Position numbers and translations under genes: made by a program
Shown: positions 1-64,000 of the stretch, piece after piece
Layout: the number at the start of each line of letters is the position of its first letter
Position numbering within the stretch: the first letter of the stretch is position 1
The notes under the pieces: generated by a model
The model's input: the letters and a program-made list of their open reading frames with translations, nothing else
The model's database searches: none
Told to the model about the DNA's origin: nothing
Source: Cohaesibacter intestini
GTDB lineage: Bacteria; Pseudomonadota; Alphaproteobacteria; Rhizobiales; Cohaesibacteraceae
DNA length: 64,000 bases
Direction of reading: 5' to 3'
Assembly (NCBI RefSeq): GCF_003324485.1
Contig: NZ_QODK01000006.1
Location: forward strand, 62,001-126,000

Positions 1-40
1 AAAAACCCTGCCGACCAGATCCGGTCGGCAGGGTTTTGAT
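1..40 (-). terminator. Rho-independent terminator of the sugar-acid operon
   Basis: A perfect 11-bp inverted repeat (ccctgccgacc / ggtcggcaggg) with a 6-nt loop is flanked by A5 on the left and T4 on the right, so it could end transcription in both directions. It sits directly downstream of the leftward isomerase gene, which it would terminate. Confidence 0.85.
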
Positions 41-54
41 GTGTCGGACAGAGC

Positions 55-987
55 CTAGTCGCGCGGCAGGATGCGGCGGAGGGTTTGCAGGTTCTTGCCG
101 CAAACCGATAGCCCGTCTCCACCATAGCTTTCCAGCAGAATGGGGCTTGCAAAGCCTTCTGCCAGTGCCATGCGAATGGCTTCGCGATAGTTGATTACCC
201 CGAATTCAAGCGGAACCGGTGCCGTGGCATAACTGCCCGTGGCCGGGTCTTCATCGCGTGTGTAGTTCTTCACATGCCAATATTTCATGAAGGGAGCGAC
301 CTTCGCCAGCATGTCATTCCACTTGTCCATCGGACGATGCAAGCGAACAAGGTTGCCGATATCGGCGCAGATGCCGACATTGTCCCGGTCCACATCAGTG
401 ACAAAGCGTACCGCGCTGTCCGGTGTCCCGATATAGGTGTCCTCATACATTTCCATGGCGATCGAAATGCCATTTTCCTTTGCATGATCGGCCAGTTCGC
501 GGATCCGATCCACCGCCAGCTTCCATGTCGCAGGGTCATCGGGGTTGCTGTAGCCCTCGGCGAGCCAGAACCACAGCGCCTTTTCCTGCGCTGGCGTGAA
601 GGGACCGAAGAAGCCAAACGCAACTTCACTGGCGCCAACATCTGCTGCGGTATCCAGAAAACGGTGACAATAGGCCAGCGTTTGATCGCCGGCCTCGGGA
701 TCGATCACGCATTTGCGGGATGTCGACATGGCAGGGATGGTCAAACCAGCTTGCTTGACCACGGCCTTGAACTCGTCAAGACGGGATGGTTCCAGATCGG
801 CAATCCGCATCCAGCTATCCGTGGGGTCTAGTTCGGTGAACCCTTCCTCTGCCACCTGTATGAGTGCATCGGCCCAAATCTCGGCTGGCGCGTCTTGCAC
901 CAGAGAGCCGTCCGGCAGCACCGGGGAGAAGGGAATCATCGCACAGGCAATCGGCCAATTGTCGCGCGTCCACCTGTATTTACTCAT
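55..987 (-). CDS. sugar phosphate isomerase/epimerase (xylose-isomerase-like TIM barrel)
   Basis: The 310-residue protein resembles the AP endonuclease family 2 / xylose-isomerase-like TIM-barrel superfamily. Such enzymes isomerise or epimerise sugars, keto-acids or sugar phosphates with a divalent metal held by Glu, Asp and His residues. Candidate ligands are visible in EMYEDTYIGT, ICADIGN, WHVKNY and the C-terminal LLESYGG. The start ATG has GGAG eight bases upstream. It follows the DenD-like gene by 66 bp in the same direction and closes a TRAP-transport operon, so a role in breaking down an imported sugar acid is inferred. It is longer than the OtnI-type isomerases of tetronate pathways, and the exact substrate cannot be read from sequence. 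Confidence 0.8.
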   Translation of the reverse strand: MSKYRWTRDNWPIACAMIPFSPVLPDGSLVQDAPAEIWADALIQVAEEGFTELDPTDSWMRIADLEPSRLDEFKAVVKQAGLTIPAMSTSRKCVIDPEAGDQTLAYCHRFLDTAADVGASEVAFGFFGPFTPAQEKALWFWLAEGYSNPDDPATWKLAVDRIRELADHAKENGISIAMEMYEDTYIGTPDSAVRFVTDVDRDNVGICADIGNLVRLHRPMDKWNDMLAKVAPFMKYWHVKNYTRDEDPATGSYATAPVPLEFGVINYREAIRMALAEGFASPILLESYGGDGLSVCGKNLQTLRRILPRD

Positions 988-1053
988 TTTGCTATCTCCA
1001 AATTTGACGGCAGGCCAACCGGACAGGTCAGCCGCCGTTGCGGGTCGTGTTGC

Positions 1054-2034
1054 TCACAGATTTGCATTCATGTAGGAGGTGATGAGGTCATCAAAGGAGG
1101 CATCTGCCTTGAAACCCAATGCCTCTGCCTTGGGCGTTGCAATGCCCCCTGGCCAGGTCACAACAATCGCTTCGATCTTGGGATCCGGGGCGTCCTTGAC
1201 ATGGGCGACCACTTCCTTGCCGGCAATGGCTTCCAGACGATCCAGCATGTGCTGAACGGAGACGCTCAAGCCCGGCAAAGTGATCGCGCCGCGATCCCCG
1301 ATCACATCCTGACCAAGGGCAATGGCATGCATGACGGAGGAGACGGCCATATCCGGCGATCCAAGATGCAAGCGCGTGTTGCGGGATACCGGAAGCAGAG
1401 CCTGCTCACCGGAAAGTGGCTCACGAATGATGCCACTGGCAAAACTGGATGCTGCACTGTTCGGTTTGCCCGGTCGAACGGAAATGGTTGGGAAGCGAAT
1501 GGTGCGTCCCTTGATGAAGCCCTTGCGACTGGCGTCGCGAACGAGATACTCGCCGACGACCTTCTCCATGCCATAGGAAGAAAGCGGCATAGGGGTCAGG
1601 TCCTCGTCAATGTCGGAATTGCCCGCGCAGCTGAAGACGGCGATTGAGGACGTGAAGACAAAAACCGGCGGCTTTGGCTGTTTGCGACAGCTGTCGATCA
1701 GCGCTCTCAGCGCGTCGACATTGACCTTCATGCCAAGATCGAAGTCCGCTTCTGCAGCCGAGCTGACCACGGCGGCCAGATGGACAAAGATGTCTGGCTT
1801 GATCTCGTCGATCCTTTTCAAAAGAGCTGTATCGGTCAGATCACCGACCAGCGCTTCGACTTTATCAAGGTCGCTCGCCAACCCTTCAACACCGTCTGCA
1901 AACATATCGCAGGCATAAACAGCATCGACAGGCTGCTCGGTACCATCGACCGTTATTGCGCCGCGCTCGACAAGGTCTCGCACCATGCGCTGTCCAACAA
2001 AACCACCAGCACCAGTTACTAGTATTTTCATCAT
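1054..2034 (-). CDS. denD: NAD-dependent sugar-acid dehydrogenase, DenD-like (extended SDR)
   Basis: The 326-residue extended short-chain dehydrogenase has an N-terminal Rossmann motif GAGGFVG (about residues 8-14), the acidic patch and VGDLTD near residues 64-69, and an active-site YGMEK near residue 153 with the serine in FTSSIA. Its overall pattern matches the DenD (D-erythronate dehydrogenase) branch of the NAD-dependent epimerase family. DenD oxidises D-erythronate to the 2-keto acid. Placement in a TRAP operon supports a sugar-acid substrate, but assignment to erythronate rather than another four- to six-carbon acid is inferred. AAAAGGTGAC precedes two adjacent ATG codons, and either could start translation. 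Confidence 0.75.
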   Translation of the reverse strand: MMKILVTGAGGFVGQRMVRDLVERGAITVDGTEQPVDAVYACDMFADGVEGLASDLDKVEALVGDLTDTALLKRIDEIKPDIFVHLAAVVSSAAEADFDLGMKVNVDALRALIDSCRKQPKPPVFVFTSSIAVFSCAGNSDIDEDLTPMPLSSYGMEKVVGEYLVRDASRKGFIKGRTIRFPTISVRPGKPNSAASSFASGIIREPLSGEQALLPVSRNTRLHLGSPDMAVSSVMHAIALGQDVIGDRGAITLPGLSVSVQHMLDRLEAIAGKEVVAHVKDAPDPKIEAIVVTWPGGIATPKAEALGFKADASFDDLITSYMNANL

Positions 2035-2209
2035 GTCACCTTTTGTATTTGTGCGGATTTACCGCGTGCGAAGCCCTTCCAGCGGGTTGCCAGAATTGTT
2101 CGCCAATTCATGCATGGTGTCAGAAGGCACCGGCATTGCCGTCAAAACGGCGGGAGTGACGCACCGGATTTCGCCCACTGGGAGCCGGAACCCGATGCGG
2201 TCCTTTCAA

Positions 2210-3838
2210 TCAGAGAAGAATTGTCACAATGTTTGGCCATATCAGAAGGATGGAGATCGCCAAGACCTGCACCCCGATGAAGGGCAGGAAGCCTTTGAAG
2301 ATGTCCGTCAGAGAGATATGGTCCGGTGCGACAGACTTGAGATAGAAGGCCGCGGGCCCGAAGGGCGGCGAGAGGAAACTCACCTGCATATTCATACAGA
2401 ATAGAACACCAAACCAAATGGAGACCATGTTGGGGTCCAGTTGACCAATGAAGCCGATTTCCTCAATCGGCAATCTTTGCACGATTGGCAGGAAGACCGG
2501 GATAATCAACAGCACGATACCGACCCAGTCCATGAAGGCCCCCATGAACAGAAGGATCACCATCATGGTCAAGAGGATCACCATGGTCGGCATTTCCGAT
2601 CCGACGATCATATCCGCAATATAACGCGGCCCACCGGACAGGGTATATGACCCGGCCAAAGCCGCCGCACCGATGGTGACCCACAAAATGGTGCCGGTGG
2701 ACTTCATCGTCCGCATCATGGAATCCCACAACAGGCCGATGGACGCCTCTCCCCGCAGCAAGGCAATTACGAAGACGGCAAACGCCCCCATGCCCGCAGC
2801 TTCGGTAATGCCGGTAATGCCGCCATAGATTGATCCGAGCACAACGCTGATGACGGTGAAAGGCGGGACAAGGCCTTTGCCGTGTTTCCAGCCCAGAGCG
2901 GATCGCTCACGGCCAAAAACAACATACACGAGGAACAGACCCAGGGCGACAAAGCCCGCCAGATAAGGGATGTGCCAAGACATACCCAACGCGATGGGAT
3001 CTGCGGTTTCACCAAGGTTGGCATTCTGACCGGTTACGGTGAAGAACAACACGCGCAGCAGCAGAAGAGCGGAGACACCTGCCAACAGAATGGACAAGAA
3101 TGCACCGAACATACCCATCTTTTGCCGTCCGGTCGGATCACCCGGCTTGGGATCAGGCAATGGGGCGTGTTCAGGATGCAGTTGGGTGCGAATGACGATA
3201 TAAAGAATGATGAAGCTGGCAAGCATGAAGCCAGGCAGGAAGGCTGCGGTGAACAAAGCCTTGATTGAAGTCTCGGTGATCAGGCCATACATGATCAAGA
3301 CGATCGATGGCGGGATCATCGTTCCCAGCGTGCCGGACGCACAGATCGTGCCGACTGCCAGTTCCTGATTGTAACCAAGCTTGAGCATTTGAGGCAGAGC
3401 AATCAGCCCCAGCAGCACCACTTCACCACCGACGATGCCCGACATGGCGGCCATGATGACGGCCATCAGGGACGTTACGATTGCGACACCGCCCCGGACA
3501 CTCGAAAGCCAATAATCAAGGGCCTTATACATTTCCTTGGCGATGCCAGAGCGCTCGAGCAAGGCGGCCATGAAAATGAATAGCGGCACCGATATCATGA
3601 CATAGTCGGTCAGTAGGCCGAAGACCTTTTGTGTCAGGATATAGAGAGGCCCGGTTCCTGCCTTTCCGGTTAGCAAGCCTTCGCCGAAGGTAAACGGGTC
3701 AAGTAGCAATGCGGGTTCGAATTTCATGACCATGACCAGAACGGCCAGGAAGAATGAAGCAAAAGCCAGCGGTACACCAATGGCAAGCAACATGCACATT
3801 GCCACCACAAGGACGATTGAGATTGTTCCGACGTCCAT
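2210..3838 (-). CDS. dctM: TRAP transporter large permease subunit (DctM)
   Basis: The 542-residue polytopic membrane protein carries hallmarks of DctM: MISVPLFIFMAALLERSG, GTLGTMIPPSIVLIMYG and a C-terminal FLSPPFGPAAFYLKSV. DctM is the ion-coupled channel subunit of tripartite periplasmic transporters and works with DctQ and DctP. It is roughly a hundred residues longer than the common form. The extra length lies around residues 230-320, a charged loop (PEHAPLPDPKPGDPTGRQ) followed by added hydrophobic segments, as in TRAP systems for larger organic acids. Its start overlaps the dctQ stop by one base (TAATG), so the two are translationally coupled. Confidence 0.93.
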   Translation of the reverse strand: MDVGTISIVLVVAMCMLLAIGVPLAFASFFLAVLVMVMKFEPALLLDPFTFGEGLLTGKAGTGPLYILTQKVFGLLTDYVMISVPLFIFMAALLERSGIAKEMYKALDYWLSSVRGGVAIVTSLMAVIMAAMSGIVGGEVVLLGLIALPQMLKLGYNQELAVGTICASGTLGTMIPPSIVLIMYGLITETSIKALFTAAFLPGFMLASFIILYIVIRTQLHPEHAPLPDPKPGDPTGRQKMGMFGAFLSILLAGVSALLLLRVLFFTVTGQNANLGETADPIALGMSWHIPYLAGFVALGLFLVYVVFGRERSALGWKHGKGLVPPFTVISVVLGSIYGGITGITEAAGMGAFAVFVIALLRGEASIGLLWDSMMRTMKSTGTILWVTIGAAALAGSYTLSGGPRYIADMIVGSEMPTMVILLTMMVILLFMGAFMDWVGIVLLIIPVFLPIVQRLPIEEIGFIGQLDPNMVSIWFGVLFCMNMQVSFLSPPFGPAAFYLKSVAPDHISLTDIFKGFLPFIGVQVLAISILLIWPNIVTILL

Positions 3839-4686
3839 TATTCGACTCCAACAGTGCGTTTGAGGGTATCGATCTCGTCCTGATCCACTTCATCGGCAGC
3901 GCTATGCAGCACCTTTTTCTCGTTCCAGTCAGCAACCAGATTGATGACGGACTGAATGGCGATAAGGGATATGACGATCAGAATTGCGGGAAGAACAGTC
4001 GCCGGAATGGGAGGATCAAAGGCTGTGCCGAACATTTCCCATTTGTAGAACTTGTTGACGAAAACCTGATAGAAACTGCCATAGACAAGGAAGAAAGCCG
4101 TCAGGCAAACCGTCGCAACCGCGATGATGTCAAACACACGCTGTATGGTGCGGGGGACGACATCATAGAACAGGAAAATGCGGATGTGGCATCTTTGCTG
4201 CATCGCATAAAGACCCGAACACAGGAACACGAAACAGGCCAGCCACTGGGTCATTTCGTTGGCCCAAAGCGTCGGGGCCTCAAAGACATAGCGTAGGAAC
4301 ACCTCGTAAAGCATGATGCACGACATGCTGATGATGATGATCATCGTGACACGAGAGACGAACAATGAGAGGCGATCCACCTGCCTCCAGTGCTGATACT
4401 CTTTGGGTGCAATCCGGACGGTTAAACAGCCAATCACAAACAATATGGGAATAAGCACCATTGCCAGCCAGTCGATGGGATCGGCATGACCTCCGAATAA
4501 ACCCGGAATCCCCGGTGCGATATCCTTGCTGGCATGCAGCTGGCTCATAATGTCGACGAGGCTTTGGTTCTCGGGCGGATAAATATCAAGGATAAAGGCC
4601 GGCATGTGCCAGACAACCCATCCTCCGCAAATCAGAAATGCGGAGGGAATGATCCACTCTCGCAATTCCCCGGTAGACACTCGCAT
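3838..4686 (-). CDS. dctQ: TRAP transporter small permease subunit (DctQ), long form
   Basis: The 282-residue membrane protein has the DctQ core in its C-terminal two thirds: MLYEVFLRYVFEAPTLWANE, then CHIRIFLFYDVVPRTIQRV. DctQ pairs with DctM in the inner membrane. The usual length is 150-200 residues. Here about 90 extra N-terminal residues add a hydrophobic segment (IIPSAFLICGGWVVW), a polar loop and a second segment (WLAMVLIPILFVIGCLTV) before the core. The gene is the first of the leftward dctQM-denD-isomerase operon, and a near-perfect 30-bp palindrome lies 84 bases ahead of its start. Confidence 0.88.
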   Translation of the reverse strand: MRVSTGELREWIIPSAFLICGGWVVWHMPAFILDIYPPENQSLVDIMSQLHASKDIAPGIPGLFGGHADPIDWLAMVLIPILFVIGCLTVRIAPKEYQHWRQVDRLSLFVSRVTMIIIISMSCIMLYEVFLRYVFEAPTLWANEMTQWLACFVFLCSGLYAMQQRCHIRIFLFYDVVPRTIQRVFDIIAVATVCLTAFFLVYGSFYQVFVNKFYKWEMFGTAFDPPIPATVLPAILIVISLIAIQSVINLVADWNEKKVLHSAADEVDQDEIDTLKRTVGVE

Positions 4687-5195
4687 AACCTATCCTCCTT
4701 ATGCGAACTGGTATTTTCACAGAGCCGGTCATGAAACATCGGGTATTTGGGTCCATGTGCACTATTGATGTACCCATCGCTGGTTAACCTGCGATGGGTA
4801 GTCAACTGCTGCCTATCGTTGGCAGCGGTCACCTTCCAATGGTGCTTTGAAACATGCGCTGGTTTTCATGCAACCCCCCAGATCTTTATCCGGCTTTGAG
4901 AGCCAACTGGATATCCATCTTTTAGAACAGACTTGACGCTGAACGTGATGGACTGGCGCGGACTTCCCTGGCCTACCGTGCGTCCCAACGCTGACAATCT
5001 TGGAATCCTCCAACTCCTTGCCAATGCATCAGGCTGCCCGATTAGGCCTTTGGATAAGTGAGGCCGAGGCTAGCTCCTAGGGATAAAAGTTAACGTCCAA
5101 AACCAAAGGCCGCAAGAAAAACATTGAGATTATACAAAAATTATGAAATTATGCGTTATCTCGTGATTTTTAAACACAAACATCTTTGTGGTAAA
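4687..5195. promoter_or_regulatory. Divergent control region between dctQ and the GntR gene
   Basis: This 509-bp stretch has no convincing gene. It separates the leftward dctQ operon from the rightward regulator and should hold both promoters. Visible structure includes the 30-bp palindrome at 4771-4800 and a 6-bp inverted repeat (gctgcc/ggcagc) at 4808-4826. The last 90 bases before the regulator are AT-rich. Confidence 0.6.
4771..4800. promoter_or_regulatory. Near-perfect 30-bp palindrome, candidate operator
   Basis: Outer arms tacccatcgc and gcgatgggta are perfect complements, and the centre ggttaacc is itself palindromic. Only one T/T pair (positions 4781 and 4790) breaks the symmetry. 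There is no T-tract, so it is not a terminator. A dimeric regulator site is plausible, with the adjacent GntR protein as first candidate. A hairpin in the dctQ leader RNA is the alternative. Confidence 0.55.
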
Positions 5196-5849
5196 ATGTC
5201 AGAAATAGCAGATATGTTCGAAAATATGCGCGACCGGATGGTCAGCGCTGAATTTGCACCTCAGCAACGCATTCGTGCGGAAGACTTGCGGATGGATTAT
5301 GGGGTTTCGGCTTCGACAATGAGAGAAGTCCTCTTCCGGCTCTCAACGCTTGGACTTGTCGATTTTCAGGAGCAGCGCGGGTTTCGTAAGCCTGCTCAAT
5401 CTGACCAGTTGCAGGATGAATTGACCCATTTTCGCATTCTGCTCGAATGCGAGGGTGCTGTGCACTCCGTGCGTAACGGAGGCATTGCCTGGGAGGCGCA
5501 GCTGTCCGCGGCGCACTATGCTCTGGGGCATATTGAATCCCGAGCCAAGGATAACAAAGATCCTTCACCGGAACTGCTGATGCTATGGATGCATGCCGAG
5601 TTGGACTTCCACAAGACGCTGATCTCTGCCTGCCAGAATGACGTTCTGATCCAGACGCATGAGAGTGTTTTCTTCCGTCATCGACAGCAACTCAATTTCC
5701 AAGACAGAGACTTCCACAAGGTTCCTGCCAACATTCATCATCACCAGCGCATTCTGGATGCTGCGCTTGAGAAGGATGCTGATGCGGTGCGTGAGCATCT
5801 GACCAACCACTTGCTGCAGAATCTTAACAAACCGGCGTCTTCAACGTGA
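5196..5849 (+). CDS. GntR-family transcriptional regulator (FCD subfamily)
   Basis: This is a DNA-binding regulator with an N-terminal winged helix (RIRAEDLRMDYGVSASTMRE, about residues 26-45) and an all-helical FCD-type effector domain (HAELDFHKTLISAC, FFRHRQQL, HHQRILDAALEKDADAVREH). FCD members usually bind an organic acid, often with a metal held by Asp and His residues. It lies between divergent TRAP genes, so it very likely controls uptake and catabolism of the imported acid. The chosen ATG at 5196 gives 217 residues. In-frame upstream starts exist (TTG 5124, ATG 5151), but they would add a tail unlike the family and none has a strong ribosome-binding site. Confidence 0.85.
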   Translation: MSEIADMFENMRDRMVSAEFAPQQRIRAEDLRMDYGVSASTMREVLFRLSTLGLVDFQEQRGFRKPAQSDQLQDELTHFRILLECEGAVHSVRNGGIAWEAQLSAAHYALGHIESRAKDNKDPSPELLMLWMHAELDFHKTLISACQNDVLIQTHESVFFRHRQQLNFQDRDFHKVPANIHHHQRILDAALEKDADAVREHLTNHLLQNLNKPASST

Positions 5850-6067
5850 GGATGTGTATCTGATTTATGGGCACGCTCGGATACCACCATGATGGTCGTG
5901 CGCCTAGAAATTGTCTGAAGAGGGGATTCAGACCGACTGATAGTCGGCTGATATGGAGAAACACAGTCTCTTCAGGCGATCAAGCGACCCTTTAGCGGGT
6001 CTTTTGGGGGAGCCCGAATCTTTTGATCCGGGCGCCTGGTAGTTCCAATATTTGAAAGGACACTCAG
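5850..6067 (+). promoter_or_regulatory. Leader region of the TRAP binding-protein gene
   Basis: The 218 bp between the regulator and dctP hold small inverted repeats: ccgact-gat-agtcgg at 5933-5947, and an imperfect gcccgaatc / gatccgggc pair at about 6014-6036. None is followed by a proper T-tract. They may be operators or leader hairpins, and no gene is visible. Confidence 0.4.
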
Positions 6068-7087
6068 GTGAAACTATCAACTAAACTGGCGATGGCTACG
6101 GCACTCAGCTTCGGCATTCTTACGTCTGCGGCTAGCGCTGCAGATGTCACATTGCGAATCCAATCGCATATGGCGCCAGAATCAACACAGGGTAAACTGC
6201 TCGCCAAGTTCGTCGATGATATCGAAGTGATGTCTGAAGGCTCGATCAAGGTCGAATTCTTCTATTCGGCTGCTTTGGTAAAACCGTCTGAAACCTTTGA
6301 CGCTGCTGCCACGGGTATTCTTGATTGTGATATGACCAACGGGTCTTATCAGACCGGTAAAAACCCGGCCTTCCAGTTTGTTGCCGATACAATGGGTGGC
6401 TATGACACCCCAATGCAATATTTGGCATGGATCAACTTTGGCGGCGGTCGCGAAGCGATCAATGAGCTTTATGCTCCATACAACATGCACTTCGTCGGTG
6501 CACAGGTTGGTGGTCAGGAATCCCTGAACTCAACCAAGCCATTGCCTAACATTGGTGCCCTCAAAAACTTCAAATTCCGCTCTCCTCCGGGCCTGGAAAC
6601 AGAAATTTTCCAGTCTCTTGGCGCCAAGCCTGTGGTCATGGACTTCACCGAAATCTTTACCGCTCTCGAAACCGGTATTGTTGATGGTGCTGACGCTTCC
6701 ACACTCGCTCAGAACACCTCCCTTGGTGTTTATGACGTAGCCAAGCACACCACCTATCCGGGCTTCCACTCCATGTCTTCTGACCAGCTGGCCTGCCGTC
6801 AGGATGCCTGGGATGGTCTGTCCAAAGGCCAGCAACGCATCATCGAAACCGCACATAAGAAGCTGATGTCTGACTATGTGATGATCACGATGATCGAAAA
6901 CGGCGAAGCTTTTGCAAAAATGGACGATATGGGTGTCTCCACCTATGACTGGTCCGCAGAAGATCGTGCTCAGTTCCGCAGCGCTGCAAAAACCGCGTGG
7001 GATGCATGGGCCAAGAAAACGCCGGAAGCCGCCAAAATGGTTGATAGCCACAAAGCCTTCCTGAAACGCATCGGCCTGTCCAAATAA
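6068..7087 (+). CDS. dctP: TRAP transporter periplasmic solute-binding protein (DctP)
   Basis: The 339-residue secreted protein begins with a signal peptide ending ALSFGILTSAASA. It continues as a DctP-family receptor, with KFRSPPGLETEIFQSLGAKP and the following IFTALETGIVDGAD segment being characteristic; the Arg in KFRSPPG is the position that typically binds the substrate carboxylate. It delivers substrate to DctQM. The start is GTG with AAAGG nine bases upstream; no ATG lies close by. It is separated from dctQM and transcribed oppositely, so receptor and permease levels can be set independently. Confidence 0.93.
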   Translation: MKLSTKLAMATALSFGILTSAASAADVTLRIQSHMAPESTQGKLLAKFVDDIEVMSEGSIKVEFFYSAALVKPSETFDAAATGILDCDMTNGSYQTGKNPAFQFVADTMGGYDTPMQYLAWINFGGGREAINELYAPYNMHFVGAQVGGQESLNSTKPLPNIGALKNFKFRSPPGLETEIFQSLGAKPVVMDFTEIFTALETGIVDGADASTLAQNTSLGVYDVAKHTTYPGFHSMSSDQLACRQDAWDGLSKGQQRIIETAHKKLMSDYVMITMIENGEAFAKMDDMGVSTYDWSAEDRAQFRSAAKTAWDAWAKKTPEAAKMVDSHKAFLKRIGLSK

Positions 7088-7111
7088 GCTCCTCTTCCCC
7101 ACACCAAAAGG

Positions 7112-7144
7112 CACCTCCAGCCAATCGGCTGGGGGTGTTTTTTT
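7112..7144 (+). terminator. Rho-independent terminator of dctP
   Basis: An 11-bp stem (cacctccagcc / ggctgggggtg, one T-G wobble) with an aatc loop is followed by T7, 24 bases after the dctP stop codon. Confidence 0.9.
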
Positions 7145-7300
7145 ATGCTTGCGGTCCTGTGTTGCATTCCAGCCTTTGTTGCGCACGAATAGCCACCTAT
7201 CAAAGGGTTGGCGCTTGTATCTGGTGGATGAAGGGCCTACATGCTGCCAAGACTTGATGAGCAAGACACAGGTCATTTGTCAGGCAGGTTGGAGCAGTAT

Positions 7301-8359
7301 ATGGATTCCTTGACGCAGGCGGTATTGGGCGCAACAGTCGGCTACGCAGTGGGTGGTCGCCATTTGGGGCGCAAGGCTGCCTTGTGGGGGATTGGTTTGG
7401 GCACCCTGCCCGATCTGGATGTGCTGGTGCGCTATGTGGACCCGATCGACAGTTTCGTCATGCATCGCTCCTGGTCGCATTCCTTGATCCTGACGGGTCT
7501 GGCAGCCTTTCCCCTTGGGTTGATGATCAGTCGCCTGCATAAGACAGCGCGTGCTGCACCAATGCGCATGATATGTATGGCGTGGCTGATCCTGTTCACT
7601 CACATCATGCTCGATGCGTTGACGAGTTACGGCACGCAAATTTTCTGGGGTCTCAAGGAAATCATTCCGACACTGCCTCAGGCACCGGTCGGGGTTGCGT
7701 CGATATCGATCATTGATCCGGTTTATACTCTGCCCTTGTTGTTTGCGACCATCTGGATCTTGGTGCGAGGTCGTGTGCGGCCAGATGGCCGGGCAACACG
7801 TGCTGGATCCGTCACAATTGTGGCCCTGCTCTTCTCCACCCTTTATCTTGGCTGGGGATTGATCGCGCAATATCAGGTAGAGCAAAAGCTCAGAGCGCAG
7901 ATGGCCGCCGCGGGAACGAAAATTGATGATGTCTATGTCACGCCAACTTTTGGCAATTCGGTGCTTTGGTATGTAATGGTGCGCGAAGGTGACAAGGTTC
8001 ATTATGGTTTGCGGTCGTTGCTGGAAGATGCGGACAAGCCAATCGAACTGAGAACGCAAGAGCGACGTTCTGATCTGATCGCCTTACTGACAAATGGTTC
8101 AAAAGCGCAACAGGTCGTGGCTTTTTCTCATGGTTTTTATCGCTTGGCCGAGACGGATGGGCGCATCTATATTGCCGACATGCGGATGGGCTATCCGCCG
8201 CATTTCGGGTTCAACTTCGCATTGGCAGCACGGCCAGACGCCGCTGAGGATCCGGTGGCCTTGATGCCGACAGAGCATGTGCGTGGACATCTCGACAGTC
8301 GCCTGTTTGGTTTCCTCTGGCAGCGCATATTCGATCCTGCAGCCAGCATGGCCAACTGA
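7301..8359 (+). CDS. membrane-bound metal-dependent hydrolase, DUF457/YdjM family
   Basis: The 352-residue inner-membrane protein begins MDSLTQAVLGATVGYA, diagnostic of the YdjM/DUF457 family of predicted metal-dependent hydrolases. Likely metal ligands are visible in LPDLDVLVRY, HRSWSHSLI and HIMLDALTSYG. Several hydrophobic segments occupy residues 60-200, followed by a soluble C-terminal domain. The ATG at 7301 is chosen because GGAG lies six bases upstream and the family motif begins there; an in-frame ATG 60 bases earlier would add an unrelated tail. The physiological substrate is unknown. It converges on the cyclase gene with only 9 bp between the two. Confidence 0.8.
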   Translation: MDSLTQAVLGATVGYAVGGRHLGRKAALWGIGLGTLPDLDVLVRYVDPIDSFVMHRSWSHSLILTGLAAFPLGLMISRLHKTARAAPMRMICMAWLILFTHIMLDALTSYGTQIFWGLKEIIPTLPQAPVGVASISIIDPVYTLPLLFATIWILVRGRVRPDGRATRAGSVTIVALLFSTLYLGWGLIAQYQVEQKLRAQMAAAGTKIDDVYVTPTFGNSVLWYVMVREGDKVHYGLRSLLEDADKPIELRTQERRSDLIALLTNGSKAQQVVAFSHGFYRLAETDGRIYIADMRMGYPPHFGFNFALAARPDAAEDPVALMPTEHVRGHLDSRLFGFLWQRIFDPAASMAN

Positions 8360-8368
8360 CGGGCCCCG

Positions 8369-9748
8369 TTAAGCTCGTCTCTCGGGCTCCGGCCAGACGA
8401 CAATATCGATCGGGTCAGGCAATCCTGCAACCGGCACGCCTATGCGGTGATCGGTTCGGGATCCCGGTGTGAAACCATCTTCGACTGCTCGCTCGAAACA
8501 GGTTTTGGACGTGACAAGGCATGATTGTTGCGCCTTGTTGGCATCTTCCAATTTGGCAGTCCGGTTGACCGCATCGCCAATCACCGTGAATTCAAGGCGA
8601 TCATGCACCCCAATAACGCCAACCATCACGCGACCAAAATCCACTGCGACACCTATCCTGAAGGGCTCCGGCCACCCCAGTTCTGTAAAGGCATGGGACT
8701 TTTCAGCCATGGTCAGGATGATTGATTCTGCGGCCTCCAAAGCTCGGGCTGCGGGATTCTCGATGACAGTGACCGCGCCAAAAGTGGCCAATATGCCGTC
8801 GCCCAGAAATTTGTCGACCGAACCACCCGCCTTCTCGATCAACGGGACGACTATGGATTGATAGTCTGCAAGGATCTGGATGGTTAGTTCGGGCGCCAGA
8901 TCTGCGGAAATTCGGGTGAAGCCCCGTACGTCAACCAGCATGATCGCCGCATCGCGTAACTCCCCCTCACCGGCCTGCATCACCTCGTCAGAATCGGTAA
9001 TTGAACGTGCAACATCATCGGAGAAGAAGCGCTGTAATTGTTGCGTTGCTGTCTGTTCCTTGACCGCCGTAAAAAGCAGACTGCGACCTCTTAGCAACAT
9101 CAATGTCAAAATGATGGTCACGGCGATGATGACAAATATCTTGTCCAGTTCTGCTCCAATCAGAATCGAGTCACTGGTGATGTAGGTGACATAGTTCCTC
9201 GTGATCAGCATACCGTCCATGTCGGAAAAAAGCGCATAGCCCAGCATTCCTATCCAACCGACAACCGCGACAGCACCCGTGAAAAGCACATAGCGGGCGT
9301 CGAACCGCAAGGACCGCAGAGCGATGAAGAGGAATAAATATAGGAAGGTCGGCGATTTCAGATAAAATGAAGGATGCTGGAGATACTGGATATGGTAGCT
9401 GAAAATGATCCCCAGCAACATCGAAACATCAATCAAAATCGACAGAATGATCAGCCAGTTGGGTAGCAATTGGCGGTGGGCCAGAAAGAGCTTGGCGAGG
9501 GTGAACAGCAGATAGCCGACCAGGGCCATGGGCACGAAATTATGCCCCAGATTGCCGCCTTCCGCCCGTGGTGCGATGAGATAGAGTGTGCCGAACAGGC
9601 AGATAACCAACAACTGAACCCAGCCGATCAGGATTTCGGCGGCTTCTTCTTGTGTCTGGATTTCTCTAAGCACACGCCGGGGGACATGCTCATCGGGCCG
9701 ATTGTGGCCCATATTGATGATTGTCCGGAAGATCTTTGGCAAAGTCAT
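8369..9748 (-). CDS. class III adenylate/guanylate cyclase with N-terminal membrane domain
   Basis: The protein of about 459 residues makes a cyclic nucleotide. Residues 35-230 contain about six hydrophobic segments (ILIGWVQLLVICLFGTLYLI, VGYLLFTLAKLFLA and so on), giving a membrane sensor without a recognised ligand domain. The C-terminal catalytic domain is intact: metal-binding Asp in MLVDVRGFT and GDGILATFG, a base-contacting Lys in SVDKFLGDG, and FTVIGDAVNRTAKLE with purine-contact Asp and transition-state Asn/Arg. It is the last gene of a leftward set that includes a cNMP-binding protein. The start is uncertain: TTG at 9763, ATG at 9748 and ATG at 9712 are in frame, and none has a clear ribosome-binding site. 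Confidence 0.9.
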   Translation of the reverse strand: MTLPKIFRTIINMGHNRPDEHVPRRVLREIQTQEEAAEILIGWVQLLVICLFGTLYLIAPRAEGGNLGHNFVPMALVGYLLFTLAKLFLAHRQLLPNWLIILSILIDVSMLLGIIFSYHIQYLQHPSFYLKSPTFLYLFLFIALRSLRFDARYVLFTGAVAVVGWIGMLGYALFSDMDGMLITRNYVTYITSDSILIGAELDKIFVIIAVTIILTLMLLRGRSLLFTAVKEQTATQQLQRFFSDDVARSITDSDEVMQAGEGELRDAAIMLVDVRGFTRISADLAPELTIQILADYQSIVVPLIEKAGGSVDKFLGDGILATFGAVTVIENPAARALEAAESIILTMAEKSHAFTELGWPEPFRIGVAVDFGRVMVGVIGVHDRLEFTVIGDAVNRTAKLEDANKAQQSCLVTSKTCFERAVEDGFTPGSRTDHRIGVPVAGLPDPIDIVVWPEPERRA

Positions 9749-9802
9749 GATGTTGGCAATCAAAATTGATATGGGCGCTGCGACACAATCTGCATAGCGT
9801 GT

Positions 9803-10660
9803 TTAATCCGGCGTTTGATTGTCTGGCAAATTGGCTGGCAACTCAATCACCATGCCTTGCCGACCGACGGTGACTCTATTTGACGAGGCGTTGACATGGG
9901 CCTGTATCTGATCGAGTGCTTCATCCGTTCGGTAAGGTGCGTGATGAAACAGAATGGATTGCTTGACCGATGTCTCTTTCGCCAGTTGCAGACACACATC
10001 ATCGGTGGAGTGACCCCAGCCAACATATTTGGGATAGTCCTCTGCTGTATACATCGCATCAAAAACCATCAGGTCGGCACCACTGACAAAGGCTTTGATA
10101 TCTTCACCAAGACCACCTGCTTCATGCTCAAAATCGGTGACGATGGCGATGACACGCCCTTTCCATTCGATCCGATAACCACAGGCCCCACCTGGATGGT
10201 TCAGCCGGATTGTTTGGATTTTGGCACCGTTATCGAGTTCCATGGTCTCGCCGATGGTGAATTCACTGAAGGTGGTGCATGTCAGAAGTGTGGTGGTCAC
10301 CGGAAAAAGCGGCGGTTCCATCAGTTTTGACAAGGAATCATGCAAGGTCACGCCATTGTCGAGGATCGGACCATGGGCCCTCACCTTCACATTGGGATTG
10401 TAGGCCGAGCAAAAGAAAGGCATGCCGCACAGATGATCAAAATGATAATGCGTGACAAACAGATCCAGTTGCTCTGTGCCGCGGGCGATGAGATCAAGCC
10501 CGAGATGCCGGATGCCAGAGCCGCCATCAATCACGATGACATCATCGCCGCAGGAAATCTCAATGCAGGCTGTGTCGCCGCCATAGCGGCTCGTTTCCGG
10601 TGTGCAACAGGGTATTGACCCTCTAACGCCCCAAAACCGTACCTTTACCACTTCACTCAA
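9803..10660 (-). CDS. metallo-beta-lactamase-fold hydrolase
   Basis: The 285-residue protein has the metal motif THYHFDHLCG (HxHxDH, about residues 93-99) plus later ligands in LNHPGGACGYR, IVTDFEHE, MVFDAMYT and GHSTDD. The N-terminal VRFWGVRGSIPCC is typical of a branch of MBL-fold hydrolases often found beside bacterial signalling genes. Some relatives cleave phosphodiesters, including cyclic ones, so degradation of the cyclase product is attractive but inferred. Translation appears to start at TTG, with GGAG six bases upstream. It lies 39 bp ahead of the cyclase and 38 bp behind the cNMP-binding gene. Confidence 0.85.
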   Translation of the reverse strand: MSEVVKVRFWGVRGSIPCCTPETSRYGGDTACIEISCGDDVIVIDGGSGIRHLGLDLIARGTEQLDLFVTHYHFDHLCGMPFFCSAYNPNVKVRAHGPILDNGVTLHDSLSKLMEPPLFPVTTTLLTCTTFSEFTIGETMELDNGAKIQTIRLNHPGGACGYRIEWKGRVIAIVTDFEHEAGGLGEDIKAFVSGADLMVFDAMYTAEDYPKYVGWGHSTDDVCLQLAKETSVKQSILFHHAPYRTDEALDQIQAHVNASSNRVTVGRQGMVIELPANLPDNQTPD

Positions 10661-10698
10661 TGTTGTCTCCTGTTACGGCTTTGGTGCCATGCGCCGGT

Positions 10699-11142
10699 TC
10701 ACGACTTCAGCAAGGTCAGTTCCTTGTTCATCCGGTCCAGGCGCTGACCCAATTCCCGCATCACTTCCAATGAAACATCTGGAAATTCTCGCAACAGTTT
10801 AAGGAAGTTGTCTTTAGAAATTGCCAATGCTTCCAGATCCGTCGCCGCTACAATGGTTGCTGTGCGGGGTACATCGCAAAGAATAGCGATTTCACCCACA
10901 ATGTCATTGACGGTGAAATCGGCAACCTTGACCGGACCATCGGGCGTATCAACCAGAACATCGGCTGTGCCATCCAGTATGATGTAAGCGGCATCGCCTG
11001 TTTCACCCTGATCACACAGATGCTCTCCTTGAGTGAAAAACAATCGATCACTGATGAAGGCCAACAGCTTGAGCTTGGCCGCTTCGATGCCCTTAAAGAG
11101 GGGCACTTTCTTGAGCGTTTCGACCTCAGTATTCAAGCCCAT
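10699..11142 (-). CDS. cyclic nucleotide-binding domain protein (single CNBD)
   Basis: The 147-residue protein is essentially one CNBD of the CRP/PKA-R fold. The phosphate-binding cassette VGEIAILCDVPRTATI is complete, including the Glu and Arg that grip cyclic ribose-phosphate. There is no DNA-binding helix-turn-helix; the chain ends with a short helix (QRLDRMNKELTLLKS). It should therefore act as a receptor or adaptor rather than a transcription factor. ATG 11142 is preferred because GGAGG lies eight bases upstream; the upstream in-frame extension is low-complexity. It starts 64 bp after the ABC gene ends, pointing to regulation of that protein. Confidence 0.88.
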   Translation of the reverse strand: MGLNTEVETLKKVPLFKGIEAAKLKLLAFISDRLFFTQGEHLCDQGETGDAAYIILDGTADVLVDTPDGPVKVADFTVNDIVGEIAILCDVPRTATIVAATDLEALAISKDNFLKLLREFPDVSLEVMRELGQRLDRMNKELTLLKS

Positions 11143-11206
11143 GAGTGTTTCCTCCGGTGATGAAGGCAGGTGTCCTGTTGTTGTTGTCGGTCGCGGATCA
11201 CTGGCA

Positions 11207-13813
11207 TCAGACAGTCTCCAGAATGTCTTGTGGTGCGCCGGACTGGACGATCCGGCCTGATTGCATGATGTGGAGTTTATCACAATTGGGTGCCAAGTCG
11301 GGACGATTGACGCCCCAGATGACGGTCTTATTGGCCATCGCTTGTTCCACCAAAGCGTGGGTTACCTGATCTTCGGATGTGCCTTGCAGCAAATCGTCAG
11401 CGATGAGGATTGTTGGTTGTTTGAGCAAGGCACGAACCAGTGCAATTTTGCGTCTTTGCCCGACGGATAGAACGCTGCCCATCACGCCGACATCGAAGTC
11501 GAGCCCCGCCTGCATGATATAGGCCGTGAGGCCCACCTCTTCGCTGATGTCAGAGACCAGCCTTGCGACGGCCTCCTGGCTGCCCCGGCGATCCGCACGA
11601 GGCAGGCCGAAGACCAAATTTTCCGAAATGGAGAAATAGGGATGGACTGCATCGCGATCAAAAAAGGCGAAATCCTTGCGATCCTCTTCAGACAGGCTTC
11701 GCCGAAAGGCTTCTCGAAGGGAGACGATTTGTGCGGCGCGTTCGTCTGACAGCACTCCCAAACGGTGGCGAGCGGGACTGAGGCGAAAGGCCAGCGCGAT
11801 GAAACGGCGGGTCTCCCAGCGTTCAAGCGCTTCTGCTCCCTGACTGTGTGCCTTTGCAACAAGATTGCGATATTCAACCAACTCTGTCGCAGTCATCAGG
11901 TCGAGGGACTCGAGGATAGCGCTGTCTCCGTCTATGTCAGAGAAGAGTTCGATAATCGCATCGGCCACGGCTATGCCGATTTCGACAAACAGCTTGCGGC
12001 AACCGCTTTGGTTGAGGAAGGCCCGCACATGGTCATTTTCCGACAGCATGCCGACCTCGGTATGACGATCGGCGGAGGTGGCAAAAAGCAGATTTTCAGC
12101 GAGCGTTGCAGTGGGGTTGAACGCATCCCTGATCCAGAAGGCGATTTTGGAGGACAGGTTGCGGTTTGCCTGAACATCATCGAACAACTTGTTACGCGCC
12201 ATCAGAATGGCATTCTGGGTCTTTTCATCCAGATTTTCAGGAAAGCGAGAGCGCAGTCCCATCTGGTAAATGTCATCTCCAAGTCCCACATGATTCAACA
12301 ATTCGACAGCGCGGGTGTCGAGTTCTTCGGGTGTCGCAACGCCTGCCGCTTGATAATTTTCCCAAATGGCTTCAATAACATAGGGTGTATTGCCGGTCAG
12401 TTCGGCTTCCCGCATGCGATCGGCCAGATCATCAAGCGCTTCGGGGGTGGAAATTGGCCGGTTGCGAATGCTGTAACGCAGATTGGATCGAATGGTGCCA
12501 GAAAAGATCTGCGGCGATGGGCCGATATAGGCAACCTTCTGTCCGATGACGCTTTCCGGCATTTCTTCAAGATTCTTGCCTCCTACCGTCAGGCGACCCG
12601 ATTTGGGCGACAGCAAACCTGCTAGCATGGCGGCCAGTTCGGTGCGGCCACTCCCATCTCCTCCCACCAAGGCAACCGTCTCGCCGGGGTCTATCGACAA
12701 GGTGATGGCGGACAGCTCCTGCCCGGCAGAATCTCCCACATAGGTGACATGATCGAGTTTCATTTGACCTGCCATTGCAGAGAGCAGATCTTCAGTCGGT
12801 TCCGTAGAGATACGAGTGTCTGGATACAGATCGGGTATATCGAAATTCTCGACAATGGCCTCATATTTGATGCGTACATCGGCTTGATTCTGGTAATAGC
12901 CGAGCAGCTCCTTCCATGGACCCGCCAAGTCCTTGTAGGCAGCCAAAACCGCAACCAATGCCCCAAAACTGACGTCGCCCTTGATCACCAGATATCCGCC
13001 GATCGAGTAGAAGAAGAAGGGGGTCAACTGGTTGATGAAGTTATTGATGAACTTGATCATGAATTTGCGGCGGAAAACCGCAAACCGGATGGTGAAATTG
13101 GCGTGTAGCCGGTCGGTCAATTCTGCCAGATGCCATTGGGCGGTGTCGTTGGCATGAATTTCTGTGATGCCCTGCACACTTTCCCCGATCCGGTCGGAAA
13201 TACGCCGGACATTGCGGACACGCTCCTTATTGAGCATATTCACCCGCTTTTGCAGTTTGGGGATGATATAGCCCTGAACGGGATAGAAAGTGATCGCTGC
13301 GACGCCCAGCAGCGGGTCCTGCACGAAGATGAAGACCAGATAGACCAGGAGCTGACCGCCCTGAAAGGCGGGCAACGCCACTGCATCGCCGATAAACCCG
13401 CCCAGTGGCTCTACTTCCGAGGTGATCATCGGGATGATTTCACCGGAACTCATCTTGCGAAAACGAGGCAAACGGAACAGCAGGACGCGTTTATATAAAT
13501 CATAGCGCAAGCGGCGCAGCATCCGTTCACCCACCAGCCCGCGATAGACATTCAACACATATTTGACTGCATTGTTGATCACTACGAGGCCAAGGAAGGA
13601 GAAGCACAGGAGCAGCAGATAGTCGATCTGCCCCCATTCGGCTCCCAAAAGAGATCGCGGGAAATTCTTTCCTGAAATTGCGTCATTGACGATCAGCTTG
13701 GGAAGCTCAAGCGTGTAGTAAAGGATAGGAAAGGAAAGCAGCGTAATCAGAAACAGGATGATCTGCTGTGTCCTACTGTAGCGCCAGACAAATTGAAAAA
13801 GGCTCTTTTCCAT
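11207..13813 (-). CDS. ABC transporter-like protein, fused membrane domain and degenerate, expanded nucleotide-binding domain
   Basis: An 868-residue protein. Residues 1-320 form an ABC-exporter-type membrane domain with about six segments. One nucleotide-binding domain follows, but it is abnormal. Walker A (384-391) reads GGDGSGRT, with Arg in place of the catalytic Lys. The signature LSVGQ is at 782-786. Walker B (ILIADD, 802-807) has Asp where the catalytic Glu belongs, and the H-loop His is Asn836. About 345 residues separate the Q-loop (Gln435) from the signature, against the usual 60-90. The insert contains repeated phrases resembling the after-Q-loop segment (TATLAENLLFAT, FSISENLVFGL). 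Low ATPase activity or a regulatory, non-transport role is inferred. It is first in the cyclic-nucleotide cassette. Confidence 0.88.
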   Translation of the reverse strand: MEKSLFQFVWRYSRTQQIILFLITLLSFPILYYTLELPKLIVNDAISGKNFPRSLLGAEWGQIDYLLLLCFSFLGLVVINNAVKYVLNVYRGLVGERMLRRLRYDLYKRVLLFRLPRFRKMSSGEIIPMITSEVEPLGGFIGDAVALPAFQGGQLLVYLVFIFVQDPLLGVAAITFYPVQGYIIPKLQKRVNMLNKERVRNVRRISDRIGESVQGITEIHANDTAQWHLAELTDRLHANFTIRFAVFRRKFMIKFINNFINQLTPFFFYSIGGYLVIKGDVSFGALVAVLAAYKDLAGPWKELLGYYQNQADVRIKYEAIVENFDIPDLYPDTRISTEPTEDLLSAMAGQMKLDHVTYVGDSAGQELSAITLSIDPGETVALVGGDGSGRTELAAMLAGLLSPKSGRLTVGGKNLEEMPESVIGQKVAYIGPSPQIFSGTIRSNLRYSIRNRPISTPEALDDLADRMREAELTGNTPYVIEAIWENYQAAGVATPEELDTRAVELLNHVGLGDDIYQMGLRSRFPENLDEKTQNAILMARNKLFDDVQANRNLSSKIAFWIRDAFNPTATLAENLLFATSADRHTEVGMLSENDHVRAFLNQSGCRKLFVEIGIAVADAIIELFSDIDGDSAILESLDLMTATELVEYRNLVAKAHSQGAEALERWETRRFIALAFRLSPARHRLGVLSDERAAQIVSLREAFRRSLSEEDRKDFAFFDRDAVHPYFSISENLVFGLPRADRRGSQEAVARLVSDISEEVGLTAYIMQAGLDFDVGVMGSVLSVGQRRKIALVRALLKQPTILIADDLLQGTSEDQVTHALVEQAMANKTVIWGVNRPDLAPNCDKLHIMQSGRIVQSGAPQDILETV

Positions 13814-14222
13814 GCTTCCCCGTCTTCAACCTGTTGGTTGCCAAGTGTTTTTGAAGCGCTAATCCACTGATGCAACCATGGCATCTATGGGGCGCAACAT
13901 CAATAACCATTGTTTGACATCATAGTCAGATGCAATCGCTCCTTGTCCAATCACAGTTGCTTGCAGTTGGGTTCATTCTGATCGGCTGCTCCCGATGCAG
14001 GTCCCGATCCGTTGTGCATGAAAAAGTCTTTTTCGCAAGCCGGGCGGCATGACAAAATTTGCCCTGAAGCTGGATCGTAAGAGACCGAGCCACCGCAGAT
14101 GGTGTCATGTACGAAAAATCGCGGTTTTTGTATTGCCTCACGCATTGGGACTGGCTTGTTTCCAAAGCGCGGTTTTCCTACATTCCATCCATGAAATCAG
14201 ACCAGAACAGGATAGCGACCCC
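13814..14222. other. Intergenic region between the ABC gene and cysK
   Basis: This 409-bp divergent region must carry the promoters of the cyclic-nucleotide cassette (left) and cysteine synthase (right). Apart from a possible small leftward gene at 13951-14145 it holds no recognised element. Confidence 0.5.
13951..14145 (-). CDS. possible small cysteine-containing protein
   Basis: A leftward frame of 64 residues starts at ATG, with four cysteines spread along it (DTICGGSVSYD, LSCRPACEK and a near-terminal NCKQL). Codon choice looks normal for this genome, and it points into the ABC gene 137 bp downstream, so it could be the first gene of that operon. Against it, no good ribosome-binding site is visible and no family is recognised. 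The function is unknown. Confidence 0.3.
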   Translation of the reverse strand: MREAIQKPRFFVHDTICGGSVSYDPASGQILSCRPACEKDFFMHNGSGPASGAADQNEPNCKQL

Positions 14223-15263
14223 ATGGAAATCCGTGCAGATGTGACCAATGCAATTGGCAACACCCCCCTTATTCGCTTGAATGCGGCGAGTGAGGCGACG
14301 GGCTGTGAAATCCTTGGCAAGGCGGAGTTCCTCAATCCGGGGCAGTCCGTCAAGGATCGTGCCGCCCTCTATATTATCAGACAAGCTGTTGCTGATGGCA
14401 GCTTGCGCCCCGGTGGCACAATTGTCGAAGGCACCGCCGGCAATACGGGGATCGGGCTTGCGCTGCTCGCCAATGCTCTTGGCTATCGCACGGTGATTGT
14501 CATTCCTGAGACCCAGTCTCAGGAGAAAAAAGACATGCTGCGCCTTGCTGGTGCGGAGTTGGTGGAAGTGCCAGCCGTGCCGTATCGCAATCCCAACAAT
14601 TACGTCAAGGTGTCCCAGCGTCTCGCTGAACAACTCAATGAGAGTGAACCAAATGGAGCCATATGGGCCAACCAGTTTGACAATGTGGCCAACCGTCAGG
14701 CTCATATCGAGACCACTTCGCAGGAAATCTGGCACCAAACGGATGGCAAAATCGACGGTTTCATCTGCGCTGTCGGGACTGGCGGTACGCTGGCTGGAAC
14801 CGCTCAGGGTCTGCGGGCCCACAACCCGGATATCAAGATCGGTCTGGCCGACCCGCATGGCGCCGCACTCTACAATTATTACAAGCATGGTGAGTTGAAA
14901 TCTGAAGGATCTTCGATTTCAGAAGGCATCGGTCAGGGCCGGATCACGGCCAATCTGGAAGGCCTGAGCGTGGATCATCCCTTCCAGATCGCCGACAAGG
15001 ACGCCCTTCCCTATGTGTTTGATCTTCTCGAACATGAAGGCCTGTGCCTTGGTGGCTCATCAGCAATCAACATTGCCGGTGCAGTCGAGTTGGCAAAAGC
15101 ATTGGGGCCGGGCCATGTGATCGTAACCATTCTGTGCGACTATGGCACGCGGTATCAGTCCAAGCTCTACAATCCCGATTTTCTGGCCTCCAAGGGCCTG
15201 CCTGTGCCGCAATGGTTGACCCTAGAGAGCCGCGTCAAGCCGCCACTGGTGGCCGAGGCCTGA
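14223..15263 (+). CDS. cysK: cysteine synthase A (O-acetylserine sulfhydrylase-like, PLP enzyme)
   Basis: The 346-residue fold-type II PLP enzyme has GNTPLIRLN, the Schiff-base lysine in GQSVKDRAALYI, the substrate loop EGTAGNTGIGLALLA and the phosphate-binding GTGGTLAGTAQGL. It condenses O-acetylserine with sulfide to give cysteine in the cytosol. It belongs to the roughly 345-residue alphaproteobacterial branch rather than the shorter E. coli CysK type. ATG 14223 is chosen because the family begins at MEIRADVTNAIGNTP; an open frame extends 174 bases upstream but encodes nothing family-like. It transcribes away from the ABC operon and ends at a strong terminator. Confidence 0.93.
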   Translation: MEIRADVTNAIGNTPLIRLNAASEATGCEILGKAEFLNPGQSVKDRAALYIIRQAVADGSLRPGGTIVEGTAGNTGIGLALLANALGYRTVIVIPETQSQEKKDMLRLAGAELVEVPAVPYRNPNNYVKVSQRLAEQLNESEPNGAIWANQFDNVANRQAHIETTSQEIWHQTDGKIDGFICAVGTGGTLAGTAQGLRAHNPDIKIGLADPHGAALYNYYKHGELKSEGSSISEGIGQGRITANLEGLSVDHPFQIADKDALPYVFDLLEHEGLCLGGSSAINIAGAVELAKALGPGHVIVTILCDYGTRYQSKLYNPDFLASKGLPVPQWLTLESRVKPPLVAEA

Positions 15264-15286
15264 TGAAGATTAACAATGTGACCATG

Positions 15287-15316
15287 AAAAGGGTGCCTTG
15301 CGGCGCCCTTTTTTCA
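15287..15316 (+). terminator. Rho-independent terminator of cysK
   Basis: A 9-bp stem (aagggtgcc / ggcgccctt, one wobble) with a ttgc loop is followed by a T-run, starting 24 bases after the cysK stop. Confidence 0.9.
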
Positions 15317-15606
15317 TACCTTTTGTGGAAACCGAGACTTGCGACAAATAAGTTCATTGGCAGCGGGTGGGTTTGTGGCACTCTGCTGCCATAAACAGCC
15401 AGAGTAATGGTTATGCACTGCCTATATTTTCACGATAATTGAAATACGGTTGGCAGAGGCGTAAGACGATCATGCAGATACGACAGGATCTGCTCCCGGG
15501 TGCCTGTTCGGGCATGATTATCTGGCGAGATACAACCCTGCTGTCATTTGTTCGATGCTCCTTGTGGGCATCTGGCTCGAAAGACGCTGACTAAATGAGG
15601 ATTCCC

Positions 15607-15951
15607 ATGGCGACTGACTATAAAAAGCTGATGACTGATGTGTCCAAACAAATCGGAACCTTGCGCAAGGATATTCCGGACACCATGGCTGGCTTTTCCG
15701 CCATGTCAGCCGGGGCTGACAAGCCCGGCGCGCTTGATTCCAAAACCAAGGAATTCATCGCGCTTGGAATCGCCATTGGTCAGCGGTGCGAGCCGTGCAT
15801 CGCCTTCCATACCCGCGCCTTGTTAAAGCTGGGCTGCACAAAGGCCGAGTTCGAGGAAGCCCTTGGCACCGCGATCTATATGGGCGGAGGCCCTTCCCTG
15901 ATGTATGCGGCCAAGGCAATGGATTGCTGGGAACAGCTGGCGGGTGAATGA
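15607..15951 (+). CDS. carboxymuconolactone decarboxylase / AhpD-like protein
   Basis: The 114-residue helical protein of the CMD superfamily carries the AhpD-type active-site pattern RCEPCIAFHTRALLKLGC. A CxxC pair plus His is followed by a third cysteine eleven residues beyond the second. Such proteins are small peroxidases or thiol-disulfide partners, usually trimeric or hexameric. It is shorter than classical AhpD (about 175 residues), as is usual for stand-alone members. GAGG lies seven bases before ATG 15607; the ATG at 15595 overlaps that site and is rejected as a start. It is monocistronic with its own terminator. Confidence 0.88.
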   Translation: MATDYKKLMTDVSKQIGTLRKDIPDTMAGFSAMSAGADKPGALDSKTKEFIALGIAIGQRCEPCIAFHTRALLKLGCTKAEFEEALGTAIYMGGGPSLMYAAKAMDCWEQLAGE

Positions 15952-15976
15952 TTGCCGCTGTGGTTTGAATGAAATG

Positions 15977-16006
15977 AAAAGGTCGGGCAGTCCCGGCCTT
16001 TTTTTG
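15977..16006 (+). terminator. Rho-independent terminator of the AhpD-like gene
   Basis: A 10-bp stem (aaaggtcggg / cccggccttt, one wobble) with a cagt loop leads into a T7 run, 26 bases after the stop codon. Confidence 0.9.
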
Positions 16007-16150
16007 TATCCGGCTTTTTCGCGCCAGACTTCCTTGCTGACATACATTTTTGGTGCATGAATGGGCTTGGCTCTTTTCGCGGTCGACCTCGTTGGCTAGG
16101 GTTGGTTTGATTTTCGGTATGCCGATGCGGCAGATGTTTGGGAGGTTCCA

Positions 16151-17002
16151 ATGGGTGAAAGAACAAAATGGCTGGTTAGCACGGACTGGCTCGAAGGCCA
16201 TCTCGATAGCCCGGACCTCGTTGTCGTGGATGCGTCCTGGTTTCTGCCCATTGAAGACAGAGATCCAATCGCCGAACACAAAGCAGAGCATATTCCCGGC
16301 GCCATCTATTTCGACATGGATGCTGTCGCTGATTTGAGTGTCGACTTGCCACATATGCTGCCAACGCCGGACTATTTTGCAACCTCGGTGGAAGCCCTTG
16401 GCATTTCAACTGGCCAGAAGATCGTCGTGTATGACAGCAAGGGAATCTGGTCAGCCCCGCGCGTCTGGTGGACATTCCGCACCATGGGCGTGTCAGACGT
16501 CTATGTGCTTGATGGCGGTTTGCCGAAATGGAAGCGCGAGGGACGCCCCCTCACCGATCAGCCGACGCACCGGGTCACGGGTCGCTTTCAAGCACGGCTC
16601 GATCATGGCGCGGTCAAAGATTATGCTGATATGCTCAAGGCAATAGAGGATCCGGAAGCGCAGATTGTCGATGCACGGTCTGAAGAGCGTTGGCGTGGCC
16701 TTGCGCCTGAACCACGGCCAAACTTATCATCGGGCGGCATGCCGAACTCGAAAAATGTGCCCTTTGTCACTTTGGTGGACGAAGACGGATGCTTGAAACC
16801 AGTTGATGTATTGAAGCAGATTTTTGATGAAGCGGGTGTCGATCTGAGCAAGAAGATCATCACGTCTTGCGGATCTGGCTCAACTGCGGCTGTGCTGACT
16901 TTGGCGCTGGACACGATTGGCGCGACGAACCTGTCGCTCTATGATGGGTCCTGGACAGAATGGGCAGCCAAGGAAGACAGTCCGATCCTCTCCGAAGCCT
17001 AG
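16151..17002 (+). CDS. sseA: 3-mercaptopyruvate sulfurtransferase (two-domain rhodanese)
   Basis: The 283-residue protein has two rhodanese modules. The N-terminal one (about 10-125) includes VVVDASWFLP, HIPGAIYFDMD and VVYDSKGIWSAPRVWW; the C-terminal one (about 155-280) carries the active-site cysteine at 240 in TSCGSGSTAAV. That CG[ST]G-type loop marks mercaptopyruvate rather than thiosulfate sulfurtransferases. It moves sulfur from 3-mercaptopyruvate to thiols or cyanide and links to cysteine breakdown. GGGAGG lies about six bases ahead of the ATG. It converges with the formyltransferase-like gene with 14 bp between. Confidence 0.93.
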   Translation: MGERTKWLVSTDWLEGHLDSPDLVVVDASWFLPIEDRDPIAEHKAEHIPGAIYFDMDAVADLSVDLPHMLPTPDYFATSVEALGISTGQKIVVYDSKGIWSAPRVWWTFRTMGVSDVYVLDGGLPKWKREGRPLTDQPTHRVTGRFQARLDHGAVKDYADMLKAIEDPEAQIVDARSEERWRGLAPEPRPNLSSGGMPNSKNVPFVTLVDEDGCLKPVDVLKQIFDEAGVDLSKKIITSCGSGSTAAVLTLALDTIGATNLSLYDGSWTEWAAKEDSPILSEA

Positions 17003-17016
17003 CGCCATTTCACGCT

Positions 17017-17535
17017 CTATTGCTTTCCCCAGCGTTCGGTTGGGTGAAAAATTGGCTTTTTGTGCCCGGCGATTAGATCCAAATTGTCGAGAGCCAGTTG
17101 CAAGCTATGCTGATAGGCCATGGTTTCGATCAGCTCTAGTGTCGCCCTTTGCGGCACCTGAAACCGCCGAACCGCGATGATCGGTCCGGTATCCACGTCG
17201 CGAGCCATTGCGTGCAGGGTCACGCCATAGGCCCTCTGCCCAGTTTTCAAAAGTGTCTTTGTGGGCCTATATCCGGGCATCCATGGCGGTCCCGGGTGAA
17301 TATTGAGAGCTTGGTCGAGTTGTGACAGCATCGCTTCCGGTACGATGACATCAGTCAGAAAGCCAAATAGGGATACCGAGGTCGGTGCCTTGGCAAAGAG
17401 TGCTTCGAGCATCGCCTTGTCCGACGCAATGCTGGTTTGCAGCTCTGGTCGAACATGAGCAAGTCGCTGCGCAAAATAGTCAGCTTCCTGTTCCGGCATC
17501 AAGAGGATCAATTTGTCGACTGTCTCTGTTGTCAT
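17017..17535 (-). CDS. formyltransferase-like protein (Formyl_trans_N fold, single domain)
   Basis: The 172-residue protein keeps the catalytic set of the folate-dependent formyltransferase/hydrolase fold: Asn and His in ALNIHPGPPWMPGYRP and the Asp in DVDTGPIIAVRRF. It corresponds only to the catalytic domain; the C-terminal domain of methionyl-tRNA formyltransferase and the ACT domain of PurU are absent. The sugar-formylating and GART branches have comparable cores, so the acceptor cannot be assigned. No strong ribosome-binding site precedes the ATG. Confidence 0.75.
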   Translation of the reverse strand: MTTETVDKLILLMPEQEADYFAQRLAHVRPELQTSIASDKAMLEALFAKAPTSVSLFGFLTDVIVPEAMLSQLDQALNIHPGPPWMPGYRPTKTLLKTGQRAYGVTLHAMARDVDTGPIIAVRRFQVPQRATLELIETMAYQHSLQLALDNLDLIAGHKKPIFHPTERWGKQ

Positions 17536-17572
17536 GCCAAAAGCTCATCACGTCTCGTTCTGGTTTCCAATC

Positions 17573-17601
17573 GAAAAGACCCGATCCAATGGACCGGGTC
17601 T
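17573..17601 (-). terminator. Rho-independent terminator of the aap operon
   Basis: Read leftward, an 11-bp stem (agacccggtcc / ggatcgggtct, one wobble) with a 3-nt loop is followed by TTTT. It lies 27 bases beyond the aapP stop codon. Confidence 0.85.
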
Positions 17602-17627
17602 CAAGATTGTTCAAACCCAATTTCTGC

Positions 17628-18428
17628 CTAGTGCAGGATCTGGCTGAGGAAGAGTTTCGTGCGCTCATGCTGCGGATTGGTGAAGAAGGCTTCCGGCTCG
17701 TTCTGTTCAACAATCTGACCTGCATCCATGAAGATCACGCGGTTGGCAACCTGACGGGCAAAGCCCATTTCGTGGGTCACGCAAAGCATGGTCATGCCTT
17801 CTTCGGCAAGACCCACCATCACATCAAGCACTTCCTTGATCATTTCCGGATCGAGCGCTGAGGTTGGCTCATCAAACAGCATGATGCGTGGGTTCATGCA
17901 CAGCGAGCGGGCAATCGCCACACGCTGCTGCTGACCACCGGAGAGCTGGCCGGGATATTTCAAGGCCTGCTCAGGGATCTTGACGCGCTCAAGATAGTGC
18001 ATCGCAATCTCTTCGGCTTCCTTCTTGGGCATCTTGCGCACCCAGATCGGGGCCAAAGTCAGGTTTTCAAGAATGGTCAAATGCGGGAACAGATTGAAAT
18101 GCTGGAACACCATGCCAACCTCACGACGAATTTCGTCGATTTTCTTGAGGTCGTTGGTCAGCTCAATGCCGTCTACGACAATCTTGCCTTCCTGATGCTC
18201 TTCAAGGCGGTTGATGCAGCGGATCATCGTGGATTTGCCTGAACCGGATGGGCCGGCGATAACGATACGCTCTCCCTGCATGACCTTGAGATTGATGTCA
18301 CGAAGGACGTGGAAGTCACCATACCATTTGTTCATGCCTTCGATTTCGATGGCAACTTCGCTGTCCGATATATGCATCTTTGTGCGGTCAGCGTGGATTT
18401 CGGAGGCGTCAACTGTTTTATCAGTCAT
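17628..18428 (-). CDS. aapP: general L-amino acid ABC transporter ATP-binding protein AapP
   Basis: The 266-residue ABC ATPase of the polar amino acid uptake family is complete: Walker [11 protein letters not shown]-loop [11 protein letters not shown], signature [15 protein letters not shown], Walker [14 protein letters not shown] and switch His in VTHEMGF. It energises import by AapQM with AapJ as receptor. It is last in aapJQMP and starts 16 bp after aapM, with GGAG eight bases ahead of its ATG. The first 25 residues are a short acidic extension. Confidence 0.96.
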
Positions 18429-18444
18429 AGTGTGCTCCTAAAGC

Positions 18445-19752
18445 TTATCGTTTATGACCGGTGTGCAGCCGGTTTTCCATGAAAATTGAGTAACGGGACA
18501 TGCTGAAGCAGAAGATCCAGAAGATCGAGGCTGCGAACAAATAGCCCGTATGAGACGTCGATGGCGTTGACCAGTTGGGATCCGTGAAGGATAGCTGCAC
18601 CTGCCCCAACAGGTCGAACAGACCGATGATCAGCACAAGCGTGGTATCCTTGAACAAGCCGATGAAGGTGTTCACGATGCCTGGAATAACCAGTTTCAGC
18701 GCTTGCGGCATAATGATCAGTCCGGTTGATTGCCAGAAAGTCAAACCCAGTGCGTCAGCCCCTTCATACTGCCCTTTTGGGATGGCTTGCAAGCCACCAC
18801 GGACAACCTCGGCCATATAGGCTGCGGAAAAGAGAGCAACACCGATCAGAGCGCGCAACAATTTGTCAAACGTGACGCCTTCCGGCAGGAAAAGCGGCAA
18901 AACAACCGACGACATGAAGAGCACGGTGATCAATGGGACACCACGCCAGAACTCGATGAAGAACACCGATACGAGGCGAACCGCGGGCATTTTTGACCGA
19001 CGTCCCAACGCAAAGGCGATACCCAAAGGCAAGGATGCCGCGATGCCAGTGATGGCGATCACAAGGGTCACAAGGAAGCCACCCCATTTTGCGGTTTCAA
19101 CCGGCATCAGACCAAAATCGATCGACATGACGGCAAGAATGGCCGCAAAACCCAGTGCAATGACGCCGATGATGATCATAAGCGGCTTGATCGGGCTTTT
19201 GGTTGCGTAGGCAGTCACCGCGCCGATGCCGAGCAGAATGGCAACTGCAATCACAAATTCGGCAATCCAGGTCTCGAAAGACAGGGACACCCCGGTCAAC
19301 AGCTTGAAGGTCATCACTGGATAGACCAGCACCATGAAAAGAATGTTTTCACGCTTGAATGGCAAAGCTGGAATGAGCGCGGGGACCAGTCCCAGAGCAC
19401 CAACGAGGAAAACAATATTAACCCGCCAGTATTCCTCAACCGGATAACGACCATAGACGAACTGCGGGAAATAGGCCTTCACATAGGCCCAGCAGGCCCC
19501 ATGCGTGTCAACGCAGGCTTCGCGGTTGGTGCCCTCCCAGACGGCGTCAACAAAAGCGAACTGAATGAGCGGCGGTACCAAAAGATAGATCAGGTATACC
19601 CCCAACAATGTCAGCAAGGTATTGGACACGGAGGAAAAGAGGCTTTCTTTCATCCAATGCACGGGCCCTCTGATGCTGGAAGGCGCAGGTTTTTCCGGCG
19701 TCATTTCCTTGCGAACAAAGGAGACTGATTGCTCAGCTTGAATATCAGACAT
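18445..19752 (-). CDS. aapM: general L-amino acid ABC transporter permease AapM
   Basis: The 435-residue inner-membrane permease has an N-terminal extension with extra transmembrane helices, then the HisMQ-type core with the EAA loop (EGADALGLTFWQSTGLIIMP) that docks to AapP. A periplasmic loop carries two cysteines (EACVDTHGACWAYV). It forms the translocation channel with AapQ for broad L-amino-acid uptake. GGAG precedes the ATG. The 9-bp gap to aapQ implies one transcript. Confidence 0.95.
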   Translation of the reverse strand: MSDIQAEQSVSFVRKEMTPEKPAPSSIRGPVHWMKESLFSSVSNTLLTLLGVYLIYLLVPPLIQFAFVDAVWEGTNREACVDTHGACWAYVKAYFPQFVYGRYPVEEYWRVNIVFLVGALGLVPALIPALPFKRENILFMVLVYPVMTFKLLTGVSLSFETWIAEFVIAVAILLGIGAVTAYATKSPIKPLMIIIGVIALGFAAILAVMSIDFGLMPVETAKWGGFLVTLVIAITGIAASLPLGIAFALGRRSKMPAVRLVSVFFIEFWRGVPLITVLFMSSVVLPLFLPEGVTFDKLLRALIGVALFSAAYMAEVVRGGLQAIPKGQYEGADALGLTFWQSTGLIIMPQALKLVIPGIVNTFIGLFKDTTLVLIIGLFDLLGQVQLSFTDPNWSTPSTSHTGYLFAASIFWIFCFSMSRYSIFMENRLHTGHKR

Positions 19753-19761
19753 CGATCTCTC

Positions 19762-20955
19762 CTATCTTTCGACCAAGGCAATGGACCGGTTGTACCAGTT
19801 CATTATCATGGAGGTTATCAAGGACAGGGACAGATAGACCAGCATCCAGATACCAATGATCTCGATTGCCTGACCTGTCTGGTTCAGCACGGTGCCACCA
19901 ACCGAGACAATGTCTGGATAGGCAATCGCCACCGCAAGGGACGAGTTTTTCGTCAGGTTCAAATATTGACTCGTCAGCGGCGGGATGATCACGCGCATCG
20001 CTTGCGGGATGATGATCAATCGCAGCGTATGGCTTGGCTTTACACCCAATGCATAGGAAGCTTCGGTCTGCCCGTGGCTGACCGCCAAAATGCCTGCGCG
20101 GACAATCTCGGCGATGAAGGCGCCGGTATAGATTGTCAGAGCGAGCAACAGGCCTACAAATTCGGGGATAACCTTCATGCCACCGGCAAAGTTGAAGCCT
20201 TTAAGCGCTGGCAGATCATAGGTGATCGGCATACCGGCAACGAAATAGGCAACCAGAGGCAAACCGATTAGCATACCAAGGCCTGTCAGGAAGACCGGGA
20301 ATCGCTGGCCCGTTGCCATTTGCCGCTTTTTGGCCCATCGGTACATGATGATGACGCCGAGAACCGCAGCAATCAGAGCATACAGGATCAGAGCCGATCC
20401 TTCGCCAAATTCTGGTTTTGGCATAAAGAAGCCGCGGTTATTGAGGAAGAAGCCCCCGCCAAAATCCAGCGACTGCTTTGGATGCGGAACGGTCCGTAGA
20501 ACAGCGAAGTACCAGAAAAACAGCTGCAACAGCAGCGGAATGTTGCGGACGATTTCGATATAGACCGTAGCCATCTTGGAGATGACCCAGTTATTTGATA
20601 GTCGCGCAATACCCATGACGAAGCCGACAATGGTGGCGAAAAAGATGCCGATCACTGCAATAAGCAAGGTGTTCAGCAAACCCGCCAGCAGGGCTTCTGC
20701 ATAGGTTGAGGTTGCGGAGAGGTCAATCAGGGACTGGTTGGGCAGAAAACCTGCCGTATTGTCCAGAAAGCCAAAACCGGATGCGATATTCTGTTTCTCA
20801 AGGTTATGGGCGGTGTTCTGGACAATATTCCAGACCAAATAGACCAAACCGCCGACAAGAACGATCTGATAGATGTAGCCCCTTACCTTGGGATCGTTAA
20901 ATATCGAGCCCTTGGCCGAGGAACCATCCCCAGCCTGATGAGAGTTAGCAGCCAT
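19762..20955 (-). CDS. aapQ: general L-amino acid ABC transporter permease AapQ
   Basis: The 397-residue permease carries an EAA loop (EASYALGVKPSHTLRLIIIP) in the C-terminal HisMQ domain, and ALLAGLLNTLLIAVIGIFFA opens that domain. The N-terminal part adds a helix (YIYQIVLVGGLVYLVWNIV) and a large periplasmic insertion, as in Rhizobium AapQ. It pairs with AapM. GAGG lies five bases upstream of the ATG. It is separated from aapJ by 175 bp that include a strong hairpin, so its expression is probably set below that of aapJ. Confidence 0.95.
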   Translation of the reverse strand: MAANSHQAGDGSSAKGSIFNDPKVRGYIYQIVLVGGLVYLVWNIVQNTAHNLEKQNIASGFGFLDNTAGFLPNQSLIDLSATSTYAEALLAGLLNTLLIAVIGIFFATIVGFVMGIARLSNNWVISKMATVYIEIVRNIPLLLQLFFWYFAVLRTVPHPKQSLDFGGGFFLNNRGFFMPKPEFGEGSALILYALIAAVLGVIIMYRWAKKRQMATGQRFPVFLTGLGMLIGLPLVAYFVAGMPITYDLPALKGFNFAGGMKVIPEFVGLLLALTIYTGAFIAEIVRAGILAVSHGQTEASYALGVKPSHTLRLIIIPQAMRVIIPPLTSQYLNLTKNSSLAVAIAYPDIVSVGGTVLNQTGQAIEIIGIWMLVYLSLSLITSMIMNWYNRSIALVER

Positions 20956-21077
20956 TTGTGCCTCGTTGGTGACTGGTCTTGTTGCTCGTTATTGCTTTGA
21001 CCAGGCTATCGAGACGCGACGCCAAGCGTTCCCACTTATGTGGGTTATGATTGTATTTACGCTGTTTTGTCGCGAAC

Positions 21078-21116
21078 AAAAAAATTACCCCGGCAGATTC
21101 GTGGTATCTGCCGGGG
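21078..21116 (-). terminator. Partial terminator / attenuator between aapJ and aapQ
   Basis: Read leftward, a perfect 11-bp stem (ccccggcagat / atctgccgggg) with a 7-nt loop is followed a few bases later by T7. It starts 15 bases after the aapJ stop and sits inside the operon. Terminators placed like this usually let the binding protein be made in large excess over the membrane subunits. Confidence 0.85.
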
Positions 21117-21130
21117 CGTAATCCAATTGA

Positions 21131-22147
21131 TTAACGGATTGGCGGTGCGTACATCAGACCACCTTTGGACCACAGAGCGTTTACGCCGCGTGCAATGCCA
21201 AGTGGAGTGTCCGGACCGACATTTTTGTCGAAGCTTTCACCATAGTTACCGACGGCTTTGATCACGTTGTAAGCCCAGTCATTGCCGAGGCCGAGATTTT
21301 CACCGAAGGACCCTTCAACGCCGAGCAGACGACGGATTGCAGGGTTGGAGCTTTCTTTCATTTCATCAACGTTGGCCTGGGATACGCCGAGTTCTTCAGC
21401 GTTGATCATTGCAAACAGAACCCATTTGTTGATGTTGAACCACTGGTCGTCACCCTGACGAACAACTGGGCCAAGTGGTTCTTTGGAAATGATTTCCGGC
21501 AGAACGACATGGTCAGCAGCGTTGGTGAGTTTCAGGCGCTGTGCATACAGGCCGGAAGCATCCGTGGTGTAAACGTCGCAACGACCGGAATCGTATGCCT
21601 GAACAACTTCGTCAGCTTTTTCGAACTGAACGAGTTCGAGTTCCATGTTATTGGAACGGAAATAGTCGGTCACGTTCAGCTCGGTGGTGGTACCGGTGTT
21701 GGTGCAGACAGATGCGCCAGACAGTTCCAGAGCGGAAGAGACGCCCAGAGATTTGCGGATCATGAAGCCCTGACCGTCATAATAGTTGACGCCAGCGAAG
21801 TTCAGGCCCAGAGCGGTGTCACGGGTCATGGTCCAGGTGGTGTTACGCGGCAGCACGTCGATCTCGCCAGACTGCAGGGCGGTGAAACGCTCTTTAGCAG
21901 ACAGTGGGGAGAATTTTGCGCCCGAAGCGTCACCAAAAATTGCAGCGGAAACCGCGTAGCAGAAATCGACATCGAGGCCGGTCCAGTTGCCCTGATCATC
22001 AGGGTTGGAGAAGCCTGGCAGACCCTGGCTCACACCGCACTGTACGGCGCCTTTGGCCTTTACGTCATCAAGAGTGGCAGCGCCAGCAGCAGTTGCGCCG
22101 ACAGCCATTGCAGAACCCATAAGTACGGAGAGAAGAGCTTTTTTCAT
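21131..22147 (-). CDS. aapJ: general L-amino acid-binding periplasmic protein AapJ
   Basis: The 338-residue secreted receptor has a signal peptide (MKKALLSVLMGSAMAVGATA, cleavage after AGAA) followed by the type II periplasmic binding fold (VQCGVSQGLPGFSNPDDQGN, GLDVDFCYAVSAAIFGDA, LGPVVRQGDDQWFNI). It delivers many L-amino acids to AapQMP. Two cysteines (in ASVCTNTGTT and SGRCDVYTTD) may pair. An in-frame opening runs 213 bases further upstream, but ATG 22147 is chosen because the signal peptide begins there and AGG lies seven bases ahead. Confidence 0.95.
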   Translation of the reverse strand: MKKALLSVLMGSAMAVGATAAGAATLDDVKAKGAVQCGVSQGLPGFSNPDDQGNWTGLDVDFCYAVSAAIFGDASGAKFSPLSAKERFTALQSGEIDVLPRNTTWTMTRDTALGLNFAGVNYYDGQGFMIRKSLGVSSALELSGASVCTNTGTTTELNVTDYFRSNNMELELVQFEKADEVVQAYDSGRCDVYTTDASGLYAQRLKLTNAADHVVLPEIISKEPLGPVVRQGDDQWFNINKWVLFAMINAEELGVSQANVDEMKESSNPAIRRLLGVEGSFGENLGLGNDWAYNVIKAVGNYGESFDKNVGPDTPLGIARGVNALWSKGGLMYAPPIR

Positions 22148-22470
22148 ATTGCAGCCTATGTTCGTTGCCCGATAGGAAAGATTTGATTGCAAGTTTGAAC
22201 ATGTTGTAGGGAAAATCCGAACTGGATGCATCCCGCCACGTGTTCTTTCATTGTTTGGTCGATTGCAGGATGTGCAATTGACACCGCTATCGAAGGAAAT
22301 TATTTGATCTCGGTCAAGAGGAAATGTGACCTGATATCCACGAAACTTGTCGATTCGCATGAAAAATGTTTCTTAACACCGGGTTTTTGAAATATTTTAA
22401 TCGGAGCGGGATCAATTTCCGATGAATCTGCCGCGCTCTGTGGAGCTTAAACCTAGTCAAAAGGTCACCA
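22148..22470. other. Intergenic region between aapJ and metC
   Basis: This 323-bp region separates divergent genes and must contain promoters for both. It is more AT-rich than its surroundings toward metC. I see no further gene or hairpin. Confidence 0.5.
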
Positions 22471-23658
22471 ATGAAAAATCATACTGGAAAAAACACCAAG
22501 GCACTGAAGACTGCCACCCGTCTTGTGACCACTGGACGCTCGCCAAAAGAACAGGATGGTTTTGTGAATCCACCCGTGATTCACGCCTCAACTGTGGTGT
22601 TTGATTCGACCGAGCAACTCTATTCTGGCAAATCCAAATTTGCCTATGGCCGCCGGGGAACCCCAACCACCAATGCGCTGACCGATGCACTGACTGACCT
22701 TGAGGGAGCGCACGGATCCGTTTTGGCGCCCTCAGGGCTTGCGGCCTGTTCACTGGCCCTGCTTTCTGCGTGTAAAGCAGGTGATCATGTGCTGATCACT
22801 GACAGCGTTTATGAACCAACCCGTAACTTTGCCAAGACTGTTCTCGAACCGATGGGCGTCGCGGTGCAATATTATGACCCGCTGATCGGAGGGGACATCG
22901 CAACCCTCTTCAAGGACAACACGTCTGCGGTCTTCACCGAAGCGCCGGGGTCGCAGACATTCGAGATGCAGGATATTCCGGCCATCGTTGCTGCCTGCAA
23001 GGATCGGGATATTCTGGTTCTGCTCGACAATACATGGGGTACGCCGCTCTATTTTGATTCGATGGGCCATGGAGTGGACATCACCATTCAGGCGGGCACC
23101 AAATATATCGTCGGCCATTCTGACGTAATGCTGGGCACCATTTCGGCCAACGAGCGGGCTTGGGGGCGTCTTTATGATGTTCATGGCGCGATGGGCTATC
23201 ATGTCGGGCCGGATGATGTGTATCTAGCCTTGCGCGGCCTTCGTACCATGGGCATCCGGTTGCGTCAGCATCAGGAAAGTGCGTTCGAGATGGCCCAATG
23301 GCTGGAAGCGCGGCCTGAGGTGGATCGGGTGCTCTATCCCCCTCTGCCCTCGGATCCCGGTCATGCCATCTGGAAACGGGACTTTACAGGCGCGTGCGGC
23401 CTGATGGGCGTGGTGCTGAAAGATGTCAGCAAGAAACAGGCTTGCGCCTTCATCGATGCTCTGGACCTGTTTGGTCTTGGCTATAGTTGGGGTGGTTTTG
23501 AAAGCCTCGTGATCCATGCTGATCCGCGGAACTATCGCACGGCAACCACATGGAATGAGCCCGGCCAGTTGATCCGGCTGCATATTGGTTTGGAAGATGT
23601 GTCAGACCTGAAAGAGGATCTGGAAGGTGGCTTCGCGGCCTTGAGCTCAGCCAAGTAG
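22471..23658 (+). CDS. metC: cystathionine beta-lyase
   Basis: The 395-residue PLP enzyme of the Cys/Met metabolism family shows YGRRGTPTTNALTDALTDLE near the N-terminus, LLDNTWGTPLYF for the PLP-binding Asp region and the Schiff-base lysine in QAGTKYIVGHSDVMLG. It cleaves cystathionine to homocysteine, pyruvate and ammonia. Its place divergent from aapJ is the same as in Rhizobium and relatives, which supports the name. AAAGG lies about seven bases before the ATG. Confidence 0.93.
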   Translation: MKNHTGKNTKALKTATRLVTTGRSPKEQDGFVNPPVIHASTVVFDSTEQLYSGKSKFAYGRRGTPTTNALTDALTDLEGAHGSVLAPSGLAACSLALLSACKAGDHVLITDSVYEPTRNFAKTVLEPMGVAVQYYDPLIGGDIATLFKDNTSAVFTEAPGSQTFEMQDIPAIVAACKDRDILVLLDNTWGTPLYFDSMGHGVDITIQAGTKYIVGHSDVMLGTISANERAWGRLYDVHGAMGYHVGPDDVYLALRGLRTMGIRLRQHQESAFEMAQWLEARPEVDRVLYPPLPSDPGHAIWKRDFTGACGLMGVVLKDVSKKQACAFIDALDLFGLGYSWGGFESLVIHADPRNYRTATTWNEPGQLIRLHIGLEDVSDLKEDLEGGFAALSSAK

Positions 23659-23681
23659 GCGAATTGATCTTGAAAACACTT

Positions 23682-23707
23682 AAAGGCAGCCTGTGGCTGC
23701 CTTTTTT
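23682..23707 (+). terminator. Rho-independent terminator of metC
   Basis: A 10-bp perfect stem (aaaggcagcc / ggctgccttt) with a tgt loop leads into T6. It lies 23 bases after metC and 17 bases before the convergent membrane-protein gene, so it may also slow leftward transcripts. Confidence 0.9.
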
Positions 23708-23723
23708 GTCCTCATGACTCGTG

Positions 23724-24479
23724 TCAGATGACGTCCTTCATGATTTCATCATCTTCGAGCGCTGGTTCGACACTCGTTTTGGTCTGTTCCAGTCGCTTGC
23801 CCAGTTGGATGTGACGATACAGATAGGCCCCCAAGGCACCGGAAATCACGAACAAGACGACCCCTACGCCGATCTGTGCGGTTTGATCCACTTGCACGCC
23901 ACTGCCCATCAAGGCAAAAATGGCGGTCTGGGGAATATATCCGGCCGCAGACCCAAGCACAAAGGGGATGGCCCGCACATGGGTGACCCCTGCGATGAGG
24001 TTCGTGACAAGGTTGCTGCCCACCGGGAGAAACCGGATCAAGAGCGTGGTGACGAAGGGGCTGCCGGTCAGCACCTGTTCAAAGCGTGCGACACGTTTGC
24101 CGAAATTGCGCTGAACGAAGCCGCGCCCCATCAGGCGGGCATAGGTGAAGGAAAGGATGCAGCCACAACTGGTTGCCAATACGGCGAGCGCAGTGCCGCC
24201 CAGAAAGCCGAAGGCATAACCGCCCATGAATGAAATAGCCTGACGTGGAAAGCCGACCGCAGCCAATAGGCCACCCATGGCGACGAATAGCAGATATCCT
24301 GAAACGCCCCTGCCCTTGACTTGCGCATCGACCCAATGCTCGTCAAACATATCCGCAATGCCGATCGCCTTGAGGCCGTAACCAATAGCGACCAGAGACC
24401 CGATCATGATCAGGCCTTTTAGATAGGGGCGCAAGGTCTGGTACAGACCGCCGCCGCGAGCATTTGCAGGTTCACGCAT
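23724..24479 (-). CDS. TVP38/TMEM64 (VTT/DedA-like) membrane protein
   Basis: The 251-residue polytopic protein has the VTT-domain core: LAAVGFPRQAISFMGGYAFG, CGCILSFTYARLMGRGFV, FVTTLLIRFLPVGSNLVTNL and GYIPQTAIFALMGSG. DedA/VTT proteins are reentrant-loop membrane proteins, several of which recycle polyprenyl phosphate or scramble lipids. It is the last gene of a leftward operon with a GT2, a PAP2 phosphatase and a GT39 enzyme, which fits carrier-lipid handling. Its ATG is two bases after the GT2 stop, so translation is coupled. Confidence 0.88.
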   Translation of the reverse strand: MREPANARGGGLYQTLRPYLKGLIMIGSLVAIGYGLKAIGIADMFDEHWVDAQVKGRGVSGYLLFVAMGGLLAAVGFPRQAISFMGGYAFGFLGGTALAVLATSCGCILSFTYARLMGRGFVQRNFGKRVARFEQVLTGSPFVTTLLIRFLPVGSNLVTNLIAGVTHVRAIPFVLGSAAGYIPQTAIFALMGSGVQVDQTAQIGVGVVLFVISGALGAYLYRHIQLGKRLEQTKTSVEPALEDDEIMKDVI

Positions 24480-24481
24480 GA

Positions 24482-25258
24482 TCAGGTTTCGGGTCCATTC
24501 TGATCAGTCAAAGAAATTTCCTTGATCACCGGAATTTTCTTGCGACGCTTGCGCAGCCAGTAGACCCCGAGCAGATCGAGAATGCCGACCCAGAGACGAT
24601 CAAAGATGCCATATTTTGAGGTGCCATGGGACCGACCACGGTCAATCACGTCGATATGGACGACCTTCAGTCCTTCACGAACGACCAAGGCAGGCAGGAA
24701 CCGGTGCCAGGCTTCGAAGAAGGGCAAATTGAGAAAGACCTGACGGCGGATCACCTTGAGACCACAGCCGGAATCGCGTGTATTGTCCTTGAGCAAAGAC
24801 TGACGGATGCTGTTTGCCAATCGTGAGCCGTATTTCTTGACAAAGCCGTCGGTGCGCTTCATCCGCTGACCAGCGGCAAGTGCGTGGTCAGGACCACCAG
24901 CTTTCAGAGCGTCAATCATTTGTGGGAAGAAGGCCGGATCATTCTGACCGTCACCATCAAGAGTGGCGATGAACTCCCCTTGTGCATGGAGCAATCCGGT
25001 TCGCACCGCATTGGACTGGCCGCAGGATTTCTCATGGCGGATATGGCGCAGCCAAGGGCGTTCGATGGAATAAGCTTGCAGCAACTGATCCGTCCCGTCA
25101 TCCGACCCATCGTCAACGATTATAAGCTCGAATGGCCTGCCGGCCAAAGCGCTGCCGACTTCGTCGATCAGAAAGGCCAGATTGTCTTTCTCGTTCTTGC
25201 AGGGAATGACCACGCTGACTTCCAGCGCATGGGACATGGGGGGCAGATGTGCAAGCAT
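24482..25258 (-). CDS. family 2 glycosyltransferase (polyprenyl-phosphate sugar synthase-like)
   Basis: The 258-residue GT-A enzyme has SVVIPCKNEKDNLAFLIDEV, the nucleotide-binding IIVDDGSDDGT, the catalytic metal site ATLDGDGQNDPAFFP, and LKDNTRDSGCGLKVIRR plus VIDRGRSHGTSKYG, which place it near the DPM1/ArnC/RgtE group. Those enzymes load a sugar from a nucleotide donor onto polyprenyl phosphate. It lacks ArnC's two C-terminal membrane segments and so is the soluble or peripheral type. The likely partner is the adjacent GT39 transferase. ATG 25258 is chosen because GGAAGG precedes it; the upstream in-frame extension looks non-native. Confidence 0.88.
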   Translation of the reverse strand: MLAHLPPMSHALEVSVVIPCKNEKDNLAFLIDEVGSALAGRPFELIIVDDGSDDGTDQLLQAYSIERPWLRHIRHEKSCGQSNAVRTGLLHAQGEFIATLDGDGQNDPAFFPQMIDALKAGGPDHALAAGQRMKRTDGFVKKYGSRLANSIRQSLLKDNTRDSGCGLKVIRRQVFLNLPFFEAWHRFLPALVVREGLKVVHIDVIDRGRSHGTSKYGIFDRLWVGILDLLGVYWLRKRRKKIPVIKEISLTDQNGPET

Positions 25259-25336
25259 GAATGCCTTCCGAACTTGCCCTTGATCGGGCGTTGTTGTTGC
25301 TCTCGGACGCCGGTCGCCCTGCACTTCGGCTTGGTC

Positions 25337-26185
25337 CTAGGCCTTGTGGCGCAGGAAGTGAAGAGCCTTGAGCAGCTTCGATATAGCCAGTGGGCGACTG
25401 GAGGGCAAGCGGATCAAGCCTTTTTCACCACGGAACAGCAAGCGGCGGTTGGCAAACCACAGGGCCAATAGCCACGCAAAGCTTGCGCCATAGGCAAAAC
25501 CGGCGACCGTGTCGGAAGGGTAATGCGCCCCGACAATGACGCGTGATGCGGCCACCCACAGCCCCAGACCAAGCCAGATCCATTTAAGGCGGGGGAAAAG
25601 CAGAAGAAAGATAACGGCCATCGCCCCTGCCGTAGTCGAGTGGCCGGACGGGAAACTCTGGAAGCCAGATGACAGGCCCGGCGGGTCGAAATGGAATGGG
25701 CCGAGGGTATCAAAATGGCGCGGCCGTGCGCGTCCGATGGCCATTTTGAAAAGGTTGTTTGAGATGCCCGAGCCAGCGACAGCGACAAAGGCATAGAGTC
25801 CCAACAATTGGTAGTTGGTCAGCACTGCCTTGGCCGACCGGGGCAAATGGTCCCACGAAAGCAAGCCGAGCAGGAGAATGGCCAAGGCGGCGGGCACCAA
25901 AAGAAATTCGGACTTGCCGACTTCCGTCAATGTGCGAAAGAAGGCATAGGTCTGCGGCGAGATGGTTGACTTCCAGTGGCCGGCGGCTTGATCAACGAAA
26001 AGAAACCCAATGGCAATGAGACTGACAACGACCGTGAGGATCAAAAGCCAATCGGGATGCCGAACAGCGGCGCCAAAATGCCCGGACCGCACCTGAAAAG
26101 ACCGGACGGCGCGAAGCGTGCGGAAGTGCTTCCACTGGTCTTTCAGGCGAAAAATAGCACGGGGAATAGAGGCAAGCAGGGACAT
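25337..26185 (-). CDS. PAP2 superfamily phosphatase
   Basis: The 282-residue membrane protein carries the three acid-phosphatase motifs of PAP2 enzymes: KMAIGRARPRHF (KX6RP), FPSGHSTTAG and RVIVGAHYPSDTVAG. Five to six hydrophobic segments surround them. Members remove phosphate from undecaprenyl diphosphate, phosphatidic acid or lipid A. In this operon a lipid-carrier or lipid A role is inferred. ATG 26185 with GGAA eight bases ahead is preferred over a TTG 12 bases earlier. Confidence 0.9.
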   Translation of the reverse strand: MSLLASIPRAIFRLKDQWKHFRTLRAVRSFQVRSGHFGAAVRHPDWLLILTVVVSLIAIGFLFVDQAAGHWKSTISPQTYAFFRTLTEVGKSEFLLVPAALAILLLGLLSWDHLPRSAKAVLTNYQLLGLYAFVAVAGSGISNNLFKMAIGRARPRHFDTLGPFHFDPPGLSSGFQSFPSGHSTTAGAMAVIFLLLFPRLKWIWLGLGLWVAASRVIVGAHYPSDTVAGFAYGASFAWLLALWFANRRLLFRGEKGLIRLPSSRPLAISKLLKALHFLRHKA

Positions 26186-26246
26186 GAATTGTTCCAAAAT
26201 TGTCTCAGCACGAGGCCGGGCTGGTGGTCTGGTTTTGTGGTCTGGC

Positions 26247-28019
26247 TTACATTTTCATCCGATATAGGGCGAAACTTTGCCACTTACCACCATTCAGTTT
26301 AAAACCCTTGACGTGATCGACGGCCTCGATCAGGTCGGCCCGGTTGCCGATGGCTTCAAGGAAGGCAGGTTCCCTGCTTTGTTCAATGATGGTCATCCGG
26401 CACCCTGCTTCAATCAGAAAGTCAGCGGCCTGTTTGGTTTGGCTGGGATCGATCAGTTGTGTATCCGTGCCCATCAAAAAGACCAGACTTGGCTCGCTGT
26501 AGCCAACGCTGGCCAACTCGATCGACTCGCAGGGTTTGTTGCGATTGACAGATGCTGCCATCTGATTTGATAGCCAGACATTGTTCAGGGCCGGGAAAAT
26601 GGTGCCATGGATCGAAAGATACAGGACCGGAGCCACGAGGGCTGCCAATAGGAAGGCTGCCATCACCCGTCCACGCACCAGAACCGAGAAGGACAACAGG
26701 CCGAGACCAACAGCAACAAGGCCCAGCCCCAGCGCTGCGGGGTTGATTACGCCTTCAATGATGAATAGGGCAATCGGGGCGCCGATGCCGAGAATGGCGG
26801 CAATCAGCGGCACGAACCCAGCGATAATTTTGGCCCAGAGCTTATTCCAGCTCGTTGCGCGATTTTCCAATGCCAAGGCCGTCAACAAAGCCAATGCCGG
26901 GAAAGTCGGCAGGACGTAGTGCGGCAGCTTGGTGGAGACCAGCTCGAAGATCACCCAGGTGGGCAAGATCCAAGACAGGGCGAAGCGCACCGCATGTTGT
27001 TTCTTTTGTTTCCAGACCCAGCCAAGGGACAAGAGCAGAAAAATGGAGACAGGCCAGAATGTCAGATTGGAAATTGCGAGATAGGTTCCCGGAGGCGCTC
27101 CGTGAGATTCCTTGCCTGTGGCAACCTTGGCCAACATATCCTTGCCGACCGAGTCAACATAGAAAGCCCAGTCCGTATGCAGGCCAATGGCAATGAACCA
27201 TGGCAGCGTGATCAACAACATCAACGGAATACCAAGCTTCCACCGTGTGCCCTTGAGCCATGCAAAAGAGCGTTCTTGTGCGGCGAGCAAAAGGACGGTC
27301 AGGCCCGAGACCATCAGGACAATCGGCCCCTTGATCAGAATGCCCATAGACAGAGCCACCCAGAGAATGGAGGCCTGATAGCGCTTCAATCCTGCTCGGT
27401 TTTCATAGAGCTCCCACAATAGCCATTGCACGGCAAGGATCGTGGCGAGCAACATGGCATCAGCCTTGGCCAATCGTGCCTCGACCCCCAGCAAGATCGC
27501 AGCCGACATGGCAATACCTGCCAGAAATCCGACACGGACAGAGGCCATACGCATGCCAATCAGGAAAGTGAAGCCGACAGAAAGCAACGCACCGGCCATG
27601 GAAGGCAGACGATAGGCCCAGATACCGGCATCTTCCCCCTGCCCTGAAATTTTGGCACCAGCAACCTGAAGCCAGTAGATCCCAACCGGTTTCTTGTAGC
27701 GGGTGCCATCCTGAAAGCGAATATCGACATAGTCGCCGCTTTCCATCATTTGCTTGGAGGCCTGCGCAAATCGGGCTTCGTCACGATCGACGGGAGGAAT
27801 GGTGTTGAAGCCGGGCATGAAACACACCAAGGCGAACAGCATCAGCGCCAGAAAGGCCTTGAGACGTGAGGAACAAAGGGCAGAGAGCCAGTTTTCCGTC
27901 GCATCACTCAGTGATGTGATCCAATCTGGTTCAGGTTGTGGCTGAGCCGGGCCCGACTGCCAGCGTGGCTGGTTGTCCGGTGAAGACGGATCGTTTGGAA
28001 ACAGGCCGGTGTCAGACAT
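26247..28019 (-). CDS. ArnT-like GT39 membrane glycosyltransferase
   Basis: The 590-residue GT-C enzyme has the signature acidic loop after the first helix (IPPVDRDEARFAQASKQMME), the GTRYKKPVGIYWLQ segment shared with ArnT, about twelve membrane helices and a C-terminal periplasmic domain. Such enzymes transfer a sugar from polyprenyl phosphate to lipid A, core oligosaccharide or protein in the periplasm. In Rhizobium the related RgtA-D add galacturonate made available by a GT2 enzyme, and the neighbouring GT2 fits that scheme. The donor sugar is not identifiable here. It is first in the operon; AAGAGG precedes the ATG. The N-terminal 40 residues are a Pro/Gln-rich cytoplasmic tail. Confidence 0.9.
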   Translation of the reverse strand: MSDTGLFPNDPSSPDNQPRWQSGPAQPQPEPDWITSLSDATENWLSALCSSRLKAFLALMLFALVCFMPGFNTIPPVDRDEARFAQASKQMMESGDYVDIRFQDGTRYKKPVGIYWLQVAGAKISGQGEDAGIWAYRLPSMAGALLSVGFTFLIGMRMASVRVGFLAGIAMSAAILLGVEARLAKADAMLLATILAVQWLLWELYENRAGLKRYQASILWVALSMGILIKGPIVLMVSGLTVLLLAAQERSFAWLKGTRWKLGIPLMLLITLPWFIAIGLHTDWAFYVDSVGKDMLAKVATGKESHGAPPGTYLAISNLTFWPVSIFLLLSLGWVWKQKKQHAVRFALSWILPTWVIFELVSTKLPHYVLPTFPALALLTALALENRATSWNKLWAKIIAGFVPLIAAILGIGAPIALFIIEGVINPAALGLGLVAVGLGLLSFSVLVRGRVMAAFLLAALVAPVLYLSIHGTIFPALNNVWLSNQMAASVNRNKPCESIELASVGYSEPSLVFLMGTDTQLIDPSQTKQAADFLIEAGCRMTIIEQSREPAFLEAIGNRADLIEAVDHVKGFKLNGGKWQSFALYRMKM

Positions 28020-28513
28020 GATAGCCTCTTTGTCTTGTCACTTCCGCTCGCGGCGAAAAAGGATCGAGAGATGGCTTGTCTTACCGGATTTGATACCCTT
28101 TGCACAGGGAAAGGAATGAATTCACTGTGTAAACTGAGGGTGTGCACGCGTTGGATAAATGGCAGTGCAGTAAAGCCTTACGTGTTGCTACCACTCCATC
28201 GGGTTGCGCAGCGGGACGCACTTGTCTTGAAGGTTTGCCGCCACATGATTGCACTACTTCATTTGTGACAGAAATCGTCATTGTCACAAATGAATTTCAA
28301 ACATGGTCGGTAGTGCAGCAAATATCCAGCTCTGATTCCATGCTTTTGAGTGATTCTGTCTATTATTTTCAAGTAACGGCCAGGGGAGTGAAAGTATTGC
28401 GATTGATCATCTTATATTTGCATGTTACAAATAACTTACGTAGGAAGAATCACCTATGTCGCCATTTTGCGTTGTTAGTTCGTATGCCAGTTTCTGGAAA
28501 GGGGGGCGAACTT
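28020..28513. promoter_or_regulatory. Control region ahead of the signalling cluster, with nested palindrome
   Basis: This 494-bp stretch between divergent genes contains a perfect 12-bp inverted repeat, ttcatttgtgac (28258-28269) and gtcacaaatgaa (28283-28294). An outer perfect 8-bp pair, tgcactac (28250-28257) and gtagtgca (28310-28317), encloses it. No T-tract follows, so a terminator is unlikely. An open frame runs through the region in phase with the kinase gene, but it lacks family similarity and is not taken as coding. Confidence 0.6.
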
Positions 28514-29722
28514 ATGCGTTATGAGAGTCAATTGTTGGACGCCGTTGAGAGCTGTCCAGTCCCAAATGATGATCTGGGCTGGCATGGACAATCTCTTGCG
28601 CAAAAAGAGCAGTTGAGTGTGCTCATTGTTGAAGATGATGATTTTGATTTTCACATCATCAAACGCTTCATGCTCGAAGCCAAAGGATACAGCGCCAAAA
28701 TTGACCGAGCGTCTTCTCTTGCCAAAGCCAAGCTTGCTGCCACTCACCGTCGCTATGATGTTGTTCTGATTGACTTCTGTTTGGGAGACGACACCGGCGT
28801 GCTTGCTATGAGCGCTTTTGGTGGCCGTCAGTCTGATTGCGTGATGATCCTGATTACAGGGATGTTGGCCCCGGATATTCAAAAGATCTCCCTCAAAGCC
28901 GGTGCTGTCAGCTGTATCGACAAAGAACAGCTCAATGCGAAAATGCTGGAAGCCACAATAACCACCGCTCTGCACAATCACAGACTGGAACAAGAGCTTC
29001 ATCGGGCCATTTTCGATCTTGAGGAAGCGACCCGAGCGAAGAATGCTTTCTATGCCAACATGAGCCACGATCTGAAGACGCCATTGAATGCAATCATGGG
29101 GTATGCAGAGATCATTTCAAGCAACTGCCTCAACTTGCCGGTTCCAGATCAGTATCGTGACTATGCCAACTTGATCCGGTCGGGCGGATTGCATTTGCTC
29201 GAAGTGATCAACAATCTTGTCTTAAGCGCGAGCGACAAGATCAACAGCGTTGGTGGGCCGTTTGAACAGGCCAACCTTAATCTGTTGGTAGACAAGGCGC
29301 TTGAGCTTGTGCTGATCTTGGCTCAGAACAAGTCCATCAACGTGGATCTTTCTCCATCAAATGAGGCCATTCCGGTCTATTGTCAGCCGTCCTTGATTAC
29401 GCAAGCCATTGTCAACATTCTGTCCAACGCGATAAAATACACGCCAGATGGCGGGCATATTGCGGTTCGCGTACATTCATGCGGCGAAACCCACTGTGTG
29501 TCGATCGAGGATTCCGGCATCGGCATGAGCCAAGACGACATCGAAATCGCAAAAGCCCCATTTGGGCGCTGCAAATTGCCACCGGAGCTGTCTCAGGAAG
29601 GCACCGGGCTGGGGCTGTCGATCGTGGACCGAATTGCCGTCAGTCATCAGGGAGGTGTTTTGATTGAAAGTCAGCCCGGAGTGGGAACAAAAGTGACGCT
29701 CAAATTGCCTGCCATTCAGTGA
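28514..29722 (+). CDS. receiver-histidine kinase hybrid (N-terminal REC, intact kinase)
   Basis: A 402-residue cytoplasmic protein with reversed hybrid architecture. A receiver domain (about 35-155: VLIVEDDDFDFH, acceptor Asp87 in LIDFCLGDD, Thr in ILITGM, Lys in SCIDKEQL) is followed by a linker helix. A dimerisation/phosphoacceptor domain comes next (His185 in YANMSHDLKTPLNAIMGYAE), then a complete ATPase domain (N box NILSNAIKYTPDGG, G1 EDSGIGMS, G2 GTGLGLSIVDRI). It should autophosphorylate and be controlled through its own receiver. No sensor or membrane segment is present. ATG 28514 follows a purine-rich GGGGGG eight bases upstream. It is first of three related genes. Confidence 0.9.
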   Translation: MRYESQLLDAVESCPVPNDDLGWHGQSLAQKEQLSVLIVEDDDFDFHIIKRFMLEAKGYSAKIDRASSLAKAKLAATHRRYDVVLIDFCLGDDTGVLAMSAFGGRQSDCVMILITGMLAPDIQKISLKAGAVSCIDKEQLNAKMLEATITTALHNHRLEQELHRAIFDLEEATRAKNAFYANMSHDLKTPLNAIMGYAEIISSNCLNLPVPDQYRDYANLIRSGGLHLLEVINNLVLSASDKINSVGGPFEQANLNLLVDKALELVLILAQNKSINVDLSPSNEAIPVYCQPSLITQAIVNILSNAIKYTPDGGHIAVRVHSCGETHCVSIEDSGIGMSQDDIEIAKAPFGRCKLPPELSQEGTGLGLSIVDRIAVSHQGGVLIESQPGVGTKVTLKLPAIQ

Positions 29723-29869
29723 AGCCAGCTGTGAGAAAATGCGCGAGCGTCTCACCCTCCTTGGGTATGCGACTTTCCTTGACCGACGCGCGGACTCTCG
29801 TGCTAGTCTTCAGCCTGTGGACCGGATCGCGACCGCGACCGATCAATCGATGGTTTTTTGGGTGCATAT

Positions 29870-30643
29870 GTGACAGATCTTACTCTTCTTTCTCGAGATG
29901 AATTGTTTGACTATATTCATGCATTGGAAAGGCAGCTTGATCAACATGCTCAAGCACAGGCCAACGACCATCTCCCACACTCTTCCAAGTCGTATCATGA
30001 AGTCAGTCGGCGTATAGCCCATGATGTCAAAGCACCTGTCAGGCAAATCGCTCAACTTAGCGAAATACTGGTTCAGAACACCCAGAGAGTGGTTGATGAG
30101 GAGACGCTAACCGTTGTCGATATGATCAAGAACCGGGCGGCAGAACTTGATATTCGACTGGATGAACTCCGCGCCTTCAGTTCCGCGCATTTTCTACCAC
30201 TAAACTGCGAGACTGTTTCCTTCGTCGAAATCGTAGAGTCATGCCGACTCAGCTTGGGGCTTGGTGATGATCGAGTCACTTTTGCAAGTGATGAAGAGAT
30301 TTTGGTTCAGGCCGACAGAATGCTACTGACCCTCCTTTTTAACAACCTGTTGATATTTCTGTTCAAATCTTATGATTTGTCGCCGTTGATCAAAATATCA
30401 TTGCATTCGGACGAGGTTTCACCCTTCGCGAGGACGCTCGACATTTCGGTCTCTGGTTATGTTTTTGAAACTACGGAAAAATCCGGACTGTTTGAGCCAT
30501 TCACAACCATCAGCACCAATGACATCGATATGAGTGCCGGGCTGAAATTGAGTATTTGTGCCCAGGTATGCAAGCGTCACGGTTGGACTTTGTCAGAAGA
30601 CTTTTCTGGCCGGGAAGGCTTCTCCATTAAATTGCATTTGTGA
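29870..30643 (+). CDS. histidine kinase-like protein with degenerate ATP-binding domain
   Basis: A soluble protein of about 257 residues. A short coiled N-terminus is followed by a phosphoacceptor helix with the His retained (RRIAHDVKAPVRQIAQLSEI, His51). The ATPase fold is recognisable (FNNLLIFLFK for the N box region), but the DxGxG motif is lost (DISVSGYVFETTEK) and the G2 loop reads AGLKLSICA in place of GLGLxI. Autophosphorylation by itself is doubtful. Its His could instead be a phosphotransfer site for the neighbouring kinase or receivers. The start is uncertain: GTG 29870 and TTG 29858 are the options and neither has a strong ribosome-binding site. Confidence 0.75.
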   Translation: MTDLTLLSRDELFDYIHALERQLDQHAQAQANDHLPHSSKSYHEVSRRIAHDVKAPVRQIAQLSEILVQNTQRVVDEETLTVVDMIKNRAAELDIRLDELRAFSSAHFLPLNCETVSFVEIVESCRLSLGLGDDRVTFASDEEILVQADRMLLTLLFNNLLIFLFKSYDLSPLIKISLHSDEVSPFARTLDISVSGYVFETTEKSGLFEPFTTISTNDIDMSAGLKLSICAQVCKRHGWTLSEDFSGREGFSIKLHL

Positions 30644-30695
30644 AATCCGCTTTGTCTATTACCTTTAAGAGAAGGCTGGAGCTTGGGGGAAGACT

Positions 30696-31871
30696 ATGGC
30701 TGGCAGTTTGATGGATGATATATCGGAAACTAGCCCTGTTTCTGATGGCGCTGACTATGGGGGTCATTCGGTTCAGATGTCGTGTCTGTTGATCGACGAT
30801 GATCCGATCGACATTCGCTATGTTAGCTGGCTATTGCAACAGGCAAACGGTTTCGACTTGAAGGTTCAAACGGCTTCGTCTCTCAGAGAGGCGCGCCGTC
30901 TTTGCACCCAGCAAGAGTTCGATCTTTATCTATTCGATTATTGGATGGGAGAAGATTCGTCTGTTTCCCTGCTGCAGGAACTCGCCTCCAGATCAGGCGC
31001 TCCGCATATGATGGTGGTCATGTCTTCGCTGGATGACGAAAGTTTTCAGCGTTTGAGCCTTGAATCCGGTGCCGACTTCTTCTTAGCCAAGCAGAATCTA
31101 TCCCATCTTACCCTTGAGAAACTGTTGCAACGGGTGTTTTACGCGGCATCAAAACGCCGCGCCAATACCCAGCACCATCTCGACGAAGACCAAAGGACCG
31201 ATGCCTGGATGCGGTCATTGCGGTCTCAGTTGGATAAGGTGCATGGCTATTCCGTGCTAGCCATGTCGTCTCTTCACAACCACACGAGGGAGGAGGCGAA
31301 AAGTCATCTGGCCGATGCGATCGCATGTCTGTCGGGCATTCGCAATGAAATGCCCTATATGAATGCGAGTCTGAGCAATGGCCACAAACGATCAGAAGTC
31401 GTCCTCTCGCCGTTCGACGTCAGTCAGTTGCTGTCAAGCACGGTCGAAGCCTGCAGTTTGGAGGCTGAGCAGTTCAGCAAACGGGTGAGTTTCTACGAAC
31501 AGGTTGAGGATTCCATCATCCTGTCTGATCCTATGCTGCTACAAGACCTGCTGACCATTACGCTTCGCGGGGCCATTCGTCATGGGGAAATGGCCAGCGA
31601 CATCGCAGTCAGTTACGAGCTGCAGCCAACAAATCTGGAGATTTTCATTTCCGAATTCGGCGCATCCGAAGATGCCGAAGTTGAGAATTATGATTATGAA
31701 GGCCGCGAGGTTATGCAACTCTCCAACTTGTTCGGCGAAGAGCGGACAGGCAGCTTTCTCGTGGCTGATCATATCCTCAAGCGTCTTCAAGGCAGCTGGG
31801 CAATGGGCCGTCGGGACAACAATACGGAAATCAAGCTCCGCATCCCTTTGAATATCGACGCTCTCAACTAA
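30696..31871 (+). CDS. response regulator fused to a pseudo-histidine-kinase domain
   Basis: A 391-residue protein. The receiver (about 27-150) looks functional: SCLLIDDDPID, acceptor Asp81 in LYLFDYWMGED, Ser in VVMSS and Lys132 in LAKQNLS. The C-terminal 220 residues align by pattern with the kinase region of the first gene in the cluster, but the phosphoacceptor position reads WMRSLRSQLDKVHGY with Arg where His is expected. The ATPase N box (TITLRGAIRHGE) and both G boxes are lost. It is therefore a receiver with a non-catalytic kinase-like output, perhaps a dimerisation partner. GGGGGAA precedes the ATG. No DNA-binding or enzymatic output domain is present. Confidence 0.8.
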   Translation: MAGSLMDDISETSPVSDGADYGGHSVQMSCLLIDDDPIDIRYVSWLLQQANGFDLKVQTASSLREARRLCTQQEFDLYLFDYWMGEDSSVSLLQELASRSGAPHMMVVMSSLDDESFQRLSLESGADFFLAKQNLSHLTLEKLLQRVFYAASKRRANTQHHLDEDQRTDAWMRSLRSQLDKVHGYSVLAMSSLHNHTREEAKSHLADAIACLSGIRNEMPYMNASLSNGHKRSEVVLSPFDVSQLLSSTVEACSLEAEQFSKRVSFYEQVEDSIILSDPMLLQDLLTITLRGAIRHGEMASDIAVSYELQPTNLEIFISEFGASEDAEVENYDYEGREVMQLSNLFGEERTGSFLVADHILKRLQGSWAMGRRDNNTEIKLRIPLNIDALN

Positions 31872-31959
31872 CCCGTCCTTATCCAATCACGACTTTGCTA
31901 TGACTTTCCAGAAAGCCTCAGTGTTGTTGAACTGTTGGTCGGGCATCGTGATTGGTGCT

Positions 31960-32898
31960 TCAAACAATCGGGTTTATTATCACATAGAGACTAAAACAAA
32001 TCAGACTGATAACGGTTGATACCGCCAAGCTGTTGCTCACAAATGCCATTTCCTCTTCTCTCGCCTTTTGCATAAACAGAGGAATGATGAAGGGTGGTGG
32101 TAATATCAGCAAAATAAAGAATGCGGCCTGAAAGCCAGCCCCCAAGCCGAGCCACCCGTCGATCACAATGTGATTGAGCAGCAAGGCCGCTGGCACGACA
32201 AGACCATACCGAAGGGTCACCAACCGAACCACATCTCCCAAACCTTCGCGTTGGACCTTGATACCATAGCCCACAACCAGCAAGATCAGCGGCACAACCA
32301 TGACAGTTAGCAGTTTGAGTGTTGCATAAAAGCTTGAAAAAACGGGTGCTGTTTTGACAATCTCAGCGAGTCCCAGCGCATTTAGCACAAGCCCGGCCGA
32401 CAATGCCAAGGTAACGGGAGATGCCGCAAACATTTTCAGGATCGTCGACGGGTTGGAGCGTCCATCTCGACGGACTATCAGCATTGGTGCAAAGACAAAC
32501 CAGATGAACAATTCATGCGGCAGATCGACAATAGCAATATAGCCAACCGCTTCCATGCCATAGGCACCACCAAATAAGCTTACACCCAACATGCCATATT
32601 CAAAGCCGGTGAACAAAAATGGAAACCAGGGATGGTGCGGCGCCAGCCATTTCCCAAAGAGAAGTCCCAACCCATAAAGCCCCAAGCAGATTAACGCCAC
32701 GAGCAACCAAAGTCCCAGATAGGCGATCTTCATCTCCATGTCGAGAAAGACCGTGAACAGAACGCTCGGCAAGATCAGACTGACGATCAGCTTCTTGATA
32801 CCCGCGATGACGTCGCTGCTGACCAACTGGGTCCAGCGCAGTAGCATACCCAAGACAATCAGAAACAAAATGGGAAGCAGGGAGTCAAAAATGGACAT
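31960..32898 (-). CDS. AEC-family transporter (auxin efflux carrier-like)
   Basis: The 312-residue protein has about ten membrane helices in two halves, beginning MSIFDSLLPILFLIVLGMLL, with the ISLICFSLYVIINPIV end helix usual for the family. Bacterial members (MdcF, MleP-like) export or exchange malonate, malate or other carboxylates; no substrate is indicated here. ATG 32898 with GAGG five bases upstream is taken, not an in-frame ATG 30 bases earlier. It converges on the signalling cluster and is probably unrelated to it. Confidence 0.88.
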   Translation of the reverse strand: MSIFDSLLPILFLIVLGMLLRWTQLVSSDVIAGIKKLIVSLILPSVLFTVFLDMEMKIAYLGLWLLVALICLGLYGLGLLFGKWLAPHHPWFPFLFTGFEYGMLGVSLFGGAYGMEAVGYIAIVDLPHELFIWFVFAPMLIVRRDGRSNPSTILKMFAASPVTLALSAGLVLNALGLAEIVKTAPVFSSFYATLKLLTVMVVPLILLVVGYGIKVQREGLGDVVRLVTLRYGLVVPAALLLNHIVIDGWLGLGAGFQAAFFILLILPPPFIIPLFMQKAREEEMAFVSNSLAVSTVISLICFSLYVIINPIV

Positions 32899-33046
32899 GA
32901 TCGCCTCACATGCGGGGTCAAGAGGCACTTATCGTTTCACGCGGTCAAACCATTGGCAAGATTGAAGGCGTGGCTTGGATTATTTGACGCAGAGGTTGGG
33001 TTTTGAGGAAAGCACCGGCAATGCACCGCTGAAACCTTGGAAAAGC

Positions 33047-33123
33047 TGGCGACCCCTGAAGGATTCGAACCCTCGACCTGCTGATTAGAAGTCAGCTGCT
33101 CTATCCAACTGAGCTAAGGGGCC
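33047..33123 (-). tRNA. tRNA-Arg (anticodon TCT)
   Basis: A complete 77-nt cloverleaf including an encoded CCA. The acceptor stem GGCCCCT pairs with AGGGGTC, the anticodon loop reads CTTCTAA, and the T loop is GGTTCGAATCC. It reads AGA codons. Confidence 0.97.
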
Positions 33124-33559
33124 AACACGTTGAAACAATGAGATATTCTTGCTTCGGCCGGCATGCGGCGAGATACGGAAAGGTCCGTCTCGCATCTCAC
33201 TTGAGATTACTGCAATTTGGAGGCCACTTTTAAGGGTCTCACTGGTGCTTTTCAATCAGTTTTTTGGAAATCTTGAGACCAGTTGTGAATGACGCGCCAT
33301 TGGCTGTGCCCGTTTGACCAGTATCAGGGCGACGCATGCGCCCGATAACTTGCCAAACAAGGATTTTGAAAACCCGTCTGACCCGGCCACAGGACGCAAT
33401 GGCGTCTTTTCACCGGTGTCGTCAGGTCTCGGCAATACCTGCTTGGGACAGAATAATGCAAGAGATTGCTAGAGCGCGGATCACGAGAGATTATCTCATC
33501 GGCTCAAAAACGGTTTTGGTTTTCTGTGATGCATGCTTCAGGCAAATGTGGTGTTGGAC
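33124..33559. other. Intergenic region, no gene seen
   Basis: The 436 bp between tRNA-Arg and the complex I accessory gene hold only small inverted repeats (atctca-ct-tgagat at 33194-33207; ggtctca / tgagacc at 33235-33280). The tRNA promoter should be near the left end. Open frames here lack ribosome-binding sites and family resemblance. Confidence 0.5.
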
Positions 33560-33871
33560 TCAATGCGTCCAATTGCCATCAATGCGGTTGATCGCAAAAT
33601 TGTCCGAATAGGCCTTGACGATCCGCTTGCGCTTTTTGGGCTCACTCACCTGATAGTCGATGCCATGACGCTTGGCATAAGCAATTGCATCTTCTTTGGT
33701 TTCAAAGGTCAAATCGAGTTGCTGGCGCGTATCTGTGGAACTTGTATAACCCATCAAGGGTTCAACATTCTTACCCTGAATGGGCTCGAACTTCAGGCAC
33801 CAATGCTTGGCCTTGGCCATGCCGGACTGCATTGCATTCCTTGCCGGTTGATAAATGCGCGCTTTTGCCAT
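33560..33871 (-). CDS. NADH dehydrogenase accessory subunit, ETC complex I subunit family (NDUFS4-like)
   Basis: The 103-residue protein matches the alphaproteobacterial homologue of mitochondrial NDUFS4 (18/21-kDa subunit): ARIYQPARNAMQSGMAKAKH, WCLKFEP, PLMGYTSSTDTRQQL, FETKEDAIAYAKRHGIDYQV and C-terminal YSDNFAINRIDGNWTH. It is a peripheral supernumerary subunit of the complex I matrix arm, aiding stability near the NADH module. ATG 33871 has GGGGAG eight bases upstream, so the longer in-frame opening is not used. It is unlinked to nuo genes, as is normal. Confidence 0.93.
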   Translation of the reverse strand: MAKARIYQPARNAMQSGMAKAKHWCLKFEPIQGKNVEPLMGYTSSTDTRQQLDLTFETKEDAIAYAKRHGIDYQVSEPKKRKRIVKAYSDNFAINRIDGNWTH

Positions 33872-33967
33872 CGATGTTCTCCCCTTTGGTGGTGCTAGTC
33901 CATGAGTCACCACGCCGGAGCAAGATACTGCCCGTGCCTACAGATTTCAATCATTTGCTGAAAGAAG

Positions 33968-34044
33968 TGGTCGGAGCGAGAGGATTCGAACCTCCGACCC
34001 CCTGATCCCAAATCAGGTGCGCTACCAGGCTGCGCTACGCTCCG
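33968..34044 (-). tRNA. tRNA-Pro (anticodon TGG)
   Basis: A complete 77-nt cloverleaf with encoded CCA. The acceptor stem is CGGAGCG, the D arm is AGCGCAGCCTGGTAGCGC, the anticodon loop is TTTGGGA in a CCTGA/TCAGG stem, and the T loop is GGTTCGAATCC. Confidence 0.97.
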
Positions 34045-34139
34045 ACATATTTTCGCAATGGTGCGTTATGCAGCCAACGAAGATGGCGATTGAATAGCAA
34101 CCGCATTCAAAAGGAGCAAGCGCAAAGTCACCCACCTCC

Positions 34140-34676
34140 TCATTTTGCCTTGGGGGGTGTGAACAATTGATGCAGGAGCCTGTCGCCGCGAGAAAGTGCC
34201 AGTCGGTCTGCAGTCCCGGCCTTCACTTCCAGAACATAGCGCACCGGGCCACCGGAGCTGATGATCGACTGGGACAAGGGCGTGGTGTTCTTGACGATAT
34301 GACGGATGGTGCCATCGGCACTGACAAACAGCATGTCGAGGGAAAGATAGGTGTTTTTCATCCACATATAGACCTGTTCGGTCTTTTCAAAGTCAAACAA
34401 CATGCCGTGGTCCGGCGCGATTTTGGTGCGATACATCAGACCCTTGGCGCGCGTGGCATCATCGTCGGCAATTTCTATTGAAAAATTGTGTCGCTTTTCA
34501 CCGGACTGAATGATGAGTTTAGCGTTCATTTTGTCAGCGCTCGCTGTCGGGTTGGCTTGAGCTTGGATGAAAGTACCCGGTCCAATGACGCAGAGTGTGA
34601 CAAACACCAGACTCACCGCCAGACAGCATTTTACCAAGGAAACCATAAACGCAAAAAATCTTGAGGCCATGAACAT
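34140..34676 (-). CDS. DUF192 family secreted protein
   Basis: The 178-residue protein has an N-terminal hydrophobic signal segment (FMVSLVKCCLAVSLVFVTLC, probable cleavage after IQAQA) and then a DUF192 domain: IEIADDDATRAKGLMYRTKI, MLFDFEKTEQVYMWMKNTYL, LDMLFVSADGTI and YVLEVKAGTADRLALSRGDR. The family is widespread and of unknown biochemical role, probably periplasmic here. Two near-adjacent ATGs (34676, 34670) could start it. It lies 95 bp beyond tRNA-Pro in the same direction. Confidence 0.88.
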   Translation of the reverse strand: MFMASRFFAFMVSLVKCCLAVSLVFVTLCVIGPGTFIQAQANPTASADKMNAKLIIQSGEKRHNFSIEIADDDATRAKGLMYRTKIAPDHGMLFDFEKTEQVYMWMKNTYLSLDMLFVSADGTIRHIVKNTTPLSQSIISSGGPVRYVLEVKAGTADRLALSRGDRLLHQLFTPPKAK

Positions 34677-35085
34677 GTCTCGACTGCAACTGAAAGAACA
34701 ACAAGGGAATATAAGAGACCCGCAACGCGCTCAGAACTCACCAAGGGCCGATGCACTCTGCCGCTTGCATGGATCATACAATAATTCCACGAGTGAGGTC
34801 GAGATGCTCAACCAATGTTGATTGTTCAACAAGCAAAGTTGGGGGTGGTAGTCGACACGAACAGGCGCTCTTTTGCACGAGTGCCCGAGCAGTACGCCCG
34901 AAACGGTTCCTGCTTTGGTTATCGGCTACCGCAGCAATGCTATCATTGCGAGAGGAATCTTTCAGCACACGCTCAAGGGTCAAATAGCCACAGAAATACA
35001 AAAGCCGATCACGCCTCAACTGCTGCATGAACACAAGGCTGAGAGGTGATTTTCGACGTGCATTGGCCGAGCAATGCCGCAAAAC
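34677..35085. other. Intergenic region, nothing recognised
   Basis: The 409 bp between DUF192 and the cold-shock gene show no convincing coding frame, hairpin or RNA gene on either strand. The DUF192 promoter should lie at the left end. Confidence 0.5.
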
Positions 35086-35667
35086 TCAATGGGATGGTGG
35101 AATGTGGCCGCCAGTAGAGGGCCGAATTTCGGTCGCCATCTTGCCCTTTGGCCCTGGTCCATAACGCACCATAACTTCCTGATGCGGGCGTAGTTCGGTC
35201 AGGCCATAAAGCCGCAGAGTCTCCATGTGAATGAAGATATCCGGGGTCCCCTCACCTTGCGTGAGGAAACCAAAGCCCTTTTCCCGATTGAACCATTTGA
35301 CCCAAGCGGTCTCCAGCTCACTGGTTGGCGTCACTTTGACATGGGTGTTGGCAGGTGGCAGTTGGGAAGGATGGAGGGCTGTGCTTTCGTCCATGGACAG
35401 AATTCGAAGGGCCTGCAGGCCCTTGGGACCCTTGAGCGCCTCGCAGACGATCCGTGCGCCTTCATATGCGGTCCGGTATCCGTCACGACGCAAGCAAGTC
35501 ACATGCAAGAGGATATCGGCACTCATGTCATCAGCCATGATAAAGCCGAAGCCTTTGGCTACGTCAAACCATTTGATCTTGCCAGCAACCTGAATGACGT
35601 CAACAGACTGGTCCTCAGATGCTTCACTTTCAACGGGTTGCCGCTCCGGTGCGTTTTTCACCCCCAT
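35086..35667 (-). CDS. double cold-shock-domain protein
   Basis: The 193-residue protein has two cold-shock domains. The first (about 27-90) carries KIKWFDVAKGFGFIMADD (RNP1) and DILLHVT (RNP2); the second (about 120-185) carries WVKWFNREKGFGFLTQGE and DIFIHMETL. The two are joined by a Pro-rich linker (LHPSQLPPANTHVKVTP). Such tandem CSD proteins are characteristic of alphaproteobacteria and bind single-stranded nucleic acid as RNA chaperones. The ATG at 35667 has no strong ribosome-binding site, and the upstream sequence may include a 5' UTR. Confidence 0.93.
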   Translation of the reverse strand: MGVKNAPERQPVESEASEDQSVDVIQVAGKIKWFDVAKGFGFIMADDMSADILLHVTCLRRDGYRTAYEGARIVCEALKGPKGLQALRILSMDESTALHPSQLPPANTHVKVTPTSELETAWVKWFNREKGFGFLTQGEGTPDIFIHMETLRLYGLTELRPHQEVMVRYGPGPKGKMATEIRPSTGGHIPPSH

Positions 35668-35934
35668 CTTAGTGCCTCAATGCTTTGCGTAGCCTCGTTC
35701 CCGACTCAATACTATGGTCGATTCTCAAAAGGAGGATACCATTTGCCACCGTGAGTGCATCAATAATTTTTTTACTTTTTGCAGGTTTCGTTTTTGCGCC
35801 CTGTTTTTCTCACGCATGGGCAAAAAATCGCTCGTCTATTTACAGTCCAAATAAGTAGAAAGCGGGAGTCGCCGTCTTTTTGTGTTTGGTCTGCATAGCA
35901 ATGCCGGTTCTGGGCCTGTTTGAATGCTGCCAGA

Positions 35935-36702
35935 TCAACGAATGGACTGCATAACTTTGCCGATTTCTCCATGCACGCAAAGATCTGCCATGTCATCAAG
36001 TGGCGTTGGGTCGCGGTTAATGATGACAAGCTTTGCGCCATTGCGTTTGGCGATCTCTGGCAGACGTGCTGCAGGATAGACCACAAGCGACGATCCCAAC
36101 ACGATCATCAGGTCACACATCTGAATATGAGTGAGGGAATCCTTCATCTTGTCTTCAGGCATTGCCTGCCCGAAGGAAATGACCGCCGCTTTGACGAGAC
36201 CGCCACATGCGTCACAGCGTGGCGCTTTGTCATGCGTCTCGATATGGGTCTTTGCATCAGGCAGAGACATTGGGGTCTGGCAATCAAGGCAAGCGCCATA
36301 GGTGCTGTTGCCATGGATCTCGATGACATGGTCATCGGACAGCCCGCTTTTCTGATGCAGCCCGTCGATATTCTGCGTGATGGTACAGGTCAGTTTCCCC
36401 ATCGCCTGTAAGCGCACAAGCGCCTTGTGCCCTTCGTTGGCCTCGGCGATCGCAAATTCTTCGTTCATGACAAAGCGGCGGCGCCAGTCTTCCCGTCGTG
36501 CGGCTTCAGAGCGAACAAAATCGGCAAACTGGATGGGTTCCATTTTCGACCAAATTCCATTGGGGGATCGAAAATCGGGAATACCGCTTTCAGTGCTGAT
36601 GCCCGCACCGGTAAAGGCGACGATGGAAGAGGCTTCATCAATCAGCTTCAGAAGCTGTTGCGCGGGGTCCTGTGTATGTCGGGTTGAAACTGTGTCTTGC
36701 AT
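35935..36702 (-). CDS. cobB: NAD-dependent protein deacylase, Sir2 family
   Basis: The 255-residue sirtuin has VAFTGAGISTESGIPDFRSP for NAD binding, TQNIDGLHQKSG, the catalytic His in VIEIHGNSTYGACLDCQ, the zinc-binding pairs CLDCQ and CDACGG, and VLGSSLVVYPAARLPE. It removes acyl groups from lysines using NAD. The gene symbol follows the bacterial sirtuin CobB and does not imply cobalamin synthesis. It is divergent from the glyoxalase-like gene, with 77 bp between the two starts. Confidence 0.94.
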   Translation of the reverse strand: MQDTVSTRHTQDPAQQLLKLIDEASSIVAFTGAGISTESGIPDFRSPNGIWSKMEPIQFADFVRSEAARREDWRRRFVMNEEFAIAEANEGHKALVRLQAMGKLTCTITQNIDGLHQKSGLSDDHVIEIHGNSTYGACLDCQTPMSLPDAKTHIETHDKAPRCDACGGLVKAAVISFGQAMPEDKMKDSLTHIQMCDLMIVLGSSLVVYPAARLPEIAKRNGAKLVIINRDPTPLDDMADLCVHGEIGKVMQSIR

Positions 36703-36779
36703 CCACCGCTCCCTGTGCTTACGTAGATGACCGAGTCCGTGTCTGAACTGGTCTTTGTTTGAATCGAGGAATTCATACC

Positions 36780-37199
36780 ATGAAATATTTGCACACTATG
36801 GTGCGCGTCGCCGACGTTGAAAAGTCTCTCGACTTTTATTGCAACAAACTGGGTCTGAAAGAAGTGCGCCGAAACGACTATGAATCCGGTCGCTTCACGC
36901 TGATTTTCCTTTCTACTGACGGGGAATATGAAAATTGCCTCGAGCTGACCCACAATTGGGATCCGGAAGAATATGATGAAGGCCGCAACTTCGGTCACCT
37001 CGCCTACAGTGTTCCCAACATCTATGAAACCTGTCAGAAGCTGATGGATGCCGGCGTGACGATCAACCGTCCTCCACGTGACGGCCGCATGGCCTTCATT
37101 CGCTCACCGGACAACATCTCCATCGAGTTGCTACAGGAAGGTGATAGCCTGCCACCACAGGAGCCTTGGGCTTCGATGGAAAATACCGGCAAGTGGTAA
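36780..37199 (+). CDS. gloA: lactoylglutathione lyase (glyoxalase I)
   Basis: The 139-residue VOC-fold metalloenzyme has [20 protein letters not shown] with the first metal His, the Glu ligand in [17 protein letters not shown], the second His in [12 protein letters not shown] and the final Glu in [12 protein letters not shown]. It converts the methylglyoxal-glutathione hemithioacetal to S-lactoylglutathione. The short form is of the Ni/Co-dependent bacterial type. ATG 36780 with GAGGAA nine bases upstream is the start; an in-frame TTG 21 bases earlier is rejected. Confidence 0.93.
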
Positions 37200-37235
37200 A
37201 TTTGTTTCAGGTGCAATGATATAATTTGCATCCTA

Positions 37236-37266
37236 CCCGAGCGATCCCGCTGGTCGCTCGGGTTTT
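37236..37266 (+). terminator. Rho-independent terminator of gloA
   Basis: A perfect 9-bp stem (cccgagcga / tcgctcggg) with a 9-nt loop is followed by TTTT, 36 bases after the gloA stop. Confidence 0.88.
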
Positions 37267-37269
37267 CTA

Positions 37270-37728
37270 TTAAGCATTCAGTTATTAAACCTGCCCTTTT
37301 GAGGCAAATATTCGTAAAAATGGGCCTTTTGATCAGCCCCAACGCCTTAATGCTGTCACAGTTGACCATCATTTCCGGTCACGCTTTCGTGACGGCATGC
37401 GTGATGCTGCCCTCATGTCAGCCTTTGGGGTTCAACAGAAGTACCCCATGGTGACCGCGTCCTTCTTCGCAAGACAAAAAAGATCCGAAGGAACGACGCG
37501 CGGCGATGAAGTCCGAGCGCACCGATGAACGCCCTTTAAGGGCTCGAATTCCAGTTTTTTGTTCGCCGCAACAGAGCCTGACCGGCCCTGCAAGCGAACT
37601 GTTTTTGGCCTTCGCTCATGCACCTTCATTGTGTTGCGTGGCAAGAGCCCTTGTGCGCAGCCGTGTCCCCCAACCTTCGCTGCGCCATGACGATGTGGGC
37701 CCTCGGTGTCCGCGATGAGGTAGTATAG
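37270..37728. other. Intergenic region, possible structured RNA
   Basis: These 459 bp ahead of the M15 peptidase gene contain GC-rich, hairpin-prone sequence: gccctt-t-aagggc near 37532-37544, followed within about 20 bases by a T-run, and agcgaa / ttcgct near 37591-37616. A small RNA or leader is possible. No gene family is recognised. A leftward open frame across it extends into the peptidase gene and is judged a shadow. Confidence 0.35.
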
Positions 37729-38271
37729 ATGTTGAGTTTCAAATCTGGGCTTTTTGCCATTCTTGCACTTGTTCTGGCGGGGTGTCAGACCACTGGCAAC
37801 AATGGTGTCACCATGTCGACCAGTACGCATAACAGCATGTCCAAGCGAACTGTGATGGCCTATGCCAACGGATTGGACAGCAAGCCGGTCCGCAGTGGCA
37901 AATCGCGGTTTTTGGTGGCCCATGGCAAGGTTCAGCTTGGCTGCCTCAAGCCTGACCTTGTGAAGTTGCTTACCAAGATTGAGAAGCATTATGGCAAGAA
38001 AGTCGTCATCACGTCCGGCTATCGGTCAAAGTCCCACAATCGACGGGTGCGTGGGGCAAAGAACTCCCAGCACATGTATTGCAAGGCTGCGGATATTCGC
38101 GTTCCGGGCGTTAGCAAGCAGGCATTGGTGAAGTTTGCCCGCACCCTGCCCGGCATTGGCGGCGTCGGCCTCTATTGCCGCTCGTCCTATGTGCATGTTG
38201 ATGTGGGCAATCGACGGGACTGGTATTGGGGATGTGGCAATAAGAAGCGCCGCAGGGTGGCGCGACGCTAA
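37729..38271 (+). CDS. M15-family (DUF882/YcbK-like) peptidase, lipoprotein
   Basis: The 180-residue protein has a lipoprotein signal ending in the lipobox LVLAGCQ (Cys at about 19) and a C-terminal peptidase M15_3 domain: VVITSGYRSKSHNRRVRGAK, zinc ligands in SQHMYCKAADIRV (HxxxxxxD) and the late HVD in SSYVHVDVGN. It is probably a periplasmic or outer-membrane-anchored L,D- or D,D-carboxypeptidase trimming peptidoglycan. A low-complexity linker of about 40 residues separates lipobox and domain. GAGG lies eight bases before the ATG. Confidence 0.88.
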   Translation: MLSFKSGLFAILALVLAGCQTTGNNGVTMSTSTHNSMSKRTVMAYANGLDSKPVRSGKSRFLVAHGKVQLGCLKPDLVKLLTKIEKHYGKKVVITSGYRSKSHNRRVRGAKNSQHMYCKAADIRVPGVSKQALVKFARTLPGIGGVGLYCRSSYVHVDVGNRRDWYWGCGNKKRRRVARR

Positions 38272-38299
38272 ATTGTCGCCGATTTTTCGAAATAGTCCG

Positions 38300-38331
38300 G
38301 CCTGCCATGCCTTTGCGTGGCGGGCTTTTTC
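38300..38331 (+). terminator. Rho-independent terminator of the M15 peptidase gene
   Basis: A 10-bp stem (gcctgccatg / cgtggcgggc, two wobbles) with a 6-nt loop is followed by T5, 28 bases after the stop codon. Confidence 0.85.
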
Positions 38332-38464
38332 AATTGCGGCTTTCGTATAACTCCTAGGTAAGCGATATTCAGGGGCGTGGGTAAAGACTATAATGCAACT
38401 AGAATCACGCCGCTTTGGGAGATTGAGGTTCTTTCCTCTCCCCATATCCCTTGCTTGAGGTAAC

Positions 38465-40231
38465 ATGGCCAGCTCAGCCGACTTTTCATATCTAACTGAC
38501 TCTATCGTTTTCCTGGGCGCCGCCGTCATTGCCGTGCCCATTGCAAAACGTCTCGGGGTCGGATCGATCATCGGTTACCTGATTGCAGGCATGATTATCG
38601 GCCCGTTTGGTCTCTCCTTCATCCCTTCGACAGAAGACATCGTCCCTATTGCCGAATTAGGGGTCGTGCTGCTGCTGTTTGTCTTGGGGTTGGAGCTCAA
38701 ACCTGAACGCCTTTGGCGCATGAAGGCCGATATTTTCGGGCTTGGAACCAGTCAGATTGTCTTGACTGGACTGGTTTTGGGAGCGGTTTTCACCTTGTTT
38801 GGTCTGTCCCAACCAATCGCCTTTGTCGGTGGTTTCGGTATGGCCTTGTCCTCCACGGCGTTTGCCGTCCAAATCCTGCAAGAGCGCGGACACTTCTCGA
38901 CCGTTTATGGTCAACGGGCCTTTGGAATCCTGTTGATGCAGGATATTGCGATCGTCCCCTTGTTGGCGATGGTCAGCATTGTAGCGCCTTCTTCTGGGGT
39001 GGAAAGTCATGAAAGTGTCGCCAGTCAGATTGGCATCACCGTCGCGGCCGTGCTGATCGTAATTTTGGTGGGGCGCTATCTGCTGTCCCATGTCTTTTCC
39101 ATGCTGGCTGCCACAAAGGCCCGTGAAATCATGCTGGCTGCTGCGTTGTTGGTGGCACTGGGCAGCGCCGGGATCATGCACTTGGCCGGTCTATCGATGG
39201 CTTTGGGGGCGTTTCTGGCAGGAATCATGCTGGCGGAATCCAGCTTTCGCCACACGCTGGAAGCGGATATCTTTCCCTTCCGTTCGCTGCTGATGGGACT
39301 GTTTTTCATGACGGTCGGCATGACGCTCGATTTGCCGGTGACGTTGGCGGAGTTGCCAATCATTCTGGTTGGTGTCGTGGTGGTGATGGCGTTGAAGGGG
39401 TTGATCCTGTGGCTGCTTGCCAGAGTGACGGGTTCTTCCAGTATCGATGCCGGCTATATCGCGGTTGCCTTGCCACAGGCTGGCGAGTTTTCGTTCGTCC
39501 TGTTTGCCGCAGCGTCAGCTGCGGGTTTGCAAAGTCCTGCTTTCACGGTCATGACGGCGATCGTGATTGTCACCATGGTGATGACGCCCTTTGTCGGCAA
39601 AGGCCATGATGCGGCCTTACGCTATCTGGCCAATCGCTACCCGGAGCGCATCGAGCCCGAACTGGAGATGGTCGACAAGAGCGAACCGCATGTGCTGGTG
39701 GTGGGTTTTGGTCGCTTCGGCAAGATCGTCTCGCAGATGCTGATGGCGGAGGGGTTGCGGATCGTGGCCATTGATAACAATACCAAGCGTATTGCTGTCG
39801 CACGGCGTCATGGCCTGCCGGTCTACTATGGCGATGCCACACGCGAGGATGTGCTGCGGCTGGCCGGTGCGGAACAGGCTTTGTTGATTGCGCTCTGCGT
39901 CGAGAATCCGATCGTAATGGCAAAATCCATCGATCTGATCCGGGAACATTTCCCCAAAGCCGCAATATTTTGCCGGGCAACTGACCGCGCCCATGCGGTG
40001 GAGCTGACCAAATGTGACGTTGATTTTCAGGTGCGCGAGACCTTCGAGAGCGGCATTAATTTCGGCCGCGCCGCACTTGATCATCTGGGCATATCGACCG
40101 AACGCATTCAGGACATCGAAGCGGATGTCCGTGAGCGTGATCTGGAATTGCTGATGCATCATCTCAAAGCTGGCGATGCTCAGGAAGCCAATTTGGGACG
40201 CATTCTTCCACCACGCAAAAAACCGGACTAG
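38465..40231 (+). CDS. CPA2-family cation:proton antiporter, KefB/KefC-like, with RCK domain
   Basis: The 588-residue protein has residues 1-385 forming about twelve membrane helices (GVGSIIGYLIAGMIIGPFGL, LLLFVLGLELKPERLW, ALSSTAFAVQIL, GIMLAESSFRHTLEADIFPF), matching the Na/H exchanger fold of Kef channels. Residues 405-525 form a TrkA-N/RCK Rossmann domain (VLVVGFGRFGKIVSQML, then VAIDNNTKRIAVARRHG and YYGDATREDVL). It probably exports K+ under nucleotide or glutathione-adduct control. No KefF/KefG ancillary subunit is adjacent. GAGG lies four bases before the ATG. Confidence 0.93.
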   Translation: MASSADFSYLTDSIVFLGAAVIAVPIAKRLGVGSIIGYLIAGMIIGPFGLSFIPSTEDIVPIAELGVVLLLFVLGLELKPERLWRMKADIFGLGTSQIVLTGLVLGAVFTLFGLSQPIAFVGGFGMALSSTAFAVQILQERGHFSTVYGQRAFGILLMQDIAIVPLLAMVSIVAPSSGVESHESVASQIGITVAAVLIVILVGRYLLSHVFSMLAATKAREIMLAAALLVALGSAGIMHLAGLSMALGAFLAGIMLAESSFRHTLEADIFPFRSLLMGLFFMTVGMTLDLPVTLAELPIILVGVVVVMALKGLILWLLARVTGSSSIDAGYIAVALPQAGEFSFVLFAAASAAGLQSPAFTVMTAIVIVTMVMTPFVGKGHDAALRYLANRYPERIEPELEMVDKSEPHVLVVGFGRFGKIVSQMLMAEGLRIVAIDNNTKRIAVARRHGLPVYYGDATREDVLRLAGAEQALLIALCVENPIVMAKSIDLIREHFPKAAIFCRATDRAHAVELTKCDVDFQVRETFESGINFGRAALDHLGISTERIQDIEADVRERDLELLMHHLKAGDAQEANLGRILPPRKKPD

Positions 40232-40253
40232 ACCCCACCTTCATCAGCAAACT

Positions 40254-41192
40254 CTATTTGGGCACTGCGATTGGATTGTCCGGATATTGCTGCCATTCGG
40301 CCATCGATCCATCATACAGCAAGCCCTGTTTATTGCCGAGCAGCTCATGGGTAACGAACCAGGCCAAAGATGCCCTGTGGCCGGAGTTGCAAAAGCCAAT
40401 ATGAGCCTGCATCGGATCCATGCCCTGCGTGGAAAATAAAGCTTTGGCGCGCTCCAGAGTGAGGAATTTGCCACCCTGCTTGGGTTCAACCAGCTGATCA
40501 AATGGCAGATTTTGCGCTCCGGGGATCGTACCGGGACGTGGACCGCCCGCCTTGCCTACATATTCTTCATGCGAGCGATAGTCAAAAATGGCCATACCCT
40601 TCTTCCACGCAGTCAACACGTCATCCATCGAGGGTGCCATGGCGGGATTGGGGTTTGCAGTATATTTTGTCGCCCTCACACGGGTCATTTGTTTGGTGAA
40701 AATGGGTTTTGGCAAGCGACTATAGGCAATCAAGCCACCGTCAAGGATCGACACCTTTTCATGTCCAATGACTTTGAGGGTCCAATAGATTCTTGTCGCA
40801 ACAGCGATTTCACCTGCATTCATGCCAATTGGGGTAAGGACAATGTGATCGGTCGGCTTTATGCCGAGGCTGCCAAGCAGCTTTTCGAGATAGGCAATAT
40901 CCGGCAAGGCCTTGCCCTTGACCGGCCGACGCTGACGCCATTGGCCATATTGGGTATTCACTGCGTTGGGCAGGTGGACGCGGGCATATCCATTGACAGG
41001 TTGAAGATCGACAAAAACGACATCTTCGCTTCCCAGATTGCTCAAGACCCATTCGGCACTCACCAGCGGGCTGCTCGCCGAAGCGACAGAGGTGCTCACG
41101 GTCAATATGAAAAAGGCGACAAGAGTCCGCGCCCAAGCGAGGCATGCCTCATACGCCGTTGCGCCAGATTGCTGTTTGCGGGCAGCACGCAT
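40254..41192 (-). CDS. exported two-domain rhodanese / sulfurtransferase
   Basis: The 312-residue protein has an N-terminal signal (TLVAFFILTVSTSVASA) and then two rhodanese domains: VSAEWVLSNLGSEDVVFVDL and VHLPNAVNTQYGQW in the first, AIFDYRSHEEYVG and the active-site Cys in IGFCNSGHRASLAW in the second. The CNSGHRA loop is closer to thiosulfate sulfurtransferases than to mercaptopyruvate enzymes. Export suggests periplasmic thiosulfate or cyanide handling. ATG 41192 has GGGAGGAG just upstream, whereas the in-frame GTG at 41225 lacks one. It converges with the Kef gene with 22 bp between. Confidence 0.9.
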   Translation of the reverse strand: MRAARKQQSGATAYEACLAWARTLVAFFILTVSTSVASASSPLVSAEWVLSNLGSEDVVFVDLQPVNGYARVHLPNAVNTQYGQWRQRRPVKGKALPDIAYLEKLLGSLGIKPTDHIVLTPIGMNAGEIAVATRIYWTLKVIGHEKVSILDGGLIAYSRLPKPIFTKQMTRVRATKYTANPNPAMAPSMDDVLTAWKKGMAIFDYRSHEEYVGKAGGPRPGTIPGAQNLPFDQLVEPKQGGKFLTLERAKALFSTQGMDPMQAHIGFCNSGHRASLAWFVTHELLGNKQGLLYDGSMAEWQQYPDNPIAVPK

Positions 41193-41241
41193 CGGCTCCT
41201 CCCTGTTTGTGGTCTTTCCATTCACTGATGACAGCGGGTCA

Positions 41242-41865
41242 TCAACGGTAAAAAATCAGCAATGCCAACACCAGAATACCCAGAGCTATCAGCCCCCAGC
41301 CTTGTGCACCGCCCAAAAACCCTTTTGCAGCGGCTCCTTCTGCTTCCTGCTCGAGTTCCAAAACCGCGTCCTCGGCTTTGTGCATGGCTTTTTCCAGTTC
41401 AGCTTCCTTTTCCTTATCTGTCATTGGGAGTTTCTCCTTTTTTACCTTGTCTGCGATCGCTTCGAAGAGTTGCGAGGCCAACATGAGTGTCCTCTTGGGA
41501 TCAAACGCGGGATCATCGGTCAAGGTTCCCAGTTCGAGGGAAACATGATAGGTCAGAAGGGTGCCCTCTGCTCTTTCTTCCAGTCGGATGCTGTTGTGAC
41601 TGCTAAGGATAGTCGCATTCTCGTCAAGGGCTTTGGAGGTCATGGTGAACGCGTTGTCGTGCTCACCAGGAAGCAAGCGGATTTCCTGCCGGGTTTCCTC
41701 TTTGTCGTCTCCCCAACGCAACAGGCGAACATGAAACCACCCCGGGGCCACTTCCTGTATGTCTTGGCAATTGGGAAAACAGGCTTTCAGCAAGATCGGG
41801 TTGAAAAACCGTTGCCGCACCTCCGCAGCGTTCGCTGCGCACAACACTTCACCGGATAGCTCCAT
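41242..41865 (-). CDS. CoxG-like SRPBCC protein with C-terminal membrane anchor
   Basis: The 207-residue protein's residues 1-150 resemble the CoxG (CO dehydrogenase subunit G) lipid-binding-like family: MELSGEVLCAANAAEVRQRF, LLKACFPNCQDIQEV, GTLLTYHVSLELGTL and the closing MLASQLFEAIADKV. An acidic linker and a single C-terminal hydrophobic helix (GWGLIALGILVLALLIFYR) follow. CoxG anchors molybdenum CO dehydrogenase to the membrane, but no cox genes are present here, so the client is unknown. ATG 41865 is chosen for its AGGGGGCGAG upstream site and the family start. Confidence 0.8.
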   Translation of the reverse strand: MELSGEVLCAANAAEVRQRFFNPILLKACFPNCQDIQEVAPGWFHVRLLRWGDDKEETRQEIRLLPGEHDNAFTMTSKALDENATILSSHNSIRLEERAEGTLLTYHVSLELGTLTDDPAFDPKRTLMLASQLFEAIADKVKKEKLPMTDKEKEAELEKAMHKAEDAVLELEQEAEGAAAKGFLGGAQGWGLIALGILVLALLIFYR

Positions 41866-42084
41866 TCTCGCCCCCTGTTGCGTGGTTGTTGCGCCTTGCC
41901 CAAACGCATATGCAATATTTCTATTATCGCAAGTATAAATAATAATGCACCCGCTTGAATTGATTTTGTTCAATGCCAGCACAAAATCTGGCAATCCCCA
42001 CAGCAAGAATGTCGCGCTTTGGGGTGGTTTTTATAGGGATCTTTTGGTATCAGTCACGCCTTGCGAGGCAATAAGGAGACCCAT

Positions 42085-43779
42085 ATGGCCAGCGTGACCG
42101 CTATCAATTCGGATCAGACCGAATCCATTCGCCCGGACCGATCAGAATTGTTGATGCCTGCGGGCAATCTTGAAAAACTGAAAATGGCCGTGCTGTATGG
42201 TGCGGATGCCATCTATATGGGTACACCAGACATGTCGCTGAGGACCAAGTCTCAGATGAGCCTTGATGATGTGGTTGAGGGCATTGAGTTCGCCCATGCG
42301 CATGGCAAACGGGTCTATCTGACGCTCAATCTGTTCTCCCACAACAAGGATATCGACAAGCTGCCGCAATATGTCGAGACCGTTCGCAAGGTGAAGCCGG
42401 ATGGCTTGATCGTGGCTGACCCCGGCGTCTTCATGTTCGTCAAATCGCAAGCCCCCGAGCTGGAACTGCATGTCTCGACCCAGGCCAATGTCTGTTCCTG
42501 GCAATCGGTCAAATTCTGGGAAATGCAGGGTGCCAAGCTGGTGGTGATGGGGCGTGAGGTCTCGTACAAGGAACTGGCCGAGGTGCGGGAGAAGTGCCCG
42601 GACATCAAGCTCGAAGCCTTTGTTCATGGCTCGATGTGCATGACCTATTCGGGCCGCTGCTTGCTGTCGAACTTCATGGCCGAGCGCGGCGCCAACCAAG
42701 GGTCATGCGCCAATAGCTGCCGCTGGAAATATAAGGTCCATATGAAGCTGCGCGACGGCACCGTGCGCGAATTGAAACTGTCGGAAGAGAATATGGAGCT
42801 GTTTGACTTTTTCCTTGAAGAGGAACAGCGCCCCGGCGAGCTGATGCAGATTACTGAGGATGAGCGCGGCTCCTACATTCTCAATAGCCGCGATCTGTGC
42901 ATCATGCCAAAGCTGTCTGATTATCTCTCCATTGGCGTCGACAGCCTCAAGGTCGAAGGGCGCGGCAAGAGCCCTTATTATGTGGCTTTGGTGGCGCGTG
43001 CCTATCGCATGGCAATTGATGACTGGTATGAGGATCGCGACAATTGGGACCCGGAAGCCTATATGGAAGAACTGGCGACTGTGCCAAACCGTGGCTATAC
43101 CCTTGCCTTCCATGATGGTCGCTTGACCAATTACGCCCATGGTTATGAAGAGACATCGACCTTTGCCGAGTGGGAATTTGCCGGCATGGTGTCTGAAGTC
43201 CGAGACGATGCTTTCATTGTCGACGTCAAGAACCGGCTCGAAGCTGGTGATGTGATCGAGCTGGTCTCGCCTTATCTGCGTTCGCCGATCCCGATCCGTC
43301 TTTATGAGTTCGAAGACGCCAAGAACGGCAAGATCCAGACGATTGTTAATCCGGGCACCAAGCCACAGGTGCGGATTCCCTTCTCGCTGTTTGACCATGA
43401 AGACCCCGAGATGCTGCGCCAGCATGTGCCCGTGATGACCGTTCTGCGCAAGGAACGCGCCTTGACCCCTGCCCAGTGGGAGCGGTTGAAGCATGATTCC
43501 GAGGCCCATGATCTGGAACTGGGTCGCGGCGACGAAGGGCTGTATGAGCGCAAGAATGTCAAGCTACAGGCGGCGATGGACGCAGACCAGACCAAGCGGT
43601 CGACCAAGAGCCCGCGTCTGGGCACCGAAGGGTGTTGTGGTCGTGGCTGCAACGGCTGCACGATGTTCTGGTATGACGACAAATATGAAAAGGCACGCGC
43701 TCTGCTGGCCAAGAGCGAGCAAGGCAAGCTGTTGACCAAACAACAAGCCAAACAGGAAGTCATCAAAAAGGTCTCATGA
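42085..43779 (+). CDS. peptidase U32 family protein (TrhP/YegQ-like)
   Basis: The 564-residue protein shows SELLMPAGNLEKLKMAVLYG and ADAIYMGTPDMSLR at the N-terminus and the iron-sulfur cysteine region HGSMCMTYSGRCLLSN plus GSCANSCRWKY (about residues 180-220), then YILNSRDLCIMPKLSDYLSI and DSLKVEGRGKSPYY. U32 members act in tRNA hydroxylation (TrhP, prephenate-dependent) or ubiquinone hydroxylation (UbiU/V), and despite the name need not be proteases. The C-terminus adds a second cysteine cluster, GCCGRGCNGCTMFW (about 515-525), which makes it longer than YegQ. AGGAG precedes ATG 42085; an in-frame TTG at 42061 is ignored. Confidence 0.85.
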   Translation: MASVTAINSDQTESIRPDRSELLMPAGNLEKLKMAVLYGADAIYMGTPDMSLRTKSQMSLDDVVEGIEFAHAHGKRVYLTLNLFSHNKDIDKLPQYVETVRKVKPDGLIVADPGVFMFVKSQAPELELHVSTQANVCSWQSVKFWEMQGAKLVVMGREVSYKELAEVREKCPDIKLEAFVHGSMCMTYSGRCLLSNFMAERGANQGSCANSCRWKYKVHMKLRDGTVRELKLSEENMELFDFFLEEEQRPGELMQITEDERGSYILNSRDLCIMPKLSDYLSIGVDSLKVEGRGKSPYYVALVARAYRMAIDDWYEDRDNWDPEAYMEELATVPNRGYTLAFHDGRLTNYAHGYEETSTFAEWEFAGMVSEVRDDAFIVDVKNRLEAGDVIELVSPYLRSPIPIRLYEFEDAKNGKIQTIVNPGTKPQVRIPFSLFDHEDPEMLRQHVPVMTVLRKERALTPAQWERLKHDSEAHDLELGRGDEGLYERKNVKLQAAMDADQTKRSTKSPRLGTEGCCGRGCNGCTMFWYDDKYEKARALLAKSEQGKLLTKQQAKQEVIKKVS

Positions 43780-43802
43780 TCTTTCATTTCAACTGTTATG
43801 AC

Positions 43803-43835
43803 AAAGCCCGAAGCGTTTGACGCTCCGGGCTTTTT
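43803..43835 (+). terminator. Rho-independent terminator of the U32 gene
   Basis: A 13-bp stem with one mismatch (aaagcccgaagcg / cgctccgggcttt), a 5-nt loop and T5. It lies between convergent genes, 16 bp from the next stop codon, and may serve both strands. Confidence 0.88.
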
Positions 43836-43850
43836 GTTTATTCAGATTGC

Positions 43851-45041
43851 TTATTCAGCGGCTTCCATGCGGGCCTTGAGGCAATAGTCTGCATGGTGGA
43901 TCATGTCGCCATGTTCAGCGATGGTTTCAAGCCAGCTGCGGATGACCGCGGGATGATGAGGCGCGGCCTGAACACCAGCTGCCAATTCATCATGACAGAT
44001 GGCTTCCACCGCCAGACTGACGGGGATCGACACCAAACGACCCATGGCGCTTGCCTGATTGGTGCCGTAGCTGTCGAGGCTTTTGGCCTTATGCCAGAGC
44101 GTTTGGCCGTTGCGGGTCACTTTCAATTCCACTGACATGACCACCCGGTCCCGCTCACCTTCATGATAGGCGTGGTCTGCCCAGAGGCGGTCGGACAGTT
44201 GGGCAAGCTCGGCGTCATCATTCTCACTATGGGTCGTTTCAATGGTTTTGAAAATATCTGCCCATGCCTCTGACCAGCCAGCCAGACGCAAGGTTCCTCG
44301 CACAAAGCGCGTCACATTCCAGTCTTCTCCAATGCCATATTCGGCCATGAATGGCAGGGAATCCCTGTTCGGGTAGGATTGGAAAGTTTCAAAGCCGGAT
44401 GCCAACTCAATCGGGTAGTCTTCAACCGCATCCCATGGCCGCTCGATCACGGTCTCGCGGCCATCCTGAATTGCCCGTGCCGGGCTTTTGAGGGCTTTTA
44501 ATACGCCAAGCGGCGACCAGCTGAATTTGTATTTGAAGTCATTGGCAATGGCAGGAAAGCCGCCGCAATAAGACTGGAAATCATGATTGTTTGAGGGGTC
44601 AAAATGGCTGCTCTTGCGATAGTCATCCATCAAGAGATGAGCCAGCAAATGATCGATGCCCGGATCGAGGCCAACCTCATTGATCAGCACCAGACCTTTG
44701 TCCTTGGCGGCGTTATGAAGGGCCTGCATGTCAGGGCCGATATAGGAAGAGGAGACAAAATGGGCTCCACATTCAAGGCACAATTGAGCGATTGCTGGAT
44801 GGAATGAGGCTGGCAGCATGGACACCACGATATCACCGGCTCGGATGGTCGCTTCGAGCGCTCCATCAGTTGCTTCACAGATTTCGAACTGGCCCGCAAG
44901 TCCACGGGTCGCCAAAATGGCCTTATCGAGATCGCGTTCCCAGAGCTTCAAAGGATAGTCTTTGGCGATCAATCTGCGAATGCCAGGAACAGAGGCAAGC
45001 CCTGCTCCAAGCCAATGGATTGTCTTTGCATTAGCGTTCAT
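43851..45041 (-). CDS. saccharopine dehydrogenase family protein, copy 2
   Basis: The 396-residue protein has a Rossmann start (IHWLGAGLASVPGIRRLIA), VVSMLPASFHPAIAQLC and FVSSSYIGPDM, then NEVGLDPGIDHLLAHLLMDD and FQSYCGGFPAIANDFKYKFS, which match the glutamate-forming (LYS9-type) saccharopine dehydrogenases or reductases. The substrate may be saccharopine, implying lysine breakdown or an alpha-aminoadipate route. It is a clear paralogue of the next upstream gene, with long identical stretches such as FSWSPLGVLKALKSPA and SYPNRDSLPFM. ATG 45041 starts the Rossmann domain, with GGAG nine bases upstream; the upstream in-frame extension is not used. Confidence 0.85.
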   Translation of the reverse strand: MNANAKTIHWLGAGLASVPGIRRLIAKDYPLKLWERDLDKAILATRGLAGQFEICEATDGALEATIRAGDIVVSMLPASFHPAIAQLCLECGAHFVSSSYIGPDMQALHNAAKDKGLVLINEVGLDPGIDHLLAHLLMDDYRKSSHFDPSNNHDFQSYCGGFPAIANDFKYKFSWSPLGVLKALKSPARAIQDGRETVIERPWDAVEDYPIELASGFETFQSYPNRDSLPFMAEYGIGEDWNVTRFVRGTLRLAGWSEAWADIFKTIETTHSENDDAELAQLSDRLWADHAYHEGERDRVVMSVELKVTRNGQTLWHKAKSLDSYGTNQASAMGRLVSIPVSLAVEAICHDELAAGVQAAPHHPAVIRSWLETIAEHGDMIHHADYCLKARMEAAE

Positions 45042-45255
45042 ATGTGGGTCTCCAACAAGGTGATTGCTTGGTTGCAGTTTTTGAAAACTGTCTTTGAAAC
45101 AAAGCTTTGCTGGAGAGATGCGGGTACGGCAAGGGGTGTGGATGGGTGGTTCGGCAAAATGCCGGGCGTTGGCTGACAAACTGTCTTGGTGATTGGATTG
45201 CAGGAGACAGATTGCCGAGCGCCCGGCGCTGGCCAGCCATGCACTGAGGATAACA

Positions 45256-45284
45256 AAAAGCCCGACCATTGGCCGGGCTTTCGC
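45256..45284 (-). terminator. Terminator between the two saccharopine dehydrogenase paralogues
   Basis: Read leftward, a 10-bp stem (aagcccggcc / ggtcgggctt, one wobble) with a 3-nt loop is followed by T5. It starts 36 bases after the upstream paralogue's stop and should separate the two genes into distinct transcripts or attenuate the second. Confidence 0.85.
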
Positions 45285-45319
45285 AGTTTGCGAGTCATAC
45301 GCGCCGTTCGAAGCGCGTC

Positions 45320-46477
45320 TTAGGCGACATGTTCGGTCAAATGGAACTCATCGCCCTGGGCTCGGAGTGCCTCGAACCAGCGATGAATGATGGTCGGGCT
45401 GCTTGGGGCGGCCTGAACACCTTTGGGCAATTCGCCGTCCAGCACGGCTTCCACGGCAAGGCTGACCGGGATAGAGACCAAACGTGCCATGGCAGAGAAG
45501 TCCGCACCGCCTTTTGCGTCCAGCACATAATCCTTGTGCCAGACCACGGTCCCGTCCTTGGAGGCTTTGAGGTCAACGACAAGCACCACACGATCCGGCT
45601 CGCCTTCATCATAGGCGTGATCGGTCCAAAGCTGATCGCTCAAGGCTGCCAGTTTGGCCTCACCATCCGGGCCGCCGGCTTCTTCCTCGACAAATTTGAA
45701 GATGCCTGACCAAGCGTCGGACCATCCATTCAAACGCAATGTACCACGTACGAAGGTGTTTACTGACCAGTCACTCTCAAACCCATAGTGATCCATGAAA
45801 GGAAGGGAATCCCGGTTTGGATAGGACTGGAAGGTTTCCGCGCCGCTTGGCAGCCCCACGGTGAAATCGGAAATCGCATCCCAAGGCTTTTGGGTTGTGA
45901 CTTCCTCACCACCGAGGATCGCCTTGGCAGGGCTTTTCAGTGCTTTCAGAACGCCAAGAGGCGACCAGCTGAATTTGTAGCGGAAGTCATTGGCCTTGGC
46001 CGGAAAGCCACCGCAATAAGACCGGAAATCGTGACTGTTGGTCGGATCAAAGACGTCGCTGGCACGATAATCCGCCATCAACAAATGGGCCAGCAAATGG
46101 TCAAGGCCGGGATCAAGGCCCACTTCGTTGACGAAGCAAAGCTCAGAGGCTTTGGCTTTTGCATCAAGAGCGGCCATTTCCGGGCTTATATAAGAGGATG
46201 ATACGAAATGGGCATCCTTTTGCAGGCAAAGCTCTGCGACTTGCAGATGCATGGTCGCAGGCAGCATCGAGATGACCACATCGCCCGCCGTAACATCGGC
46301 AGACAGGGCGTCGAGCGAGAAGGCTTTGACCGAAAAGTTTCCAGACAGGCCAGCCGTGGCGGCTTCCGCTTTTTCGACGGTCCGGTTCCAAAGCGTGACC
46401 GGGCGGCCATTTTCAATCAGACGACGAATACCGGGGACTGAAGACAGCCCTGCCCCCAGCCAATGAATATTTCCCAT
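45320..46477 (-). CDS. saccharopine dehydrogenase family protein, copy 1
   Basis: The 385-residue protein has the same architecture as its downstream paralogue: IHWLGAGLSSVPGIRRLIEN, VVISMLPATMHLQVAELC, FVSSSYISPEM, NEVGLDPGLDHLLAHLLMAD and SYCGGFPAKANDFRYKFS. An NAD(P)-dependent saccharopine-type oxidoreductase in the cytosol is the likely role. It starts at ATG 46477 with AAGGAG nine bases upstream. It is divergent from fhs, with 205 bp between the starts. Two copies side by side suggest duplication followed by divergence in substrate or partner; a heteromer is possible. Confidence 0.86.
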   Translation of the reverse strand: MGNIHWLGAGLSSVPGIRRLIENGRPVTLWNRTVEKAEAATAGLSGNFSVKAFSLDALSADVTAGDVVISMLPATMHLQVAELCLQKDAHFVSSSYISPEMAALDAKAKASELCFVNEVGLDPGLDHLLAHLLMADYRASDVFDPTNSHDFRSYCGGFPAKANDFRYKFSWSPLGVLKALKSPAKAILGGEEVTTQKPWDAISDFTVGLPSGAETFQSYPNRDSLPFMDHYGFESDWSVNTFVRGTLRLNGWSDAWSGIFKFVEEEAGGPDGEAKLAALSDQLWTDHAYDEGEPDRVVLVVDLKASKDGTVVWHKDYVLDAKGGADFSAMARLVSIPVSLAVEAVLDGELPKGVQAAPSSPTIIHRWFEALRAQGDEFHLTEHVA

Positions 46478-46682
46478 GGTGGATTGCTCCTTTATTGTTC
46501 GCGACATATGAGCATTCTGGATCCAATCTGCAAAGAGCTTGTCTCTTCCTCAATCAAGAGAAGTCATTTTTTCCCCATTTTGATGGATGGCAAGTCTGGC
46601 GAAATTGTGAGTTGATATGAAAGATGCGCCATGAACACTTGTCCTTGTGATGGCGTTGAGCGAAGCATTTGAAGGAGTTTGC

Positions 46683-48353
46683 ATGCCCACTGATATCGAA
46701 ATTGCACGCGCTGCGAGCGTTCTCCCAATCAGCGAGATCGGCGCGAAACTGGGCATTCCTGCCGAAGAGCTTGTTCCCTTCGGACACGACAAGGCGAAGC
46801 TTTCGACAACCTTCCTGAACAGTCTGAATGGACGCAAGCATGGTCGACTGATTCTGGTGACCGCCATCAGTCCGACCAGCGCTGGCGAAGGCAAGACGAC
46901 GACGACAGTCGGTCTGGGCGATGCGCTCAATGCCATTGGCAAGAAAACGTCTATCTGCATTCGCGAAGCCTCGCTTGGCCCCTGCTTTGGCATGAAGGGT
47001 GGCGCGGCGGGTGGCGGATTGGCGCAGGTCGTTCCGATGGAAGACATGAATCTGCATTTTACCGGTGATTTCCATGCCATCACCTCGGCTCACAATCTGC
47101 TGTCTGCCATGGTCGACAATCATATCTATTGGGACAATGAACAGGAGATCGACAATCGCCGCGTCGAATGGCGACGGGTGGTTGATATGAATGATCGCTC
47201 ACTCCGGCATATTGCCACCGGCCTTGGTGGGGTTGCCAATGGCTTTGTTGCCGAAAGCGGGTATGACATCACGGTTGCCTCGGAAGTGATGGCGATTCTT
47301 TGTCTTGCCGACGATCTGGAAGACTTGCAGCGACGACTGGGAGATATCATCGTCGGCTATCGCCGCGACAAAAGCCCGGTTTTCTGCCGCGACATTGGCG
47401 CAGACGGGGCGATGACGGTGCTGCTCAAGCAAGCAATGCAGCCCAATCTGGTGCAGACGCTGGAAAACAATCCCGCCTTTGTTCATGGTGGTCCGTTCGC
47501 CAACATTGCCCATGGCTGCAACAGCGTGGTGGCCACCAAAGCAGCGTTGAAATTGTCCGATTATGTGGTCACGGAGGCAGGGTTTGGGGCCGATCTGGGG
47601 GCAGAAAAGTTCTTCAATATCAAATGCCGCAAGGCCGGTCTGACACCGGACGCAGCTGTGGTGGTTGCCACGGTGCGTGCCCTCAAGATGAATGGCGGAG
47701 CAACCAAGCATGAACTGGACCAGCCGAATCTTGAGGCTCTGAAAGCCGGGTTGAAAAATCTGGGTCGCCATATCGAGAATGTGAAACAGTTTGGCGTGCC
47801 GGTGGTGGTCGGCATCAACCATTTCGCGTCTGACACGGACGCGGAAATAGAAGCAATTCAGACCTATGTCACCAAGTTTGGCATTGAGGCAATTGTCTGT
47901 CGCCATTGGGCAGAAGGCTCCAAGGGTGCGCTCGATCTGGCTCACAAAGTGGCGAAACTGGCCAATGGCGGCAATGCACAATTTGCTCCACTTTACCCCA
48001 ACAAGATGCCTTTGTTTGAAAAGATCGAAACCATTGCAAAACGGGTCTACCGCGCCAATGAAGTGATCGCCGACAAGAAGATTCGCAACCAGTTAGCCAG
48101 TTGGGAAGAGCAAGGCTATGGCGATTTGCCGATTTGCATGGCCAAAACGCAATATAGCTTTTCAACTGATCCAGATTGGCGCGGCGCTCCGACCGGGCAT
48201 TCCGTTCCGATTCGTGAAGTGCGCCTGTCTGCCGGAGCCGGTTTTGTCGTGGTGATTTGCGGTGAAATCATGACCATGCCGGGCTTGCCGCGCAAACCGG
48301 CAGCCCTATCTATCCACCTTAATAACAATGGCGACATTGAAGGGCTGTTTTAA
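46683..48353 (+). CDS. fhs: formate-tetrahydrofolate ligase
   Basis: The 556-residue protein contains the ATP-binding [20 protein letters not shown], the family signatures [14 protein letters not shown] and [15 protein letters not shown], and a C-terminal [15 protein letters not shown]. The enzyme makes 10-formyl-THF from formate, ATP and THF in the cytosol. The length is normal. ATG 46683 has GAAGGAG six bases ahead; an ATG 36 bases earlier lacks one. It is followed after 73 bp by folD, forming a one-carbon pair. Confidence 0.96.
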
Positions 48354-48426
48354 CGGGGCTATAGGTAGGCGGGAATTGAGAGCATAGCGGCATCATTTTG
48401 TCGCCAATGGGTTTGAGGGAAACAGC

Positions 48427-49341
48427 ATGACCGCCACCCGAATTGATGGCAAAGCCATCGCCACTGATTTGCGCGCGACAATCGCGATCGAAGCCGAGAA
48501 ACTGATCAAGGAAACCAACGTGGTGCCCGGCATTGCTGTGGTGATTGTCGGCGAAGACCCCGCCAGCAAGGTCTATGTCGCCTCCAAGGGCAAAGCCGCC
48601 AAGGAATGCAACTTCCATTCTGTGCAACATACTTTGGCGGACGATGTCACGGAAGAAACCTTGTTGTCTCTAATTGGCGATTTGAATGACGATCCGGCCA
48701 TTCACGGCATACTGGTGCAGTTGCCGCTGCCCGATCATATCAACGAGTCCAAGGTGCTCAATCTGATACGCCCAGACAAAGATGTCGATGGTTTCCATCC
48801 GATCAATGTCGGCTTGTTGACCGCAGGCGAGCGCGACAAGGCGATGGTGCCTTGCACCCCTGCCGGCTCGCTCATTCTGGCCAAGCGGGTTTTGGGCAAC
48901 CTGTCGGGCAAGAATGCGGTTGTCATTGGCCGCTCGAACATTGTTGGCAAACCGATGGCGGCTTTGCTGCTGGCGGAAAGCTGCACCGTCACGATTGCCC
49001 ATAGCCGGACCAAAGACCTGCCGGATGTCGTGCGTGGCGCTGACATTGTCGTTGCTGCGGTTGGGCGGCCTCAAATGGTCAAGGGCGACTGGATCAAGGA
49101 CGGTGCCTGTGTCATCGACGTGGGGATCAACCGGATTGATGCGCCAGAGCGCGGCGAAGGCAAGACCCGTCTTGTCGGGGACGTAGACTATGACAGTGCT
49201 GCTGAGCGGGCCGGATCCATCACACCGGTGCCGGGTGGCGTCGGCCCGATGACGATTGCTTTGTTAATGGCCAACACCCTGACAGCGGCGCGTCGCTCGG
49301 CCGGGCTTGATGATCTGGATTACGCATCCATGCTATCGTGA
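48427..49341 (+). CDS. folD: bifunctional methylenetetrahydrofolate dehydrogenase / methenyl-THF cyclohydrolase
   Basis: The 304-residue protein carries the catalytic region [20 protein letters not shown] (Tyr and Lys of the active site), [41 protein letters not shown], the NADP site [16 protein letters not shown] and the closing [13 protein letters not shown]. It interconverts methylene-, methenyl- and formyl-THF, supplying or using the product of Fhs. GAGGGAA lies about six bases before the ATG. The protein is a little longer than E. coli FolD at the C-terminus. Confidence 0.97.
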
Positions 49342-49467
49342 TCTTTGCATTCTTACGGCGCGCTTTATGGGTCCTATTTTAGTACCCAACGCGCTGAAAT
49401 GATTGTAAAAGCGTCACCTGAGGCTTATATTATAAGAGTAAGATCCAGCGTTCTGAGGGAGTGAACC

Positions 49468-49788
49468 ATGCCGAACAAGGACGTCGCAGAATATCTCATC
49501 GCCAAGATCAAGGCGGATGGTCTGCTTGATGAATACAAGCGGGCACGCAAGCCCAAACCTCCCAAGCAAAGCGACGACACCTTTTTGAAGGCGGGTTATC
49601 GCATTCTGGAGGAAACCGGCGCGTTACCCAAAGAAATCGAACTAAAGAAGGCAATCGCCGATCAATATGAACGCCTCAATGCAGCAACCAGTCAGGAAGA
49701 GCGCGAAGCAGAGTTTCGCAAACTTGCCGAGTTGCAGATGGTGCTCGGCGTAGAACAGGATGCGCGGCGCAAATTCTACACAGAATAA
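49468..49788 (+). CDS. small helical protein resembling the DUF1992 (DnaJ-C28-type) region
   Basis: The 106-residue highly charged, helical protein has a central LKAGYRILEETGALPKEIEL followed by KKAIADQYERL. This resembles the P-x-E-[LV]-E core of DUF1992 proteins, though the canonical N-terminal half of that domain is missing. There is no signal or membrane segment. GAGGGAG lies about eight bases upstream of the ATG. It stands alone with its own terminator between folD and the cobalamin riboswitch. The function is not known, and the family link is tentative. Confidence 0.7.
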   Translation: MPNKDVAEYLIAKIKADGLLDEYKRARKPKPPKQSDDTFLKAGYRILEETGALPKEIELKKAIADQYERLNAATSQEEREAEFRKLAELQMVLGVEQDARRKFYTE

Positions 49789-49814
49789 TTGCACGGCTCT
49801 GCGCTTCTATTATA

Positions 49815-49850
49815 CCCCGCCTGTCCTGACGGATTGGCGGGGTTTCTTTT
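49815..49850 (+). terminator. Rho-independent terminator before the cobalamin operon
   Basis: A 7-bp GC-rich stem (ccccgcc / ggcgggg) encloses a 14-nt loop that can pair further, and is followed by TTTCTTTT. It lies 26 bases after the small helical-protein gene. Confidence 0.82.
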
Positions 49851-49983
49851 TTGCTGGCATGTTGGTTCGATGTCATCCCTCGCATTTTTCCTGTCGAATG
49901 CTCGACCTTTGACAGACTTCTCCTTTCGATCTGTCCGTTGTGATTGACAATCCTAGGGTTATCCCGCACAAGGGGAGTTACGG

Positions 49984-50178
49984 AAGGTTCTGCTTTGCAA
50001 GAAGGCAAGGCGGATGAAAAGGGAACACGGTGCGGATGACCCAACTCGGGGCCTAAACCGTGGCTGCCCCCGCAACTGTAAGCGGATTGCCATTTCAAAG
50101 GACCACTGGATTTTTAATCCGGGAAGGCGAAATGGCGTAAAACCGCGAGCCAGGAGACCTGCCTGCCGCAGCAATTCA
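49984..50178 (+). promoter_or_regulatory. Cobalamin riboswitch 1 (upstream of DUF1636-cobW-cobN-cobO)
   Basis: The conserved cobalamin-aptamer core is present in order: gatgaaaagggaacacggtg, gctgcccccgcaactgtaa, ccactgg with a variable arm, gggaaggcgaaatggcg, and the B12 box gcgagccaggagacctgcc ending near 50163. It is on the same strand as the operon and 110-120 bases ahead of the first start codon. A short inverted repeat (ggcct / aggcc, 50258-50276) immediately before the AGGAGG ribosome-binding site could be part of translation control. High cobalamin should lower expression of the operon. Confidence 0.96.
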
Positions 50179-50287
50179 CGACCGGTCGGGGAGGATCGGA
50201 GCCGTGGAACCTTTTCCGCATGCTCCACTTTACCCGGTCTATCTCGATTCAAGTCGGCCTTGTCCAACAGGCCTATCAGGAGGCGAA

Positions 50288-50701
50288 ATGGCGAAGAAGT
50301 CTGGGCTTATGCAGGTCTGTGTGACCTGTCGGCGCATTGATCCTACGGACACCGCAGCGGATGCCCGGCCCATCGAAGGCCAGTTGCTACACGACCGGTT
50401 GGTCGAAGCGGTTAGCAAGGACGATGTGTTGCGCGATACGCTAGCCGTTGAACCTGTGCAATGCATGAATAGTTGCCAGCAAGCCTGCACGGTCAGCCTG
50501 CGCAGCGCTGGCAAATATGGCTATGTGATTGCTGAGCTGGATAAGTCTGATGAACGCGTCGACGATCTGCTTTCCTTCTCCCGGCTTTATGTTGCGTCTG
50601 ATACCGGCGCACCAGTTTGGCGAGAGCGCCCAGAGCATGTTCGCAAGAACACCCTCGTCCGCCTGCACCCGTCTCCCGAATTTCCCGATATGAAAGATTA
50701 G
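50288..50701 (+). CDS. DUF1636 family metal-binding protein
   Basis: The 137-residue protein has cysteines in QVCVTCRRID, then PVQCMNSCQQACTVSLRSAG and a C-terminal WRERPEHVRKNTLVRLHP. The CxxC plus CxxxCxxxC arrangement resembles thioredoxin-like 2Fe-2S ferredoxins of the DUF1636 family, which recurs in cobalamin gene clusters. Its biochemical role is not established; an iron-sulfur or metal-handling partner of cobalt insertion is inferred from position. ATG 50288 has AGGAGG five bases ahead. It is first under riboswitch 1 and lies 9 bp before cobW. Confidence 0.88.
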   Translation: MAKKSGLMQVCVTCRRIDPTDTAADARPIEGQLLHDRLVEAVSKDDVLRDTLAVEPVQCMNSCQQACTVSLRSAGKYGYVIAELDKSDERVDDLLSFSRLYVASDTGAPVWRERPEHVRKNTLVRLHPSPEFPDMKD

Positions 50702-50710
50702 AGGTCCATC

Positions 50711-51796
50711 ATGTCCTTTGCCTCCTCCAACAAAAAGATTCCTGCAACTGTCGTGACCGGCTTTCTTGGTGCTGGCAAGACAACCCTGATCCGCAAACTG
50801 ATCGAACAGGCAGGCGACAAGAAAATCGCGCTGATCGTCAATGAATTCGGGGACATGGGCTTTGACGGCGAATTGCTCAGCGACTGCGGTAACCCGAACT
50901 GCACTGCCGACGATGTGGTCGAACTGAAAAATGGCTGCATCTGTTGCACGGTGGCTGATGATTTCCTGCCAACCATCGAAATGCTTCTGAAGCGCGATCC
51001 GAAGCCGGATCATATCGTCATTGAAACCTCTGGCCTTGCCCTGCCTCAGCCGTTGGTTAAGGCCTTCCAGTGGCCGAGCGTGCGGGCCTCTGTCACGGTG
51101 GACGGAGTTGTGACCATTGCCGATGCATCTGCGCTCAGCGATGGGCATTATAGCCAGAATGAAGACGCCATTGCCAAGCAGCGCGCGCAGGATGACAGCC
51201 TTGATCATGAAAGCCCGATTGAGGAATTGTTTGCCGATCAGCTGAAATGCGCTGACATGATTGTCATTTCCAAAGCCGATCTGGTGGACGAGGAAGGTAT
51301 GGCGCGGGTTGAAGCGATCATCGGCGAACATGCCCGCGAAGGCGTGAAGAATATTCACTCGCGCAATGGCGATGTCTCAGCCGCCATTTTGCTGGGGCTT
51401 GATTCCGTGGCTGAGGATGATCTGGATAGCCGCAAGGCCGCCCACGATCACCATCATGATCATGACCATGACGACCATGATGACCATGACGATCATGACC
51501 ACGACCACCATCATTATCATCATCATGACGAGTTCCACTCCATTGTCGTGCCGCCGCGCGTCTTTGCCTCGATGGAAGATGTGAAGGTGAGTGTTGAGAA
51601 GGCGTTGGCGCAGCCGGGTATTTTGCGGGTCAAGGGTTATGCGGCGCTTGAGGGCAAGAAAGCCCGCGTTGTCGTTCAGGCAGTTGGTCGTCGGGTTGAC
51701 AGCTGGTTCGATACATCAGGCGAAGCCAAGACCGGTCTGGTGGTGATCGGCCTTAAAGATTTTGATCAGGCAGCGGCGGAAGCCACGCTCTCCTGA
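50711..51796 (+). CDS. cobW: CobW-family cobalt/metal GTPase
   Basis: The 361-residue G3E GTPase has Walker A TGFLGAGKTTL, the metal-binding motif NGCICCTVADDF (CxCC), ETSGLALPQP, ISKADLVDEE for guanine recognition and a C-terminal CobW_C domain (GILRVKGYAALEGKKARVVV). Between them (about residues 243-276) lies a His/Asp-rich metal-binding stretch with some twenty histidines. CobW proteins are thought to load Co(II) into the chelatase. It is located directly before cobN and behind a cobalamin riboswitch. AGAGG precedes the ATG. Confidence 0.96.
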   Translation: MSFASSNKKIPATVVTGFLGAGKTTLIRKLIEQAGDKKIALIVNEFGDMGFDGELLSDCGNPNCTADDVVELKNGCICCTVADDFLPTIEMLLKRDPKPDHIVIETSGLALPQPLVKAFQWPSVRASVTVDGVVTIADASALSDGHYSQNEDAIAKQRAQDDSLDHESPIEELFADQLKCADMIVISKADLVDEEGMARVEAIIGEHAREGVKNIHSRNGDVSAAILLGLDSVAEDDLDSRKAAHDHHHDHDHDDHDDHDDHDHDHHHYHHHDEFHSIVVPPRVFASMEDVKVSVEKALAQPGILRVKGYAALEGKKARVVVQAVGRRVDSWFDTSGEAKTGLVVIGLKDFDQAAAEATLS

Positions 51797-51820
51797 TTTT
51801 GAAAGGTCATAGCAAGTCCC

Positions 51821-54800
51821 ATGCATATTCTCGCACCACAAGCCGGCCGCATTGATGATCAGGATGAAGCAATCGATCTGGGGCAAAGCCCCGGCGATAT
51901 TCTCATTCTGTCAGCGGCCGACAGTGAGCTTTCCGCCTTTGTTGAATCCTCCCGTTATCGGCGGTCGCAAGACCATCGGGTGCGCCTTGCCAGTCTGATG
52001 GCGCTGGGGCATCCCTACTCGGTCGACATGTATGTGGAACAGACGGCGCAACATGCAAAGCTGATCGTATTAAGGCTGTTGGGCGGGGCGGAATATTGGC
52101 GCTATGGCCTGGAACAATTGCAAAAACTGTCTCGCGGCACTGGCATGCATTTGCTTGTCATGCCGGGGGACAATAAATGGGATGAAGATCTTGCGTCCTG
52201 GTCAAGTGTTGACCCTGCGGTTGTCCGTCGGTTCTGGCGCTATTGTGTTGAGGGCGGACAGGACAACATGATCCATGCGCTCGATTATGCGAGCCATTTG
52301 ATCGACTCGAACCGCGCGGATGCCCCTCAGCCTCTCGCCCTGCCCCGTGTCGGCATTTTGCATGAAGGTCGTAGCTTTAGCGGCGATGATGGGCTTGAGG
52401 CTTATATCAGTTTGTTTGAAGGCAAAGAGGCGCGGCCAGTGGTGCCGATCTTCGTTTACCGGTCCTATATTCAAAGTGCCCTCACCGCGCCGATTGATGC
52501 CTTGTGCAAGGCGTTGGAAGCCAATGGACACCATGCCATTGCCTTCTTCGTGCCGAGCCTCAAGGACGCTGAGGCACAGGAATTTCTCAACAAGACGTTT
52601 GAAACGTTTCGCCCTGCGGTGTTCCTCAATACATCGGCCTTCGCCTTGTCCAAGGCCGGGCAGCGTTATGAGCCGACTTTCCTTGATGTCTATGAATGCC
52701 CGATCCTACAGGTGATCCTGTCAGGTTCCAGCGAGGAAGCGTGGGCGGAGAGCCCGCGTGGTCTGTCGGCCCGCGATTTGGCGATGCATGTGGTGTTGCC
52801 AGAGCTTGATGGACGCATTCTTTCGCGTGCCATCGCCTTCAAAGAAGAAGGCGCGCTGGATGAAGCAACCGAATTCAAACCCGTCCGATTGGTGCCACAC
52901 GACAACCGGGTGGCTTTTGTGGCCAAGATGGCGGCTGGCTGGGCACGGTTGCGTCAAAGCAAAGAAGCGGATCGCAAACTGGCGATTATCATGGCCAACT
53001 ATCCCAACAAGGATGGCCGCATTGCCAATGGTGTTGGTCTGGATAGCCCGGCTTCTGCGGTTGGCTTGATGCAATCTTTGCTGGCGGATGGCTATCAGAT
53101 TGACGGGCTTCCTGCGGATTCCGACGCTTTGATGCAGCAGATTTTGGCTGGTCCCACCAACGCCTTGGGCGAAGCGGAACGGGTCAGCGACGTGCAGTTG
53201 TCCGTTTCTGACTATCAGGCGGTGTTTGATCAATTGCCGGAAAAGGTGCGCTCCGAAATTACCGGTCGCTGGGGGCCAGCCGATCAGGATCCGATGGTGC
53301 GCGATGGGGCTTTTCAATTGGCGATCCATCGCTTTGGCAATCTGGTCGTTGGCGTTCAGCCTGCGCGTGGCTATAATATCGATCCGAAGGAAACCTATCA
53401 CGATCCGGATCTGGTGCCACCACACAATTATCTCGCCTTTTATGTCTGGCTGCGCGAGAAATTTGGCATGCACGCGGTGATCCATGCGGGCAAGCATGGC
53501 AATTTGGAATGGCTGCCCGGCAAGGCCTTGGCCTTGAGCGAGGCTTGCTATCCCGAAGCAATTTTGGGCCCTGTGCCACATCTTTATCCGTTCATTGTCA
53601 ATGATCCCGGCGAAGGCTGTCAGGCCAAGCGGCGGACCAGTGCGGTGATTATCGACCATTTGACGCCACCGCTGACGCGCGCCGAATCCCATGGGGCTGG
53701 CGAAGAACTCGAAGCCTTGGTCGATGAGTTTTACACCGCCCAAGGGGTGGATCCGCGGCGCTCGGAAAAGTTGCTCGAAGAAATCCGCTTTCTGGCCACC
53801 CGCACCGGCCTTGACAAGGATGCCGGGGTGGCGATGGATGATGACAATGAAGCCGCGTTGCAGCAGCTCGACGCTCATTTGTGTGACCTCAAGGAGCTGC
53901 AAATCCGCGATGGTCTGCATATTCTGGGGCAATCTCCGGAAGGCAGCTATCGCACGGACCTGATGGTGGCGATTGCGCGGGTGCCGCGTGGCAATGACGA
54001 TAAGGATCATTCGTTGCATCGCGCGATCAGTGATGATCTGGGCCTTGTCCTTGCCAATGAATGCTTCAATCCGATTGACTGCGATTTTGCTGCCCCTTGG
54101 GACGGGGCAATGCCAGAGATCCTGCAACAACAGTCTGAAGCCCTGTGGCGTCATGCGGGGGATGCGGTGGAACGGATTGAGCTGTTGGCCCAAAAGCTGG
54201 TGGCCAAGGAAATCTCTTGTCCCGCTGATTGGCACAAGGCCAAAGCGGTGCTTGACTGGATCGATCATGAACTGACACCGACTATTGCTGCCTGTGGCGT
54301 CGATGAGTTTCGTCATTTGAAGGCTGGCTTGTCCGGAGCTTTCGTCCCTCCCGGTCCGTCGGGCGCCCCTACCCGCGGTCGTCCCGACGTTTTGCCGACA
54401 GGGCGGAACTTCTTTGCTGTTGATGTGCGCTCTGTGCCATCAAAAACCGCATGGACGATCGGTGAATTGTCGGCCCAGCGGCTTTTGGAACGGCATTTTC
54501 AGGATGAAGGCGAATGGCTTCAAGCAATCGTGCTGACCTGTTGGGGCACCGCCAATATGCGCACCGGCGGGGATGACATTGCCCAAGCGCTTGCCTTACT
54601 TGGGGTACGCCCGGTTTGGGAATCCGCTTCGGGCCGCGTGACCGGCGTTGAAGTGATCAAACTGTCCGAGTTGCAAAGGCCGCGCGTTGATGTGACCTTG
54701 CGAATATCCGGCTTCTTCCGCGACGCCTTCCCGCATCAGATCGACTTGTTTGACAGTGCGGTCCGTAAAGTTGCGGCGTTGGAAGAACCTGAGGATGCCA

Positions 54801-55618
54801 ACCCGTTGGCTGCCCGTGTCAAACGTGAACGCGCCGAGGCTGAAGCCAAGGGCCTGTCTGGTGATCTGGCCCAACGGCAAGCGACTTTCCGGGTGTTTGG
54901 CTCAATGCCGGGGGCCTATGGTGCTGGCCTTCAGGCCCTGATTGATGAAAAGATCTGGGACAAGCGCTCTGACTTTGCCGAAGCGTTTGTTGCTTGGGGT
55001 GGCTTTGCCTATGGCGCTGGCGATTTTGGTGGTGAAGCAGCCGACCATCTCAAGACCCGCTTGTCCAAAGTGGATGCGGTCATTCAAAACCAAGACAACC
55101 GCGAGCATGATCTGCTTGATTCTGATGATTATTATCAGTTCGAAGGTGGTCTGGCAGCCAGTGTAGAGACCTTCAGGGGATCCGCGCCTAAGGTCTATCA
55201 CAATGACCATTCGCGGGCTGAGCGCCCAGTCATCCGGACGCTTGATGAAGAAATTGCCCGCGTTGTGCGTGGTCGTGCCTCGAACCCCAAATGGATCGCA
55301 GGTGTCATGCGTCACGGCTATAAGGGCGCATTCGAGATGGCTGCAACGCTCGACTATCTCTTTGCCTTTGCCGCAACCACCAATGCGGTTGGTGACCACC
55401 ATTTTGACCAATTGTACGAGTCCTATATCGAAGACGAAGAAGTCGCTGACTTCTTGAAAGAGAAGAACCGGCCCGCCTATGATGATATGGTGGACCGTTT
55501 TCTGGAGGCAATTGAGCGCGGCCTGTGGGTCCCTCGGTCCAACAGTGCCGCCTTCATGTTGGAAGACAGCCAGCAATCTCGACAATCCGCTGGCGCATTT
55601 GAGGAAATGAATGGATGA
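51821..55618 (+). CDS. cobN: cobaltochelatase subunit CobN
   Basis: The 1265-residue protein is the large porphyrin-binding subunit of aerobic cobaltochelatase, of normal length. Typical signatures are AIIMANYPNKDGRIANGVGL, MHAVIHAGKHGNLEWLPGKA with its conserved His residues, LPTGRNFFAVDVRSVPSKTA and the C-terminal VMRHGYKGAFEMAATLDYLF. With CobS and CobT, encoded elsewhere, it inserts cobalt into hydrogenobyrinic acid a,c-diamide using ATP. It begins 24 bp after cobW, and its stop overlaps the cobO start by four bases. The ribosome-binding site at the start is weak and distant, suggesting coupling to cobW. Confidence 0.97.
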   Translation: MHILAPQAGRIDDQDEAIDLGQSPGDILILSAADSELSAFVESSRYRRSQDHRVRLASLMALGHPYSVDMYVEQTAQHAKLIVLRLLGGAEYWRYGLEQLQKLSRGTGMHLLVMPGDNKWDEDLASWSSVDPAVVRRFWRYCVEGGQDNMIHALDYASHLIDSNRADAPQPLALPRVGILHEGRSFSGDDGLEAYISLFEGKEARPVVPIFVYRSYIQSALTAPIDALCKALEANGHHAIAFFVPSLKDAEAQEFLNKTFETFRPAVFLNTSAFALSKAGQRYEPTFLDVYECPILQVILSGSSEEAWAESPRGLSARDLAMHVVLPELDGRILSRAIAFKEEGALDEATEFKPVRLVPHDNRVAFVAKMAAGWARLRQSKEADRKLAIIMANYPNKDGRIANGVGLDSPASAVGLMQSLLADGYQIDGLPADSDALMQQILAGPTNALGEAERVSDVQLSVSDYQAVFDQLPEKVRSEITGRWGPADQDPMVRDGAFQLAIHRFGNLVVGVQPARGYNIDPKETYHDPDLVPPHNYLAFYVWLREKFGMHAVIHAGKHGNLEWLPGKALALSEACYPEAILGPVPHLYPFIVNDPGEGCQAKRRTSAVIIDHLTPPLTRAESHGAGEELEALVDEFYTAQGVDPRRSEKLLEEIRFLATRTGLDKDAGVAMDDDNEAALQQLDAHLCDLKELQIRDGLHILGQSPEGSYRTDLMVAIARVPRGNDDKDHSLHRAISDDLGLVLANECFNPIDCDFAAPWDGAMPEILQQQSEALWRHAGDAVERIELLAQKLVAKEISCPADWHKAKAVLDWIDHELTPTIAACGVDEFRHLKAGLSGAFVPPGPSGAPTRGRPDVLPTGRNFFAVDVRSVPSKTAWTIGELSAQRLLERHFQDEGEWLQAIVLTCWGTANMRTGGDDIAQALALLGVRPVWESASGRVTGVEVIKLSELQRPRVDVTLRISGFFRDAFPHQIDLFDSAVRKVAALEEPEDANPLAARVKRERAEAEAKGLSGDLAQRQATFRVFGSMPGAYGAGLQALIDEKIWDKRSDFAEAFVAWGGFAYGAGDFGGEAADHLKTRLSKVDAVIQNQDNREHDLLDSDDYYQFEGGLAASVETFRGSAPKVYHNDHSRAERPVIRTLDEEIARVVRGRASNPKWIAGVMRHGYKGAFEMAATLDYLFAFAATTNAVGDHHFDQLYESYIEDEEVADFLKEKNRPAYDDMVDRFLEAIERGLWVPRSNSAAFMLEDSQQSRQSAGAFEEMNG

Positions 55619-56241
55619 TCAAAAAACAACTGACTGAAGAAGAGCAAAATGCCCGTCACGCAGAAAAAATGGCCAAGAAAAAAGCCGCTCGTGACAAGAT
55701 TCTGGCAACCAAGACCATCGAGAAAGGTCTGATCATCGTGCATACCGGTAAGGGCAAGGGGAAATCCTCTGCCGCGTTCGGCATGGCGTTCCGGTCGCTG
55801 GGTCATGGCCACAAGATTTCGGTCATCCAGTTTGTCAAAGGGGCTTGGAATTCTGGCGAAAAGGTCATGCTCGAGAAGTTCCCCGATCAGGTAACCATCA
55901 AGTCGATGGGCGAAGGCTTTACCTGGGAAACGCAGGACCGTCAGAAAGACATCGAGAATGCGCAAGCTGCCTGGGCGGCTGCCAAGGCGGAAATTCTCAA
56001 TCCTGAGAATCAGTTCGTGCTGCTTGATGAACTCAATATCGTCCTGCGATACGATTACCTGCCCATTGAGGAAGTGGTTGATTTTCTGGTCAATGACAAG
56101 CCTGAGGACACGCATGTGGTCATTACGGGCCGCAACGCCAAGGATGAGTTGATCGAAGTGGCTGATCTGGTGACAGAAATGACCCTGATCAAGCATCCAT
56201 TCCGCGACGGAGTGAAGGCTCAGGAGGGCATTGAGTTCTGA
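55615..56241 (+). CDS. cobO: cob(I)yrinic acid a,c-diamide adenosyltransferase
   Basis: The 208-residue CobA/CobO/BtuR-type ATP:corrinoid adenosyltransferase has the P-loop IVHTGKGKGKSSAAFGMAFR, then SVIQFVKGAWNSGEK and the catalytic-side LLDELNIVLRYDYLP. It attaches the 5'-deoxyadenosyl group to Co(I). It is translationally coupled to cobN by an ATGA overlap and is the last gene of the first riboswitch operon. The N-terminal 30 residues are Lys/Glu-rich, as usual. Confidence 0.96.
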   Translation: MIKKQLTEEEQNARHAEKMAKKKAARDKILATKTIEKGLIIVHTGKGKGKSSAAFGMAFRSLGHGHKISVIQFVKGAWNSGEKVMLEKFPDQVTIKSMGEGFTWETQDRQKDIENAQAAWAAAKAEILNPENQFVLLDELNIVLRYDYLPIEEVVDFLVNDKPEDTHVVITGRNAKDELIEVADLVTEMTLIKHPFRDGVKAQEGIEF

Positions 56242-56419
56242 TCATATCGTATAATTTTCTGCGATTTGATTTCACTCAAGTCATAGGTTTGATCAATGGA
56301 TTAAGCCTTAGTCTTAGGTAGTTACACGTTCAAAAACTATACCTAAAGATAAATGCAAATGGGATCGCCTTTGGTGCCGTTGACGGGACTAAGGGGCGGT
56401 TCTAAAAATGATCGCATGA

Positions 56420-56625
56420 TGGTTCTTATTTGCCCAGGCGCGGCAATGAGATGAAAAGGGAACATGGTGAGGCGTACCCAACAGGGGCTGAATCCATGGC
56501 TACCCCCGTAACTGTAAACGGATAGCCGGCATCTCGGTATACCACTGATCCTTTCGGGATTGGGAAGGTGAGATGCTCGAGCCAAGACCCGTGAGCCAGG
56601 AGACCTGCCATCAGGCCGTCGCATG
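56420..56625 (+). promoter_or_regulatory. Cobalamin riboswitch 2 (upstream of the ECF metal importer)
   Basis: A second full cobalamin aptamer: gagatgaaaagggaacatgg, ggctacccccgtaactgtaa (slightly variant), accactgatcc with a self-complementary arm, gggaaggtgagatgctcgag and the B12 box cgtgagccaggagacctgcc ending near 56609. It is about 160 bases ahead of the first importer gene. The flanking 56242-56419 and 56626-56784 show no gene. It makes metal uptake cobalamin-repressible and points to cobalt as the metal. Confidence 0.96.
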
Positions 56626-56784
56626 AGACAATCGTGTCGCATGTGGCACTCTTAACAAGACGCCGGGGTGTGCGTTTGGTGAAGAGCGGGTCTGGCAGCG
56701 TCACACTTGTCAGGGTCCTTCCCCAAGAAACTGAATACCTCCATCGCGTCTCCAATAATTGGCAAATTGCCAAAGGAGATTATC

Positions 56785-57576
56785 GTGCTTAAAACGCTTT
56801 CCGCTTCCTTCATAGCAGCGACCATGCTTCTGTCCTCAGCAGCGCAGGCTCACTTCCAGCTGGCGTACACGCCGGAAGTCAATCTGAAAAAAGCAGGCAA
56901 TGTACCGTTCAAACTGATTTTTTGGCACCCGATGGAAAATGGCCATGCCATGGAAATGGGCAAGCCAAATGCCTTCTTTGCGGTTTTCAAAGACAAGAAA
57001 ATCGATCTGATGGACAGCCTGAAGCCGATCACCTTTAAAGGCGCAAGCAACGAAGCTGCAGCCTTCGAAGGCACCCTGAAAGCCAAACGCAATGGCGACT
57101 ATATCGTCGTTGTCGAGCCAGCGCCTTATTATGAAGGCAGCGAAGATATCTACATTCAGCAGATCACCAAGTCCTACATCAACAAAGGCGGCATTCCGAC
57201 CAACTGGAACGAACCCGTTGGCCTGAAGACCGAAATTGTTCCGCTGAACAAGCCAACCAACATTCTGGCCGGATCGACCTTCACCGGCCGCGTTTTGGCC
57301 GATGGCAAGCCGGTCGCTGGCGCGGAAATCGAAATCGAATATCTGTCTGCTGAACCCGACATGGAAACAAATGCCGCAACCGAGCCAAAAGCTGGCGGCA
57401 TGCCTGGTGGCGCAATCGTCGCACTCTCCGACGACAATGGCTATTTCTCCTTCGGCATTCCAAAAGCCGGTTTCTGGGGTTTTGCTGCTTTGGGGTCCGG
57501 TCCTGACACCGAGCATGAAGGCAAAGAAATGTCTCAGGATGCTGTCATCTGGATCCGGGCTTATGATGTCAAGTAG
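56785..57576 (+). CDS. periplasmic DUF4198 protein, NikK-like metal-uptake component
   Basis: The 263-residue secreted protein has a signal peptide (MLKTLSASFIAATMLLSSAA, cleavage before HFQLAY, leaving an N-terminal His) and a DUF4198 domain with PFKLIFWHPMENGHAMEMGK, VVVEPAPYYEGSEDIYIQQI and the late GYFSFGIPKAGFWGFAALG. Proteins of this kind (NikK) are linked to CbiM/NikM-type ECF importers and may bind Ni2+ or Co2+ through His residues. Translation starts at GTG 56785 with AAAGGAG six bases ahead; no ATG is near. It is first behind riboswitch 2. Confidence 0.86.
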   Translation: MLKTLSASFIAATMLLSSAAQAHFQLAYTPEVNLKKAGNVPFKLIFWHPMENGHAMEMGKPNAFFAVFKDKKIDLMDSLKPITFKGASNEAAAFEGTLKAKRNGDYIVVVEPAPYYEGSEDIYIQQITKSYINKGGIPTNWNEPVGLKTEIVPLNKPTNILAGSTFTGRVLADGKPVAGAEIEIEYLSAEPDMETNAATEPKAGGMPGGAIVALSDDNGYFSFGIPKAGFWGFAALGSGPDTEHEGKEMSQDAVIWIRAYDVK

Positions 57577-57605
57577 TCCCTCCTCATTGGTGAAGGAGCC
57601 AAGTC

Positions 57606-58223
57606 ATGCATATCATTGATGGCGCCCTGACCAACGAAGTTGTCATTGCCGGTGCCGCCCTGTCTGTGGGCGGCCTGGTAATGGGCCTTCGCAAACTGGA
57701 TATGGAACTGATTCCGGCAGCCGGTGTGTTGAGTGCGACCTTTTTTGTCGCCTCGCTCATTCACGTGCCGCTCGGATTCTCCAGTGTACACCTGATCATG
57801 AATGGACTAGCTGGTATCATTCTGGGCTGGGCAGCCTTTCCTGCCCTGTTTGTCGGTCTGTTGCTGCAAGCGGTGTTTTTCGCCTTTGGCGGCATCTCTG
57901 TACTTGGCGTCAATGCCCTGAATATTGCTGGTCCGGCGGTGATTGTCGGCTTGTTGGCCCGCCCAATGATCCTGCGTGCGGCCTCTGCCCGCTCTGTTGC
58001 TGTGATTGGTGGCATTGCCGGTGGGTTGGCTGTTTCGCTCACAACCTTGTTTGTGGCAATCAGCCTCGGCTTGTCGGGTGAGACATTTGTCGCCGCCGCC
58101 AAACTGGTTTTCATTGCCCATATTCCGGTGATGATCGTTGAAGGATTGTTGAGTGCTGCTGCGGTTTATCTGATCTATCGCGTCAAGCCAGAACTCTTCC
58201 ATGTTATGAGCCAAAAATCATGA
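57606..58223 (+). CDS. cbiM: ECF transporter substrate-specific component CbiM
   Basis: The 205-residue integral membrane protein begins MHIIDGALTNEVVIAG. In this family the N-terminal Met-His-Ile inserts into the protein and the His binds Co2+ or Ni2+. FSSVHLIMNGLAGIILGW carries another conserved His, followed by FFAFGGISVLGVNALNIAGP. It is the S component that captures the metal. AAGGAG precedes the ATG. The stop overlaps the next start by four bases (ATGA). Confidence 0.94.
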   Translation: MHIIDGALTNEVVIAGAALSVGGLVMGLRKLDMELIPAAGVLSATFFVASLIHVPLGFSSVHLIMNGLAGIILGWAAFPALFVGLLLQAVFFAFGGISVLGVNALNIAGPAVIVGLLARPMILRAASARSVAVIGGIAGGLAVSLTTLFVAISLGLSGETFVAAAKLVFIAHIPVMIVEGLLSAAAVYLIYRVKPELFHVMSQKS

Positions 58224-58903
58224 AACTGAACAAACACATAGTCTCGATTGCCGGTGGGGCGCTGCTGATGGCCAGTGTCATGGCACTGCCTGCACAGGCC
58301 CACAAGGTGGTTGTTTCCGCCTATGCCGAGGATACCTATATCGAAGGGGAAATCGGCTTTTCCAGCGGCGACATGGCGGTTGACACCGTTGTCGAAGTTT
58401 TCGACATGGACGGCAACAAGCTCGGCGAGACCAAGACCGATGAAGATGGTGTCTTCCAGTACACGCCAAAACAAGCCATTGCGTTGGAATTCCGCGCCAA
58501 TCTGGGGCAAGGTCATATTGCCACCTACCAGATGGAAGTGGATGAATTGCCGGACATCTTTTCTTCTGACGATGTAAAGGCAGAGAACAAGCCAAACGAC
58601 AAGATCGTTGCTTCGAGCACAACTGCCGAAGCAACTGCATCCCCAACTGCTGGTACAGCTGTAGACCCTGCCCTTTTGCAGGCGATGATCAGCCAAGGGG
58701 TGCAAAGCGAGTTGAAGGCCTTCAAGTCCGACATCGCCTCGGCGGTCCGCCGGGAAGTCAAACCCCTCTACAAGGAAGTCGCCGCCTACAAAGAAAAGAA
58801 TGACATGCAGTCCATTCTTGGCGGTGTAGGTTATATCTTTGGTCTCTTCGGGGTTGGCTTCTATCTGGTTGCCCGCCGCAAGCAAACCAATAGCAACAAC
58901 TGA
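58220..58903 (+). CDS. NikL/CbiL-like membrane-anchored accessory protein of the ECF importer
   Basis: The 227-residue protein has a signal peptide (GGALLMASVMALPAQA, mature end HKVVVSAYAED), a beta-rich periplasmic domain (YIEGEIGFSSGDMAVDTVVE, FDMDGNKLGETKTDEDGVFQ), a linker with Thr/Ala repeats, a predicted helix, and a C-terminal membrane helix (IFGLFGVGFYLVARRKQ). This fits the NikL family, which replaces the small CbiN/NikN component in some importers. The mature N-terminal His may touch metal. It is translationally coupled to cbiM. Confidence 0.86.
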   Translation: MKLNKHIVSIAGGALLMASVMALPAQAHKVVVSAYAEDTYIEGEIGFSSGDMAVDTVVEVFDMDGNKLGETKTDEDGVFQYTPKQAIALEFRANLGQGHIATYQMEVDELPDIFSSDDVKAENKPNDKIVASSTTAEATASPTAGTAVDPALLQAMISQGVQSELKAFKSDIASAVRREVKPLYKEVAAYKEKNDMQSILGGVGYIFGLFGVGFYLVARRKQTNSNN

Positions 58904-58925
58904 TGGCATTACGTGGAGCACGTGC

Positions 58926-59744
58926 ATGAGTGATTTGCTGGAACAGGCCGGCCAGATCAAAACCGAACAGGGAATGTCGCAGGAGGCAATCAAGCTTGTC
59001 TCCAACCGACTATGGATCCGCCAATTGGATCCGCGCGTTCGGGTTGTCAGTGTCGCCGCTTTTGCGATCACTGCGGTTCAGCTGACCAGTATGTCCATTC
59101 TGGCATGTGCTCTGCTGTTTGCCGTCATTCTGATGACTCAGGTGCGGTTGCCCTTCTGGTCAACCGCCAAGCGGGTTGCAATGATGGATGGCTTCATCGC
59201 CTTTCTGCTGGTGATGTTGCCCTTCACCACGCCGGGCGAAACAATGTTTACGCTGTGGGGCTTTGCTGCCAGTTATGAAGGCCTGAATCAGGCGGTTGTC
59301 ATCCTGCTCAAAGCCAATGCGATTGTGATGGTGACCATGTCGCTGGTTGGCACGCTGGAAGCGGTGACGCTCGGCCACGCTTTGGCACGTCTGAAAGTGC
59401 CTGAGGCGCTGGTCCATCTTCTATTGTTCACCGTGCGTTATATTGAAGTTCTGCATGCGGAATATCATCGCCTGCGGACAGCCATGAAATGTCGCGGCTT
59501 TGTGCCAACCAACAGCTGGCACACCTATCAAAGCGTCGGATATCTGGTGGGCATGCTGCTCATCCGGTCTTTCGAACGCTCTGAACGCATCATGAAGGCG
59601 ATGAAATGCCGGGGCTTTCAGGGGCAGTTTCATCTGCTCGACACCATGGCCTTCACCCGGCGCGATGCTCTTTTCTTTTCTTTTGCCTGCTTGGTGATGA
59701 TTTCCATGCTGATGATCGAGGTTTTAAATGGCCCCGTTGCTTGA
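58926..59744 (+). CDS. cbiQ: ECF transporter transmembrane component CbiQ
   Basis: The 272-residue T component has six hydrophobic segments and two coupling motifs that insert into the ATPase: RLRTAMKCRGFVP and ERIMKAMKCRGFQG, each with the Ala-x-x-x-Arg-Gly-type pattern. It links CbiM to CbiO. ATG 58926 is selected because GGAG lies eight bases upstream; an in-frame ATG at 58839 would run inside the preceding gene. Its 3' end overlaps cbiO by 17 bases. Confidence 0.93.
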   Translation: MSDLLEQAGQIKTEQGMSQEAIKLVSNRLWIRQLDPRVRVVSVAAFAITAVQLTSMSILACALLFAVILMTQVRLPFWSTAKRVAMMDGFIAFLLVMLPFTTPGETMFTLWGFAASYEGLNQAVVILLKANAIVMVTMSLVGTLEAVTLGHALARLKVPEALVHLLLFTVRYIEVLHAEYHRLRTAMKCRGFVPTNSWHTYQSVGYLVGMLLIRSFERSERIMKAMKCRGFQGQFHLLDTMAFTRRDALFFSFACLVMISMLMIEVLNGPVA

Positions 59745-60375
59745 AACCGACAATCTGCATTTTGGCTATCACGGCTTTGCGCCCTGTCTGAACGGAGTGT
59801 CCTTTGCTCTGCATGCGGGGGAACGGCTTGGACTGGTTGGTCACAACGGCGCGGGCAAAAGCACTTTGCTGCATGTGCTGGTGGGGCTGAACAAGGCCAG
59901 CGCCGGACGGATCGGCGCGTTCGGTCGTGACTATCAGACGGAAGAGGATTTTCGCCTGCTGCGCCGCCGGGTCGGGCTGGTCTTCCAAGATCCCGATGAC
60001 CAGCTTTTTTGCCCCACCGTTGCAGAAGATGTTGCCTTCGGACCGCTTAATCTGGGCTACAGCAAGGAAGATGCAATGAGCATCGTCGATGAGACCCTTG
60101 CTGCGCTTAATCTGACGGAATTTCGCGATCGCGTCACCCATAAATTGTCTGGTGGACAGAAGCGGCTCGTGTCCCTTGCCACCGTGCTGGCAATGAAGCC
60201 GGACATCCTGTTGCTCGATGAGCCGACCAACGCCCTAGACGAAAAGACCCGTCTGCGTTTGATCGAGATCCTTGTGTCCCTGCCCCAAGCCATGATTGTT
60301 GTGTCTCATGACAGGGCGTTTCGCGAGGACGTAGTAACGCGTACTATTCTGATGGAGGGTGGACAAATCAGCTAA
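59728..60375 (+). CDS. cbiO: ECF transporter ATP-binding component CbiO
   Basis: The 215-residue ABC ATPase is complete: Walker A VGHNGAGKSTLLHV, Q-loop LVFQDPDDQLFCPT (typical of ECF ATPases), signature LSGGQKRLVSLA, Walker B ILLLDEPTNALDE and switch His VVSHDRAFRED. It is shorter than many CbiO proteins, lacking a C-terminal extension. A dimer of it drives metal import. It is last of the riboswitch 2 operon as far as can be seen. Confidence 0.95.
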   Translation: MAPLLETDNLHFGYHGFAPCLNGVSFALHAGERLGLVGHNGAGKSTLLHVLVGLNKASAGRIGAFGRDYQTEEDFRLLRRRVGLVFQDPDDQLFCPTVAEDVAFGPLNLGYSKEDAMSIVDETLAALNLTEFRDRVTHKLSGGQKRLVSLATVLAMKPDILLLDEPTNALDEKTRLRLIEILVSLPQAMIVVSHDRAFREDVVTRTILMEGGQIS

Positions 60376-60574
60376 GGCCCTTTGCCTGTCAGTGCCGCAG
60401 CGTTATGCTTTGTCCAACTTTCGCAGTGCTTCCCGTGACGGAAGCTGAAAAACAAGTCAGTGCGGTTGATCCAAGTCGGAGACCAAGTCTGACCTGCAGG
60501 AATGATTACCGTGTGGGAAACACAGTCCCCATATGATGCTCTCTCCCTGCTTTTATGATTGATCAAGGTGCTCT
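60376..60574 (+). other. Unexplained leader between cbiO and the cobH group
   Basis: A 199-bp stretch has a perfect hairpin gcttcc-cgtgac-ggaagc (60428-60445) and further short complementary runs, but no B12 box and no terminator T-run. It may hold a promoter or RNA element for the cobH-L-I group. I do not identify it as a third cobalamin riboswitch. Confidence 0.4.
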
Positions 60575-60838
60575 GTGTCGAGTGCCCTTGGTTCCGTGCA
60601 ACCCAATGTCGGCCGCTCCATCCGTGCGGTCCAAGGGATAGAGACCAAAGTTATGGCGATGCGCCACCTACATGATGCTGATATCGGACTAAGCCCACCT
60701 GGCGGCGTGCAAGTTGCCCGCTGTGAGGTGTTTGTTGATGGCTTGTGGGTATCTGCGCGTCTGGCTCCTCTCTCTTCCACGCTTTATCCCGCCCTTATCA
60801 ACATGCCGTTCAATGGCAACCAAGACCGAGCATTTTGA
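60575..60838 (+). CDS. possible small protein upstream of cobH
   Basis: An 87-residue frame starts at GTG, with AAGG about eight bases upstream, and ends seven bases before the cobH start, the spacing expected for an operon partner. The sequence (SVQPNVGRSIRAVQGIETKV, PPGGVQVARCEVFVDGLWV) is not low-complexity and uses ordinary codons, but I recognise no family. There is no signal or membrane segment. It could equally be a chance frame inside a leader. Confidence 0.4.
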   Translation: MSSALGSVQPNVGRSIRAVQGIETKVMAMRHLHDADIGLSPPGGVQVARCEVFVDGLWVSARLAPLSSTLYPALINMPFNGNQDRAF

Positions 60839-60845
60839 GTTTGTA

Positions 60846-61535
60846 ATGTCCCATAGTTACGAAAAAGATCCGTTTGCAATTTACGAGCAGTCCTTTCAGA
60901 TCATCCGTGATGAAACAAGCGCAGCGCTCGCCAACCTGCCGGAAGATTTCGAACCGATTGCCGTGCGGCTGATGCATGCTGTAGGGATGACCGATCTAGT
61001 GCCAGATTTACGCTTTAGTGACGGAGCGGTCCAAGCGGGTCTGACAGCCCTGAAGGCGGGCAAGCCAATCCTTGTGGATACGCAAATGGTGGCTGGTGGC
61101 ATCACCCGCCGGTTCCTGACCAAAGCCTATGGCGGGTCGGACAATGCAGTGATGGTGACGCTGAACGACCCTCAGGTACCTGGTTTGGCAAAGGAAATGG
61201 GCACGACCCGTTCGGCAGCGGCGATGGAGATGTGGCGTCCTCATCTGGAAGGTGCCGTTGTGGCGATTGGCAATGCACCGACCGCACTGTTCCGATTGCT
61301 TGAAATGGTTCGTGAAGGTGCTGGCAAACCAGCCCTCGTCCTCGGCTTTCCAGTTGGCTTCGTGGGAGCTGCAGAATCCAAACAGGCCCTAGTTGATGAA
61401 GCTGCCGGGCTCGGCCTTGATTACATGGCCCTTCTGGGGCGTCGCGGCGGAACGCCGCTTGCCAGTGCTGCGGTCAATGCCTTGGCCATCGCTGCCCTTG
61501 GAGCAAAGGATCAACCACGCGAAAATCTCGGTTGA
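60846..61535 (+). CDS. cobH: precorrin-8X methylmutase
   Basis: The 229-residue protein has the CobH/CbiC signatures YEKDPFAIYEQSFQIIRDE, VRLMHAVGMTDLVPDL, the catalytic His in that segment, ILVDTQMVAGGITRR, VAIGNAPTALFRLLEM and LGFPVGFVGAAESKQAL. It moves the C11 methyl to C12, giving hydrogenobyrinate. ATG 60846 is chosen from homology, with GAG seven bases ahead; the in-frame opening to 60714 overlaps the small upstream frame and lacks similarity. It lies 12 bp from the cobL ATG. Confidence 0.95.
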   Translation: MSHSYEKDPFAIYEQSFQIIRDETSAALANLPEDFEPIAVRLMHAVGMTDLVPDLRFSDGAVQAGLTALKAGKPILVDTQMVAGGITRRFLTKAYGGSDNAVMVTLNDPQVPGLAKEMGTTRSAAAMEMWRPHLEGAVVAIGNAPTALFRLLEMVREGAGKPALVLGFPVGFVGAAESKQALVDEAAGLGLDYMALLGRRGGTPLASAAVNALAIAALGAKDQPRENLG

Positions 61536-61547
61536 TTGAGTGATAGA

Positions 61548-62783
61548 ATGAATGATGTAGCAAAAGAGCCCTGGTTGAGTGTGATCGGCATTGGCGAAAG
61601 CGGTGTCGAGGATATCAGCAAATTCGGCTGGAGCCTGTTGGCACAAGCTGAGTATATCCTCGGTGGTGCCCGCCATCTGGCGATGGTGCCCGATGACCTC
61701 GCCCCTGAGGCCGAACGCATTGTCTGGCCATCCCCTCTGTCGGAGGTTTTTGCCCGCCTTAAACGCCTGCGGGGCAAAAAGGTGGTGGTTCTTGCCAGCG
61801 GCGATCCGATGTTCTTTGGCATTGGCGGCACCTTCTCACGGCATTTCCCGTGGGAAGAAGTGCGGGTCCTGCCCTTCCCCAGTTCCCTGAGCTTTGCCGC
61901 CAGCCGGATGGGATGGCCGCTCAACAAAACCACATTGCTTACCATCCATGGCCGCAATCCGGCGGCCTTGCTGCCGCATTATCTGCCCGGCGCAAAGTTG
62001 CTGATCCTGTCCAAGGACGGCACGTCGCCGGCCACCGTTGCCAAGCAACTGGTGGAGCGCGGTCTTGAGCAAGCGTCCATTTCGGTGCTCGAGCATCTGG
62101 GTGGTGATGAGGAAAAGATCATTGCCAGCAACGCCACGGCCATTGCTGCGGGAGGCGACGCGTTCCGCTTTGCCGATCTCAATGTGATCGCCGTGTCTCT
62201 GCCGCAGGAAATGCCTTTCTGGCTGCCGGTTACACCGGGCCTGCCCGACGATGCCTTTGATCATGACGGCAAAATGACCAAACGGGATATTCGCGCCAGT
62301 GCAATGGCCAAGCTCGCCCCGCGCCCCAATGCGCTTTTGTGGGATGTGGGCACGGGCTGTGGCTCAATCGCCATTGAGTGGCTGCGGGCCCATCCGACCT
62401 GCCGCGCTGTTGGCATCGAACCTCAGGAAAAGCGGCGCGCCTATGCGCTTCACAATGCCGAAATGCTGGGCGTGCCCCATTTGCGGCTGCTAAATGGCAC
62501 AGCCCCTGATGGTTTGCGCGGTGAAGAAGCCCCCGACGCGATTTTCATTGGTGGCGGGCTGAGTGCCGACGTCGTCAATTTCTGTCTCAAGGCCTTGAAG
62601 CCCGGTGGTCGTCTGGTGGCCCATGCGGTCACGCTGGGCTCCGAACAACTCCTGCTCAATCTTTATCAAAGCCATGGTGGTGATTTGACCCGTCTGTCGA
62701 TCGCCAAAGCGGAGCCGGTTGGCCCGCTTCATGGCTGGAAATCTGCAATGCCCGTGACCCAATGGGTCTTTCTCAAACAATAG
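61548..62783 (+). CDS. cobL: precorrin-6Y C5,15-methyltransferase (decarboxylating)
   Basis: The 411-residue protein fuses CbiE and CbiT. The N-terminal half (about 10-215) is a tetrapyrrole methylase (LSVIGIGESGVEDISKFG, VVVLASGDPMFFGIGGTF). The C-terminal half is a Rossmann SAM methyltransferase (ALLWDVGTGCGSIAIEWLRA, AVGIEPQEKRRAYALHNA, AIFIGGGLSADVVNF). It methylates C5 and C15 and decarboxylates the C12 acetate. ATG 61548 is used; a TTG directly after the cobH stop is the alternative. Confidence 0.95.
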   Translation: MNDVAKEPWLSVIGIGESGVEDISKFGWSLLAQAEYILGGARHLAMVPDDLAPEAERIVWPSPLSEVFARLKRLRGKKVVVLASGDPMFFGIGGTFSRHFPWEEVRVLPFPSSLSFAASRMGWPLNKTTLLTIHGRNPAALLPHYLPGAKLLILSKDGTSPATVAKQLVERGLEQASISVLEHLGGDEEKIIASNATAIAAGGDAFRFADLNVIAVSLPQEMPFWLPVTPGLPDDAFDHDGKMTKRDIRASAMAKLAPRPNALLWDVGTGCGSIAIEWLRAHPTCRAVGIEPQEKRRAYALHNAEMLGVPHLRLLNGTAPDGLRGEEAPDAIFIGGGLSADVVNFCLKALKPGGRLVAHAVTLGSEQLLLNLYQSHGGDLTRLSIAKAEPVGPLHGWKSAMPVTQWVFLKQ

Positions 62784-62821
62784 ATGTGTCCTCCCAAGAC
62801 CAGTTGATCGAAGAGAAAACA

Positions 62822-63541
62822 ATGAACAAGAATGGTAATGGCAAACTTTATGGGGTCGGCGTTGGCCCCGGTGACCCGGAACTGATCAGCCTGAAGGCTG
62901 CCCGATTGATTTCTGCAGCCGACATTGTGGCCTATCCCGCACCAGAAGGCGGAGAAAGCTTCGCCCGGTCGATCGCGAAGGCCCATATTTCCACCGCTTG
63001 CGTCGAAATCGAAATGCCGGTGCCCATGAAAACCGAGCGCTTCCCAGCCCAGACGGTCTATGACGCAGGCGCCAAGGATATTGCCGAGCATTTGCGCGCC
63101 GGTCGCGACGTGGTGGTTCTGTGTGAGGGCGACCCCTTCTTCTATGGCAGCTTCATGTATTTGCATGATCGCCTGCATGATGAGTTCGAAATTGAAATCG
63201 TCTCTGGCGTCTCCTCGCTGGTGGCGTGCGCTGGTCGTCTGGCCCAGCCGTTGGCTGGTCGCAACGATGTGCTGACCATTCTGCCCGGACCGATGGAAAG
63301 CGACGAGTTGGAACGCCGTCTGGCAATGGGTGGGTCCTTTGTCATCATCAAGGTTGGTCGCCATATGCCACGCATCCGCGCCATCCTTGAAAAGCATGGT
63401 CTGTTGGCCAATGCCGGTTATGTTGAACGCGCCACATTGCCAACGGAAAAGGTCATGCGCCTTGCCGATGTTGATGACAGCTGCGTGCCTTATTTCTCAA
63501 TGATCCTCATTTATGACGGAGGCGAAGCATGGAAAAAGTAA
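62822..63541 (+). CDS. cobI: precorrin-2 C20-methyltransferase
   Basis: The 239-residue tetrapyrrole methylase has KLYGVGVGPGDPELISLKAA at the N-terminus, VAYPAPEGGESFARSIA, VVVLCEGDPFFYGSFMYLHD (SAM site) and VSGVSSLVACAGRLAQPLAG. It makes precorrin-3A. ATG 62822 with a GAGA-rich stretch upstream fits the family start; ATG 62762 would overlap the cobL 3' end by 22 bases. It overlaps the next gene by 13 bases, so the group is tightly coupled. Confidence 0.95.
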   Translation: MNKNGNGKLYGVGVGPGDPELISLKAARLISAADIVAYPAPEGGESFARSIAKAHISTACVEIEMPVPMKTERFPAQTVYDAGAKDIAEHLRAGRDVVVLCEGDPFFYGSFMYLHDRLHDEFEIEIVSGVSSLVACAGRLAQPLAGRNDVLTILPGPMESDELERRLAMGGSFVIIKVGRHMPRIRAILEKHGLLANAGYVERATLPTEKVMRLADVDDSCVPYFSMILIYDGGEAWKK

Positions 63542-64000
63542 ATCGCACCAATGTGATCGTCTGTGTCACTTCGGGCACGGCGGACCTCGCCAAATCGATC
63601 CGCAAGATCCTGCAAGGGGCGGGTGAAGTGGCCCTTGTCCACGGCAAGGAAGGCACCGATGGCGTGGATCAGGTCTTTTCTGACAGCATTCTTCACATTC
63701 GCTCCCTGTTTGCAGAAGGCAAGAATGTCATTGCCATTTGCGCCAGCGGCATTGTCATCCGGGCTGTTGCGCCTTTGCTCGACAGCAAGTTTGATGAACC
63801 CGCTGTTCTGTCCGTCTCTCGTGATGGGGCCTCTGTGGTGCCGTTGCTGGGTGGCCATCATGGCTCGAACGATCTGGCCCGCCTGATTGCGGAAGGATTG
63901 AAGTCCCACGCCGCTGTCACCACCGCTGGCGATTGTAAGTTCAGCATGGCAATTGATCATCCGCCAAAAGGCTGGAAGCTGCAAAATGCTCGCGCTGCAG
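63529..64000 (+). CDS. CbiG-type cobalamin biosynthesis protein, 5' part (runs off the window)
   Basis: The first 157 codons are present, with no stop before the window ends. The visible part contains the CbiG N-terminal domain: NVIAICASGIVIRAVAPLLD, then EPAVLSVSRDGASVVPLLGG and HHGSNDLARLIAEGL. CbiG opens the delta-lactone of cobalt-precorrin-5A; in alphaproteobacteria this domain also occurs fused to CobJ. The full architecture cannot be seen. The ATG has GGAGG six bases upstream and overlaps the cobI stop. Confidence 0.88.
   Translation, partial: MEKVNRTNVIVCVTSGTADLAKSIRKILQGAGEVALVHGKEGTDGVDQVFSDSILHIRSLFAEGKNVIAICASGIVIRAVAPLLDSKFDEPAVLSVSRDGASVVPLLGGHHGSNDLARLIAEGLKSHAAVTTAGDCKFSMAIDHPPKGWKLQNARAA

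Follow-up and report, generated by a model that had tools for sequence, protein, structure and literature searches.

Three consecutive genes in the window (the whole 64,000-nucleotide stretch of DNA from the marine bacterium Cohaesibacter intestini that was analyzed) encode one apparently working histidine kinase (G1) and two relatives (G2 and G3) that, judging by sequence, seem not to use ATP and retain other conserved parts. The arrangement suggests that dead kinases have been re-used as relay and reader proteins. In the reading we favor, whose likelihood we place a little below even, phosphate comes from G1, G2 passes it on in the manner of ChpT, and G3 is a receiver-gated, DivL-like pseudokinase. 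What the locus gave directly was gene content, motif states, per-domain constraint, and co-occurrence. The coordinates and gene calls of the trio in a preliminary description of this DNA were borne out, and the features are:

28514 to 29722, + strand: G1, an intact receiver-controlled histidine kinase, with REC at residues ~32 to 150 followed by HisKA and HATPase_c (Pfam above cut-offs; motifs invariant, n = 10)
29066 to 29068, + strand: codon of the G1 phospho-acceptor His185, in SHDLKTP (sequence; alignment of 10)
29858 to 30643, + strand: G2, a DHp with phospho-acceptor His and a degenerate ATP-binding (CA) domain, starting at TTG 29858 or GTG 29870 (Pfam, PDB match, alignment, model m17dd53fec655)
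30020 to 30022, + strand: codon of G2 His55, invariant in 10 aligned orthologs (sequence, alignment)
30696 to 31871, + strand: G3, an intact receiver and a pseudo-histidine kinase (DHp-like, CA-like) with no ATP motifs (Pfam, profile alignment, model m673c352b8cde, Foldseek)
30936 to 30938, + strand: codon of the G3 receiver phospho-Asp81; Asp in 26/36 family members, Glu in 10/36 (sequence, family alignment)
31212 to 31214, + strand: codon of G3 Arg173, at the phospho-acceptor position; Arg/Lys in 32/36 family members (profile and family alignment)
31242 to 31244, + strand: codon of G3 His183, 7 residues after Arg176 and 10 after the acceptor position; kept in 20/36 (family alignment)

G1 Has the Features of a Receiver-Controlled Kinase

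Response_reg (41.9 bits), HisKA (51 bits), and HATPase_c (87.1 bits) each exceed the Pfam cut-off in G1 (query: a longer frame, 28142 to 29719), and neither His185 nor the N, DxGxG, and GxGLGL boxes vary across 10 aligned G1 sequences, in agreement with the intact REC-HisKA-HATPase originally described. The start, ATG 28514, is preceded by an AG-rich stretch, and the match in genome G012 begins at the same residue. With an N-terminal receiver, HisKA, and HATPase_c, and with the His and all of the N, G1, and G2 boxes preserved (the last two being box names, not our gene labels), the protein answers to the sequence definition of a Rec-controlled histidine kinase. LvrB is described as catalytic, with phospho-His H161 (PMC13269768); its REC-DHp-CA order is common to G1 and G3, and G1 has the kinase motifs. 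These intact motifs suggest that G1 belongs to the LvrB type of histidine kinase, active, soluble, and under receiver control, and that phosphorylation of its own receiver would tune its autokinase.

The kinase homology originally claimed for all three genes is upheld by Pfam, PDB, Foldseek, and profile alignments. As also claimed, no sensor or output domain scores above the Pfam cut-off in G1 to G3, and reading of the three sequences revealed no membrane segment.

G2 Keeps the Phospho-Acceptor His in a Decayed Kinase

For this genome's G2, Pfam gives no HisKA match and an HATPase_c score of 19 bits, below the cut-off of 26.4; the copy in genome G006 scores 23.8 bits with HisKA, below the cut-off of 26.9. 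One histidine kinase in the PDB matches at E = 1.1e-7, and four others among the matches listed have E ≥ 0.05. Read from the sequence, G2 has retained His55 and has lost the GxGLGL loop, the Asp of DxGxG, and the second Asn of the N-box; the preliminary description had reported the kept His and the missing DxGxG and GLGLxI loops. Measured against HisKA kinases (HATPase_c sub-threshold, motif residues gone), G2 appears to have no functional ATP-binding domain and is probably unable to use ATP.

The DHp has 13 invariant positions in 75 columns and a mean identity of 54%, against 4 in 151 and 31% for the CA half; R51, R52, H55, D56, A59, P60, R62, Q63, I64, Q66, and L67 are the same in 10/10 orthologs. 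For the DHp dN/dS is about 0.05 to 0.35, and for the CA half 0.2 to 0.6, the values up to 0.6 implying weak constraint on that half of the protein. G2 changes quickly: its identity is 40% and 47% in two distant species pairs, whose flanking genes are 77 to 94% identical. The AEC row of this comparison, which had an index fault (dN 2.2 at 80% identity), was left out. This quick change, the dN/dS of the CA half, and the missing ATP motifs are what one would expect if G2 and G3 were decaying pseudogenes of former kinases, an explanation that is extremely unlikely and largely contradicted by the constraint on the G2 DHp and on G3 (dN/dS of about 0.15 or less in every region, five close pairs), by reading frames of both genes that are open in all 10 genomes, and by the presence or absence of the two genes only jointly within the genus. 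The stops reported for the G2 hits of genomes G001, G007, and G014 lie, by coordinates, upstream of the start codons of these frames.

HisKA phosphatases use Thr or Asn at His+4. The His helix conserved in G2 could also belong to a phosphate sink, a decoy DHp draining one of the receivers of the locus, but the His+4 residue is Ala in 10/10 orthologs, which argues against HisKA-type phosphatase activity; we regard a sink as unlikely.

Phosphotransfer by G2 has a precedent in ChpT, a His-bearing, kinase-like phosphotransferase described as not binding ATP (PMC3433190). Like G2, ChpT of the CckA-ChpT-CtrA relay keeps the DHp His and has lost the ATP-binding motifs. G2 is not ChpT itself, however: it has no match to Pfam HPTransfase (PF10090) up to E = 1, and a separate ChpT of this genome is found at G000:C4:214663. 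The trio also differs from that relay in having no CtrA-like gene. By analogy with ChpT, the G2 His may shuttle phosphoryl groups between receivers: the G1 and G3 receivers here, joined in relatives by a single-domain one.

G3 Is Probably a Maintained Pseudokinase

The receiver of G3 scores 46.7 bits with Response_reg, and Pfam found no HATPase or HisKA match in this genome's copy. An odd sub-threshold match to AAA_14 (19.6 bits, cut-off 27) was also seen. Profile comparison aligns G3 with G1 end to end (99.8%, E = 2.5e-27), placing Arg173 opposite G1 His185. Residue counts for the G3 family are based on 36 sequences, from which G1-like rows misaligned around the His were left out. At the acceptor position 32/36 have Arg or Lys and 0/36 His, with Arg, Lys, Thr, and Glu together accounting for 36/36; Lys132 is present in all 36. 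An intact receiver and absent ATP boxes thus stand as first described for this gene; the Arg does not stand as the only substitute, the 10 Cohaesibacter copies having Arg or Lys. The CA-like half is about as conserved as the receiver (mean identity 65% vs. 68%), which points to a maintained pseudokinase.

The predicted fold of G3 consists of REC, a long helical hairpin, and a CA-like fold; the two models made, one of G2 and one of G3, are of moderate quality (pLDDT 72.9 and 69.3; pTM 0.43 and 0.63). The six best Foldseek matches of the G3 model are LvrB chains, an assignment based on E-value and on the order of the domains, with TM-scores that are low (0.28 to 0.31). In VIA-align the receiver dominates the G3 rows, and LvrB is not in the 50 rows, an absence that bears on the assignment in neither direction. 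Unlike LvrB, G3 has no His at the acceptor site and no ATP motifs, and so falls outside the Rec-controlled kinases. DivL is described as binding a phosphorylated receiver and having no kinase activity (PMC4211667). In G3, as in DivL, the acceptor His is replaced and the transmitter fold appears, from sequence and model, to be kept, which would fit a DivL-type pseudokinase; where DivL has PAS sensors and Tyr, an N-terminal receiver and Arg/Lys are seen in G3, which also has no ATP motifs. Phosphate would pass to the receiver Asp of G3, and its pseudokinase half, where Arg/Lys replaces the acceptor His, may dock a partner without catalysis, as DivL does with Tyr. The partner may be either a phosphorylated receiver or one of the G1 and G2 DHp domains.

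Could His183 instead be a relocated phospho-acceptor, making G3 a receiver plus phosphotransfer protein? The residue is kept in 10/10 Cohaesibacter copies and 20/36 family members and is part of the first helix in the hairpin of the model. However, 16/36 family members lack it, profile alignment puts Arg173 at the acceptor site, and the helix register agrees with that placement (Arg173 lies 21 residues from the helix end, G2 His55 20). We judge this relocation very unlikely.

RetS/GacS exemplifies control of one kinase through contact with another protein of kinase fold, and a co-complex structure entry exists; RetS is a membrane sensor hybrid, a sensor being what G2 and G3 lack at the Pfam cut-off. 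A possible though less probable alternative to phosphotransfer is that G2 and G3 carry no phosphate and regulate G1 by docking or heterodimerization, in the manner of RetS/GacS or DivL/CckA, His55 being kept for fold or contact. Fold matches of the predicted G2 and G3 models include RetS chains and DivL, though many active kinases too, and the strong conservation of the G3 pseudo-CA fits such a role. So does one other genus of the order, in which 10/11 added G3-family members carry Glu for the receiver Asp or have a receiver that is non-phosphorylatable there; phospho-gating is therefore not universal across the family. Against docking alone, the His-Asp pair is retained in 10/10 G2 orthologs while the other half changes freely, a pattern that His chemistry fits better.

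Distribution and Origins of the Locus

G2 and G3 co-occur in 10/18 Cohaesibacter genomes, all 10 of which contain G1. Two further genomes have G1 without the pair, so G1 does not depend on G2 and G3; 6/18 have none of the three genes, one of these being only 64% complete. Genomes G003 and G012 lack the pair at the corresponding sites. In 8/10 genomes with the pair, G1 is separated from it by genes for a single-domain receiver and a ~1560-residue CheB-CheR-PAS histidine kinase; both are missing at the matching site in G006. The trio proposed as a set therefore holds as far as a conserved pair accompanied by G1, and falls short in that two more signaling genes belong to most copies of the locus. 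Both conditions named beforehand as refuting the proposal fail: G2 and G3 prove to be kinase relatives, and across the genus they stay together.

Orthologs of the big kinase and its receiver were not found in this genome: the best match to the former covers the PAS-kinase end only at 30% identity, none reaching E ≤ 1e-100, and the best match to the latter is 37% identical, compared with 71 to 98% among Cohaesibacter copies. In most relatives with the pair, the CheB-CheR-PAS kinase may feed the same module. Among 15 of 25 papers on CheB-CheR-PAS kinase fusions, no title names this architecture.

The three genes had been seen as one gene decaying stepwise, a view we reject. G2 is a lineage of its own: its sequences form a clade with 100% support in a kinase tree whose deep branches are weakly supported, and among nonorthologs they match best not G1 but the kinase domain of a CheB-CheR kinase from Maritalea; G3 aligns to G1 and scarcely to G2 (profile comparison, 16.5% probability only). 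Nor is an origin of G2 from the big kinase of the locus supported, the G2 profile scoring 83 bits with the Maritalea domain and 13 to 22 bits with the Cohaesibacter ones. In Maritalea a G3 relative lies beside a receiver and a CheB-CheR kinase, and G2 was not found there. A class-wide search for G3 at E ≤ 1e-30 returned 1/385 genomes (this one) from a sample poor in members of the order. Receiver-kinases of genomes G131, G097, G163, and G061 still have several ATP motifs and carry Arg or Lys at the His, suggesting a route from kinase to pseudokinase.

A Possible Relay Built from Live and Dead Kinases

As the preliminary description anticipated, no system with the exact trio appears in the titles and abstract openings of the open-licence PMC papers listed. 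RcsD has a kinase-like region and an HPt domain and is membrane-bound, the latter two features setting it apart from the trio. It is described as a relay phosphotransferase (PMC3762810). The relay proposed earlier (kinase 1, receivers 1 and 3, and the His of gene 2) is possible and putative; we infer all of its phosphotransfer and docking steps. Its output would be protein contact.

More tentatively, the order may harbor a widespread and so far undescribed class of pseudo-histidine kinases gated by a receiver, G3 among them, in which His gave way to Arg/Lys, possibly before loss of the ATP site, for electrostatic reading of phospho-Asp, the Glu of one genus being a possible phosphate mimic. 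In Cohaesibacter it would be paired with a second dead kinase serving as phosphotransfer protein; such a relay would contain a single live kinase and have no output that binds DNA.

ChpT and DivL illustrate that dead histidine kinases find second uses in alphaproteobacteria. Here both kinds of re-use seemingly occur side by side, next to a live kinase and with sister species in which one half of the locus or the other is absent. Live and dead kinases together, sister species, and intermediates allow direct tests, on small soluble proteins, of how pseudo-histidine kinases arose and what they do.

Domain Architecture and Predicted Roles of the Three Genes

The window occupies positions 62001-126000 of contig 6 of the 4.79-Mb genome and contains three neighboring kinase-related genes:

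28514-29722, same strand as G2 and G3: G1, intact receiver-kinase
29858-30643, same strand as G1 and G3: G2, degenerate kinase that keeps the acceptor His
30696-31871, same strand as G1 and G2: G3, receiver-pseudokinase

In Pfam searches, the receiver, HisKA, and HATPase_c domains of G1 all exceed their cut-offs, and 10/10 aligned sequences share its acceptor His185 and ATP boxes without change. The window copy of G2 gave no HisKA match and a sub-threshold HATPase_c match (19 bits versus a cut-off of 26.4); among solved histidine kinases, the RpBphP2 bacteriophytochrome kinase domain matches it at E=1.1e-7 (8f71). By reading, G2 retains His55-Asp56 and an LFEPF motif; its N box is missing the second Asn, its DxGxG motif is missing the Asp, and there is no GxGLGL loop. 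The Pfam search detected a receiver in G3 (46.7 bits) and no kinase domain; a sub-threshold AAA_14 match (19.6 versus 27 bits) is regarded as chance. When profiles are compared, G3 and G1 align over 356 columns (99.8%, E=2.5e-27), and Arg173 of G3 falls on His185 of G1. Upstream of G1, on the opposite strand, a run of genes (23724-28019) resembles those for membrane-lipid/lipid A modification (DedA-like, glycosyltransferase, PAP2-like, and ArnT-like, named from sequence reading).

Within the trio, G1 would be the sole candidate source of phosphate. G2, which retains the His helix, has lost the ATP motifs, and carries Ala at His+4 in 10/10 orthologs, is a candidate for a ChpT-like phosphotransfer role; Ala at that position opposes phosphatase activity. 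G2 is not ChpT itself: it has no HPTransfase match, and the ChpT gene of this genome lies elsewhere (at G000:C4:214663), with CheB-like and CheR-like matches within about 6.5 kb (region 214663-221095; L167, L078). G3 fits a receiver-gated pseudokinase, the gating being predicted. Precedents for G3 are DivL, described as a re-used transmitter that reads a phosphorylated receiver (PMC4211667), and LvrB, described as having a receiver that controls the attached kinase core (PMC13269768). Among the titles and abstract openings listed in searches of open-licence PMC papers, none describes the G1-G2-G3 combination. The same genome has a second signaling cluster (L075, G000:C2:622000-641000) with kinases of 634 and 782 aa, a 384-aa receiver-kinase, and two single receivers, whose motifs appear intact by reading.

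Constraint on G2 and G3

Across ten ortholog sets, the phospho-His helix domain (DHp) of G2 has a mean identity of 54% and 13/75 invariant columns, and the ATP-binding (CA) half has 31% and 4/151. An invariant set of eleven positions lies around the His. In pairs with unsaturated dS, dN/dS is about 0.05-0.35 for the DHp and 0.18-0.6 for the CA half. Mean identity in G3 is 68% for the receiver, 65% for the CA-like half, and 55% for the DHp-like region, with dN/dS at or below about 0.15 in five close pairs. Two distant species pairs (L062/L063 and L066/L071) share 40%/47% identity in G2, 65%/69% in G3, and 72%/68% in G1, with flanking genes 77-94% identical; synonymous divergence there, near saturation, is about 1.7-2.3 for most signaling genes versus 0.9-1.9 for flanks. 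The close pair G001/G007 shares 85% (G2), 91% (G3), 96% (G1), and 94-99% (flanks). Between the sister species of the two distant pairs, the signaling genes diverge faster than their flanks.

Gene Content in Cohaesibacter

Among 18 genus genomes, G1 occurs in 12 and G2 together with G3 in 10 (this genome, G001, G002, G004, G006, G007, G009, G013, G014, and G016); G2 without G3, G3 without G2, or either without G1 was not seen. All three are absent from six: G005 (64% complete), G008, G010, G011, G015, and G017. In 8/10 pair-bearing genomes, the interval between G1 and the G2-G3 pair contains genes for a single-domain receiver and for a CheB-CheR-PAS-HisKA-HATPase protein of ~1560 aa (the big kinase), for example:

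L080, 4166-8827, minus strand: big kinase and receiver
L062, 6724-11388, plus strand: big kinase and receiver

By tblastn, receiver, G1, and big kinase are co-located in those eight genomes and in G003; the big kinase is present in 9/18 (G001, G002, G003, G004, G007, G009, G013, G014, and G016). Its GAF match is barely below cut-off in Cohaesibacter and barely above in Maritalea. Searches of the window's own genome found no ortholog of the big kinase or of the receiver, the closest receiver being 37% identical. At 517-4377, L062 also encodes a 619-aa protein resembling iron-only hydrogenase and a 665-aa Fe-S pyridine nucleotide oxidoreductase; such genes adjoin the signaling locus in several relatives (also L063 and L070; part in L064).

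Matching sites differ in content. The flanks of the window recur in G012, where the main matches are 80-95% identical; an intact G1 there is followed about 105 bases on by the AEC transporter, with nothing of the pair between. G003, with flanks common to G001, has G1, receiver, and big kinase without the pair; G006 and G016 have common flanks, and G006 has the trio but neither the receiver nor the big kinase. Loss would be the simpler reading of these differences.

Origins of G2 and G3

The preliminary description saw stepwise degradation across the three genes; decay of a single gene is not supported by the kinase phylogeny. A tree built from 53 kinase domains, poorly supported at deep nodes, places G2 in a clade of its own (100% support), apart from G1 and from the big kinase of Cohaesibacter. 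Among non-orthologous sequences, a Maritalea big-kinase domain matches a G2 profile best (83 bits); the Cohaesibacter big kinase scores 13-22 bits and G1 7-10 bits. On tree and scores, G1, G2, and G3 did not arise by successive copying of one gene.

Four G1-like proteins (G131, G097, G163, and G061) have Arg/Lys at the His site and retain Asn-box and DxGxG-like sequence, which suggests, without proof, that the acceptor His was lost first. At L150, L151, L152, and L154 are receiver-kinases of other families that have Arg/Lys at this site and retain Asn-box and DxGxG-like sequence.

The G3 Family beyond the Genus

At E<=1e-30, only the window's own genome matched G3 among 385 genomes sampled from the class. 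At E<=1e-16, 50/397 genomes of the order match the G3 profile, many rows being receiver-only or G1-like; 36 sequences from the 41 of 66 rows examined were counted as G3 family. In Maritalea porphyrae a G3 relative adjoins a receiver and a CheB-CheR-PAS kinase, and in G033 a G1 relative adjoins a big kinase and a receiver 61% identical to that of Cohaesibacter. L072 (6643-7815 and 8784-11084) has a G3 relative near a Wzc-type polysaccharide co-polymerase/kinase-like gene (named from reading).

The acceptor position in the 36 members is Arg (21), Lys (11), Thr (2), or Glu (2), never His; His183 is kept in 20/36 and receiver Lys132 in 36/36. The receiver Asp81 position is Asp in 26/36 and Glu in 10/36, all ten from one genus (g99; L169-L175 and L177-L179), where Arg is retained at the lost-His site. 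These Glu-for-Asp receivers are possibly locked on; they show that conservation of the receiver gate is not universal in the G3 family.
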